Source: Candidatus Brevibacterium intestinavium
GTDB taxonomy: Bacteria; Actinomycetota; Actinomycetes; Actinomycetales; Brevibacteriaceae
Direction of reading: 5' to 3'
Assembly: GCA_019117545.1 (NCBI GenBank)
Contig: DWZN01000238.1
Location: forward strand, 1-35,450
DNA length: 35,450 bases
Made by a program: the position numbers and the translations under genes. The notes beneath the pieces are model-generated. The model searched no databases. It was not told the origin of the DNA and was given only the letters and a program-made list of their open reading frames with translations. The stretch's first letter is position 1, and each line of letters begins with the position of its first letter. Shown here in pieces: positions 1 through 35,450 of the stretch.

Positions 1-1
1 C

Positions 2-130
2 CCGCACCTGCCGTATATGTACCACTGCCATATGCTCCTGCACGAGGACGAAGGGATGATGGGTCAGTTCGTCGTCATCGATCCCGGTCAGGAGGACGAG
101 GTCGGGGTGGCTGCCGGGCACGAGCACTGA
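2..130 (+). CDS. Multicopper oxidase, C-terminal end (partial)
   Basis: The gene enters from the left edge and only its last 42 codons are visible, ending in TGA at 128-130. The reading frame contains YHCHMLLHEDEGMMGQF. This is the HCHxxxHxxxxM signature of the C-terminal cupredoxin domain of multicopper oxidases: the Cys and flanking His residues bridge the type 1 and trinuclear copper sites, and the Met is the axial type 1 ligand. Such enzymes oxidise phenols, Cu(I) or other metals with O2. They are usually exported, but the N-terminus that would show this lies outside the window. The precise substrate (CueO-like, laccase-like or bilirubin-oxidase-like) cannot be told from this fragment. 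Confidence 0.85.
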   Translation, partial: PHLPYMYHCHMLLHEDEGMMGQFVVIDPGQEDEVGVAAGHEH

Positions 131-220
131 GGTGCTGGCATTTCCCGCGATCTTCGGCATATTGAACACTGGTCTGCGGCACCGCCGCGAATTCTACTAT
201 GCAGAAGTATACCAAGGGAG

Positions 221-226
221 TATATT
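221..226 (+). promoter_or_regulatory. Possible -10 element before the AbiEi-like gene
   Basis: TATATT lies 16 bases before the GTG at 243 in an AT-rich patch that stands out from the GC-rich surroundings. No convincing -35 is visible. A transcript from here would have a leader of only about 10 bases, in keeping with the absence of a properly spaced ribosome-binding site. Confidence 0.35.
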
Positions 227-242
227 TGTGCAGTGTTAAGGG

Positions 243-893
243 GTGGTGGTACTGGCGGAAGCAATCAGCATCCTGAGAGCAGTCGCCCGAGAGCCGTTGA
301 GGACGATGCGCTATCAGAATGCTCGCGGCTTGGGTTCCAACTCATGGCGGGTGCTCGATGAACTGGTTGATCAGGGTGCGCTCATGCGCTTAGCTCGCGG
401 AGTCTACACGGCTCCTCCCGATGGCAGGGACGCCCGGACATGGTCACCGAGTCTGGAGATTGCTGGACTCGCCGTTGCGACGGCTCGCCACGGTAAAGGC
501 AATGCAATCCTCATGGGGCTGGGTGCTGCGAGATTCTGGGGTGCGATCCCTCGTGCCGTGAGGAGTACGGTAGTCGCGGTCCCCGTTGCCGGAAGGCGGC
601 CATTGGAGATCGGAACCGGCACAGTGCATTTCGCGCATCGTGAGTTGGAGCGATTGGAAGCGGTGTCGGAAGGCACCGAGCTCGGCTGCGGCCTCATCAC
701 GACAAGAGAGCAGACTCTCTATGATCTGCTGATGCGACCGGCGCAGGGTGGTGCCGCGGCGGCTGCTGCAGAAGGGGCTCGAAATCTGCTCCCACAAATC
801 GATGACAGTGAATTCGAAGATCTCGTCTCGACCGCTCCGCGAGTGAATGACGAGGTGAGAAAGGTGCTGAAGGCGAGAGGGGGAACATCATGA
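243..893 (+). CDS. AbiEi family type IV antitoxin / transcriptional regulator
   Basis: This 216-residue protein resembles AbiEi antitoxins. An N-terminal winged-helix region (about residues 1-60, with WRVLDELVDQGALMRLARGVYTAP typical of the family) is followed by the AbiEi C-terminal domain. In characterised AbiE systems, AbiEi represses its own operon and counteracts AbiEii, a nucleotidyltransferase toxin. An in-frame TAA at 237-239 rules out any earlier start, so GTG 243 is the first possible one. Its only purine-rich sequence (AAGGGG) abuts the start codon, so translation may be leaderless or weak. The stop overlaps an ATG at 890 (ATGA), but the expected toxin gene downstream is damaged. 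The antitoxin reading frame itself looks intact. Confidence 0.8.
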   Translation: MVVLAEAISILRAVAREPLRTMRYQNARGLGSNSWRVLDELVDQGALMRLARGVYTAPPDGRDARTWSPSLEIAGLAVATARHGKGNAILMGLGAARFWGAIPRAVRSTVVAVPVAGRRPLEIGTGTVHFAHRELERLEAVSEGTELGCGLITTREQTLYDLLMRPAQGGAAAAAAEGARNLLPQIDDSEFEDLVSTAPRVNDEVRKVLKARGGTS

Positions 894-932
894 CCCCATT
901 GGCGGACGCATCGCAAGAAGGAGCTCTCAGGC

Positions 933-1330
933 ATGTTGGACGAGGACGAGGCAATCAACTCTGCGCAGAAGTTCGGAGTCGCTGAATCGCAGGTTCGACG
1001 TGACCATGTCATTTCCCATGGCTCGCGGCATCTGTGGCAGATGATGTTGTCTTCTTCGGAGGTACGGCCCTGACTCGGACACATCTTCCGGACCTGAGGC
1101 TGTCCGAAGACATCGACCTGATCGCATTGGGTGATCGTGGCGCGACAGCGGCTGCCATTCAGCGAGCCGTCGTCAAACGGCACGGCCCGTTCACGAGCTC
1201 TGAGTCCATTTCGTTCGACGGGATTCCCTCCGAGGAGGAGTGGACTGCCGCGCTGGCCCACCAGTGTCGACCGAAGGTCAGCGCCTCGGAAGCGGCCTCA
1301 GTTGTCCAGGCGGCATGGTCGTCCGTTTGA
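933..1330 (+). pseudogene. AbiEii-like nucleotidyltransferase toxin, frameshifted and internally deleted
   Basis: ATG 933 has a good ribosome site (AAGGAG at 918-923) and opens MLDEDEAINSAQKFGVAESQVRRDHVISH, a typical AbiEii N-terminus. After codon His (1017-1019) the frame is lost. The expected continuation LAASVADDVVFFGGTAL...LSEDIDL, which carries the nucleotidyltransferase GG and DxD-type motifs, is read in another frame from about 1022. That frame runs to a TGA at 1328-1330, but the total is only about 130 residues where the family usually has 220-300. After IDLIALGDRGATAAAIQRAV the text jumps to what looks like the family C-terminus (EEWTAALAHQ...VQAAW), so the middle of the domain appears deleted as well. 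No full-length toxin can be made. Confidence 0.75.
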
Positions 1331-1390
1331 GGGGCGGAGCTTGATCGCCGCCGTCGTGAGTTTTCATCGGGCCGAACGCGACGATGAGTC

Positions 1391-2149
1391 TCACACCGCC
1401 GTGTAGCCGCCGTCGATGAGGTAGTACGCACCGGTGACGAATGAGGCGTCATCGGATAGGAGGAACGAGACGACCTTCGCCACTTCGTCGGCGGTGCCCA
1501 GGCGGCCGAGCGGGTGCTTGGCCTTGAGTCCGTCGAGAGTTTCGGCATCGAGGTTGTTCTCGAGCAGCGGGGTCGTGATGTATCCGGGGCCGACCGCGTT
1601 GATGCGCAGACCTTCGGTGCCGTATTCGGCGGCGGCATTCTTCGTGATGCCGACGACTCCGTGCTTGGCTGCGGTATAGGCGCCGTTGTTGACCGCGGCG
1701 ACCGTGCCGTGGATCGAGGCCATATTGACGATCGCCGAGTCCTTCGCGCCCGCCTTGAGCATGGCCGGGATCTGGTGGCGCATTCCGTAGAGGACGCCGT
1801 TGAGGTTGATGTCGATGACCTGGTCCCAGGAGTCGAGGTCGGTCTCGCCTGCGGGGGCCTGGTCTCCGCCGATGCCGGCATTGTTCACCGCGTAGTTGAG
1901 TCCGCCGTAGGTGTCGACGGCGAACTGGACGACTTTCTCCGAATCTTCCTTCGAGCTCGTGTCCTGCTTGATCGCCGAGGCGGTCCCGCTGGTCTTCGCG
2001 ATCTCATCGGCGACGCGCTGCGCGGCGTCGAGGTTGATGTCCGTGATGACGACCTTCGCACCCTTGGAAGCGAGGTCCTTGGAGATCGCTTCTCCGAGAC
2101 CCGAGCCGCCGCCGGTGACGAGTGCGACCTTGTTCGTGAAATCTGCCAT
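1391..2149 (-). CDS. SDR family NAD(P)-dependent oxidoreductase
   Basis: This is a classical short-chain dehydrogenase/reductase of 252 residues. Visible motifs are the cofactor glycine motif TGGGSGLG (12-19), an Asp at 37 after the second beta strand (favouring NAD over NADP), NNAG (89-92), the catalytic Ser145, Tyr158 and Lys162 (AYTAAKHG), and the C-terminal FVTGAYYLIDGGYTAV. The family oxidises or reduces alcohols and ketones in the cytoplasm; the substrate cannot be read from the sequence. The start at 2149 is chosen over an upstream in-frame ATG because AAGAAGG lies about 8 bases before it and the Rossmann fold begins immediately. It is transcribed away from the DHFR-like gene across a 200-base gap. 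Confidence 0.92.
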   Translation of the reverse strand: MADFTNKVALVTGGGSGLGEAISKDLASKGAKVVITDINLDAAQRVADEIAKTSGTASAIKQDTSSKEDSEKVVQFAVDTYGGLNYAVNNAGIGGDQAPAGETDLDSWDQVIDINLNGVLYGMRHQIPAMLKAGAKDSAIVNMASIHGTVAAVNNGAYTAAKHGVVGITKNAAAEYGTEGLRINAVGPGYITTPLLENNLDAETLDGLKAKHPLGRLGTADEVAKVVSFLLSDDASFVTGAYYLIDGGYTAV

Positions 2150-2297
2150 GGTGATGACCTTCTTTCTCGAAAACCTTTGGGGCCATGCTGATGTGGTCCT
2201 TACCAGCCGGAACGACGAAATGGCGGAGAACATTCCTCTGTCTGCGGGCCTGCTCGATCACACCAGCCATTGATCGGACGTCGCAACGATGGTTAAC

Positions 2298-2316
2298 TGA
2301 TTGCATTCAGCAATCA
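2298..2316. promoter_or_regulatory. Perfect 7-bp palindrome in a divergent promoter region
   Basis: TGATTGC-ATTCA-GCAATCA is a perfect 7-bp inverted repeat with a 5-base centre. It lies 33 bases before the start of the DHFR-like gene and about 150 bases before the divergently read SDR gene. Position and symmetry suit an operator for a dimeric repressor of either gene. A small hairpin is the alternative. No regulator gene is adjacent. Confidence 0.4.
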
Positions 2317-2349
2317 CCGGCGAGGGGCGCCGCAGCTCAAGAGGGAGTG

Positions 2350-2928
2350 ATGGGAAAAGTGGCATGGGGCTTCACCGCCTCGATCGACGGGTTCATCGCC
2401 GGGCCGGGCCATGACATGTCATGGCTTTCGGCCTCCGAACCGAATGCCGAGGGCACCACCGAGGGCATGGCGGCGAAGGTCGCCGTCATCATCTCCGGCC
2501 GCCGCGGCTACGACGCGGCCAGGGCGCAGGCCGATGAACGCGACGAGATGACCTCCGAGGCCTACGGTGGTGCGTGGTCGGGGACGGAATTCGTCCTCAC
2601 TCATCGTCCCGAGGAGCTGGCGGGAGATGCCTCGGTGACCGCGATGAACTGCACCATCACCGAGGCGGTCGAGAAGGCACAGCGGATTGCCGGGGATCGC
2701 GATATCCAGATCATCAGCGCCGATATCGCCCGGCAGGCGCTCGAAGTCGACCTCATCGACGAACTCCAGGTCTATGTGGCTCCGGTCTTCCTCGGCGACG
2801 GGACCCGGATCTTCGACGTGCCGGGCGGGCGCCGGGTCGACTGGGAGCTCGCGATGATCGATACGGCGAACGCGCGCAGTTTCGGTCGCACCTACCGGCC
2901 CAAAAGGTCTAGCCCTCGCGCCTGCTGA
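2350..2928 (+). CDS. Dihydrofolate reductase / RibD C-terminal family protein
   Basis: The 192-residue protein has the layout of the RibD C-terminal (DHFR-fold) family. It begins VAWGFTASIDGFIAG, carries IISGRRGYD and EFVLTHRPEE in the NADPH-binding region, and ends with the family's LIDELQVYVAPVFLGDGTRIFD. Members reduce pterin- or flavin-precursor-like substrates with NADPH, but most stand-alone copies, like this one, have no known substrate. ATG 2350 is preceded by GAGGGAG and matches the conserved start; the reading frame extends upstream without a recognisable domain. Its last 20 bases overlap the 3' end of the convergent alarmone synthetase gene (2909-2928). Confidence 0.85.
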   Translation: MGKVAWGFTASIDGFIAGPGHDMSWLSASEPNAEGTTEGMAAKVAVIISGRRGYDAARAQADERDEMTSEAYGGAWSGTEFVLTHRPEELAGDASVTAMNCTITEAVEKAQRIAGDRDIQIISADIARQALEVDLIDELQVYVAPVFLGDGTRIFDVPGGRRVDWELAMIDTANARSFGRTYRPKRSSPRAC

Positions 2929-3619
2929 GGTCCCACAGGATCCGCATCGCCTCGTCGTCGAAGTCCTCGCCGGTGTCGACGGCCGGGGCCCGGTCGTGGA
3001 CCTCGGAGTGCAGCTGCTCCATCCGTCGGTCGAGCTGGTCGGAGGCGTCGGCCGCCTCGGTGAGCTCGTCGATCAGCCGGTCGGGGACGTCGCCGTTGAA
3101 CTTGTAGTGGATCTTGTGCTCCAGGCTGGCCCAGAAGTCCATGGCGATCGTGCGGATCTGGACTTCGCAGATGACCGGCACCGGTCCGCCGTGGAGGAAC
3201 ACGGGCACCTCGAGGATCGCGTGCAGGCTGCGATAGCCATTCGGCTTCGGGTGGGCGATGTAGTCCTTGATCTCGACGACCCGGATGTCGTCCTGCGCGG
3301 TGAGCAGTTCGAGCACATGGTAGGTGTCGGCGATGAAGCTGCAGGTGATGCGGATGCCTGCGATGTCCGTGATCTCCTTGCGGATGACATCGATCTCCAG
3401 CGGCAGACCGCGGCGGCGGATCTTCGCCAGCAGGCTCCGCGGAGACTTCACCCGCGAGGAGATGTGCTCGATCGGGTTGTAGCTGTGGGCGTGGACGGAC
3501 TCCTCGCGCAGGATCGAGATCTTCGTGAGCATCTCGTCGACGACGAACCGATGCTGCATGATCAGCCGGGAGAAGTCCATGCGCAGGGTGCGCAGGCTGT
3601 CGAGCTGTTCCGACGTCAT
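2909..3619 (-). CDS. Small alarmone synthetase (GTP pyrophosphokinase, RelA/SpoT-like synthetase domain only)
   Basis: This stand-alone (p)ppGpp synthetase of 236 residues has no HD hydrolase, TGS or ACT domains. It transfers pyrophosphate from ATP to GTP or GDP. Motifs in order: an HISSRVKSPRSLLAKI segment (52-67, ATP-contacting basic residues), DIAGIR (85-90), KPNGYRSLH (125-133, the GTP-binding Tyr), EVQIRT (152-157, catalytic Glu and Gln) and ASLEHKIHYK (164-173). The length and the C-terminal helical tail match RelQ/YjbM-type synthetases, which often form tetramers. The ATG at 3619 (GAGGA 7 bases before) is preferred to one at 3640. It lies downstream of the iclR gene on the same strand, with an 89-base gap that contains a short GC hairpin (3677-3691). 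Confidence 0.92.
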   Translation of the reverse strand: MTSEQLDSLRTLRMDFSRLIMQHRFVVDEMLTKISILREESVHAHSYNPIEHISSRVKSPRSLLAKIRRRGLPLEIDVIRKEITDIAGIRITCSFIADTYHVLELLTAQDDIRVVEIKDYIAHPKPNGYRSLHAILEVPVFLHGGPVPVICEVQIRTIAMDFWASLEHKIHYKFNGDVPDRLIDELTEAADASDQLDRRMEQLHSEVHDRAPAVDTGEDFDDEAMRILWDLSRREG

Positions 3620-3708
3620 CGCCGATTCCTCGGTTCTCATGATCCTCCCGCTGTCTGGATTCCTTCCGCAGTCTATCGGCCGCCCGGGCCGCAAGCGCTC
3701 GCGGCAGG

Positions 3709-4479
3709 TCAGTCGAGCGCCCCGCCGTCGACAGCCAGGTCCTGGGTGATCCTCGCCGAGGCGGTCCTCAGGGCCCGCATGATCGCGGGCACGCCCTTCC
3801 TGTGCTCGGAGTCGATGACGACGCCGAGTCCGGCGATCGCCATCCCGCCTCCGTCGAAGACCGGGACCGTGATGCCGGTCGTGCCCTCGTCGATGTGCCC
3901 CGACAGCTCGGCGAAATGATGGGACCGGATCGTCGAGAGCATCGTCCGCAGGGCGGCCGGATCCGTCGTCGTCTTCTCCGTGAGCGCGTTCAGCGGCCCC
4001 CGCAGATAGGCCTCGCGCACATGCTTGGGCGCATAGGCCAGCAGTACGAGCCCGCACGAGGACGCATGCGCCGGCAGTCGCCCGGCCGTCTTCGAGCGAT
4101 GGACGACCGCGTTCGGCGCCGACATCCGCTCGATGATGAGCACCTCGCGCTCGCGGAGGATCCCCAGCTGAGTGTTCTCGCCGACGAACTCATGGACGGC
4201 CATCATGTGCGGCCTGGCCACCGAGGCGAGATCGACGGCATCCGAGGCTCGGTTCGACAGCTCCCACATCCCCACTCCGATCCGGAGCCGGCCGCTGGGA
4301 TCGCGCTGCAGCAGATCATGGCGCATCATATCGCCGACCAGCCGGTAGGCCGTGGACTTCGGCAGTTCGGCACGAGCGGCGATCTCCTCGGTGCTCAGGC
4401 TCTGGTGATCCGGATCGAAGGCGGCGAACACGCGCACGAGTCGATCGATCATCGCATCGCCGGACCGGGAGTTCGCCAT
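3709..4479 (-). CDS. IclR family transcriptional regulator
   Basis: The 256-residue protein has an N-terminal winged helix-turn-helix (about 8-65; LSTEEIAARAELPKSTAYRLVGDMMRHDLLQRD) and a C-terminal IclR effector-binding domain (about 75-250) with the usual LPAHASSCGLVLLAY and GITVPVFDGGG...GLGVV segments. IclR proteins commonly control aromatic catabolism and bind a pathway acid. The gene is divergent from the benzoylformate decarboxylase operon, with 150 bases between the start codons, so it is the natural candidate regulator of that operon. Whether it activates or represses cannot be seen. Confidence 0.93.
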   Translation of the reverse strand: MANSRSGDAMIDRLVRVFAAFDPDHQSLSTEEIAARAELPKSTAYRLVGDMMRHDLLQRDPSGRLRIGVGMWELSNRASDAVDLASVARPHMMAVHEFVGENTQLGILREREVLIIERMSAPNAVVHRSKTAGRLPAHASSCGLVLLAYAPKHVREAYLRGPLNALTEKTTTDPAALRTMLSTIRSHHFAELSGHIDEGTTGITVPVFDGGGMAIAGLGVVIDSEHRKGVPAIMRALRTASARITQDLAVDGGALD

Positions 4480-4495
4480 GCCCCGATCCTAGCGA

Positions 4496-4507
4496 TTCCG
4501 AGAGGAA
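4496..4507. promoter_or_regulatory. Candidate IclR operator (short inverted repeat)
   Basis: TTCC-GAGA-GGAA, a perfect 4-bp inverted repeat, lies 16 bases upstream of the iclR start codon in the iclR/decarboxylase divergent region. IclR sites are often short TTCC/GGAA-like palindromes, so an autoregulatory operator is plausible. The repeat is short enough to arise by chance. Confidence 0.3.
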
Positions 4508-4629
4508 ATTCTCAATCAATGGAAACACTGTGGCTCCTGGTGGTCCGGGTCACTACTCTGACGAGAGGTGCACCACAGTCCTCGGTCGGCGGTGCCCGCA
4601 GATCCGCCACATCAAGGAGCATCACGTCG

Positions 4630-6234
4630 ATGACGACAGTCACGGTTCGCCGAGCAGTTCACGAGATCATGGCCTTCCACGGGATGACGACGATCTTCGG
4701 CAATCCCGGTTCCAATGAGCTGCCCTTCCTCAAGGACCTGCCCGCCCGCTACATCCTCGGCCTTCACGAAGCCGCCGTCGTGGCCATGGCCGACGGCCAC
4801 TCGATGATCACGAATCGGCCCACGCTGGTCAGTCTCCACGCCGCCTCGGGCACGGGCAACGGCCTCGGGGCCCTGACGAACTCGGCGATCTCGAAGTCGA
4901 AGCTCGTCATCACCGCCGGTCAGCAGGTCCGGGACATGATCGGGCCCGAGGTCATGCTCGCCAATGTCGAGGCTCCCAAACTGGCCGAACCCCTCGTCCA
5001 CCAATCGCTGGAACCCCTGAGCGCTCACGATGTGCCCCGCGCGTTCTCCCAGTCGGTCTTCGCCTCCGAACACGGACCCGTCTATCTGTCCGTGCCCTAC
5101 GACGACTGGGACGCCGAGGTGCCCGCCGACCGGATCGATCAGCTCTCCCGCCATGTGACCTCCGCCCGCACCGTCGATCCGACCGTCGTCGCCGAACTCG
5201 CGCAGAAGCTGCGAGCGGCAACCTCGCCGGTGCTCGTCCTCGGCCCCGAGGTCGACGACGAACGCGTCTGGGACACCACGATCGCCCTGTCCGAGGCCTT
5301 CGACCTGCCCGTCTGGGCCGCCCCGTCGCTGTCGCGTCTGCCGTTTCCCAACCAGCACCCGAACTTCCGCGGAGTCCTGCCCGCCGGCATCGCCCCGATC
5401 GGCCAGATCCTCGGGTCCCACGACCTCGCCTTGGTCATCGGCGCCCCGGTCTTCCGCTATCACCAGTGGCAGCCGGGTCAGTACCTGCCCGAGACCACCG
5501 AGCTCATCCAGATCGGTGAGGACACCGCGGCCGCCGCCCGCGCGCCCTTCGGCGATGCCCTCATCGCCGACCCCGTGCAGACGCTCCTGGCGCTGGCGAA
5601 GACCCTCGACGTCGCCGACCCAGCCGCCGAGCCCGGCCCGGCACGGGCGATCGCCGCTCCGGCCACCTCGGCGACCGACGGCGTCCTCCACCCGGAGGAG
5701 GTCTTCGCCGGTCTGCGCGAGACGATGCCGGCCGAGACCCGCTACGTCGTCGAATCCACCTCGACGAACGCGGCGTTCTGGGCGCAGATGGACCTCGAGC
5801 TGCCCGGCTCCTACTTCTTCCCGGCCTCCGGCGGCCTCGGCTGGGGACTGCCCGCCTCCATGGGCGTGGCCCTGGCCGACCCGATCCGTCCGGTCGTGGC
5901 GATCATCGGCGACGGCTCTGCCCACTACTCGATCTCGGCCCTGCGCACCGCCGTCGAGGAGAACATCGGAGTCATCATCGTCCTGCTGCGCAACGGCACC
6001 TACGGGGCCCTGGACTGGTTCGCGGACATGCTCGACGTCGACAAGGCCCCGGGGCTCGACCTCGGCGAGGTCGACTTCGTGTCCATCGCCGCCGGCTACG
6101 GGATGCACGCCGAACACGCCGGAAGCGCCGATGGGTTCGACCGCGCCCTCAGCGAGGCGATCGACCGTGCCGGACAGGGCCGCGCCAGCCTGATCGAAGT
6201 CAACACCGAGAAGACACGACCAGAGAAGGAATAG
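4630..6234 (+). CDS. mdlC: Benzoylformate decarboxylase (thiamine diphosphate enzyme)
   Basis: The 534-residue enzyme decarboxylates benzoylformate (phenylglyoxylate) to benzaldehyde with ThDP and Mg2+. It aligns closely, from memory, with the Pseudomonas putida enzyme. The active-site residues are present: Ser28 in GNPGSNELPFL, Glu47 in GLHEAAVV (the ThDP-activating Glu), His70 in SLHAASGTGN and His278 in VFRYHQ. The ThDP motif begins IIGDGSAHYSISAL and ends near LLRNGTYGAL. The ATG at 4630 has AAGGAG 10 bases before it and gives the family's usual N-terminus. It is first in an operon with benzaldehyde dehydrogenase and an aromatic-acid carrier. No mandelate dehydrogenase is nearby, so the pathway here seems to start from the keto acid. 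A ring-hydroxylated benzoylformate is an alternative substrate. Confidence 0.93.
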   Translation: MTTVTVRRAVHEIMAFHGMTTIFGNPGSNELPFLKDLPARYILGLHEAAVVAMADGHSMITNRPTLVSLHAASGTGNGLGALTNSAISKSKLVITAGQQVRDMIGPEVMLANVEAPKLAEPLVHQSLEPLSAHDVPRAFSQSVFASEHGPVYLSVPYDDWDAEVPADRIDQLSRHVTSARTVDPTVVAELAQKLRAATSPVLVLGPEVDDERVWDTTIALSEAFDLPVWAAPSLSRLPFPNQHPNFRGVLPAGIAPIGQILGSHDLALVIGAPVFRYHQWQPGQYLPETTELIQIGEDTAAAARAPFGDALIADPVQTLLALAKTLDVADPAAEPGPARAIAAPATSATDGVLHPEEVFAGLRETMPAETRYVVESTSTNAAFWAQMDLELPGSYFFPASGGLGWGLPASMGVALADPIRPVVAIIGDGSAHYSISALRTAVEENIGVIIVLLRNGTYGALDWFADMLDVDKAPGLDLGEVDFVSIAAGYGMHAEHAGSADGFDRALSEAIDRAGQGRASLIEVNTEKTRPEKE

Positions 6235-6247
6235 GGGAGAAGAGACC

Positions 6248-7711
6248 ATGAGCGAGAACAGCTTCCTGGGATCGGACTGGCACAGCAGGATCTTCACCGG
6301 CCGGTGGACCGAAGGCGCGGGGGAGACCTACGACGTCATCGAACCGGCGACGGGGGCGTCCCTGGGCCGCCTCGGCGCCGCCAGCGCCGATGACGTCACC
6401 ACCGCGGCCACGCGGGCCGCGGCCGCACAGAAGCAGTGGGCACGGACCACACCGGCCGAACGCGCCGCCGTGCTCCGCCGGGCCGGGGCGCTGTGGGCCG
6501 AGCACGCCGAGGAGATCTCGGACTGGATCATCCGCGAATCCGGTGCCATCCCCGCCAAGGCCGGACTCGAGGTCAGCTCCGCCGAACAGATCTGCTACGA
6601 GTCCTCCGCGCTGCCCAGCCACCCCAAGGGCCAGGTGCTGACCTCGAACGAACCCCGCTGGTCCTTCGCCCGCCGAGTCCCGGCCGGAGTCGTGTCCGTC
6701 ATCGCCCCGTTCAACTTCCCCCTCATCCTCTCCATCCGCTCGGTCGCCCCGGCGCTGGCCCTGGGCAACGCGGTCCTGCTCAAACCCGACCCCCGCACCG
6801 CGGTCTGCGGCGGTGTCGCCCTGGCCAGGATCTTCGCCGAGGCGGGTCTGCCCGAGGGGCTCCTCCAGGTCCTGCCCGGTGGGCTCGACGCCGGTGAGGC
6901 CGTCGTCGCCGCCCCCGAGGTCTCCGTCATCTCCTTCACCGGGTCGACCGCGGCCGGCCGCAAGGTCGGCGAGGCCGCCGGTCGCCTCCTCAAGCGCTGC
7001 CACCTGGAGCTCGGCGGCAACAATGCGCTCGTCGTCCTGCCCGGCGCCGAGGTCGGTCCGGCCACCTCGGCCGGGGCTTTCGGTTCGTGGATGCACCAGG
7101 GACAGATCTGCATGACCACCGGCCGCCACCTCGTCCACGAATCGATCGCCGACGACTACGTCGAGCAGCTGTCCAGCCGTGCCCGGAACCTGCCGGTGGG
7201 CGATCCCGCCGCCGAGGAGGTCGCGATCGGGCCGATCATCGACGACAAGCAGCGGAGCAGCATCCGCGAGATCATCGACAAGGCCACCGCCGACGGCGCC
7301 CGGCTCGTCGCCGGAGGGCCCGGTGAGGGAGCCTTCGTCCCACCCACGGTGCTCACCGACCTGACCCCGTCGAACCCGGCCTGGTCGCAGGAGATCTTCG
7401 GGCCCGTGGCCCCCGTGGCGACGTTCTCCACCCTCGACGAGGCCGCCGAGATGGTCAACGCCAGCGAATACGGACTCTCCCTGGGCATCCTCGGCGATGT
7501 GGGCATGGCCATGGAGCTGGCCGACCTCGTCGACACCGGCAAGATCCACATCAACGAACAGACCGTCTCCGATGAGGCCAATGTGCCCTTCGGCGGCATG
7601 AAGGACTCGGGCAACGGGTCCCGCTTCGGCGGGGCCGAGGCCAATATCGAGGCCTTCACCGAAACCCAATGGGTGACGATGCGCTCGACGATCGCTGACT
7701 ACCCGTTCTGA
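6248..7711 (+). CDS. Benzaldehyde dehydrogenase (aldehyde dehydrogenase superfamily)
   Basis: The 487-residue NAD(P)-dependent aldehyde dehydrogenase has the catalytic Cys288 (GQICMTTGRH) and general-base Glu254 (HLELGGNNAL) at the normal 34-residue spacing. SFTGSTAAG and APFNFPL come from the cofactor-binding region. The SWMHQGQICMTTGR and HLELGGNNAL wording is typical of the XylC/vanillin dehydrogenase-like branch that acts on aromatic aldehydes. It follows the decarboxylase by 13 bases, with GGGGAGAAGAGA as ribosome site, so it should oxidise the benzaldehyde formed there to benzoate. The sequence does not settle the cofactor preference. Confidence 0.9.
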   Translation: MSENSFLGSDWHSRIFTGRWTEGAGETYDVIEPATGASLGRLGAASADDVTTAATRAAAAQKQWARTTPAERAAVLRRAGALWAEHAEEISDWIIRESGAIPAKAGLEVSSAEQICYESSALPSHPKGQVLTSNEPRWSFARRVPAGVVSVIAPFNFPLILSIRSVAPALALGNAVLLKPDPRTAVCGGVALARIFAEAGLPEGLLQVLPGGLDAGEAVVAAPEVSVISFTGSTAAGRKVGEAAGRLLKRCHLELGGNNALVVLPGAEVGPATSAGAFGSWMHQGQICMTTGRHLVHESIADDYVEQLSSRARNLPVGDPAAEEVAIGPIIDDKQRSSIREIIDKATADGARLVAGGPGEGAFVPPTVLTDLTPSNPAWSQEIFGPVAPVATFSTLDEAAEMVNASEYGLSLGILGDVGMAMELADLVDTGKIHINEQTVSDEANVPFGGMKDSGNGSRFGGAEANIEAFTETQWVTMRSTIADYPF

Positions 7712-7770
7712 TCCGCCCCCTCCACCCGACCGGCCGACCGCCGGTCACCGCCGACCGCACGGAGACACCG

Positions 7771-9051
7771 ATGTCCTCAACCGCCCCTGCCCCAGCCGCC
7801 ACCGCCGCCGACTCGGTGGGCCGGTGGCCCGCCGTCCTCTGCTGGCTCGCCGTCGCCCTCGAGGGCTTCGACCTCGTCGTCCTCGGCGCAGTCATCCCCG
7901 AGCTGCTGGCCACTCAGGCCCTCGGATTCACCCCCGCGGCGGCCACCCTCGTGGCCACGCTCAGCCTCGTCGGCGTCGGATCGGGCGCTGTGGCCGTCGG
8001 GCCCGTGGTCGACCGGATCGGACGACGGTGGACGATCATCGCCTGCGTCATCGGCTTCAGCCTCTTCACTCTCTTCGTGGCCTTCGCCCCGAACGTCGCC
8101 CTGTTCACGCTCTTCCGGTTCATCGCCGGCATCTTCCTCGGCGCCGTGATGCCCAGCTGCCTGGCCTATATCAGCGAGTACAGCAAGTCGGGCAAGACCG
8201 GCAAGGCGACGACTCTGACCATGACCGGGTACCATGCCGGCGCCGTCGGGATCTCGCTGCTGGCCGTCGCCTACTCGCACAACTGGCATCTGCTCTTCGC
8301 CGCCGGCGGACTCGCGGGCCTGCTCATGGTTCCGCTCCTGTGGTGGAAGCTGCCCGAATCGGAGGCGTTCCGCGTCGCCCAGGAAGCCAAGCGCAACCCT
8401 GCGGCCGCCTCGGCGACCGTGACAGAAGCGATCGATCCCGCCGGTCACGTCGACGCGAAGGCGAAATCCGGCATGGCCGGACTCTTCGAAGGCAGGCTCG
8501 CGCTGGTCACCATCGGCGTCTGGGCCTCGAGCTTCATGGGACTGCTGCTGGTCTACGGGCTCAACACCTGGCTGCCGAAGATCATGGCCGACGCCGGCTA
8601 CGAGGTCTCGGACTCCCTCGTCATGCTCTTCGTGATGAACATCGGAGCCGTCGTCGGACTCGTCCTGGCCGGCTGGTTGGCCGATCAGCACGGAACGAAG
8701 AGGATCGTGCTCATGTGGTTCGTCCTCGCCGCGGTCTTCCTCGCCGCCCTGTCCATCCCGATGACCAGCCAGATCCTGCTCAACCTCGCGGTCTTCATCA
8801 CCGGCGTCTTCGTCTTCTCCGCACAGGTGCTCGTCTACGCCTTCGTCTCCGCGATCTACCCGGCGCAGGCGCGCGGGACCGCGCTCGGCATGGCCTCGGG
8901 CATCGGCCGCCTCGGCGCCATCGTCGGACCGTTCATCACGGGAGCGCTCGTGACCGCCGGCATCGCCTACCCCTGGGGCTTCTATCTCTTCTCCGCAGTC
9001 GCCGTGCTCGGCTTCGCTGCCATGGTCATCGTGCCGAAGTCGGTGAAGTGA
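7771..9051 (+). CDS. MFS transporter, aromatic acid:H+ symporter (AAHS) family
   Basis: This 426-residue polytopic membrane protein has about 12 hydrophobic helices and a central loop around residues 205-240. TM1 carries LEGFDLVVLGAVIPEL, close to the LDGFD motif of PcaK/BenK carriers but with Glu for the first acidic residue. The loop 2-3 motif GPVVDRIGRRW is also present. AAHS carriers import aromatic acids with protons. As third gene of the benzoylformate operon (59-base gap, GGAG 6 bases before ATG), its likely substrate is benzoylformate or a related aryl keto or hydroxy acid. It ends just before the convergent phosphoesterase gene. Confidence 0.88.
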   Translation: MSSTAPAPAATAADSVGRWPAVLCWLAVALEGFDLVVLGAVIPELLATQALGFTPAAATLVATLSLVGVGSGAVAVGPVVDRIGRRWTIIACVIGFSLFTLFVAFAPNVALFTLFRFIAGIFLGAVMPSCLAYISEYSKSGKTGKATTLTMTGYHAGAVGISLLAVAYSHNWHLLFAAGGLAGLLMVPLLWWKLPESEAFRVAQEAKRNPAAASATVTEAIDPAGHVDAKAKSGMAGLFEGRLALVTIGVWASSFMGLLLVYGLNTWLPKIMADAGYEVSDSLVMLFVMNIGAVVGLVLAGWLADQHGTKRIVLMWFVLAAVFLAALSIPMTSQILLNLAVFITGVFVFSAQVLVYAFVSAIYPAQARGTALGMASGIGRLGAIVGPFITGALVTAGIAYPWGFYLFSAVAVLGFAAMVIVPKSVK

Positions 9052-9055
9052 CTGA

Positions 9056-9074
9056 TGACCTGCCGTCGCGGTCA
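9056..9074. terminator. Weak hairpin between convergent operons
   Basis: TGACC-(9 bases)-GGTCA follows the transporter stop codon and lies between convergent genes. The stem is only 5 bp and no T tract follows, so this is at best a weak or factor-assisted terminator. Confidence 0.25.
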
Positions 9075-9085
9075 GGAGCCTTCGC

Positions 9086-9994
9086 TCAGGCGGGGAAGGA
9101 GAATCGCGTCTCGACGAGCTGATGATCGGACGGGAACCGGTTCTGCCGCTGGTTCGGGATGAGCTCGCAGCGGCCACCGACATCGACGAAACCGTCTTCG
9201 ACCAGGCCGTCGACGCTGCAGCCGCGCATGAGGCTGTCGACGACCTCGAGCCCCCGGGCGAAGATGAAGTCGATGCGATCACGGGGCTCGGCACCATCGG
9301 TGCGGCCGGGTTCGGGCTTGACCTCGTGCCCGGCATGGGTGAGCGGTTCGATGGGCGACCAGGAGTCGGCCGGGGTCGTCACCGGATCGGGGTGGACTGC
9401 GCGGAAGGTGTCGACGAATCCCGCCTCGACCAGCGCATCCGGTGCCCGCCAGGCGATGTCGGGACGATCGCTGCGTGCCGCCCAGTCCCCGGTGGCCGGG
9501 GTGTTGAAGTCCCCGCAGACGACCACGGGCAGGTTCTCATCACCGAGCTCGGTGCATAGCCGCGAGGTCTCGGCGAGGACCTGTTCGATCTGCTTCAGAC
9601 GCTCGGCTTCCTCGGCGTCGGCGACTTCCTGCCCTTCGCCCTGGAGGGCGCGATAGACGGCATAGGGATAGGCGGCGAGGTGGACCGACCAGACGAGCAC
9701 CCTGCCGGCGCCCGGGACCGGGGTGGCCAGGGCCGCCTGCGCATAGGGAAGCGTGTCGGTGGCCAGCGGTGTCAGCTCGCCGGGGGCGATGACGGCCGTG
9801 TCCCAGCCGGACTGGGCCAGACCGGCACCGAGCTTCGGCGCCAGATTCTCCGCCGCAGTGCCCCAGCATTCCTGGACGGCGAGGACGTCTGCGGGAAACT
9901 GCGCGGCGATCGCGTACTGCTTCTCCTGTCCGTAGTCGACCTCGCGGCCGCCGTACCAGAGATTCCAGGTCTGCAGGGTGAAAGTCGTGGGCAT
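9086..9994 (-). CDS. Endonuclease/exonuclease/phosphatase (EEP) fold phosphoesterase
   Basis: The 302-residue protein has the metal-dependent EEP (DNase I-like) motifs in order: TWN (Asn11), QE (Glu42), WSVHL, GDFN (Asp162, Asn164), RIDFIF and SDH (Asp290-His291). The fold hydrolyses phosphodiesters or phosphomonoesters of nucleic acids, inositols or lipids. There is no signal peptide, so it acts in the cytoplasm. It is the last gene of the ABC-importer operon, 24 bases after the HAD gene and with AAGGAG before its ATG. This context suggests that it cleaves an imported small phosphoester rather than repairing DNA, but the substrate is unknown. Confidence 0.85.
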   Translation of the reverse strand: MPTTFTLQTWNLWYGGREVDYGQEKQYAIAAQFPADVLAVQECWGTAAENLAPKLGAGLAQSGWDTAVIAPGELTPLATDTLPYAQAALATPVPGAGRVLVWSVHLAAYPYAVYRALQGEGQEVADAEEAERLKQIEQVLAETSRLCTELGDENLPVVVCGDFNTPATGDWAARSDRPDIAWRAPDALVEAGFVDTFRAVHPDPVTTPADSWSPIEPLTHAGHEVKPEPGRTDGAEPRDRIDFIFARGLEVVDSLMRGCSVDGLVEDGFVDVGGRCELIPNQRQNRFPSDHQLVETRFSFPA

Positions 9995-10018
9995 GGTGCT
10001 CCTTGAGTGGAAGGCGGT

Positions 10019-10684
10019 TCAGGGCAGGTGCAGGGTCCGGGTGCTCGTGTCGAAGCGCGCCTGCCCCAAGTGGGTCAGGCGCACATCGGCGGTCAGGCCG
10101 ACCTCGGCGTCCTCGTTCACTCCGATGACCGTGCATCCTGCCCGGTGTGCGGCCTGCGAACCGACTGGCGAGTCCTCGAAGGCCACGGCCGCTGCGGGGT
10201 CGAGACCGAGGCGGGAGACCGCGGTGAGATAGGGGTCCGGTGCGGGTTTGCCGTCGGCGACGTCATCGATGGTCACGACCTCGTCGAAGAGGTGGAGCAT
10301 CCCCGCCCGTTCGAGCAGACCCCGCACGTCCTCACCACGGCCGTTGCTGGCCACGGCCACGGGGATCGTGCCCGACATCGCGGCCACGAGTTCCTGCGCC
10401 CCCGGCATCGGGGCGGTGAGCCCGGCCAGTGCCCGGCTGTACGCGGAATCGATCTGCTCGGTGCTCGGCGGCGACGATGTCGCCGCGGCACCGAGGCCGT
10501 CGTGGATCTCGGCCAGCTTCACGACCGCCTCGGCGGCGGTGAGCCCGCGCAGCTGCTGGGCCGGAACGTCCACGGCCCCGATGCGCCGCAGGCAGTCGGC
10601 CATGAGGTCGATCCACGGCTGCTCGGAGTCGACGAGGATGCCGTCGCAGTCGAAGACCGCACCCGAGATGCGACTGAGTCTCAT
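10019..10684 (-). CDS. HAD family hydrolase (beta-phosphoglucomutase/phosphatase-like)
   Basis: The 221-residue HAD protein has motif I FDCDGILVDSE (nucleophile Asp12, acid/base Asp14), a helical cap of type C1, motif II VAVASNGRG, and motifs III/IV around DGKPAPDPYL and VAFEDSPVG. These proteins dephosphorylate small phosphorylated metabolites or isomerise sugar phosphates. The start ATG overlaps the stop of the upstream ABC ATPase gene (ATGA, 10681-10684), so it is translationally coupled to the importer. The imported compound, or its breakdown product, is therefore probably phosphorylated. It does not show the Lys-containing PhnX (phosphonoacetaldehyde hydrolase) cap motif that I would look for. 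Confidence 0.88.
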   Translation of the reverse strand: MRLSRISGAVFDCDGILVDSEQPWIDLMADCLRRIGAVDVPAQQLRGLTAAEAVVKLAEIHDGLGAAATSSPPSTEQIDSAYSRALAGLTAPMPGAQELVAAMSGTIPVAVASNGRGEDVRGLLERAGMLHLFDEVVTIDDVADGKPAPDPYLTAVSRLGLDPAAAVAFEDSPVGSQAAHRAGCTVIGVNEDAEVGLTADVRLTHLGQARFDTSTRTLHLP

Positions 10685-11745
10685 GCCTGACCCACCTCGT
10701 CCGCCTCCAGCCGCAGGGCGGGGGCGGCGGTGACACTGGCGTCGACCCGGGTTCCCGGGCGCATGCTCGCCGCCTCGGCCGAGGCCAGCGAAGCCGACCA
10801 GCGCGACCGATCGTCACCGGGCAGGCCGAGGTGGATCATCGTGCGCTCGCCCGTGTACGTCTGGCGTTTGATCTCGAGGAAGCCGTCGTCGACCGCCGCG
10901 ATCGCGAGATTCTCGGGCCTGATGAACACGGTGTCCGCGGAATCGGCGTCGATGGGCAGACGGTCGCGGACGGTCCAGCTGCTCGGCACCGCGAACTCAT
11001 TGATCGACCCGACGAAGCGGGCGACGAACGGTGTCTTCGGAGTCGTGTACACCTCGTGCGGGGCCGAGTACTGTTCGATCCGTCCGGCATTCATCACCGC
11101 CACCCGGTCGGCGATCGCCAGGGCCTCGCCCTGATCGTGGGTGATGAAGACGGTGGTCGTTCCCAGAGTCTGCTGCACGCGACGGATCTCGTCGCGCAGC
11201 GAGGCCCGCACGGAGGCGTCGAGCGCGGACAGGGGCTCGTCGAGGAGGAGGACCTTCGGCTGGGTGGCCAAGGCGCGGGCCAGGGCGACCCGCTGCTGCT
11301 GACCGCCGGAGAGCTGATGCGGGAAGCGCGTGCCCATGCCGGTCAGACCGCAGATCTCGAGGAGCTCATCGCTGCGCTTCTTCCGCGCCGAGGCACCGAC
11401 CTTGCGGATGCGCAGACCGTATTCGATGTTGTCGGTGACGCTGAGGTTGGGGAACAGGCTGTAGCTCTGGAAGACCATGCCCATGTCCCGCCGGTTCGGC
11501 GGCAGCCGCAGCACGGACTCCCCGCCGACGAGGACATCGCCGCCGTTGACGGGTTCGAATCCGGCGAGGATGCGCAGCGTGGTCGTCTTCCCGCAGCCCG
11601 AGGGGCCGAGGAAGCTGACCATGCTGCCGGCTTCGATGTCGATGCTGAAATCGCGCAGCACCGAGGTGGTGCCATAGGACTTGTCGACGCGCTCGAAGCG
11701 CACCGACGTCGCATCGTCGACAGATGATCGCACAGGAGTGCTCAT
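10681..11745 (-). CDS. ABC transporter ATP-binding protein (Fe3+/polyamine/2-aminoethylphosphonate importer type)
   Basis: The 354-residue ATPase has Walker A GPSGCGKTT (47-55), Q-loop VFQSYSLFPNLSV (Gln93), signature LSGGQQQRVALARAL (145-159), Walker B VLLLDEPLSALD (165-176) and the H-loop FITHDQGEA. A C-terminal TOBE-like regulatory domain (about 240-354) follows. This length and the LFPNLSV and EALAIADR wording are those of the PotA/FbpC/PhnT class. It energises the two permeases encoded immediately upstream, whose second gene overlaps its start by 4 bases. The substrate is not specified by the ATPase. Confidence 0.94.
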   Translation of the reverse strand: MSTPVRSSVDDATSVRFERVDKSYGTTSVLRDFSIDIEAGSMVSFLGPSGCGKTTTLRILAGFEPVNGGDVLVGGESVLRLPPNRRDMGMVFQSYSLFPNLSVTDNIEYGLRIRKVGASARKKRSDELLEICGLTGMGTRFPHQLSGGQQQRVALARALATQPKVLLLDEPLSALDASVRASLRDEIRRVQQTLGTTTVFITHDQGEALAIADRVAVMNAGRIEQYSAPHEVYTTPKTPFVARFVGSINEFAVPSSWTVRDRLPIDADSADTVFIRPENLAIAAVDDGFLEIKRQTYTGERTMIHLGLPGDDRSRWSASLASAEAASMRPGTRVDASVTAAPALRLEADEVGQA

Positions 11746-12623
11746 GAGATCGCGGCTTCCTTTCGGGATGGTGCCGGTGCGGGCTCATCGGGACTCGTCC
11801 GGTGTCCGAAGCGCGAGGCGCTGATCGTCGCCGAGGCCAGCAGCAGCCAGGTGGTGAGGTTGAGCAGCACGGACAGAGTGATCGATCCGCGGAAGTTCGT
11901 GCTCGACAGAGTGTTGAGGAACACCGGGAGGGTGTTGATCGACAGCGTCGCCGCCACGGTGTATTCGGCGATCGACAGGGCGAAGGTGAAGAACGCGGAG
12001 AACATCACCGGACCGCGGATGTTCGGTATGACCGCCCGCCACAGCGTCGTCCACAGGCCGGCGCCGAGGATCGAGGAGGACTCGTAAAGGGTCCGCAGGG
12101 GCAGCGTCGACAGCCCCGCATCGATCGACCGGAACGTGAAGGGCAGGCAGAGCACCACATAGGTGCCCACGAGCACCAACGGCAGATCCTGATTCTGGAG
12201 CAGGGTGTTGATCTCCATGCCCAGACTGCCCCGGCCGTGCGAGGCGAGGCTGCGCAGTACGGCGGACAGACCGGCGACGATCGCAATCGCCGGGACGACG
12301 AGCGGCAGGGTGCACAGGACGGACAGCAGGGACCGCAGCCTCGGCGCCCACAGGTGGACGGCGACGACGGCCGGGACCAGGGTGAGCACCAGGACGACGA
12401 CGGCGAGGACGGAGACGATGAGGCTGCGCGTGAGCGGAGCGATGATCTTGCCCGAATCGGCCAGTCCCGTCAGCCCCGAGGTCGTGAAGCTGCCGTCGGA
12501 GCGGAAGAACGAATAGGTCAGGGAGCTCAGCAGCGGGGTGAGGATGAAGATCGCCAGGGCCGCCAGGGGCAGCCAGGCGAGGAACCTCACCGTCGTGCTG
12601 GACGATCTCAGGTGTTCAGCCAC
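11742..12623 (-). CDS. ABC transporter permease (second subunit)
   Basis: The 293-residue inner-membrane protein has about six hydrophobic helices: around 15-35, then after a periplasmic loop the core binding-protein-dependent permease domain. The EAA-like cytoplasmic loop reads LYESSSILGAGLWTTLWRAVIPNIRGPVMFSAF. The start is taken as GTG 12623 because GAGGAG lies 6 bases before it and it overlaps the end of the first permease gene by 16 bases. Upstream frame-open sequence belongs to that gene. It forms the translocation path with the neighbouring permease; the closest class is the PotC/FbpB/PhnV type. Confidence 0.9.
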   Translation of the reverse strand: MAEHLRSSSTTVRFLAWLPLAALAIFILTPLLSSLTYSFFRSDGSFTTSGLTGLADSGKIIAPLTRSLIVSVLAVVVLVLTLVPAVVAVHLWAPRLRSLLSVLCTLPLVVPAIAIVAGLSAVLRSLASHGRGSLGMEINTLLQNQDLPLVLVGTYVVLCLPFTFRSIDAGLSTLPLRTLYESSSILGAGLWTTLWRAVIPNIRGPVMFSAFFTFALSIAEYTVAATLSINTLPVFLNTLSSTNFRGSITLSVLLNLTTWLLLASATISASRFGHRTSPDEPAPAPSRKEAAIS

Positions 12624-13528
12624 TTCGCGCTCCTCTTCGTCAGTGCGTTGAAGGCGATGAGCACGATGACGGCGACCACGCCGGTCGTCACGCCCAGGGC
12701 CATGGCCACACCCTCTCCGCCGGTCGCGGCCGATCCGGCCAGCTGACCGGCGATCTCGAGCGGAATGAGGGGGAAGGCGCCGGTGCCGATGAGCACGGCC
12801 GCCGAGGCGTGGGTGCCGAAGGCCGAACCGAACATCAGCAGCCATGCGCCGAGCAGGGCGGGGGTGATCACAGGCAGGCCGACCCGCCGCCAGAAGGTCA
12901 GGGAGGTGCCGCCGAGGCTCGTGTTCGCCTCCCGCCACTGCTGTCGGAGGGCGACGAAGCTGGGCAGGGTGAGCAGGATCATCGTCGGGATGAGGAAGTA
13001 CTGGTACATGAGGATGAGGCCCTTGACGCTGTAGAGCGTGAACGTCGAATCGACGGCGGTGACGAGGGCCGTGAAGTACCCGGTGTTGCCGACGGCGACG
13101 ATGAAGGAGAACGCCAGCGGCACGCCGCCGTCATTGGCCAGAACGCTGGAGATTACGGCAGTGAGGGAATCGATGATCTTCGACTTCACCGTCGAGATCG
13201 CCCAGGCGCAGACTCCGCCGAACACGGCGGCGACGGTGGCGGCGGTGAAGGACAGCAGGAGGCTGTTCTGCAGGGCCATCGACCGTGAGCCGGAGCCGAG
13301 GGCGGCGAAGTTCTCGGCACTGAGCACCGATGAGCCCCGCTCCGGGCCGGGGACGAGCACCGAGGTCGTGACCATGCCGCAGATCGGGATGACGAAGAAG
13401 GCGATGATGACCACGGTCAGGGGTGCCAGCGCGCCCCAGGCCGGAGACACGGTGCGGCGGCGCCTGCGTGCGGGCGGGTGCCCGGCCGAGGCGTCGACCG
13501 CCTCGGCCGCGGGTGGGGCCGATCTCAT
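12608..13528 (-). CDS. ABC transporter permease (first subunit)
   Basis: The 306-residue membrane protein has an N-terminal Pro/Arg-rich cytoplasmic stretch, a first helix WGALAPLTVVIIAFFVIPICGM, and a permease core whose EAA-like loop reads WREANTSLGGTSLTFWRRVGLPVITPALLGAWLLMFGSAFG. The start ATG at 13528 overlaps the stop of the binding-protein gene (ATGA). An in-frame ATG 18 bases earlier is possible. It pairs with the second permease. The two subunits differ substantially, as expected for a heterodimeric importer of the PotB/PhnU type. Confidence 0.9.
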   Translation of the reverse strand: MRSAPPAAEAVDASAGHPPARRRRRTVSPAWGALAPLTVVIIAFFVIPICGMVTTSVLVPGPERGSSVLSAENFAALGSGSRSMALQNSLLLSFTAATVAAVFGGVCAWAISTVKSKIIDSLTAVISSVLANDGGVPLAFSFIVAVGNTGYFTALVTAVDSTFTLYSVKGLILMYQYFLIPTMILLTLPSFVALRQQWREANTSLGGTSLTFWRRVGLPVITPALLGAWLLMFGSAFGTHASAAVLIGTGAFPLIPLEIAGQLAGSAATGGEGVAMALGVTTGVVAVIVLIAFNALTKRSAKWLNT

Positions 13529-14667
13529 CCGACCGCCTCGGCCCATTTGTCGGCGAGCACCTCCGCCTGGGCGTCGCGCTGCTCCTGCGTCGGCTGCGGG
13601 GCCTCTTGGTCGACCGAGTCGTCGAGGAGCTTCGACAGGGAGTCCTCATCGACCGTGTCGGCCTTGACCATCGCATCGAGGCGGCCGGGCAGGACATAGC
13701 CGTCGAGCAGCAGGTTCTGTCCTTCATCGCTGAAGACGAACTCCTGCCACAGGCGGGCCACCGCCGGGTGCGGGGCGTCCTCGTTGAGCGAGGCCGCGTA
13801 GTAGGAGGCGACGGTGCCGTCGGAGGGAACGTCGACGGACAGGTCGATGCCGCTGTCGGAGAGGTCGTCGGCCCACTGCAGCAGCAGGTAGTCCCAGTTG
13901 ACGACGATCGGGGTCTCTCCGGTCTCGATGGTGCCGGCTTCGGCTTCGGTGGGCACGAGGTTGCCCTTGTCCGAGAGCTGCTTGAAGTAGTCGATGCCGG
14001 GCTCGATGTCATCAAGCGATCCGCCGTTGGCCAGGGACGCGGCGAACACCGCCATGAAGCCGGCCTCACCGGTCGTCGGGTTGCCGCGCATGGCGACCTT
14101 GCCCTTGTATTCGGAGCCGAGCAGCTCCTCGAAGCTCGTCGGGCACTTCTTCACGGCTTCGGTGTCGCAGCCGATGGCCATCGTCCCGCCGAGGTGGTTG
14201 TACCAGGTGCCGTCCTTCGACTTCATATTGTCCGGCAGATCGTCGGCGGTCGCCGGATGGTACTCGGCCAGAAGGCCCTCCTCGTCGGCGTCGACGGCGA
14301 AGGACTCGCCGGTGTCGAGGTAGTCGAGCGAGGTCTCCTGCCCCTGCCGGTTCTTCACCGCGTTGATGAGGTCCTGGCTGGCGCCGGTGGAGGTGTCGTT
14401 GTTGATCTCGATGTCGTACTTGTCGGAGAACGCGTCGAGCAGCCCTCCGTAGTTGGCCCAGTCGGGGAAGAGGCCCATGACATTGAGAGAGCCCTCTGCC
14501 TGAGCCGCCTCGACGAGGGCGTCCATGCCGCCGCCGTCCTCGACGGAGGTCGCGGACCGCCAGTTCGCCGATTCCTCGGATTCGCCGCCGCTTCCGCCGC
14601 AGCCGCTCAGCGCGGTCAGAGCGCCCAGAGTGATGGCCGCCGTGAGCAGCCGGGCTTGCTTCTTCAT
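13525..14667 (-). CDS. ABC transporter substrate-binding lipoprotein (type 2 periplasmic-binding fold)
   Basis: The 380-residue protein starts with a lipoprotein signal peptide: MKKQAR, a hydrophobic core, and the lipobox LSGC with the acylated Cys at 23. The mature part (GSLNVMGLFPDWANYGGLLDAFSDKYDIEI...) is a group-1 solute-binding domain of the Fe3+/polyamine/2-aminoethylphosphonate type. It captures the ligand outside the membrane for the permeases. The ATG at 14667, preceded by AAAGGCGAG, is chosen because it yields the signal peptide directly; the upstream open frame has no such feature. It is first in a six-gene operon (binding protein, two permeases, ATPase, HAD, EEP). Confidence 0.92.
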   Translation of the reverse strand: MKKQARLLTAAITLGALTALSGCGGSGGESEESANWRSATSVEDGGGMDALVEAAQAEGSLNVMGLFPDWANYGGLLDAFSDKYDIEINNDTSTGASQDLINAVKNRQGQETSLDYLDTGESFAVDADEEGLLAEYHPATADDLPDNMKSKDGTWYNHLGGTMAIGCDTEAVKKCPTSFEELLGSEYKGKVAMRGNPTTGEAGFMAVFAASLANGGSLDDIEPGIDYFKQLSDKGNLVPTEAEAGTIETGETPIVVNWDYLLLQWADDLSDSGIDLSVDVPSDGTVASYYAASLNEDAPHPAVARLWQEFVFSDEGQNLLLDGYVLPGRLDAMVKADTVDEDSLSKLLDDSVDQEAPQPTQEQRDAQAEVLADKWAEAVG

Positions 14668-14764
14668 AGTCGTACTCGCCTTTCGGACGTTTGCGCTCAC
14701 GCCTGTTCGACCCCGTCGGCGCTTGCGCTCTCTGCTGTCTGTCGGGGTGTTTCGAGCCACAACA

Positions 14765-14793
14765 ACAATAGGGAAGCCTCCGCCCTTTGCCAA
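14765..14793 (-). promoter_or_regulatory. Promoter of the ABC importer operon
   Basis: On the minus strand, TTGGCA (14788-14793) and TATTGT (14765-14770) are separated by exactly 17 bases, a good housekeeping-type -35/-10 pair. Transcription would begin near 14758, about 90 bases before the binding-protein start codon. Confidence 0.55.
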
Positions 14794-14798
14794 GTCAG

Positions 14799-14842
14799 AT
14801 AACTAGTGAGGTCGAGAAATTTATAAAAAGTTCACCAGTGAA
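14799..14842. promoter_or_regulatory. Pair of candidate GntR/HutC operators
   Basis: TTCAC-CA-GTGAA (14831-14842) is a perfect 5-bp inverted repeat. A degenerate copy, ATAACTAGTGAG (14799-14810, 8 of 12 positions matching), lies about three helical turns away, just upstream of the importer promoter's -35. Between them is the AT-rich run AAATTTATAAAAAG. The pair sits in the region shared by the importer operon and the divergent HutC-type regulator, where such a regulator's sites are expected. Confidence 0.5.
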
Positions 14843-14914
14843 GTGGGAAACTGCGACACCCGTCCGGGGGCGGGCCGGCGGTGAGGTAGCGTAGGGGAGG
14901 CAGAGTGGCAGGCA

Positions 14915-15751
14915 ATGCGAATCGTGCAGCATGTGTGGAAGGGGAGCAGCGGTGAGAGGACGGATCCTGTGACCGGCACGGGGGCATCGGCGTCCGGAGC
15001 TCGCTATGAGCAGATCGCCGAGCAGATCAGGGAGTCGATCCGGACCGGTCGCCGGCAGGTCGGCCAGCTGCTCGAATCCGAAGCCGCGCTCGCCGCCGAC
15101 TACCATGTGGCGCCGGGAACCGTGCGCGAGGCGCTGCGGCTGCTCGTCAGCGAGGGCACCGTGGGCGGCCGGCGAGGCGCGCGCAAGGTCGTGCTGCGCA
15201 AACCGCGTCCGGCGGCCGTGGCCGAGGAGTTCCGCAGCTTCGCCCAGTGGGCGTCCGCTCACGGTCGGACCCCGGGCGGACAGGTGATCGAGCAGACCTG
15301 GAGAATCGCCGGCGCGGAGAACGCCGCGGCCCTCAGGGTCGACCACCGCGATCGGGTGCTGCAGGTGCTGCGCGTGCGCCTGCTCGACGGGGAGAAGGTC
15401 ATGGTCGAGCGCACGAGCTATCCGGAGAGCCTCGGCGAGATCGTGGAGCGGATCCCGGCCGACACCGCCTCGGTCAGCCGCCACCTGGCCGATGAGCACG
15501 GCATCGTCTTCGCCGGCGCGGATCACGTGTTCTCCGCGACCGTGTGCAATCAGCAGGACGCCTCGCTGCTCGGCGTCTCCCGCGGCCGACCGCTGCTGCG
15601 GCACCTGCGTCGCAGCCGTGATCGGGGCGGGCGGCCCCTGGAGTTCTCCGAAGACCGCTATCTGGCCAACGTCATCTCCGTGGCGATGTCCAACGGCCGC
15701 AATGTCAATCCGATCAGTTGGCTGACCGCGGACGAGCACAACTGGTTCTGA
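14915..15751 (+). CDS. GntR family transcriptional regulator, HutC/UTRA subfamily
   Basis: The protein (278 residues from this start) has an N-terminal GntR winged helix (about 30-95; RYEQIAEQIRESIRTGR...APGTVREALRLLVSEGTV). A UTRA ligand-binding domain (about 110-275) ends in DRYLANVISVAMSN. HutC-type regulators sense histidine-pathway acids, sugar phosphates, phosphonates or similar anions. It is divergent from the ABC importer operon and most likely controls it. The start is uncertain: ATG 14915 has its only purine-rich site 14 bases away, while GTG 14969 (260 residues) has AGAGG at better spacing and still keeps the whole DNA-binding domain. Confidence 0.88.
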   Translation: MRIVQHVWKGSSGERTDPVTGTGASASGARYEQIAEQIRESIRTGRRQVGQLLESEAALAADYHVAPGTVREALRLLVSEGTVGGRRGARKVVLRKPRPAAVAEEFRSFAQWASAHGRTPGGQVIEQTWRIAGAENAAALRVDHRDRVLQVLRVRLLDGEKVMVERTSYPESLGEIVERIPADTASVSRHLADEHGIVFAGADHVFSATVCNQQDASLLGVSRGRPLLRHLRRSRDRGGRPLEFSEDRYLANVISVAMSNGRNVNPISWLTADEHNWF

Positions 15752-15811
15752 GCCCGCGAACCAGTTGACGGCGGCCCTGCGGCCTCATGCGAGGCTCCAG
15801 AACCGCCGTCA
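15741..15811. terminator. Double hairpin between convergent gntR and putA
   Basis: Two perfect inverted repeats fill the 77-base gap. ACTGGTTC/GAACCAGT (15741-15748 with 15758-15765) spans the gntR stop codon. TGACGGCGG/CCGCCGTCA (15766-15774 with 15803-15811) encloses a further GCCTC-ATGC-GAGGC hairpin (15782-15795). No T tract is seen, as is common in high-GC actinobacteria. The position between convergent genes supports bidirectional termination. Confidence 0.6.
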
Positions 15812-15828
15812 GTCAGCTGTGCGGGCGC

Positions 15829-18800
15829 TCAGGCCTTGAGCTCGGCCGCCAGCTCGTGGAAGTCGCGGCTGGGGTTGCCGAAGCGGTGCAGCGTCATCGA
15901 CACCGCCTGCTCCTGGACGAAGTACCGCAGCTCCACCCGGCCCGAGGACGTGACCGGTTCATCGATGAGGGCGACCTCCGGACGAGGAGCGGCCGCTGCC
16001 AGCAGCTCGTCTTCGACACGGCCGAGGATGCGGATGCGCGCGCCCACGGTGTCATCGTAGCGACCCTGACCGACCATCTCGGCGAATTCGGCCGCCGTCT
16101 CCGTCCGCGCGGCCACACCGGCATTCGTGACGGCGATCCTGACCTCGGCGGACACATCGCCGGCGACGGACAGCTGCACCGTCGAACCCACGGTCCGTGC
16201 CGCATGCAGGGACCTCTCGAGGTCGAACAGGCTCGCCTCGGCCGTGACCCGCAGGGTGACCGGGCGCGGGCGGTACCGGAAGATGTTCGCCTCGGCGCTC
16301 AGCCCCGAGGGATCCTTCGCCGCGCCGAACTCGGCCTCGTGCCAGCGCCGGTCATCTGCCTTGGCCGCCTCGAGGCTCTGTGCGGACCCCTGGGCGCCCG
16401 GCAGGGAGGCCGGGTCGTCGGCGAAGTGGCCGAAGAGCATGAGGTAGTTCGGTCCGCCGGCCTTCGACCCCAGACCCACCGAAGACTGCTTCCAGCCGCC
16501 GAAGGACTGCCGGCGCACGATCGCCCCGGTGATGCCGCGGTTGACATAGGCGTTGCCGACCTCGACGCGGTCGAGCCACGTGGCGACCTCCGCCGGGTCG
16601 AGGGAGTGGATGCCGCCGGTGAGGCCGAAGTCGACCGCATTCTGGAACTCGATGGCTTCGTCGAGGTCTTTCGCGTGCATGAGGCCGAGCACCGGACCGA
16701 AGACCTCGGTGAGGTGGAAGAACGATCCCGGCTTGACCCCGTCCTTGATGCCCGGGCTCCACAGACGACCGGTGTCGTCGAGCTGCTTGGGTTCGAGCAG
16801 CCAGGACTCTCCGGGTTCGAGGCTGGTTAGCGCGCGGCGCAGCTTGTCCGAGGGGTCCTCGGTCAGCGGTCCCATCGTCGCCGAGAGGTTGGCCGGCCAG
16901 TCGACGACCATCGACGAGGCGGCGTCGATGAGCTGGCTGCGGTAGCGCTGCGAGTCATACGTCGACCCGACCATGATGCCCAGCGAGGCGGCCGAGCACT
17001 TCTGCCCGGCATGGCCGAATGCCGAGTGCACGAGGTCGGCCATCGCCAGATCGCGGTCCGCGGCGGGCGTGATGACCAGCGCGTTCTTGCCCGATGTCTC
17101 CGCGTTGACGTGGAGTTCGGGCCGGAAGGACTTGAACAGGGCCGCGGTCTCCGAGGCGCCGGTGAGGATGACCCGGTCGACATCGGGATGGGAGACCAGA
17201 TGCTGGCCGAGCTCCCGTTCGATCGGGGCGCACAGCTGCAGCACATCGCGGGGGACCCCGGCCTGCCACAGGCAGTCGACGATGAGCGCTGAGCAGTGCG
17301 GAGTCGGCTTGGACGGCTTGTGGATGACGGACGCACCGGCGGCCAGTGCGGCCACCGTGCCGCCGGTGGGAATCGCCACAGGGAAGTTCCACGGCGGGGT
17401 GATCACGACCATCTCGTCGGGGGTGAAGGTCGCCCCTTCGAGGCTGTCGAGCTCGAGGGAGTTCAGCGCGTAGTAGCGGATGAAGTCGATGGCCTCGGAG
17501 ACCTCGGGGTCCGACTGAGCCGGCATCTTGCCCACCTCGGCGGCTGCGACGGCGAGGAACTCACCGCGACGGGCGGCGAAGATGTCCGCGGCCCGGTGGA
17601 GGATCTCCGCCCGGCCCGCGGCCCCGAGCTCACGCCAGCCCGCTGCCGCGGCGCGGCCCCTGGCGATCATCTCGTCGAGGTCCGCGGTCGTCTCGACTGC
17701 GGGAGCGTTCGGACGGTCGTCGAGGTAGCCGGGGGCGGTCGCCTCGGCGATGATCCTGCGCACCCAGGCCTGGTTGGCCGGCAGCGACGGGTCGGTGTCG
17801 GGCTCGTTGCGGAAGACCGCGGGCACCTCGGAGCGTTCGGCCGCGGTCTGCGCATCCGCCTCGGCGGCCCGGTTCTGGTGACGGTTCGGCGCCGGCGCGG
17901 TCTCGCCATCGCTGCCCAGGATGTCCTCGAGCTGCTTGACCGAGGCGGTGAAGCGGTCGGCCTCGCGCTTGAACACCTCGTTGCCGTTGGCGAGGTCGAA
18001 GATCCCGGACATGAAGTTCTCAGAAGCCGAGTTCTCCTCGAGGCGGCGGACGAGGTAGGAGATCGCGACGTCGAACTCCTTCGGATGCACGGCCGGGACG
18101 TAGAGGAGGAGGTCGCCGACGTCCTCGGTCACGGCCGCCGCCTGCTCACTGGCCATGCCCTGCAGCATCTCGAACTCGACGCGGTCGGTGACCCCGCGGT
18201 CGGCCGACAGATGGTGGGCGAAGGCGATGTCGAAGAGGTTGTGGCCGGCTACGCCGATGCGCAGGCCCTTCATCCGCTCCGGGGTGAACAGCCAATGCAG
18301 GACCCGCTTGTAGTTCGCGTCGGTGGACTGCTTCGAATCGCACGTCGTGGTCGGCCAACCGGCGATCTCGGCGTGGACGGTCTCCATCGCCAGGTTCGCG
18401 CCCTTGACGAGGCGGACCTTGACCCCGACGCCGCCGTTCTCGACGCGGTCGGCGGAGAACTCGCTCAGCCGCTGCACCGCTCCGAGGGCATCGGGCTGGT
18501 AGGCCTGGATGACGATGCCGGCCTCGAGGTCCTTGAATTCCGGTTCGGACAGGAGGCGGGTGAACACGGCGATCGTGAGCTCGAGGTCCTGGTACTCCTC
18601 CATGTCGAGGTTGACGAACTTCGCGCCCGTCGGGGCCTTCGCCGCCTGTTGGTAGAGCGGGCGGAGGCGGTCGACGACGTAGTCGACGGTCTCGTCGAAG
18701 GCCCACATCGAGATCTGCGAGGCGATCGAGGAGACCTTGACCGAGACGTAGTCGACATCATCGCGGGCGAGCAGGCGATGGGTCTCCTCGAGGTGGTGAT

Positions 18801-19314
18801 CGGCCTCGCCGTCACCGAGCACGGCCTCGCCGAGGAGATTGATGTTCAGCCGGTGACCGTCGCCGGTCAGTGCGGCCACGGCCTTGCCGAACTGCTTGTC
18901 GCGGGCGTCGACGACCATGTGCCCGACCATCTGGCGCAGGCGGGTTCGGGCGGCGGGCACGACGACCTGAGGGGCGATCTTGGCCAGCGCGGCACCGGCC
19001 TTGATCTGCGCGCGGTCGAGAGCGGACATCGTCTCGGGAGCGAGCCTGCCGACCTCGGTCAGGGCATCGGCGGCCGCGTGCACATCATCGGTGCGGACCA
19101 CGCGGTCGACGAATCCGACGGTGAAGTCCAGACCGTTGTCGTCCGACAGGACCGCCGAGAGCCGTTCGGCGGCCGGGTTCTTCGCCGCGGTCTTCGACGT
19201 CGCGACCCGCAGCCATCTGCGGACGGTGTCGATCGACCGGTCGGTCAGCTGTTCGAGATCGGTATCGGTGTGCAGCAACTGGCTCCCCTGTCTGTCGTAG
19301 GTGCTCTCACGCAT
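15829..19314 (-). CDS. putA: Bifunctional proline dehydrogenase / L-glutamate-gamma-semialdehyde dehydrogenase
   Basis: This 1161-residue enzyme oxidises proline to P5C with FAD, then glutamate semialdehyde to glutamate with NAD+. The proline dehydrogenase barrel occupies about 110-430, with VKVSSIASQ, NLDMEEYQDLELT, VRLVKGANLAMET, AGHNLFDIAFA and the substrate-binding RRLEEN near 423-428. The aldehyde dehydrogenase half (about 510-960) has Glu739 (NAETSGKNAL) and Cys773 (HAGQKCSAA), 34 residues apart. The last 190 residues form an extra region like the C-terminal domain of type-B PutAs. There is no N-terminal ribbon-helix-helix DNA-binding domain, so it is not its own repressor. The ATG at 19314 has only a weak ribosome site. 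The divergent regulator at 19430 probably controls it. Confidence 0.94.
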   Translation of the reverse strand: MRESTYDRQGSQLLHTDTDLEQLTDRSIDTVRRWLRVATSKTAAKNPAAERLSAVLSDDNGLDFTVGFVDRVVRTDDVHAAADALTEVGRLAPETMSALDRAQIKAGAALAKIAPQVVVPAARTRLRQMVGHMVVDARDKQFGKAVAALTGDGHRLNINLLGEAVLGDGEADHHLEETHRLLARDDVDYVSVKVSSIASQISMWAFDETVDYVVDRLRPLYQQAAKAPTGAKFVNLDMEEYQDLELTIAVFTRLLSEPEFKDLEAGIVIQAYQPDALGAVQRLSEFSADRVENGGVGVKVRLVKGANLAMETVHAEIAGWPTTTCDSKQSTDANYKRVLHWLFTPERMKGLRIGVAGHNLFDIAFAHHLSADRGVTDRVEFEMLQGMASEQAAAVTEDVGDLLLYVPAVHPKEFDVAISYLVRRLEENSASENFMSGIFDLANGNEVFKREADRFTASVKQLEDILGSDGETAPAPNRHQNRAAEADAQTAAERSEVPAVFRNEPDTDPSLPANQAWVRRIIAEATAPGYLDDRPNAPAVETTADLDEMIARGRAAAAGWRELGAAGRAEILHRAADIFAARRGEFLAVAAAEVGKMPAQSDPEVSEAIDFIRYYALNSLELDSLEGATFTPDEMVVITPPWNFPVAIPTGGTVAALAAGASVIHKPSKPTPHCSALIVDCLWQAGVPRDVLQLCAPIERELGQHLVSHPDVDRVILTGASETAALFKSFRPELHVNAETSGKNALVITPAADRDLAMADLVHSAFGHAGQKCSAASLGIMVGSTYDSQRYRSQLIDAASSMVVDWPANLSATMGPLTEDPSDKLRRALTSLEPGESWLLEPKQLDDTGRLWSPGIKDGVKPGSFFHLTEVFGPVLGLMHAKDLDEAIEFQNAVDFGLTGGIHSLDPAEVATWLDRVEVGNAYVNRGITGAIVRRQSFGGWKQSSVGLGSKAGGPNYLMLFGHFADDPASLPGAQGSAQSLEAAKADDRRWHEAEFGAAKDPSGLSAEANIFRYRPRPVTLRVTAEASLFDLERSLHAARTVGSTVQLSVAGDVSAEVRIAVTNAGVAARTETAAEFAEMVGQGRYDDTVGARIRILGRVEDELLAAAAPRPEVALIDEPVTSSGRVELRYFVQEQAVSMTLHRFGNPSRDFHELAAELKA

Positions 19315-19333
19315 CGGCGCTGACCGTGGAGCT

Positions 19334-19348
19334 TGAGTGTTGCACTCA
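19334..19348. promoter_or_regulatory. Candidate operator at the putA promoter
   Basis: TGAGTG-TTG-CACTCA is a perfect 6-bp inverted repeat 20-34 bases upstream of the putA start. Reading toward putA, CATACT just ahead of it could be a -10, which would put the transcription start inside the palindrome, a typical repressor position. Confidence 0.45.
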
Positions 19349-19402
19349 GTATGCGCCGCGGGTGACCGAGGGTGAAGAGGTCGAAGCGGCCCACCCGTCC
19401 GT

Positions 19403-19422
19403 TTGAGTCAGAAGTATTAGAA
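19403..19422. repeat. Promoter-side copy of a 20-bp inverted repeat
   Basis: TTGAGTCAGAAGTATTAGAA ends 7 bases before the ATG of the divergent regulator. It overlaps a likely -10 (TAGAAT, 19418-19423), which would make that mRNA leaderless. The reverse complement recurs, with one mismatch, at 20236-20255 inside the same gene. Confidence 0.7.
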
Positions 19423-19429
19423 TAGCGGG

Positions 19430-20965
19430 ATGTACTCACCTGAAACCCGTCGTGCCGCCGTGGCGGAGCTGCGGACCTCCACCCTCGCCGAGGTGGCCGA
19501 ACGCACGGGCGCCTCACCGTCGACCCTGCGTCGCTGGGCGAGCCGGACCGATCTCGAGGATCGTCCGCGCAGCGGTCGTCCGCCGATCCAGGGCACGGCC
19601 GATCGGGTCATCGAGGCGCTGGTCGCAACCGCCGGAGCGAGGATCTCGGGACGCGACTACTCGAGCCGGGCGCTGTCGGAGGCGACCGGGCTGAGTCAGA
19701 GCATCGTCTCACGCTCCTTCCGGTCCCTGACCGTGCCCGCCGCCGAGGTGACCGGAGGCCGTGAGCTCGTCCTCGCGGCGGCCGGCTTCCCCCTCCTCGT
19801 CTTCGGCGTCCGCGCCGATGCTTCCGCCGGCGAAGGCGTCGGCGGACCGGCCGTTGGGCTTCGGCGGATCCGAAGACGCATCGCCGGGATCACGGCGGCG
19901 CTGCGTTCGGCCGGTGTCCAGCGCTGGCCCCAGCGGTTCGGCAGCGAGCACCGGCAGGTCCGCACCGCTGATCTGCTGGCGCTGGTCTCCGGCGAGATCG
20001 GCGACGACTTCCTCGTCTTCGACCCTCTGGGCGAAATGCCCGATGTCGGGCCCGATGTCGGGCCCGGAGTGAGCGTGCATCGGGACTTCGAGGAATTCGT
20101 GGTCGCGCTCAAGCACGTGCTCGCCGGGTGTCAGGACATTCCCGGCTCTCTGCTCGACCAGCTCGCCGCCCGTGTCAGGAACGGTCTCGAAGGGGTGATG
20201 TGGCGCGAGTCCGTCCAGCTCGAGCCGGTGAGAAGTTCTATTACTTCTGACTCAATGGAGATCTCTTCGTGGTTGCCGAAGGAGACCAGGTCGATCACCG
20301 AGCATCTGGCGATCGCCCTGCGCGAGGAGATCATCGACTCCGGCTACGACCCCGGCGATCGGATCAATCCGCGTCTGCTGTCGCGGCGCATGCGGGTGCC
20401 GCGGGCCTCGGTGGATGCGGCGCTGCGCCGGATGGTCGACGACAAGCTGCTCGACGGTTCCCGCGGCGGTGCCCGCATCCCGCTGATCACAACCGTCGAC
20501 GTGCTCGACCTCTACGCCGCGCGCATGGCCATCGGGGAAGTCGTGCTGAGATCGCTGTCCCTGCGCCCCCAGCGCTACCTGGTTCCCGTGCAGCTGGCGC
20601 TGCGGCAGGTCGAGGCCGCGGCACCGACGCGCAGCGGCATCGACGTCGAGGACGCCGACCTGCACTTCCAACAGGAGCTCGCCCGCGCCTCGGGGCTGCG
20701 TGAGTCGGCACGCGCCTTCGAATCCCTGACCCTGCGGCTGCGGCTGTTCATCTCCGTGCTCCAGCTCGACTACTCCCCGGCCAGCGACCGCATCGTCAGC
20801 GACGACCGGGCGATGTTCCGGTCGCTGGCCCGTGCGGATGCGAGGACCGCGATCGAGGTCTGGCGGGGCAAGGTCGACAACGCGGTGCGGCACATGGCCG
20901 GGCTGCTCGGCCGGCGCCGCTTCGACCAGGAGCTGTGGACCCAGCTGACCCGCAGCCTCGGCTGA
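19430..20965 (+). CDS. Composite regulator: transposase-like HTH domains fused to a GntR/FCD-like domain
   Basis: The 511-residue protein has an unusual architecture. Residues 1-110 contain two helix-turn-helix units (STLAEVAERTGASPSTLRRWA and SSRALSEATGLSQSIVSRSF) joined by an RPRSGRPPI linker, resembling the paired DNA-binding part of IS630/Tc1-type transposases. Residues about 110-270 are an unrecognised region with no DDE catalytic motif. From about 285 a GntR winged helix (ITEHLAIALREEIIDSGYDPGDRI...RRMRVPRASVDAALRRMVDDKLL) leads into a helical C-terminal domain like FCD. No ribosome site precedes ATG 19430, but a TAGAAT -10 ends 7 bases before it, so leaderless translation is likely. 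It is divergent from putA and may regulate it. An internal in-frame ATG at 20255 opens the GntR part. Confidence 0.8.
   Translation: MYSPETRRAAVAELRTSTLAEVAERTGASPSTLRRWASRTDLEDRPRSGRPPIQGTADRVIEALVATAGARISGRDYSSRALSEATGLSQSIVSRSFRSLTVPAAEVTGGRELVLAAAGFPLLVFGVRADASAGEGVGGPAVGLRRIRRRIAGITAALRSAGVQRWPQRFGSEHRQVRTADLLALVSGEIGDDFLVFDPLGEMPDVGPDVGPGVSVHRDFEEFVVALKHVLAGCQDIPGSLLDQLAARVRNGLEGVMWRESVQLEPVRSSITSDSMEISSWLPKETRSITEHLAIALREEIIDSGYDPGDRINPRLLSRRMRVPRASVDAALRRMVDDKLLDGSRGGARIPLITTVDVLDLYAARMAIGEVVLRSLSLRPQRYLVPVQLALRQVEAAAPTRSGIDVEDADLHFQQELARASGLRESARAFESLTLRLRLFISVLQLDYSPASDRIVSDDRAMFRSLARADARTAIEVWRGKVDNAVRHMAGLLGRRRFDQELWTQLTRSLG
20042..20065 (+). repeat. Tandem 12-bp duplication inside the composite regulator
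   Basis: GATGTCGGGCCC occurs twice in succession and adds the peptide repeat PDVG-PDVG to the unassigned middle region of the regulator. It stays in frame and probably reflects slippage. Confidence 0.7.
20236..20255. repeat. Intragenic copy of the 20-bp inverted repeat
   Basis: TTCTATTACTTCTGACTCAA is the reverse complement of the promoter copy at 19403-19422, matching 19 of 20 bases. It sits at the junction between the unassigned middle region and the GntR domain, ending on the A of an in-frame ATG (20255). It also contains AGAAGT-TCTATT-ACTTCT (20231-20248), a perfect 6-bp inverted repeat. The AT-rich composition contrasts with the surrounding coding sequence. Confidence 0.7.
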
Positions 20966-21001
20966 GTCCGGCTGCTGGGCCCGGCTGGGTGCACTCCTGT
21001 C

Positions 21002-22345
21002 TCAGAGCCCGAGGAGGGCGATGGCGATGGTGAAGTACACGAGCAGTCCGCTGGCATCGCAGAAGGTCGAGATGAACGGCGTCGACACGACCGCCGGATC
21101 GACCCTGCCGGCCTTCGCGACGATCGGGATCGAGCCGCCGACCACGGCCGCGATCGGGCAGTTGACGGTGAGCGTGAGCGCGATGACCGCCCCGATCTCG
21201 ATGCCGTAGAGCGGCGAGGCGATCGCGAACGCCGGCACCGCCAGCAGCACCCCGAGCAGCAGCCCCGTCGTCAGCTCCTTGCCGGCGACGCGGAGGAAGT
21301 CGCGCAGGCCGATCTCGTCCATCGCCAATGCGCGGGTCACCGTCGTCGCGGCCTGCGAGCCCGTATTGCCGCCGATGCCGGTCAGCAGCGGGATGAACAG
21401 CGCGAGCGCGACGACCTCGGCCAGCGTCGATTCGAAGATCTCGAGCACATGGACGGTGAGCACCGCCGAGATCGCGAGCACGAGCAGCCACACGATGCGG
21501 GTGCGGGCGATCGTGAGGATCGAGGTCGGAAGGTACCGGCGGTAGAGCGGCTGAGTGCCGCCCGACAGCGCGTAGTCCTCCTCGTCGGCCTCGGCGATGA
21601 TGCGCGCGGCGTCCTTGATCGGCAGGATCCCGACGAGGCGGCCCTCCCGGTCCCCGATGGGCAGGACCGTGACGTCCTCGCGCAGGGCCGCCCGGGCGGC
21701 GGTCTCCATATCGTCATCGGTGTGGGTGATCTCCTCGATCGGTTCGGCCAGGCCGGCCACGCCGGTGCCGGGCGCGAAGCGGAGGAGTTCGAGGGCGTCG
21801 AGGGTGCCGACGATCCGACGGTCGAGGGTGAGGACGGGGATGAGGCGGACGTCCTCGAGGTCGACCTCGGTGTCGCGCAGACGCTGGGTCACCTCGGCGA
21901 CGGTGTCGTCTGTCCACGCGATCACGGCCGTCGGCGACATCCGGCGGGCGATCGAATTCCGGCCGTAGCCGGCGATGGCCATCACCGCGCCGAGGTCGGA
22001 GGCGGGGACGGCATCCAGCAGCTTCGCGGTGACGTTGGCCGGAAGCTCATCGACGAGGCGGCCCTGATCCTCGGGGTCGAGGTCGCTGAAGATCGAGCTC
22101 AGCTCCTCCGTGTGGAGGGCATCGATGATGTCCGAGCGGGTGCCCCGGTCGAGGTCGTCGAAGACCTCGACGGATTCGTCCTTCGGCAGCAGTCGGAAGA
22201 CGATCGCGGCTTCGGTGGCCGAGAGCTCGGCGATGAGTTCGGTGGTCGCATTCGGCCCGAGATCCCGGATGGCGGCGCCGAGGGAGGCGAGATCGCGGTC
22301 TTCGGTCAGCGAGCGGACTGTGGCGGCGTCGAGGACTGAGGTCAT
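21002..22345 (-). CDS. mgtE: Magnesium transporter MgtE
   Basis: This 447-residue Mg2+ channel/transporter has the family layout: an N-terminal helical superhelix domain (about 20-125, with EELSSIFSDLDPEDQGRLVDELP), a pair of CBS domains (about 130-260) that sense cytoplasmic Mg2+, and five C-terminal membrane helices (about 275-447). The pore-region wording is FIPLLTGIGGNTGSQAATTVTRALA, followed by LTLTVNCPIAAVVGGSIPI and STPFISTFCDASGLLVYF. It acts as a homodimer in the cytoplasmic membrane. The start at ATG 22345 has TTGGAG 5 bases before it. A 14-codon leader ORF with its own strong ribosome site ends 47 bases upstream, which suggests translational or attenuation control. Confidence 0.95.
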   Translation of the reverse strand: MTSVLDAATVRSLTEDRDLASLGAAIRDLGPNATTELIAELSATEAAIVFRLLPKDESVEVFDDLDRGTRSDIIDALHTEELSSIFSDLDPEDQGRLVDELPANVTAKLLDAVPASDLGAVMAIAGYGRNSIARRMSPTAVIAWTDDTVAEVTQRLRDTEVDLEDVRLIPVLTLDRRIVGTLDALELLRFAPGTGVAGLAEPIEEITHTDDDMETAARAALREDVTVLPIGDREGRLVGILPIKDAARIIAEADEEDYALSGGTQPLYRRYLPTSILTIARTRIVWLLVLAISAVLTVHVLEIFESTLAEVVALALFIPLLTGIGGNTGSQAATTVTRALAMDEIGLRDFLRVAGKELTTGLLLGVLLAVPAFAIASPLYGIEIGAVIALTLTVNCPIAAVVGGSIPIVAKAGRVDPAVVSTPFISTFCDASGLLVYFTIAIALLGL

Positions 22346-22357
22346 GACGTACTCCAA

Positions 22358-22465
22358 GCAGAGTCGAGTCGACGCGTGCGCTGAGGCAGGCGTCAGTGGA
22401 AGAGGGGGAGGGGGCACAATCGACTGTCGGGATCCATTGACAACCACCTCCCGGAACTCTGCTCG
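22358..22465 (-). promoter_or_regulatory. Long-range complementary segments in the mgtE leader
   Basis: In the minus-strand leader RNA, CGAGCAGAGT (22465-22456), just before the leader-ORF ribosome site, can pair with ACTCTGCTTG (22364-22355), just before and partly within the mgtE ribosome site (TTGGAG). The helix would be 10 bp with one G-U pair and would enclose the leader ORF. It could make access to the mgtE ribosome site depend on whether ribosomes occupy the leader ORF. This was inferred by eye; no folding was computed. Confidence 0.4.
22393..22437 (-). CDS. Putative mgtE leader peptide (14 codons, MgtL-like)
   Basis: The tiny frame encodes MDPDSRLCPLPLFH. It is preceded by GGAGGTG (22445-22451), a near-perfect Shine-Dalgarno, 7 bases from the ATG: better than that of mgtE itself, which starts 47 bases after the leader stop. 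The Asp/Pro-rich beginning and the PLP...LF ending recall the MgtL leader of Salmonella mgtA (starts MEPDPTPLP). In that case low Mg2+ or slow Pro decoding alters translation of the leader and raises transporter expression. That such control works here is inference. No M-box riboswitch was recognised. Confidence 0.55.
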   Translation of the reverse strand: MDPDSRLCPLPLFH

Positions 22466-22552
22466 AAGGAAACTCTGTGCGCGCGAACGGCGCACGGACC
22501 GAGTCTAACCGAGACCGGCGGCCCGACGGGAATCCGGGCCGGGCGCCGACTG

Positions 22553-22558
22553 GTATAG
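22553..22558 (+). promoter_or_regulatory. Extended -10 promoter element of udk
   Basis: TGGTATAGAT contains TATAGA with an upstream TG one base away (extended -10), 38 bases before the udk start. No good -35 is visible, as is usual for extended -10 promoters. The mRNA would start near 22565. Confidence 0.45.
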
Positions 22559-22596
22559 ATTTGGACAGGATCGAAGCCGAGGAGGAGTGCAGAGCC

Positions 22597-23208
22597 GTGG
22601 AGACTTTGGTTGTGGGCGTGGCCGGTGGCACCGGCAGCGGAAAGACGACGCTGACGAAGGCGCTGCTGGACAAGTGCGAGGGACCGCCCTCCGTGCTCTA
22701 CCACGACAACTACTACAGGCGGCGCGACGAGCTGAGCTACGAGGAGCGCGAGCAGGTCAACTACGACGACCTCGACGCCTTCGACAACGATCTCTTCGTC
22801 GACCACCTCACCGCGCTGCGGACCGGCCGACCGGTCGAAAGCCCCGTCTACGACTTCTCGATCCACAACCGCAGCGACGCAACGACCCTGGTCGAACCCT
22901 CCCGGGTGGTCATCGTCGAGGGCATCCTCATCTTCGCCGAGCCGCGGATCTGCGGACTGCTCGACATCAAGCTCTTCGTCGACACCGACGCCGATGTGCG
23001 CCTGCTGCGACGGATCAAACGCGATGTCGTCGACCGCGGGCGGACCCTGCAGTCGGTCGAGGACCAGTACCTGGACACGGTCAAGCCGATGCACGAACTC
23101 TACGTCGAACCCTCCAAACGCAACGCCGATGTCATCATTCCCGAGGGCGGGCACAACCTCGTGGCCATGGATATGATCCTCAACCGGATCCAGCGGGGAG
23201 TCGGCTGA
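22597..23208 (+). CDS. udk: Uridine kinase
   Basis: The 203-residue protein phosphorylates uridine or cytidine in pyrimidine salvage. The P-loop GGTGSGKTT is at 10-18. The family motifs follow: YHDNYYRRRDELSYEERE, NYDDLDAFDNDLF, GRPVESPVYDFSIHNR, VIVEGILIFAEPRI, DIKLFVDTDADVRLLRRIKRDVVDRGR and YLDTVKPMHELYVEPSKRNADVIIPEGG. Start GTG 22597 is chosen because GGAGGAG lies about 9 bases before it and it gives the normal length; the frame is open further upstream without homology. It is divergent from mgtE. Confidence 0.93.
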   Translation: METLVVGVAGGTGSGKTTLTKALLDKCEGPPSVLYHDNYYRRRDELSYEEREQVNYDDLDAFDNDLFVDHLTALRTGRPVESPVYDFSIHNRSDATTLVEPSRVVIVEGILIFAEPRICGLLDIKLFVDTDADVRLLRRIKRDVVDRGRTLQSVEDQYLDTVKPMHELYVEPSKRNADVIIPEGGHNLVAMDMILNRIQRGVG

Positions 23209-23278
23209 AGAACAGGACTGACCAGCCCGGATCATGCTCGTGCCCGGCCGTGTCAGTGCCGAGCGGTACCGTCTTCCC

Positions 23279-24583
23279 ATGGACGTCGACACCGCCGGGC
23301 ACCCATCGCAGGGCCCCGATCCGCTGACCGAGATCGGCGGGTTCGGCGAGCTCCTGCGCAGCCTCGAAGTCGGTGGGACGGAGGCGGAGACGCTGGCGCG
23401 GATCACCGCGCTCGAAGAGCTCAAGGCCACCATCGCCTCCGCACAGGCGCGTGAGGCCGTGGCCTTCGAGCGGCTGCGCGTCGAACGCGATCGCCTCAAC
23501 CGGGTGCCCGCCCGTGACTGCGGCGTCCGCGCCGGCGACGAGGTCGGACTGGCCAAGCGGGTCTCTCCCGGTTCGGGACGGAAGTTCCTGAGCACGGCCC
23601 GCACGGTCGTGACCGGCCTGCCCAACACCTTCAAGGCGCTGGCGACGGGCTCGATCTCCGAGGACAAGGCTCGGATCATGGTCGAAGAGACCGCCGTGCT
23701 CGGCGCCGCCGACCGCCGCCGGGTCGACTCCAGGATGAAGCGCAGCCTGGGACCGGCCGGGCTGCGCAGCCTGCGCACCGAGGCACGCGCGCTCAGCGCC
23801 GAGATGGACGCCGAGGCGGCCGCGAAGCGGGCTGCGAAAGCAGCGTCGAATCGGCGCGTGAGCCTGACCCCGCTCGAGGACGGAATGGGCCGGATCTCGG
23901 CGATCCTGCCCCTGCCGCAGGCCGTCGCCGCCTTCGAGAGCCTGCGGAGGGCCGCCGAGGCGACCGTCGCCGGCGGTGCGGCGAACGGCCGCAGCCGAGC
24001 GCAGGTGCTCGCCGACACCGTCGTCGAACGGCTGAGCGGTCAGCCCTCGGCCTCCGCCGTGCCGGCGGAGGTCCACCTGGTCGTCGAGGCTGAGTCTCTG
24101 CTCTCGGACGGGCTGGTGCCGGCCTGGCTGCCCGGCTTCGGTCCGCTGCCGGCCAAGACCGCCCGCGAGTTCGTCACCGCGAACGAGGCGCGGGTCCTCA
24201 TCAGCAGACTCTTCACCCGACCCGAAGACGGGCAGCTCGTGGGGATGGAGGCACGGGGCCGGGAATTCACCGGCCGGCTGCGCCAGATGCTCGTCTTCCG
24301 CGACGATGTGTGCCGAACTCCCTGGTGCGATGCGCCCATCCGGCACGCCGACCACGCCGAACCCCATGCCGGGGGAGGACCGACCGAGTGGAACAACGGT
24401 TCGGGACTGTGCGCGGCGTGCAACTTCGCGAAGGAGCACCCCGGCTGGGCCCACGAGGCCACGGCAGAAGGGCTCAAGGTCACCACGCCGAGCGGCCGCA
24501 CCTACACGGTGACGACTCCGGCGCTGGTGCGCCGCATGCGATACCCCGCCCCGAGTGCGGACCGGATGCGGCAGAGTCGATGA
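23279..24583 (+). CDS. DUF222-HNH endonuclease domain protein
   Basis: The 434-residue protein has a long helical DUF222 region (about 20-320) and a C-terminal HNH nuclease domain. The HNH core is well preserved: zinc Cys345, Cys350, Cys378 and Cys381 (CRTPWC ... LCAACN), the Asp358-His359 pair (RHADHAEPHAGGG), and the final His387 (FAKEHPGW). Such proteins occur in many copies in actinobacterial genomes; their role is unknown. The start at ATG 23279 has no ribosome site; one at 23234 is also possible and equally weak, so leaderless translation is likely. The stop overlaps the start of a small downstream gene (ATGA). Confidence 0.85.
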   Translation: MDVDTAGHPSQGPDPLTEIGGFGELLRSLEVGGTEAETLARITALEELKATIASAQAREAVAFERLRVERDRLNRVPARDCGVRAGDEVGLAKRVSPGSGRKFLSTARTVVTGLPNTFKALATGSISEDKARIMVEETAVLGAADRRRVDSRMKRSLGPAGLRSLRTEARALSAEMDAEAAAKRAAKAASNRRVSLTPLEDGMGRISAILPLPQAVAAFESLRRAAEATVAGGAANGRSRAQVLADTVVERLSGQPSASAVPAEVHLVVEAESLLSDGLVPAWLPGFGPLPAKTAREFVTANEARVLISRLFTRPEDGQLVGMEARGREFTGRLRQMLVFRDDVCRTPWCDAPIRHADHAEPHAGGGPTEWNNGSGLCAACNFAKEHPGWAHEATAEGLKVTTPSGRTYTVTTPALVRRMRYPAPSADRMRQSR

Positions 24584-24852
24584 CCGCGGCGGAGGACTGG
24601 CGGATGATGTTCTCCCGGCTCCTCGAACCCGAACGCTGCGACAGCAGCACCTCGGAACCGCCGCCCTTCGAGACCACGGCAGTCGACCCGCCGGTCGAGC
24701 TGTCCGAGCGCCTTCCGCCTCGGCACTGCAGCCGCGGCCCGCGGGACCGTCGCAGCGCCGACCGGCGCCGACGCAGCGGGCACCCGCGGCCGCCGTTCGT
24801 CGGCGCGCCGGTCGAACAGCAGCTGGCGCTCATGATCTTCGGTCCCGACTGA
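24580..24852 (+). CDS. Small hypothetical protein coupled to the HNH gene
   Basis: The 90-residue frame begins with an ATG that overlaps the HNH-gene stop (ATGA, 24580-24583). It is rich in Arg, Pro and Ser in the middle and ends VGAPVEQQLALMIFGPD. I recognise no domain. The stop/start overlap and lack of any better frame argue that it is translated. The low-complexity basic centre suggests a mostly disordered, possibly nucleic-acid-binding peptide. Confidence 0.5.
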   Translation: MTAAEDWRMMFSRLLEPERCDSSTSEPPPFETTAVDPPVELSERLPPRHCSRGPRDRRSADRRRRSGHPRPPFVGAPVEQQLALMIFGPD

Positions 24853-24896
24853 GTCGGTGTCGGATCTGCAACATCGTCGCAACAGCCGACACACGG

Positions 24897-25487
24897 ATGA
24901 CGATCAGAATCGGACCTATGGGCAGGGCAGGCAGAGGCAGCACTCGGACCACGACGACCGAACTCGGGCGACGACTCAGCGTCGTGGCCCGGGTGCTGCC
25001 CGTGGCGACGGTCGCCTGCTGGGCGATCACGATCGTCGTTCCGGTCCTCGACAGCGGTGAGCCCGATTCGCTGCGGATCCGAGTCACCTCGCTCGGCTAC
25101 TCGCCGATCGATATGAACGATCTGGACGAGGCCTACCTTCTGCTGTGGGCCGTCGTCCTCATCGTCGCGGTCACGGCGTGGCTGCTCGAGGCCTCCAGAT
25201 GGTGGTCGGTGGCTGCGATCGTCCTCGGCACCGTGCTGAGCCTGCGGCTGCTCCAGATGATCGTCGATCCGCCCTACCTGGTGTGGGAGGGCCAGACCTC
25301 CTCGGGGACGCCGACCGGCGGCATGGAGGTCGCCTATCCGGCACTCGGGTTCGGCCTCTGGGTGCTCGGCAGCCTGTGCTTCATCGCCGCCGGAGTCTGC
25401 GGTCTGATCGCCGACGCCCAGCGGACACGCGATAGGCGGCTGCGGATCAAACGCCGCATGCGCAGACCCCATGGGACGGAGGCATAG
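24897..25487 (+). CDS. Predicted four-helix membrane protein, unknown function
   Basis: The 196-residue protein has four hydrophobic segments: VLPVATVACWAITIVVPVL, LLLWAVVLIVAVTAWLL, SVAAIVLGTVLSLRLLQMIV and ALGFGLWVLGSLCFIAAGVCGLIA. A non-cytoplasmic loop lies between the first two and a very basic cytoplasmic tail (RTRDRRLRIKRRMRRPHG) closes it. No family is recognised. ATG 24897 is the first reasonable start after the preceding gene; ATG 24918 is an alternative. It is convergent with the flavin hydroxylase gene, 16 bases away. Confidence 0.7.
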   Translation: MTIRIGPMGRAGRGSTRTTTTELGRRLSVVARVLPVATVACWAITIVVPVLDSGEPDSLRIRVTSLGYSPIDMNDLDEAYLLLWAVVLIVAVTAWLLEASRWWSVAAIVLGTVLSLRLLQMIVDPPYLVWEGQTSSGTPTGGMEVAYPALGFGLWVLGSLCFIAAGVCGLIADAQRTRDRRLRIKRRMRRPHGTEA

Positions 25488-25503
25488 AGGAAGGACCGGC
25501 GGC

Positions 25504-27423
25504 TCAGCCGGAGACTGCCCGGTTGACGGGCTCGAAGACGCCGGCGAAGAAATCGGCGATCTCGGAGTGCGCATCGAGCGGAAAGACGCCGGAGACGTAC
25601 TGGTCGGGACGAACGACGACCACGGCTCCTTCACGGCTGATCCCACGGGCGGCGAAGATGTCGTCATCGGGCAGGGAGGCGTAGATCTTCTCGACGTATT
25701 CGAGGCCGAAGGCCCCCACATGCGGGCGGAAGACCGTCGGAACATCGGGGAACGAGAACTCCGTGTGCTCCTGCTGGTAGATCACGCTGAGCTCGATGAG
25801 GGCATCGAGATCCTCTCCCTCTCGCCGGTACGCGACCAGGGGAGAGCCCGGGTCGGACTCGAGCCAGGACGCCAGGGCCTCGACCTTCGACGCGTCGGCG
25901 GTCGGCGCGGCTCGATCGGCGAAGACGTAGACGCGCCACCGACCATCGGCCCGGGCCTCATGGCCGAGGTGGATGAAGTTCGCATCGCAGCTGCGCTGGA
26001 CCCGCGCGGATTTGAACCGTTTGCCGATCGGGAACCCGGTGGCCAGTGCCTGGTGCCGCGTCGAGGTCGTGATCATCGACTCCGTGTACTCGGTCATGAA
26101 CCCGGCGGGGAATTCCGCGGTCTTGACGTAGAACTCCTCGAGGTAGGTCTTGTCCGGCAGCTCCTCCTGCGGGGTCGCCATCAGCGTCGACCATTCCTTG
26201 TCGAAGTCGATGAGGTTCTTCGCCGTGACCTGACGTTCGGCCGAATAGGTCCGCAGCAGCTCCGTCGACGAGCGACCGGAGATGACCTGACCGAGCTTCC
26301 ACGCGATGTTGAAGCCGTCCTGCATCGACACGTTCATGCCCTGACCGGCCTTCGCCGAGTGGGTGTGGCAGGCGTCTCCGGTGATGAACACGCGCGGGCA
26401 CGGTGAGGCGGGATCGGTCTCATCGGTGTCGTCGAAGGCATCGGTGAGACGGTGACCGACCTCGTAGACCGAATGCCAGGCCACGTTCTTCACATCGAGA
26501 CTGTACGGGGCGATGATGGCGTTCGCCCGGCTGATGATCTCGTCGATGCTCGTCTGGCGCACCCTGCGCGCATCGTCCTCCGGGACCTCGCCGAGGTCGA
26601 CGTACATGCGGAACAGGTGCCCGCCCTCACGCGGGATGTGGAGGATGTTGCCGTGCTTCGACGAGATCGCGCACTTGGTGCGGATATCGGGGAAGTCGGA
26701 GTTCGCGAGCACATCCATCACACCCCAGGCGTGATTGGCCTGGTCTCCGGTCATCTTGCGCCCGATCGACGAGCGCACCTTCGACCGGGCCCCGTCGCAG
26801 CCGACGACGTAGCCGGCCCGGATGGTGCGTTCCTCACCGGCGCGCTCGCCGGCGGTGTAGCGGACGGTGACGGAGACCGGATGATCCGTGGCCGGAGCCT
26901 CGGCGCTGTCGACGACGAGATCGACGAACTCGATGCCGTAGTCGGGAGTGATCCGCCCCGGCGACTGGACGGCGAACTGGGCGAAGTAGTCGAGCACGCG
27001 GGCCTGGTTGACGATGAGGTGCGGGAACTCGCTGATCCCGTGCTCGTCGTCCTTGGGCCGCCCGGTGCGGATGATGTGCTCGGGATTGTCCGGGTCCGGA
27101 TTCCAGAACGACATCTCCGTGATGTGGTAGCCCTCGCGCATGATCTCCTCGGCGAAGCCGAACGCCTGGAACGTCTCGACGGAGCGGGCCTGGATGCCAT
27201 CGGCCTGACCGATGACCAGGCGGGAATCGCGCTTCTCGATCATCCGAGTCCTCACCCCGGGATACTGCGAGAGCTGGGCGGCCGCGATCATTCCGGCCGG
27301 TCCGCTGCCGACGATGAGGACGTCGACCTCATCGGGCAGGTCCTGGTCGCGATCGATGCCGTACCCGGCGGCCTCCTCGATCCGCGGGTCAGCGGACACA
27401 TAGCCGTTCTGATGGAAATGCAT
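25504..27423 (-). CDS. FAD-dependent aromatic hydroxylase (phenol 2-monooxygenase / 3-hydroxybenzoate 4-monooxygenase type)
   Basis: The 639-residue single-component flavoprotein hydroxylase has GSGPAG (39-44) for FAD, the DG motif GCDGARSKVR and the GD motif GDACHTHSAKAGQGMNVSMQDGFNIAWKL, then a C-terminal thioredoxin-like domain typical of the phenol hydroxylase/MobA branch. These enzymes hydroxylate a phenolic ring next to the OH with NAD(P)H and O2. ATG 27423 has GGAGG 5 bases before it; a TTG 39 bases upstream lacks one. Next to a homoprotocatechuate operon with no HpaBC hydroxylase, its product may be homoprotocatechuate from a hydroxyphenylacetate. Protocatechuate formation (MobA activity) is the alternative. 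A site shared with the hpa promoter lies upstream at 27474. Confidence 0.87.
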   Translation of the reverse strand: MHFHQNGYVSADPRIEEAAGYGIDRDQDLPDEVDVLIVGSGPAGMIAAAQLSQYPGVRTRMIEKRDSRLVIGQADGIQARSVETFQAFGFAEEIMREGYHITEMSFWNPDPDNPEHIIRTGRPKDDEHGISEFPHLIVNQARVLDYFAQFAVQSPGRITPDYGIEFVDLVVDSAEAPATDHPVSVTVRYTAGERAGEERTIRAGYVVGCDGARSKVRSSIGRKMTGDQANHAWGVMDVLANSDFPDIRTKCAISSKHGNILHIPREGGHLFRMYVDLGEVPEDDARRVRQTSIDEIISRANAIIAPYSLDVKNVAWHSVYEVGHRLTDAFDDTDETDPASPCPRVFITGDACHTHSAKAGQGMNVSMQDGFNIAWKLGQVISGRSSTELLRTYSAERQVTAKNLIDFDKEWSTLMATPQEELPDKTYLEEFYVKTAEFPAGFMTEYTESMITTSTRHQALATGFPIGKRFKSARVQRSCDANFIHLGHEARADGRWRVYVFADRAAPTADASKVEALASWLESDPGSPLVAYRREGEDLDALIELSVIYQQEHTEFSFPDVPTVFRPHVGAFGLEYVEKIYASLPDDDIFAARGISREGAVVVVRPDQYVSGVFPLDAHSEIADFFAGVFEPVNRAVSG

Positions 27424-27473
27424 GTCAACCTCCGGTTCGTGACACGTCGTCGTGATGCTCAAATACTAACAGT

Positions 27474-27487
27474 TCATATACGATCTG
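27474..27487. promoter_or_regulatory. Shared operator-like site, hydroxylase copy
   Basis: TCATATACGATCTG lies 51 bases upstream of the hydroxylase start and is identical to 28982-28995 in the transporter/hpa promoter. Read on the minus strand its core ATCGTATATGA resembles the ATnGTATACnAT-like palindromes bound by FCD-type GntR regulators. Confidence 0.6.
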
Positions 27488-27508
27488 GCGCGTTCGGGGT
27501 GGCGCCCG

Positions 27509-28900
27509 TCACCGCCCCGTCGTCGCCGTCTCGTCATCGCCGGTCACCGACGCCGCGGCCGCGGACCGGATTCCGATTATCGGGCTGACCGCCTGCTCGT
27601 CCTCGTGGTCGGGGCCCAGCGGGATCCCGGTGCGATCGCGCAGGACCAGGGTGGCGACGAGGGCGAGGACGACCATGATCGCCAGGTACACGGCCACCGA
27701 GGCGGTCGTGCCGGTCGCCGAGACCAGCCCCTTCGCGATGGTCGGGGCGAAGGCGCCGCCGAGGATCGAGCCGATGGCGTAGGAGACCGAGACCCCGGAG
27801 AAGCGGACGCTGGAGGGGAAGAGCTCGGCGTACATCGCCGGCTGCTGGCCGTAGGTGAAGCCGAGGCCGACGGTGAGGACGATCAGTCCCAACAGGAGCA
27901 GTCCCAGGCTGCCGGTGTTGACCAGCGGGAACAGGGAGAAGACGCCGATGAGCAGGAAGACCCAGCCGAGCAGATAGGAGTTCTTGCGCCCGATCCGGTC
28001 CGAGACGGCGCCGGCGAGGATCGTGAAGATCAGCCAGGAGACCGCCGAGGCGGTCACGGCCCACAGCACGGGGCCGCGCTCGAGGCCGATGGGTCCGGCC
28101 GGGTCCGTGGCGTAGTTCTGGATGTAGCCGCCGGTGGTCATGTATCCGGCGGCATTGTTGCCCATGAATACCAGCGAGGCGAGGATGACGAGCAGCCAGT
28201 GGCTGCGCAGCAGCTTGCCCAGCGGGTTCGTCACCTGCTCCTTGCGTTCGGCGATCTCATGGAAGACCGGCGACTCCTCGACGCCGCGGCGGATCCAGTA
28301 GCCGATGAAGACGAGCACGATGGACAGGAAGAAGGGCACCCGCCACCCCCATTCGAGGAAGGCCTCGCCCGGAGCGATCGAGGTCATCAGCGCCAGGACT
28401 CCCGAGGACAGGAGGAGGCCGATCGAGACGCCGATCTGCGGGAAGGATCCGCGCAGCCCGCGGGACCTCTCGTCGGCGTGCTCGACCGCGAGCAGGACCG
28501 CCCCGCCCCATTCGCCGCCGGCCGAGACCCCCTGGATGATGCGCAGGACGATGAGCAGGATCGGGGCGATGGCGCCGGCGGACTCATAGGTCGGCAGGAA
28601 GCCGATGAGTGCGGTGGCCGCGCCCATGGCGATGAGGGTGATGATGAGCACCACCCGGCGGCCGAGCTTGTCGCCGTAGTGACCGGCGAGGAAGGCGCCC
28701 AGTGGGCGGAAGAGGAAGCTGATTCCGACCGTCGCGAAGGCGACCATGGTCGACAGCGTCGAGCCGAGGGGGCCGAAGAAGAGTTCGTTGAAGATCAGCC
28801 CTGAGGCCGCTGCGTAGAGGAAGTAGTCGTACCACTCGATGCTCGTGCCGACGACCGTTGCGAACGCCACCCGGGCCTGGGTGTGCTTCTGTGCTGCCAT
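27509..28900 (-). CDS. MFS transporter, metabolite:H+ symporter (MHS) family
   Basis: This 463-residue protein has about 12 membrane helices. Its N-terminus (ATVVGTSIEWYDYFLYAAASGLIF) and loop 2-3 motif (GHYGDKLGRRVVL) are characteristic of the MHS family (ShiA/KgtP/ProP relatives), as are RIIQGVSAGGEWGGAVLLAVEHA and the loop 8-9 motif GAVSDRIGRKNSYLLG. It carries organic acids with protons. Its place between the aromatic hydroxylase and the divergent hpa operon suggests a hydroxyphenylacetate or related aromatic acid as cargo. The last 45 residues form a polar cytoplasmic tail. Confidence 0.88.
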   Translation of the reverse strand: MAAQKHTQARVAFATVVGTSIEWYDYFLYAAASGLIFNELFFGPLGSTLSTMVAFATVGISFLFRPLGAFLAGHYGDKLGRRVVLIITLIAMGAATALIGFLPTYESAGAIAPILLIVLRIIQGVSAGGEWGGAVLLAVEHADERSRGLRGSFPQIGVSIGLLLSSGVLALMTSIAPGEAFLEWGWRVPFFLSIVLVFIGYWIRRGVEESPVFHEIAERKEQVTNPLGKLLRSHWLLVILASLVFMGNNAAGYMTTGGYIQNYATDPAGPIGLERGPVLWAVTASAVSWLIFTILAGAVSDRIGRKNSYLLGWVFLLIGVFSLFPLVNTGSLGLLLLGLIVLTVGLGFTYGQQPAMYAELFPSSVRFSGVSVSYAIGSILGGAFAPTIAKGLVSATGTTASVAVYLAIMVVLALVATLVLRDRTGIPLGPDHEDEQAVSPIIGIRSAAAASVTGDDETATTGR

Positions 28901-28963
28901 GACTTCTGTGTCCTGTCGTGCGTGTGCGTGTCATCCGGACACCTTCGCTGTGTCCTGGATTAC

Positions 28964-28992
28964 TTGTTCTCGGGAACCGTATCATATACGAT
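28964..28992 (+). promoter_or_regulatory. Promoter of the hpa operon
   Basis: TTGTTC (28964-28969) and TACGAT (28987-28992) are 17 bases apart on the plus strand. The shared palindromic site overlaps the -10, so a bound repressor would block initiation. The transcript would begin near 29000, about 30 bases before the first start codon. Confidence 0.55.
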
Positions 28993-28995
28993 CTG
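28977..28995. promoter_or_regulatory. Shared operator-like site, hpa copy
   Basis: CGTAT-CAT-ATACG (28978-28990) is a perfect 5-bp inverted repeat. The 14 bases TCATATACGATCTG (28982-28995) are repeated exactly upstream of the flavin hydroxylase. The site lies in the intergenic region shared by the MHS transporter and the hpa operon. The FCD-type GntR encoded second in the hpa operon is the best candidate to bind it. Confidence 0.6.
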
Positions 28996-29028
28996 TGGTG
29001 AAGCCAATCGAAATGAGGTGTGAGTTCG

Positions 29029-30513
29029 ATGTCGACTCCTGGTGTTCCCGCCCGTCCGGGCAAGATCATTGCCGTCCATGTGGCCTATGAGTCCCGTGCG
29101 GCCCAGCGCGGGAAGCGGCCCGCACAGCCGTCCTACTTCCTCAAGGCCGGCAGCTCCGTGGCCGCGACGGGGGAGACGATCGAACGGCCGGCGGGGACCT
29201 CGCTGCTGGCCTTCGAGGGCGAGATCGCCGTCGTCATCGGCGCCACCGCCCGCCGCGTCACCGAGGCCGAGGCCTGGTCCCATGTGGCCGGGGTGACCGC
29301 CTCGAACGACTTCGGCCTCTACGATATGAAGGCCGCGGACAAGGGCTCGAATGTGCGCTCGAAGAGCCGGGACGGCTTCACTCCGCTGGGTCCCGAACTC
29401 ATCCCCGCCGCCGAGGCGGGCCCGGACTCCCTGCGCATCCGCACCTGGGTCAACGGCGAGGTGGCCCAGGACGATGGAACGAGCGCCCGGCAGCTGATCT
29501 TCAGCCTGCCGCGGATCATCGCCGATCTCAGTCAGCATCTGAGCCTCGAACCCGATGACGTCATTCTCACCGGGACGCCCGCCGGATCCTCGGTCGTCGC
29601 CCCCGGCGACACGGTCGAGGTCGAGGTCACGGCCACCTCGGCGCAGACAGGGGCGCAGCTGAGCTCCGGACGACTGACGACCACCGTCGTCGAGGGCCCC
29701 GGGGATTTCGATGCCGAGCTCGGCAGCCTCCCGGCGATCGACGAGTCGCTGACCGTCGACGCCTGGGGCTCGCGTGAGGCCGCCGGCCTGGCCCCCGAGC
29801 CCGGCAGCGCCTCAGCCTCCGCCCTGGACGAAGGGCTCGTCGCCAAGCTCACCGAGGCTCCGACCGCGGGGCTGTCGGCTCAGCTGCGGGCGCGGGGACT
29901 CAACAACGTCGTCATCGAGGGCGTGGCCCCTCTGGAGCCGGGCTCGAAGATCGTCGGCACCGCGAAGACCCTGCGCTTCGTGCCCAACCGTGAGGACCTC
30001 TTCAAATCCCACGGCGGCGGCTACAACGCGCAGAAGCGGGCCTTCGACTCCATCAGGCCCGGCGAGGTCGTCGTCATCGAGGCCCGCGGCGAATCGGGGT
30101 CGGGCACACTCGGAGACATCCTCGCCCTGCGGGCGAAGTCGCAGGGCGCCACCGGCGTGATCACCGACGGGGGAGTCCGCGACTCCGCCGAGGTCGCCGG
30201 CATCCTGCCCGTGTTCGCCACCGCCAAGAACCCCGCCGTGCTCGGTCGGCGGCATGTGCCCTGGGAATCGGACGTGGCCGTGGCCTGCGGCAACGCCACC
30301 GTCCTGCCCGGAGACGTGATCGTCGCCGATGACGACGGAGCCATCGTCATCCCCCGCGATCTCGTCGAAGAGGTCGTCGATGCGGCCCTGGCCAAGGAGA
30401 CCGAGGACGGCTGGGTCGCCGAACAGGTCGCGGCCGGCCACCCCATCGAGGGCCTCTTCCCGCCCAAGGGCGAATGGAAGGCGAAGTTCGAGGACTGGAA
30501 GGCCTCACGGTGA
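29029..30513 (+). CDS. Fusion of a fumarylacetoacetate-hydrolase domain and an RraA-like domain (HpaG-position enzyme)
   Basis: The 494-residue protein has two unrelated catalytic domains. The N-terminal half (about 10-225) is a FAH-family domain (LLAFEGEIAVVIG, ASNDFGLYDMK, LPRIIADLSQHLSLEPDDVILTGTPAGSS), the type used by HpaG to isomerise 2-hydroxyhepta-2,4-dienedioate or decarboxylate its precursor. The C-terminal part (about 255-440) is RraA-like, with Asp363-x20-Arg384-Asp385-x2-Glu388, the metal/substrate motif of HMG/CHA aldolases that also decarboxylate oxaloacetate. Classical HpaG has two FAH domains instead. ATG 29029 has GAGGTG 8 bases before it, so it is preferred to GTG 29020. 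It is first in the hpa operon. Confidence 0.85.
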   Translation: MSTPGVPARPGKIIAVHVAYESRAAQRGKRPAQPSYFLKAGSSVAATGETIERPAGTSLLAFEGEIAVVIGATARRVTEAEAWSHVAGVTASNDFGLYDMKAADKGSNVRSKSRDGFTPLGPELIPAAEAGPDSLRIRTWVNGEVAQDDGTSARQLIFSLPRIIADLSQHLSLEPDDVILTGTPAGSSVVAPGDTVEVEVTATSAQTGAQLSSGRLTTTVVEGPGDFDAELGSLPAIDESLTVDAWGSREAAGLAPEPGSASASALDEGLVAKLTEAPTAGLSAQLRARGLNNVVIEGVAPLEPGSKIVGTAKTLRFVPNREDLFKSHGGGYNAQKRAFDSIRPGEVVVIEARGESGSGTLGDILALRAKSQGATGVITDGGVRDSAEVAGILPVFATAKNPAVLGRRHVPWESDVAVACGNATVLPGDVIVADDDGAIVIPRDLVEEVVDAALAKETEDGWVAEQVAAGHPIEGLFPPKGEWKAKFEDWKASR

Positions 30514-31226
30514 GCACCGAGACCTCAGCGCCCGCCGCCGGCAGGACAGACGGCCCGACCTCGCTGAGCAAGGCGGAGGCGGCCTACCGGTGGATCCGCG
30601 AACGCGTCGCCGACCAGACCTACCAGCCCGGGCACAAACTCGTGCTCGCCCAGATCGCGCTCGAGCTCGACACCTCGGTGGTGCCGGTCCGCGAAGCCAT
30701 CCGTCGGCTCGAGGCCGATGGGCTCGTGACCTTCGAACGCAATGTCGGGGCGCGGGTGGCCATGGTCGACCAGGGCTCCTACGCGCAGTCGATGGAGGCC
30801 GTCGCGATCCTCGAAGGTGCGGCCATGGCACAGGCCAGGGACCACCTCGGCGCCGGTGACCTCGAGGAGGCGGAGGCGATCAACGATCGGATGCGGGCGC
30901 TGCTGGCCGACTTCGAGCCCGCCGAATTCACCCGTCTCAACCACGAGTTCCACGAGACGCTGTATCGCCGGTGCCCGAACGAGCGGCTGCGCACCCTGGT
31001 CGGGCTCGAATGGGACCGACTCTCGCATCTGCGCGACTCGACGTTCTCCTTCGTGCCCGAACGCGCCCTCGAATCGGTCGACGAGCATTCCCGCATCGTT
31101 GCCCTCATCCGCGCCCGTGCCTCGGCGCAGGAGATCGAAACCGCCGTGCGCGAGCACCGCTCGGCGACACTGCACAGCTATCAGAACGCCCAATCGGGCA
31201 CACCCTCAGGAAAGGACAAGTCATGA
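30510..31226 (+). CDS. GntR family regulator, FCD subfamily, within the hpa operon
   Basis: The 238-residue regulator has a GntR winged helix (about 25-90; AYRWIRERVADQTYQPGHKLVLAQIALELDTSVVPVREAIRRLEADGLVTF) and an all-helical FCD ligand-binding domain (about 100-225) with the NHEFHETLYRRC and EHSRIVALIRA...EHRSATLHSY metal/ligand helices. Its GTG start overlaps the fusion-gene stop (GTGA) and its stop overlaps the hpaE start (ATGA), so it is tightly coupled. It probably represses the operon from the palindrome at 28978 until a pathway intermediate binds. Confidence 0.9.
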   Translation: MSTETSAPAAGRTDGPTSLSKAEAAYRWIRERVADQTYQPGHKLVLAQIALELDTSVVPVREAIRRLEADGLVTFERNVGARVAMVDQGSYAQSMEAVAILEGAAMAQARDHLGAGDLEEAEAINDRMRALLADFEPAEFTRLNHEFHETLYRRCPNERLRTLVGLEWDRLSHLRDSTFSFVPERALESVDEHSRIVALIRARASAQEIETAVREHRSATLHSYQNAQSGTPSGKDKS

Positions 31227-32725
31227 CAGCGTCCACCACCCCGCCGGTCAGCCTGCCGGAGAAGATCCGCCACTACATCGGCGGAGAGTTCGTCGACTCG
31301 ATCGACGGTGAGGAATTCGATGTCCTCAATCCCGTGACCAACGAGGCCTACATCAAGGCCTCCTCGGGCAAGAAGGCCGATATCGAGGCCGCCGTCGCCG
31401 CGGCGAAGACCGCCTTCGACGAAGGTCCGTGGCCGAAGATGCTGCCGCGTGAGCGCGCCCGCATCCTGGGCCGGATCGCCGACATCGTCGAATCCCGCAA
31501 GGACGAACTGGCCGCGATGGAGTCCCACGACTCCGGGCTGCCGATCACTCAGGCCAAGGGCCAAGCGGCCCGGGCCGCGGAGAACTTCCGCTTCTTCGCC
31601 GACCTCATCGTCGCCCAGGTCGACGACGCCTTCAAGGTTCCGGGCCGCCAGGCCAACTACGTCAATCGCAAGCCGATCGGCGTCGCCGGACTCATCACTC
31701 CCTGGAACACTCCGTTCATGCTCGAGTCGTGGAAGCTGGCCCCGGCGATCGCGACCGGCAACACCGTTGTGCTCAAGCCCGCTGAATTCACCCCGCTCTC
31801 GGCGTCCCTGTGGCCGGGCATCTTCGAAGAGGCCGGTCTGCCGACGGGCGTGTTCAACATGGTCAACGGCTTCGGCGAAGAGGGCTTCGCCGGTGATTCC
31901 CTGGTCAAGCACCCCGATGTCCCGCTCATCTCCTTCACCGGAGAGTCGAAGACCGGCCAGACGATCTTCGCCAATGCCGCACCGTGGCTCAAGGGTCTGT
32001 CGATGGAGCTCGGCGGCAAGTCCCCGGCCGTGGTCTTCGCCGATGCGGACCTCGAGGCCGCCGTCAATGCCACGATCTTCGGCGTCTTCTCGCTCAACGG
32101 GGAACGCTGCACCGCCGGTTCGCGCATCCTCGTCGAGGACTCGATCTACGACGAGTTCGTCGAGCGCTACGCCGCCCAGGCCAAGCGCGTGAAGGTCGGT
32201 CTGCCCTCCGACGAGGCCACCGAGGTGGCTGCGCTGGTCCACCCCGAGCACTTCGAGAAGGTCATGTCCTACGTCGAGATCGGCAAGACCGAGGCCCGTC
32301 TCGTCGCCGGCGGCGGACGCCCGGAGGGCTTCGAGACCGGAAACTTCGTGCAGCCCACCGTCTTCGCCGATGTCAGTCCCGATGCCCGGATCTTCCAGGA
32401 GGAGATCTTCGGACCCGTCGTCGCGATCACCCCCTTCTCCTCCGATGAGGAGGCCCTGGAGCTGGCGAACAACACGAAGTACGGTCTCGCCGCCTACATC
32501 TGGACCTCGGATCTCAAGCGGGCGCACAACTTCTCGCAGGCCGTCGAGTCCGGAATGGTGTGGCTGAACTCGAACAACGTCCGCGATCTGCGCACCCCCT
32601 TCGGCGGTGTCAAGGCCTCGGGACTCGGTCACGAGGGCGGATACCGGTCGATCGACTTCTACACGGATCAGCAGTCCGTGCACATCAACCTCGGCGAGGT
32701 CCACAACCCGGTCTTCGGCAAGTAA
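31223..32725 (+). CDS. hpaE: 5-carboxymethyl-2-hydroxymuconate semialdehyde dehydrogenase
   Basis: The 500-residue aldehyde dehydrogenase oxidises the ring-cleavage product of homoprotocatechuate with NAD+. The general base is Glu262 (SMELGGKSP) and the nucleophile Cys296 (NGERCTAGSR), 34 residues apart. The surrounding wording (NYVNRKPIGVAGLITPWNTPFMLESWKLAPA, PAEFTPLSA, NMVNGFGEE, IFGVFSLNGERCT, VWLNSNNVRDLRTPFGGVK) follows the HpaE family closely. ATG 31223 has AAAGGA about 8 bases before it and overlaps the gntR stop. It is followed by the dioxygenase that makes its substrate. Confidence 0.93.
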   Translation: MTASTTPPVSLPEKIRHYIGGEFVDSIDGEEFDVLNPVTNEAYIKASSGKKADIEAAVAAAKTAFDEGPWPKMLPRERARILGRIADIVESRKDELAAMESHDSGLPITQAKGQAARAAENFRFFADLIVAQVDDAFKVPGRQANYVNRKPIGVAGLITPWNTPFMLESWKLAPAIATGNTVVLKPAEFTPLSASLWPGIFEEAGLPTGVFNMVNGFGEEGFAGDSLVKHPDVPLISFTGESKTGQTIFANAAPWLKGLSMELGGKSPAVVFADADLEAAVNATIFGVFSLNGERCTAGSRILVEDSIYDEFVERYAAQAKRVKVGLPSDEATEVAALVHPEHFEKVMSYVEIGKTEARLVAGGGRPEGFETGNFVQPTVFADVSPDARIFQEEIFGPVVAITPFSSDEEALELANNTKYGLAAYIWTSDLKRAHNFSQAVESGMVWLNSNNVRDLRTPFGGVKASGLGHEGGYRSIDFYTDQQSVHINLGEVHNPVFGK

Positions 32726-32744
32726 TCGAAAGGCTCCTGCGACA

Positions 32745-33857
32745 ATGTCTGACAACATTCCCACCCCCACGGCACCGGCGCCGGACGTGCTGCGCTGCGC
32801 GTACATGGAACTCATCGTCACCGATCTGAAGAAGTCCCGCGACTTCTACGTCGACGTGCTCGACCTGCAGGTCACCGAGGAGGACGAGAACGCCGTCTAT
32901 CTGCGGTCGATGGAGGAGTTCATCCACCACAACCTCATCCTCCGGCAGGGGACGACCGCCGCCGTGGCCGCGTTCTCCTACCGGGTGCGCAGCCCCGAAG
33001 ACGTCGACCGCGCCGAAGCGTACTACCGCGAGCTCGGCTGCGAGGTCCGCCGGAACAGGGACGGCTTCGTCAAGGGCATCGGCGATTCGGTGCGGGTGCA
33101 GGACCCGCTGGGCTTCCCGTACGAATTCTTCTACGACGTCGAGCACGTCGAGCGTCTGGCCTGGCGCTACGACCTGTATTCGCCGGGTGCGCTCGTCCGC
33201 CTCGATCACTTCAACCAGGTCACCCCGGACGTGCCGAAGGCCGTGGACTACATGGAGAAGCTCGGGTTCCGCGTGACCGAGGACATCCAGGACGATGCGG
33301 GCACGGTCTATGCGGCGTGGATGCGTCGCAAGCCGACCGTCCACGACACCGCGATGACCGGAGGCGACGGACCGCGCATGCACCATGTCGCCTTCGCCAC
33401 CCATGAGAAGCACAACATCCTCGCCATCTGCGACAAGCTCGGTGCGCTGCGCCTGTCGGACACGATCGAGCGCGGACCCGGGCGTCACGGAGTCTCGAAC
33501 GCCTTCTACCTCTACCTGCGCGACCCCGACGGCCACCGCATCGAGGTCTACACCCAGGACTACTACACCGGTGACCCCGACAACCCGCGGGTGACCTGGG
33601 ACGTCCACGACAATCAGCGCCGCGACTGGTGGGGCAACCCGGTCGTGCCCTCCTGGTACACCGACGCCTCGCTCGTCCTCGACCTCGACGGCACCCCGAT
33701 GCCGGTCGTCGAACGCACCGACGACTCCGAGATGGAGGTGACCATCGGCGCGGACGGGTTCTCCTACACCCGTCGCGAAGATGCGGCTTCGAGATTCGGC
33801 GCGCATTCGGGCGCCGATGACGGTGAGGACGAGTTCAAGCTCGGCCATCAGCTGTGA
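32745..33857 (+). CDS. hpaD: 3,4-dihydroxyphenylacetate (homoprotocatechuate) 2,3-dioxygenase
   Basis: This 370-residue extradiol dioxygenase of the vicinal-oxygen-chelate fold opens the ring of homoprotocatechuate. It aligns without gaps, from memory, to the well-studied Brevibacterium fuscum enzyme through most of its length. The metal ligands fall at His155 (VRLDHFNQV), His214 (RMHHVAF) and Glu267 (HRIEVYT), and the second-sphere His200 (TVHDTAMTGG) is kept. The C-terminus ends FKLGHQL like its relative. The start at 32745 matches that enzyme's N-terminus (MSDNIP). Its ribosome site is weak (AAAGG 12 bases away), so it may depend on coupling. The B. fuscum enzyme is Fe(II)-dependent; the metal used here is not proven by sequence. 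Confidence 0.96.
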   Translation: MSDNIPTPTAPAPDVLRCAYMELIVTDLKKSRDFYVDVLDLQVTEEDENAVYLRSMEEFIHHNLILRQGTTAAVAAFSYRVRSPEDVDRAEAYYRELGCEVRRNRDGFVKGIGDSVRVQDPLGFPYEFFYDVEHVERLAWRYDLYSPGALVRLDHFNQVTPDVPKAVDYMEKLGFRVTEDIQDDAGTVYAAWMRRKPTVHDTAMTGGDGPRMHHVAFATHEKHNILAICDKLGALRLSDTIERGPGRHGVSNAFYLYLRDPDGHRIEVYTQDYYTGDPDNPRVTWDVHDNQRRDWWGNPVVPSWYTDASLVLDLDGTPMPVVERTDDSEMEVTIGADGFSYTRREDAASRFGAHSGADDGEDEFKLGHQL

Positions 33858-33890
33858 ACCGCGGCCATCGATTGGGAGGAGAGGACGACA

Positions 33891-34676
33891 ATGCTCGATG
33901 AGGCAACGATCGCGGCCATCGCCGACGATCTCGCTCAGGCGGAGAGGACCGGCGAGAAGATCGGGCTGCTGACCGCGAAGTACCCGGACATGACGGTCGA
34001 GGACTCCTATGCGGTGCAGAACGAGTGGCGTCGGCGCGGTGAGGCCGCGGGCCGCCGACTGTACGGGCACAAGATCGGTCTGACCTCGAAGCCGATGCAG
34101 CAGGCCACGGGGATCTCCGAACCCGACTACGGGGCGATCTTCGCCGATCAGGTCTATGACACCGGGGCCGTGATCGACCATTCCCAGTACTCGGGAGTGC
34201 GCATCGAGGTCGAGCTCGCCTTCGTCCTGCGTCAGGAGCTGCGCGGACCCGATGTCAGCCTCTTCGACGTCCTGCGGGCCACCGAGTACGTGGTTCCCGC
34301 GCTCGAGGTCCTGTCCTCGCGCATCGAGATGGACGGGCGCACGATCGTCGACACCATCTCGGACAACGCGGCCCTGGGCGCGATGGTCCTCGGCGGTCGC
34401 CCGGTCGCCGTCGACGCCGTCGACCTGCGCCGGGTGAATGCGCTGCTCTACCGCAACGAGACGATCGAGGACTCCGGAGTCGCCGCCGCCGTGCTCGACC
34501 ATCCGGCCCGCGGCATCGTGTGGCTGGCGAACAAGCTCGCCGAACACGGCGATGTGCTGCCGGCCGGGGAGACCGTGCTGGCCGGGTCGTTCACCCGCCC
34601 CATGTGGGTCCATCCCGGTGACACCGTCCATGCCGACTACGGAGAGTTGGGAGCCATCACATGTCGTTTCGTCTAG
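33891..34676 (+). CDS. hpaH: 2-oxo-hept-4-ene-1,7-dioate hydratase
   Basis: The 261-residue enzyme of the FAH/hydratase-decarboxylase family adds water to 2-oxohept-4-enedioate. Family segments are [48 protein letters not shown], the metal-binding [10 protein letters not shown] (Glu-x-Glu), [28 protein letters not shown] and [11 protein letters not shown]...AGSFTRP. Its ATG follows hpaD by 33 bases with GGGAGGAGAG as ribosome site, and its 3' end overlaps hpaI by 16 bases. Confidence 0.94.
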
Positions 34677-35449
34677 ACCTTCCGCAGACCTTCGCCGAGC
34701 GTGTGTCGGCCCTGGACGAGGGCCGGCACCTGGCCGGGATGTGGGTGTGCTCGGGCTCGCCCGTGGCTGCCGAGATCGCCGCGGCCTCGGGGATGCAGTG
34801 GGTGCTCATCGATGCCGAGCACTCTCCGATCGGCCTCGAGACGACGACCTCGCTGCTGCGGGCGATGAATGGCTACCCGGCCACCCCGGTGGTGCGGGTG
34901 CCGGTCAATGACCGGGTGCTGATCAAGCAGTTCCTCGACCTCGGCGCCCAGAATCTGCTGGTGCCGATGGTCGATACCGAAACCGACGCCGAGGCGGCCG
35001 TGGCCGCCGTCCGCTATCCGCCCAGGGGTGTGCGCGGGGTGGGGTCGGCCCTGGCCCGGGCCTCACGCTGGAACGCCGTGGACGGCTATCTGTCCCGGGC
35101 CGAGGAGCTCCTGTCCCTGACCGTGCAGATCGAATCGGCGACCGCGGTCGACAACGCCGCCGCGATCGCCGCGGTCGACGGCATCGACCAGGTCTTCGTG
35201 GGTCCGTCCGATCTGGCCGCGTCGATGGGCCTGCTCGGCCAGCAGACGCATCCCGAGGTCACGGACGCGGTGGCTCGGACGTTCGAGGCCGTGCGTGCGG
35301 CGGGCAAACCTGTCGGCGTCAACGCCTTCGACCCCGACCAGGCTCGGAAGTACCTCGAGGCGGGGGCCTCGTTCGTCCTCGTCGGCGCCGATGTCGGTCT
35401 GATGATGAACGGCGCCCGTGCCTGGGCGCAGACCTGGGTTCAGGACTGA
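34661..35449 (+). CDS. hpaI: 4-hydroxy-2-oxo-heptane-1,7-dioate aldolase
   Basis: The 262-residue class II (metal-dependent) aldolase of the HpcH/HpaI family splits the hydrated intermediate into pyruvate and succinate semialdehyde. Visible active-site segments are IDAEHSPIGLE (Asp51, Glu53, His54), VVRVPVND (Arg79), QIESATAVDN (metal-binding Glu) and VFVGPSDLAASMG (metal-binding Asp). The ATG at 34661 overlaps hpaH by 16 bases, with GGAG in the hpaH coding sequence as ribosome site. The frame closes with TGA at 35447-35449, one base before the window ends, so later operon genes, such as a succinate semialdehyde dehydrogenase, could follow. Confidence 0.94.
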   Translation: MSFRLDLPQTFAERVSALDEGRHLAGMWVCSGSPVAAEIAAASGMQWVLIDAEHSPIGLETTTSLLRAMNGYPATPVVRVPVNDRVLIKQFLDLGAQNLLVPMVDTETDAEAAVAAVRYPPRGVRGVGSALARASRWNAVDGYLSRAEELLSLTVQIESATAVDNAAAIAAVDGIDQVFVGPSDLAASMGLLGQQTHPEVTDAVARTFEAVRAAGKPVGVNAFDPDQARKYLEAGASFVLVGADVGLMMNGARAWAQTWVQD

Positions 35450-35450
35450 G

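Follow-up and report, generated by a model that had tools for sequence, protein, structure and literature searches.

The Mg2+ transporter gene mgtE in our window (the whole 35,450-nt stretch of Candidatus Brevibacterium intestinavium DNA that was analyzed) is preceded by a short leader ORF that is real and conserved, on grounds other than the Asp/Pro pattern for which a sequence-only reading had singled it out. We tentatively propose, giving the proposal a little less than an even chance, that this ORF belongs to an actinobacterial family of leaders placed before mgtE, corA-family and mgtA genes, and that it senses low Mg2+ through early faltering of the ribosome, which would switch the RNA towards transporter expression.

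A conserved leader ORF before mgtE in Brevibacterium

The features of the locus are given in Table 1. The sequence-only reading had claimed a 14-codon ORF with a strong Shine-Dalgarno (SD) sequence 47 bases before mgtE, and this was confirmed: 47 nt separate the leader stop from the mgtE ATG at 22345 in the window, and the ORF is kept in all seven orthologous loci, which is more than chance would give.

Table 1. Features of the leader-mgtE interval, in window coordinates
Feature	Position	Strand	Basis and remarks
Leader ORF, 14 codons, MDPDSRLCPLPLFH	22393..22437	-	ATG at 22437, TGA ending 22393; same length, start and stop in 7/7 orthologous loci
Leader SD, GGGAGGTGG	22444..22452	-	Sequence; GGAGGTGG kept in 7/7 loci; hexamer GGGAGG (22447-22452), core GGAGG (22451-22447), 9 nt between GGAGG and leader ATG
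mgtE, Mg2+ transporter gene	21002..22345	-	TIGR00400, 289.8 bits (cut-off 232.75)
mgtE SD, GGAG, 6 nt before ATG	22352..22355	-	Sequence; GGAG before mgtE in 7/7 loci
TAGACT, -10-like hexamer, predicted promoter upstream of leader	22502..22507	-	Sequence
5' arm of long-range helix, CTTCGAGCAGAGTT	22455..22468	-	Minimum-energy fold; not above shuffled arms (p 0.13)
3' arm of long-range helix, GACTCTGCTTGGAG, takes in mgtE SD	22352..22365	-	Minimum-energy fold
CCTCCC inside leader ORF, predicted pairing with leader SD (22447-22452)	22406..22411	-	Minimum-energy fold
Hairpin, 5' arm starting at leader stop (22395-22386 with 22379-22370)	22370..22395	-	Fold; p 0.034 in window

An MgtE match was present in all 57 genomes of the genus; for five of these it was no more than a distant match (E 1e-6 to 1e-9). 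Seven of the 57 held an ortholog of the window mgtE (77-95% identity), and most of the others held a paralog at 42-49% identity. A 24-base leader pattern, allowing up to three mismatches, gave one match in each of these seven ortholog-holding genomes and none in the rest of the genus; reversed as a control, it matched none of the 57. The seven leaders read MDPDSRLCPLPLFH (window), MDSDSRLCPLPHFR, MDSDSRLCPLPHLR, MDSDSRLCPLPLFR, MDSDSRLCTASPIH and MDSDSRLCRPSPMP (twice). Each has 14 codons, a strong SD and the consensus MD[S/P]DSRLC followed by a variable tail; at the level of bases, length and stop codon were kept, and then CGCCTGC. The distance from leader stop to mgtE ranged from 47 to 85 nt across the seven loci. 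Each locus also had a single TANNNT in the 110 nt upstream of the leader, at position -47 to -72, and this predicted -10-like element, found 47-72 nt upstream in seven of seven, is consistent with co-transcription of leader and mgtE.

The Asp/Pro-rich, MgtL-like content ascribed to the peptide held only in its acidic half. Asp2 and Asp4 were present in all seven leaders. Pro3 occurred in the window leader alone, the other six having Ser3, and the prolines of the tail varied (as in the tails TASPIH and RPSPMP). With Pro3 private to the window and the tail variable, the Asp/Pro content is not the conserved part; the alignment of relatives thus upheld the ORF and its SD and lost the Asp/Pro pattern. 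Proline sensing was dropped as an explanation because proline is not conserved. Ser5 was encoded by AGT in one of two Brevibacterium clades and by TCT in the second, the residue being preserved across a change at two bases; for comparison, mgtE of the window and of B. casei used the same codon at 239 of 346 conserved residues. Codons 2-8 of the window leader include the rare AGT and CGA.

Related leaders before mgtE in other actinobacteria

We searched the nearest order-level MgtE homologs and 80 named mgtE loci for SD-preceded short ORFs, using a leader motif (an early acid or glycine, then Ser/Arg) on upstream regions of 450 nt. The motif was found in 20 of the 80 regions, these being the best 80 of at least 581 confirmed relatives obtained by scanning 84,980 species genomes; two of the 20, both from Gordonia (L115 and L125), are probably chance matches and were set aside on appearance only. 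Control SD-ORFs elsewhere in the same 80 loci matched in 6 of 1,710 cases, one of the six being the true mgtE leader of B. album, sited further upstream, and simulated upstream regions matched in 17 of 4,000. Because the loci that supplied the motif are also those in which its matches were counted, it is these control rates, not the number of hits, that bear the argument. In two further sets of loci the motif was present in 8 of 28 from the order and in 2 of 24 from the genus, namely those of the window and of B. album; this genus set did not include the six remaining orthologs. Reading individually 19 loci that had been scored leaderless yielded seven more related leaders, and 10 further regions yielded two more.

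The N-terminus recurs in other genera. Examples are Sediminivirga MADPCSRSCQ..., Timonella MSDSHSRSS..., Leucobacter MGDPLSRSH... and Sphaerimonospora MSDSLSRSR..., together with Rothia MNSDSSPYRSC..., Gulosibacter MNSDSSSHRSC..., Corynebacterium kalidii MNCDSSPHRQ... and Arthrobacter MDDGNSRST.... When 13 leader-bearing genomes were each searched in full with a pattern of their own leader type, every one gave a single match, the mgtE leader. On a tree of 88 MgtE rows, from which L119 and L069 were omitted for their short translations, the leader was clustered but patchy, requiring 12 changes against a shuffled mean of 22.6, with none of 500 shuffles as low; seven rows labelled 'none' in that tree carry related leaders. 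Such a distribution fits transfer, loss and missed variants. Eight of the 36 distinct leaders that we collected were submitted to NCBIfam, and none of the eight gave a match.

Leader patterns were also scanned across order and class genomes. A loose leader pattern matched at least 197 of 396 order genomes, mostly with two or three mismatches. The pattern GAGGTG..AGYGAYAGY gave 20 matches in 394 class genomes, one of them an mgtE leader; the other 19 loci (about 3 kb each, checked for MgtE alone) contained no MgtE match and mostly read as starts of long frames; the two short frames among them (L187 and L188) are contained in longer frames or run antisense to them. A type-A pattern matched none of 384 class genomes. 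A type-B pattern matched at 24 places in 20 of 386 order genomes: five mgtE leaders, two leaders in genome G206 (see below) and 17 places put down to chance after inspection of their frames and a cursory check of about 1.5 kb downstream.

The same leader type before corA-family and mgtA genes

Genome G206, by inference Actinotalea caeni (contig NZ_WNXX01000021.1), has two near-identical leaders separated by 3.8 kb. They begin MSDDHSRS... (L221:7204-7308) and MSDKHSRS... (L221:11035-11145), with AGGAGGTGATCCGTCGTGAG at the start of both. Downstream of the first leader are a small ORF and then at least two CorA-family genes, which scored 141.4 and 115.3 bits against PF01544 (gathering score 27), and 113.4 and 102.8 bits against TIGR00383, under its cut-off of 200.75. 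The second leader precedes mgtA, the gene for a Mg2+-translocating P-type ATPase (TIGR01524, 1158.9 bits, cut-off 610.75), a gene found in one of 14 genomes checked, namely G206. When plasmids were searched with mgtA, corA and the G206 leader, no additional leader turned up among the matches listed, and one Streptomyces plasmid corA locus that we inspected was without a leader.

MgtE, CorA and MgtA are unrelated proteins that have Mg2+ transport in common. One cassette before three unrelated types of Mg2+ transporter gene therefore points to Mg2+ as the likely signal, the link to corA and mgtA coming from a single genome. The switch first suggested was responsive to Mg2+ or proline; the G206 leaders strengthen the Mg2+ part, and a proline-responsive switch is unlikely.

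Early acids and a rare-codon head

We compared the 36 distinct leaders, 34 of which lie before mgtE. All 36 had Asp or Glu within residues 2-4; part of this collection had been selected by a motif biased towards early acids. Two or more acids within residues 2-5 were found in 12 of the 36 and fewer than two in the other 24. A serine within residues 5-7 was universal (36/36), and Ser-Arg occurred within residues 2-9 in 24 leaders. Proline within residues 2-6 was present in five of the 36, in genus Brevibacterium only in the window.

What the leaders keep is the early acid and, directly after it, Ser/Arg written in codons that are rare in these genomes. The rare codons are in the head of these leaders and not in the tail. 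In codons 2-10 of 23 leaders, 44 of the 76 serines are encoded by AGT and 13 of the 22 arginines by CGA; the tails of the same leaders have AGT at 0 of 39 Ser codons and CGA at 2 of 31 Arg codons. We give the enrichment as counts, the 23 leaders being related to one another. Codons 2-10 of 67 predicted control genes had AGT at 5 of 52 Ser codons and CGA at 9 of 68 Arg codons, and the corresponding figures for gene bodies were 41 of 1,416 and 92 of 1,738. Such a head indicates constraint either on its decoding or on the bases themselves. Where the AGT before Arg was replaced, the substitutes included the rare TCT, and across the family serine was conserved through AGT, TCT, AGC and TCC. Alignment gaps in the conserved part were of sizes 3 and 6. 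As judged from the sequences, these gap sizes and the switching of Ser codons favour a translated and selected N-terminus. A LexA-like operator in the MNSDSS leaders was considered and dropped on comparison by eye with the consensus.

RNA structure of the leader-mgtE interval

The long-range helix of 10 bp that had been proposed does exist, and in the minimum-energy fold it extends to 14 bp including G-U pairs (22468-22455 with 22365-22352), covering the mgtE SD GGAG. It did not stand out from chance, and it was not conserved. Its duplex energy was no better than that of shuffled arms in any of the seven loci (p 0.11-0.85). Among the relatives, a 7-bp core was present in four of seven species and did not vary among them; B. 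casei had a counterpart of different sequence, and two species had no clear one. The hairpin after the leader stop was better kept than the long-range helix (p 0.012-0.13 in six loci, 0.47 in B. casei). Folded as a whole, the 179-nt window leader was more stable than its shuffles (z -2.15, with 1 of 200 as stable).

We masked ribosome footprints on the folds to compare the mgtE SD in four states. In the window its unpaired fraction was 0.01 in all four, so that it was never opened; values of 0.00-0.05 were obtained in S111 and renqingii, and the other loci were mixed. The 5' arm of the helix lies mostly outside the assumed ribosome footprint. Neither folds, recodings, shuffles nor footprint masking revealed a shared RNA switch, and no structure common to the genera was found.

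The leader SD pairs with the 3' codons of its own ORF in many folds. A self-occluding leader was rejected on finding no excess over synonymous recodings (400 per leader; for SD occlusion, Fisher p 0.17 with 16 of 21 leaders scored; for energy, p 0.21). Single outliers in SD occlusion were B. casei (p 0.002, outside the Fisher set) and Leucobacter sp. cx-42 (p 0.042).

An Rfam scan of the window found no family at gathering score, the M-box included, which bears out the earlier remark that an obvious M-box is lacking. Nor did the M-box reach its gathering score in 57 related mgtE loci, with or without the leader; the 40 loci then counted leaderless lacked an M-box as well.

Proposed mechanism and alternative explanations

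We infer that the leader is translated in the cell, that Mg2+ is its signal, that early pausing or drop-off is the sensor and that the RNA rearranges in response. At low Mg2+, young ribosomes would falter or drop off at about codons 3-6, on reading the early acid and the rare Ser/Arg codons, and the downstream leader RNA would then switch towards transporter expression. At high Mg2+, ribosomes would finish the ORF and reach its stop codon, a part of the 5' arm of the predicted hairpin, and an OFF state would follow. Silencing could occur by occlusion of the mgtE SD or by Rho-dependent termination.

A second possibility is that the leader RNA itself is a Mg2+-sensing structured element, an undescribed riboswitch, in which the ORF would be secondary or accidental. 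We regard this as unlikely. Rare codons do give strong conservation at the level of bases (AGTCGAT and similar), the window leader has a more stable fold than its shuffles, and the post-stop hairpin is fairly well kept; however, no Rfam family reached gathering score in the window or the 57 related loci, no structure was found across genera, and the retention of serine through four codons, the gap sizes of 3 and 6 and the strong SD fit a translated frame.

Alternatively, the leader might be a passive translational coupler that loads ribosomes near mgtE or keeps the mRNA open with no sensing at all. The strong SD and the spacing of 47-85 nt to mgtE in seven loci would suit such a role, and the accessible part of one report proposes that some leaders raise downstream translation by reinitiation (PMC4833913). 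We consider it quite unlikely, as it accounts neither for the conserved acid nor for the contrast between a rare-codon head and an ordinary tail, nor for the choice of Mg2+ transporter genes.

The strong enrichment of AGT and CGA in codons 2-10 is reminiscent of classical amino-acid leader peptides, and the rare Ser/Arg head could in principle report charged serine or arginine tRNA, or translation stress, instead of Mg2+. Such a codon-starvation attenuator is decidedly improbable, given that the downstream genes identified are Mg2+ transporter genes and not genes of amino-acid metabolism, and that the acid at residues 2-4 in 36 of 36 leaders would not be needed for starvation control. Very improbable is the version first put forward, an MgtL-like Asp/Pro leader inside a 10-bp helix and responsive to Mg2+ or proline: the helix is present at 14 bp and covers the mgtE SD, and acids 2 and 4 are kept in seven of seven, but neither Pro3 nor the prolines of the tail are conserved, three of seven species have lost or altered the helix, which does not exceed shuffles, its 5' arm is mostly beyond the assumed footprint, and the mgtE SD stays closed in every state.

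Comparison with known leaders

Leader peptides of Mg2+ transporter genes are already known, and this family is a variant on that theme. Of the readings considered, a convergent, MgtL/MgtQ-like one has the best support. We also entertain, though leaning somewhat against it, the stronger idea that a portable Mg2+-sensing leader, combining an early acid with slow AGU/CGA codons, evolved in actinobacteria independently of MgtL and MgtQ and was fitted as a cassette to mgtE, corA and mgtA. If true, rare codons would be a working part of an ion sensor, a new sensing principle. With one short cassette before three transporter types, convergent control with the ribosome as Mg2+ sensor becomes directly testable in Gram-positive actinobacteria; with a rare-codon head set against an ordinary tail, the acid, the codons and the tail can each be altered separately. 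Our search of the open-licence literature, with subscription papers and preprints outside its scope, found no description of this leader family.

Two features of the MgtL/MgtQ type were found here: acidic first few codons, and a Mg2+ transporter gene preceded by a short ORF that has an SD of its own. In MgtL, as described in the available text of PMC11282234, Glu2 and Asp4 cause drop-off, which is countered by EttA, and the acids act early in the chain; acids at positions 2 and 4 are likewise found in the Brevibacterium leader (Asp2, Asp4). That text also holds di-acidic residues alone to be insufficient for destabilization, and by this published standard the single acid of many leaders would be a weak destabilizer (PMC11282234). 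Early ribosome destabilization is established as the sensor for MgtL, in the portions consulted of PMC11282234 and PMC11552253, whereas for the actinobacterial leader it is what we propose. MgtL, which controls mgtA in Salmonella and E. coli, is further described as requiring an EPDP motif, in which proline alternates with the early acids; in contrast, 31 of the 36 actinobacterial leaders have no proline in residues 2-6. The actinobacterial leader also differs in having rare AGT/CGA codons as a conserved companion, in belonging to another phylum and in lying mostly before mgtE, and otherwise no alignable sequence was seen.

MgtQ of Salmonella is closer in some respects. According to the part of PMC8092293 available, it has 8 codons, an AGGAGG SD and Asp2/Glu5, and its acidic codons impede their own translation, which releases the mgtB SD so that mgtB is translated. 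The strong SD and Asp2 with a second early acid are shared. In one state the mgtB SD is also sequestered by a stem, as the mgtE SD is in the predicted fold of the window leader. A further likeness is that the Pro codon of MgtQ matters through base pairing only, proline having no importance beyond this (PMC8092293). MgtQ, however, sits inside an operon, between mgtC and mgtB, and its alternative stems are described as mutation-tested, whereas we found no conserved alternative stems in the actinobacterial leader. CorL of E. coli and Salmonella shows that corA, too, can have a Mg2+-responsive leader ORF (PMC11552253, in the text available); CorL is a separate leader for a separate gene, whereas one actinobacterial leader type precedes mgtE, corA-family and mgtA genes.

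Within the actinobacteria, the only Mg2+ uORFs that we found in the open-licence literature were mycobacterial, all of them with M-boxes. The accessible text of PMC12810186 and PMC4974804 describes mycobacterial M-boxes with a conserved uORF and, in M. abscessus, an mgtE uORF that is ribosome-protected. Both, uORF2 (Rv1805A) and the M. abscessus uORF, resemble our leader as conserved uORFs in an actinobacterial Mg2+ leader. As described in those sources they sit with an M-box, whereas the window and 57 related loci had none at gathering score; uORF2 moreover has a nearly universal Pro7, a residue present in 2 of our 36 leaders, and the peptides are set apart here by their published description. 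Lastly, the mgtE motif is a riboswitch candidate that the consulted part of PMC11109978 presents as a structured RNA reported in Thioalkalivibrio only and does not describe as a uORF; it resembles the present case in being a regulatory leader before mgtE with a stem that holds the mgtE SD (PMC11109978).

Mg2+ transporter genes and leader subtypes

The genome G206, which carries two near-identical leaders, had mgtE, corA-family genes and mgtA together on one 57.9-kb contig (loci L221 and L220, G206:C13:1-30000). Translations resembling plasmid-type genes were found near these transporter genes, and the contig may be a mobile island for Mg2+ transport. In the region 7373-8716 of L221 (G206:C13:12001-30000), a 110-aa ORF separated the leader from the first corA-family gene of G206. 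In the region 1202-2385 of L246, a Streptomyces plasmid corA was likewise immediately preceded by a short ORF, whose product has a hydrophobic stretch. These short ORFs next to corA perhaps encode a small membrane partner of CorA.

The mgtE leader of Brevibacterium album, MNSDSSSRKPDTTVASMNPA (L129, 2456-2518), belonged to a different subtype than the window's. It lay several hundred bases upstream of an mgtE paralog (43-46%) that is distinct from the window's ortholog.

Other ORFs in the window

The transposase-type likeness of the 511-aa ORF was N-terminal and the GntR-like regulator likeness C-terminal; judged from these matches, its product is perhaps a fused regulator. The C-terminal part of the 449-aa ORF may resemble an HNH endonuclease.

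Additional window ORFs and their model matches
ORF	Position	Strand	Matches
511 aa	19430-20965	plus	transposase-type and GntR-like models, all below cut-off
449 aa	23234-24583	plus	none in NCBIfam search
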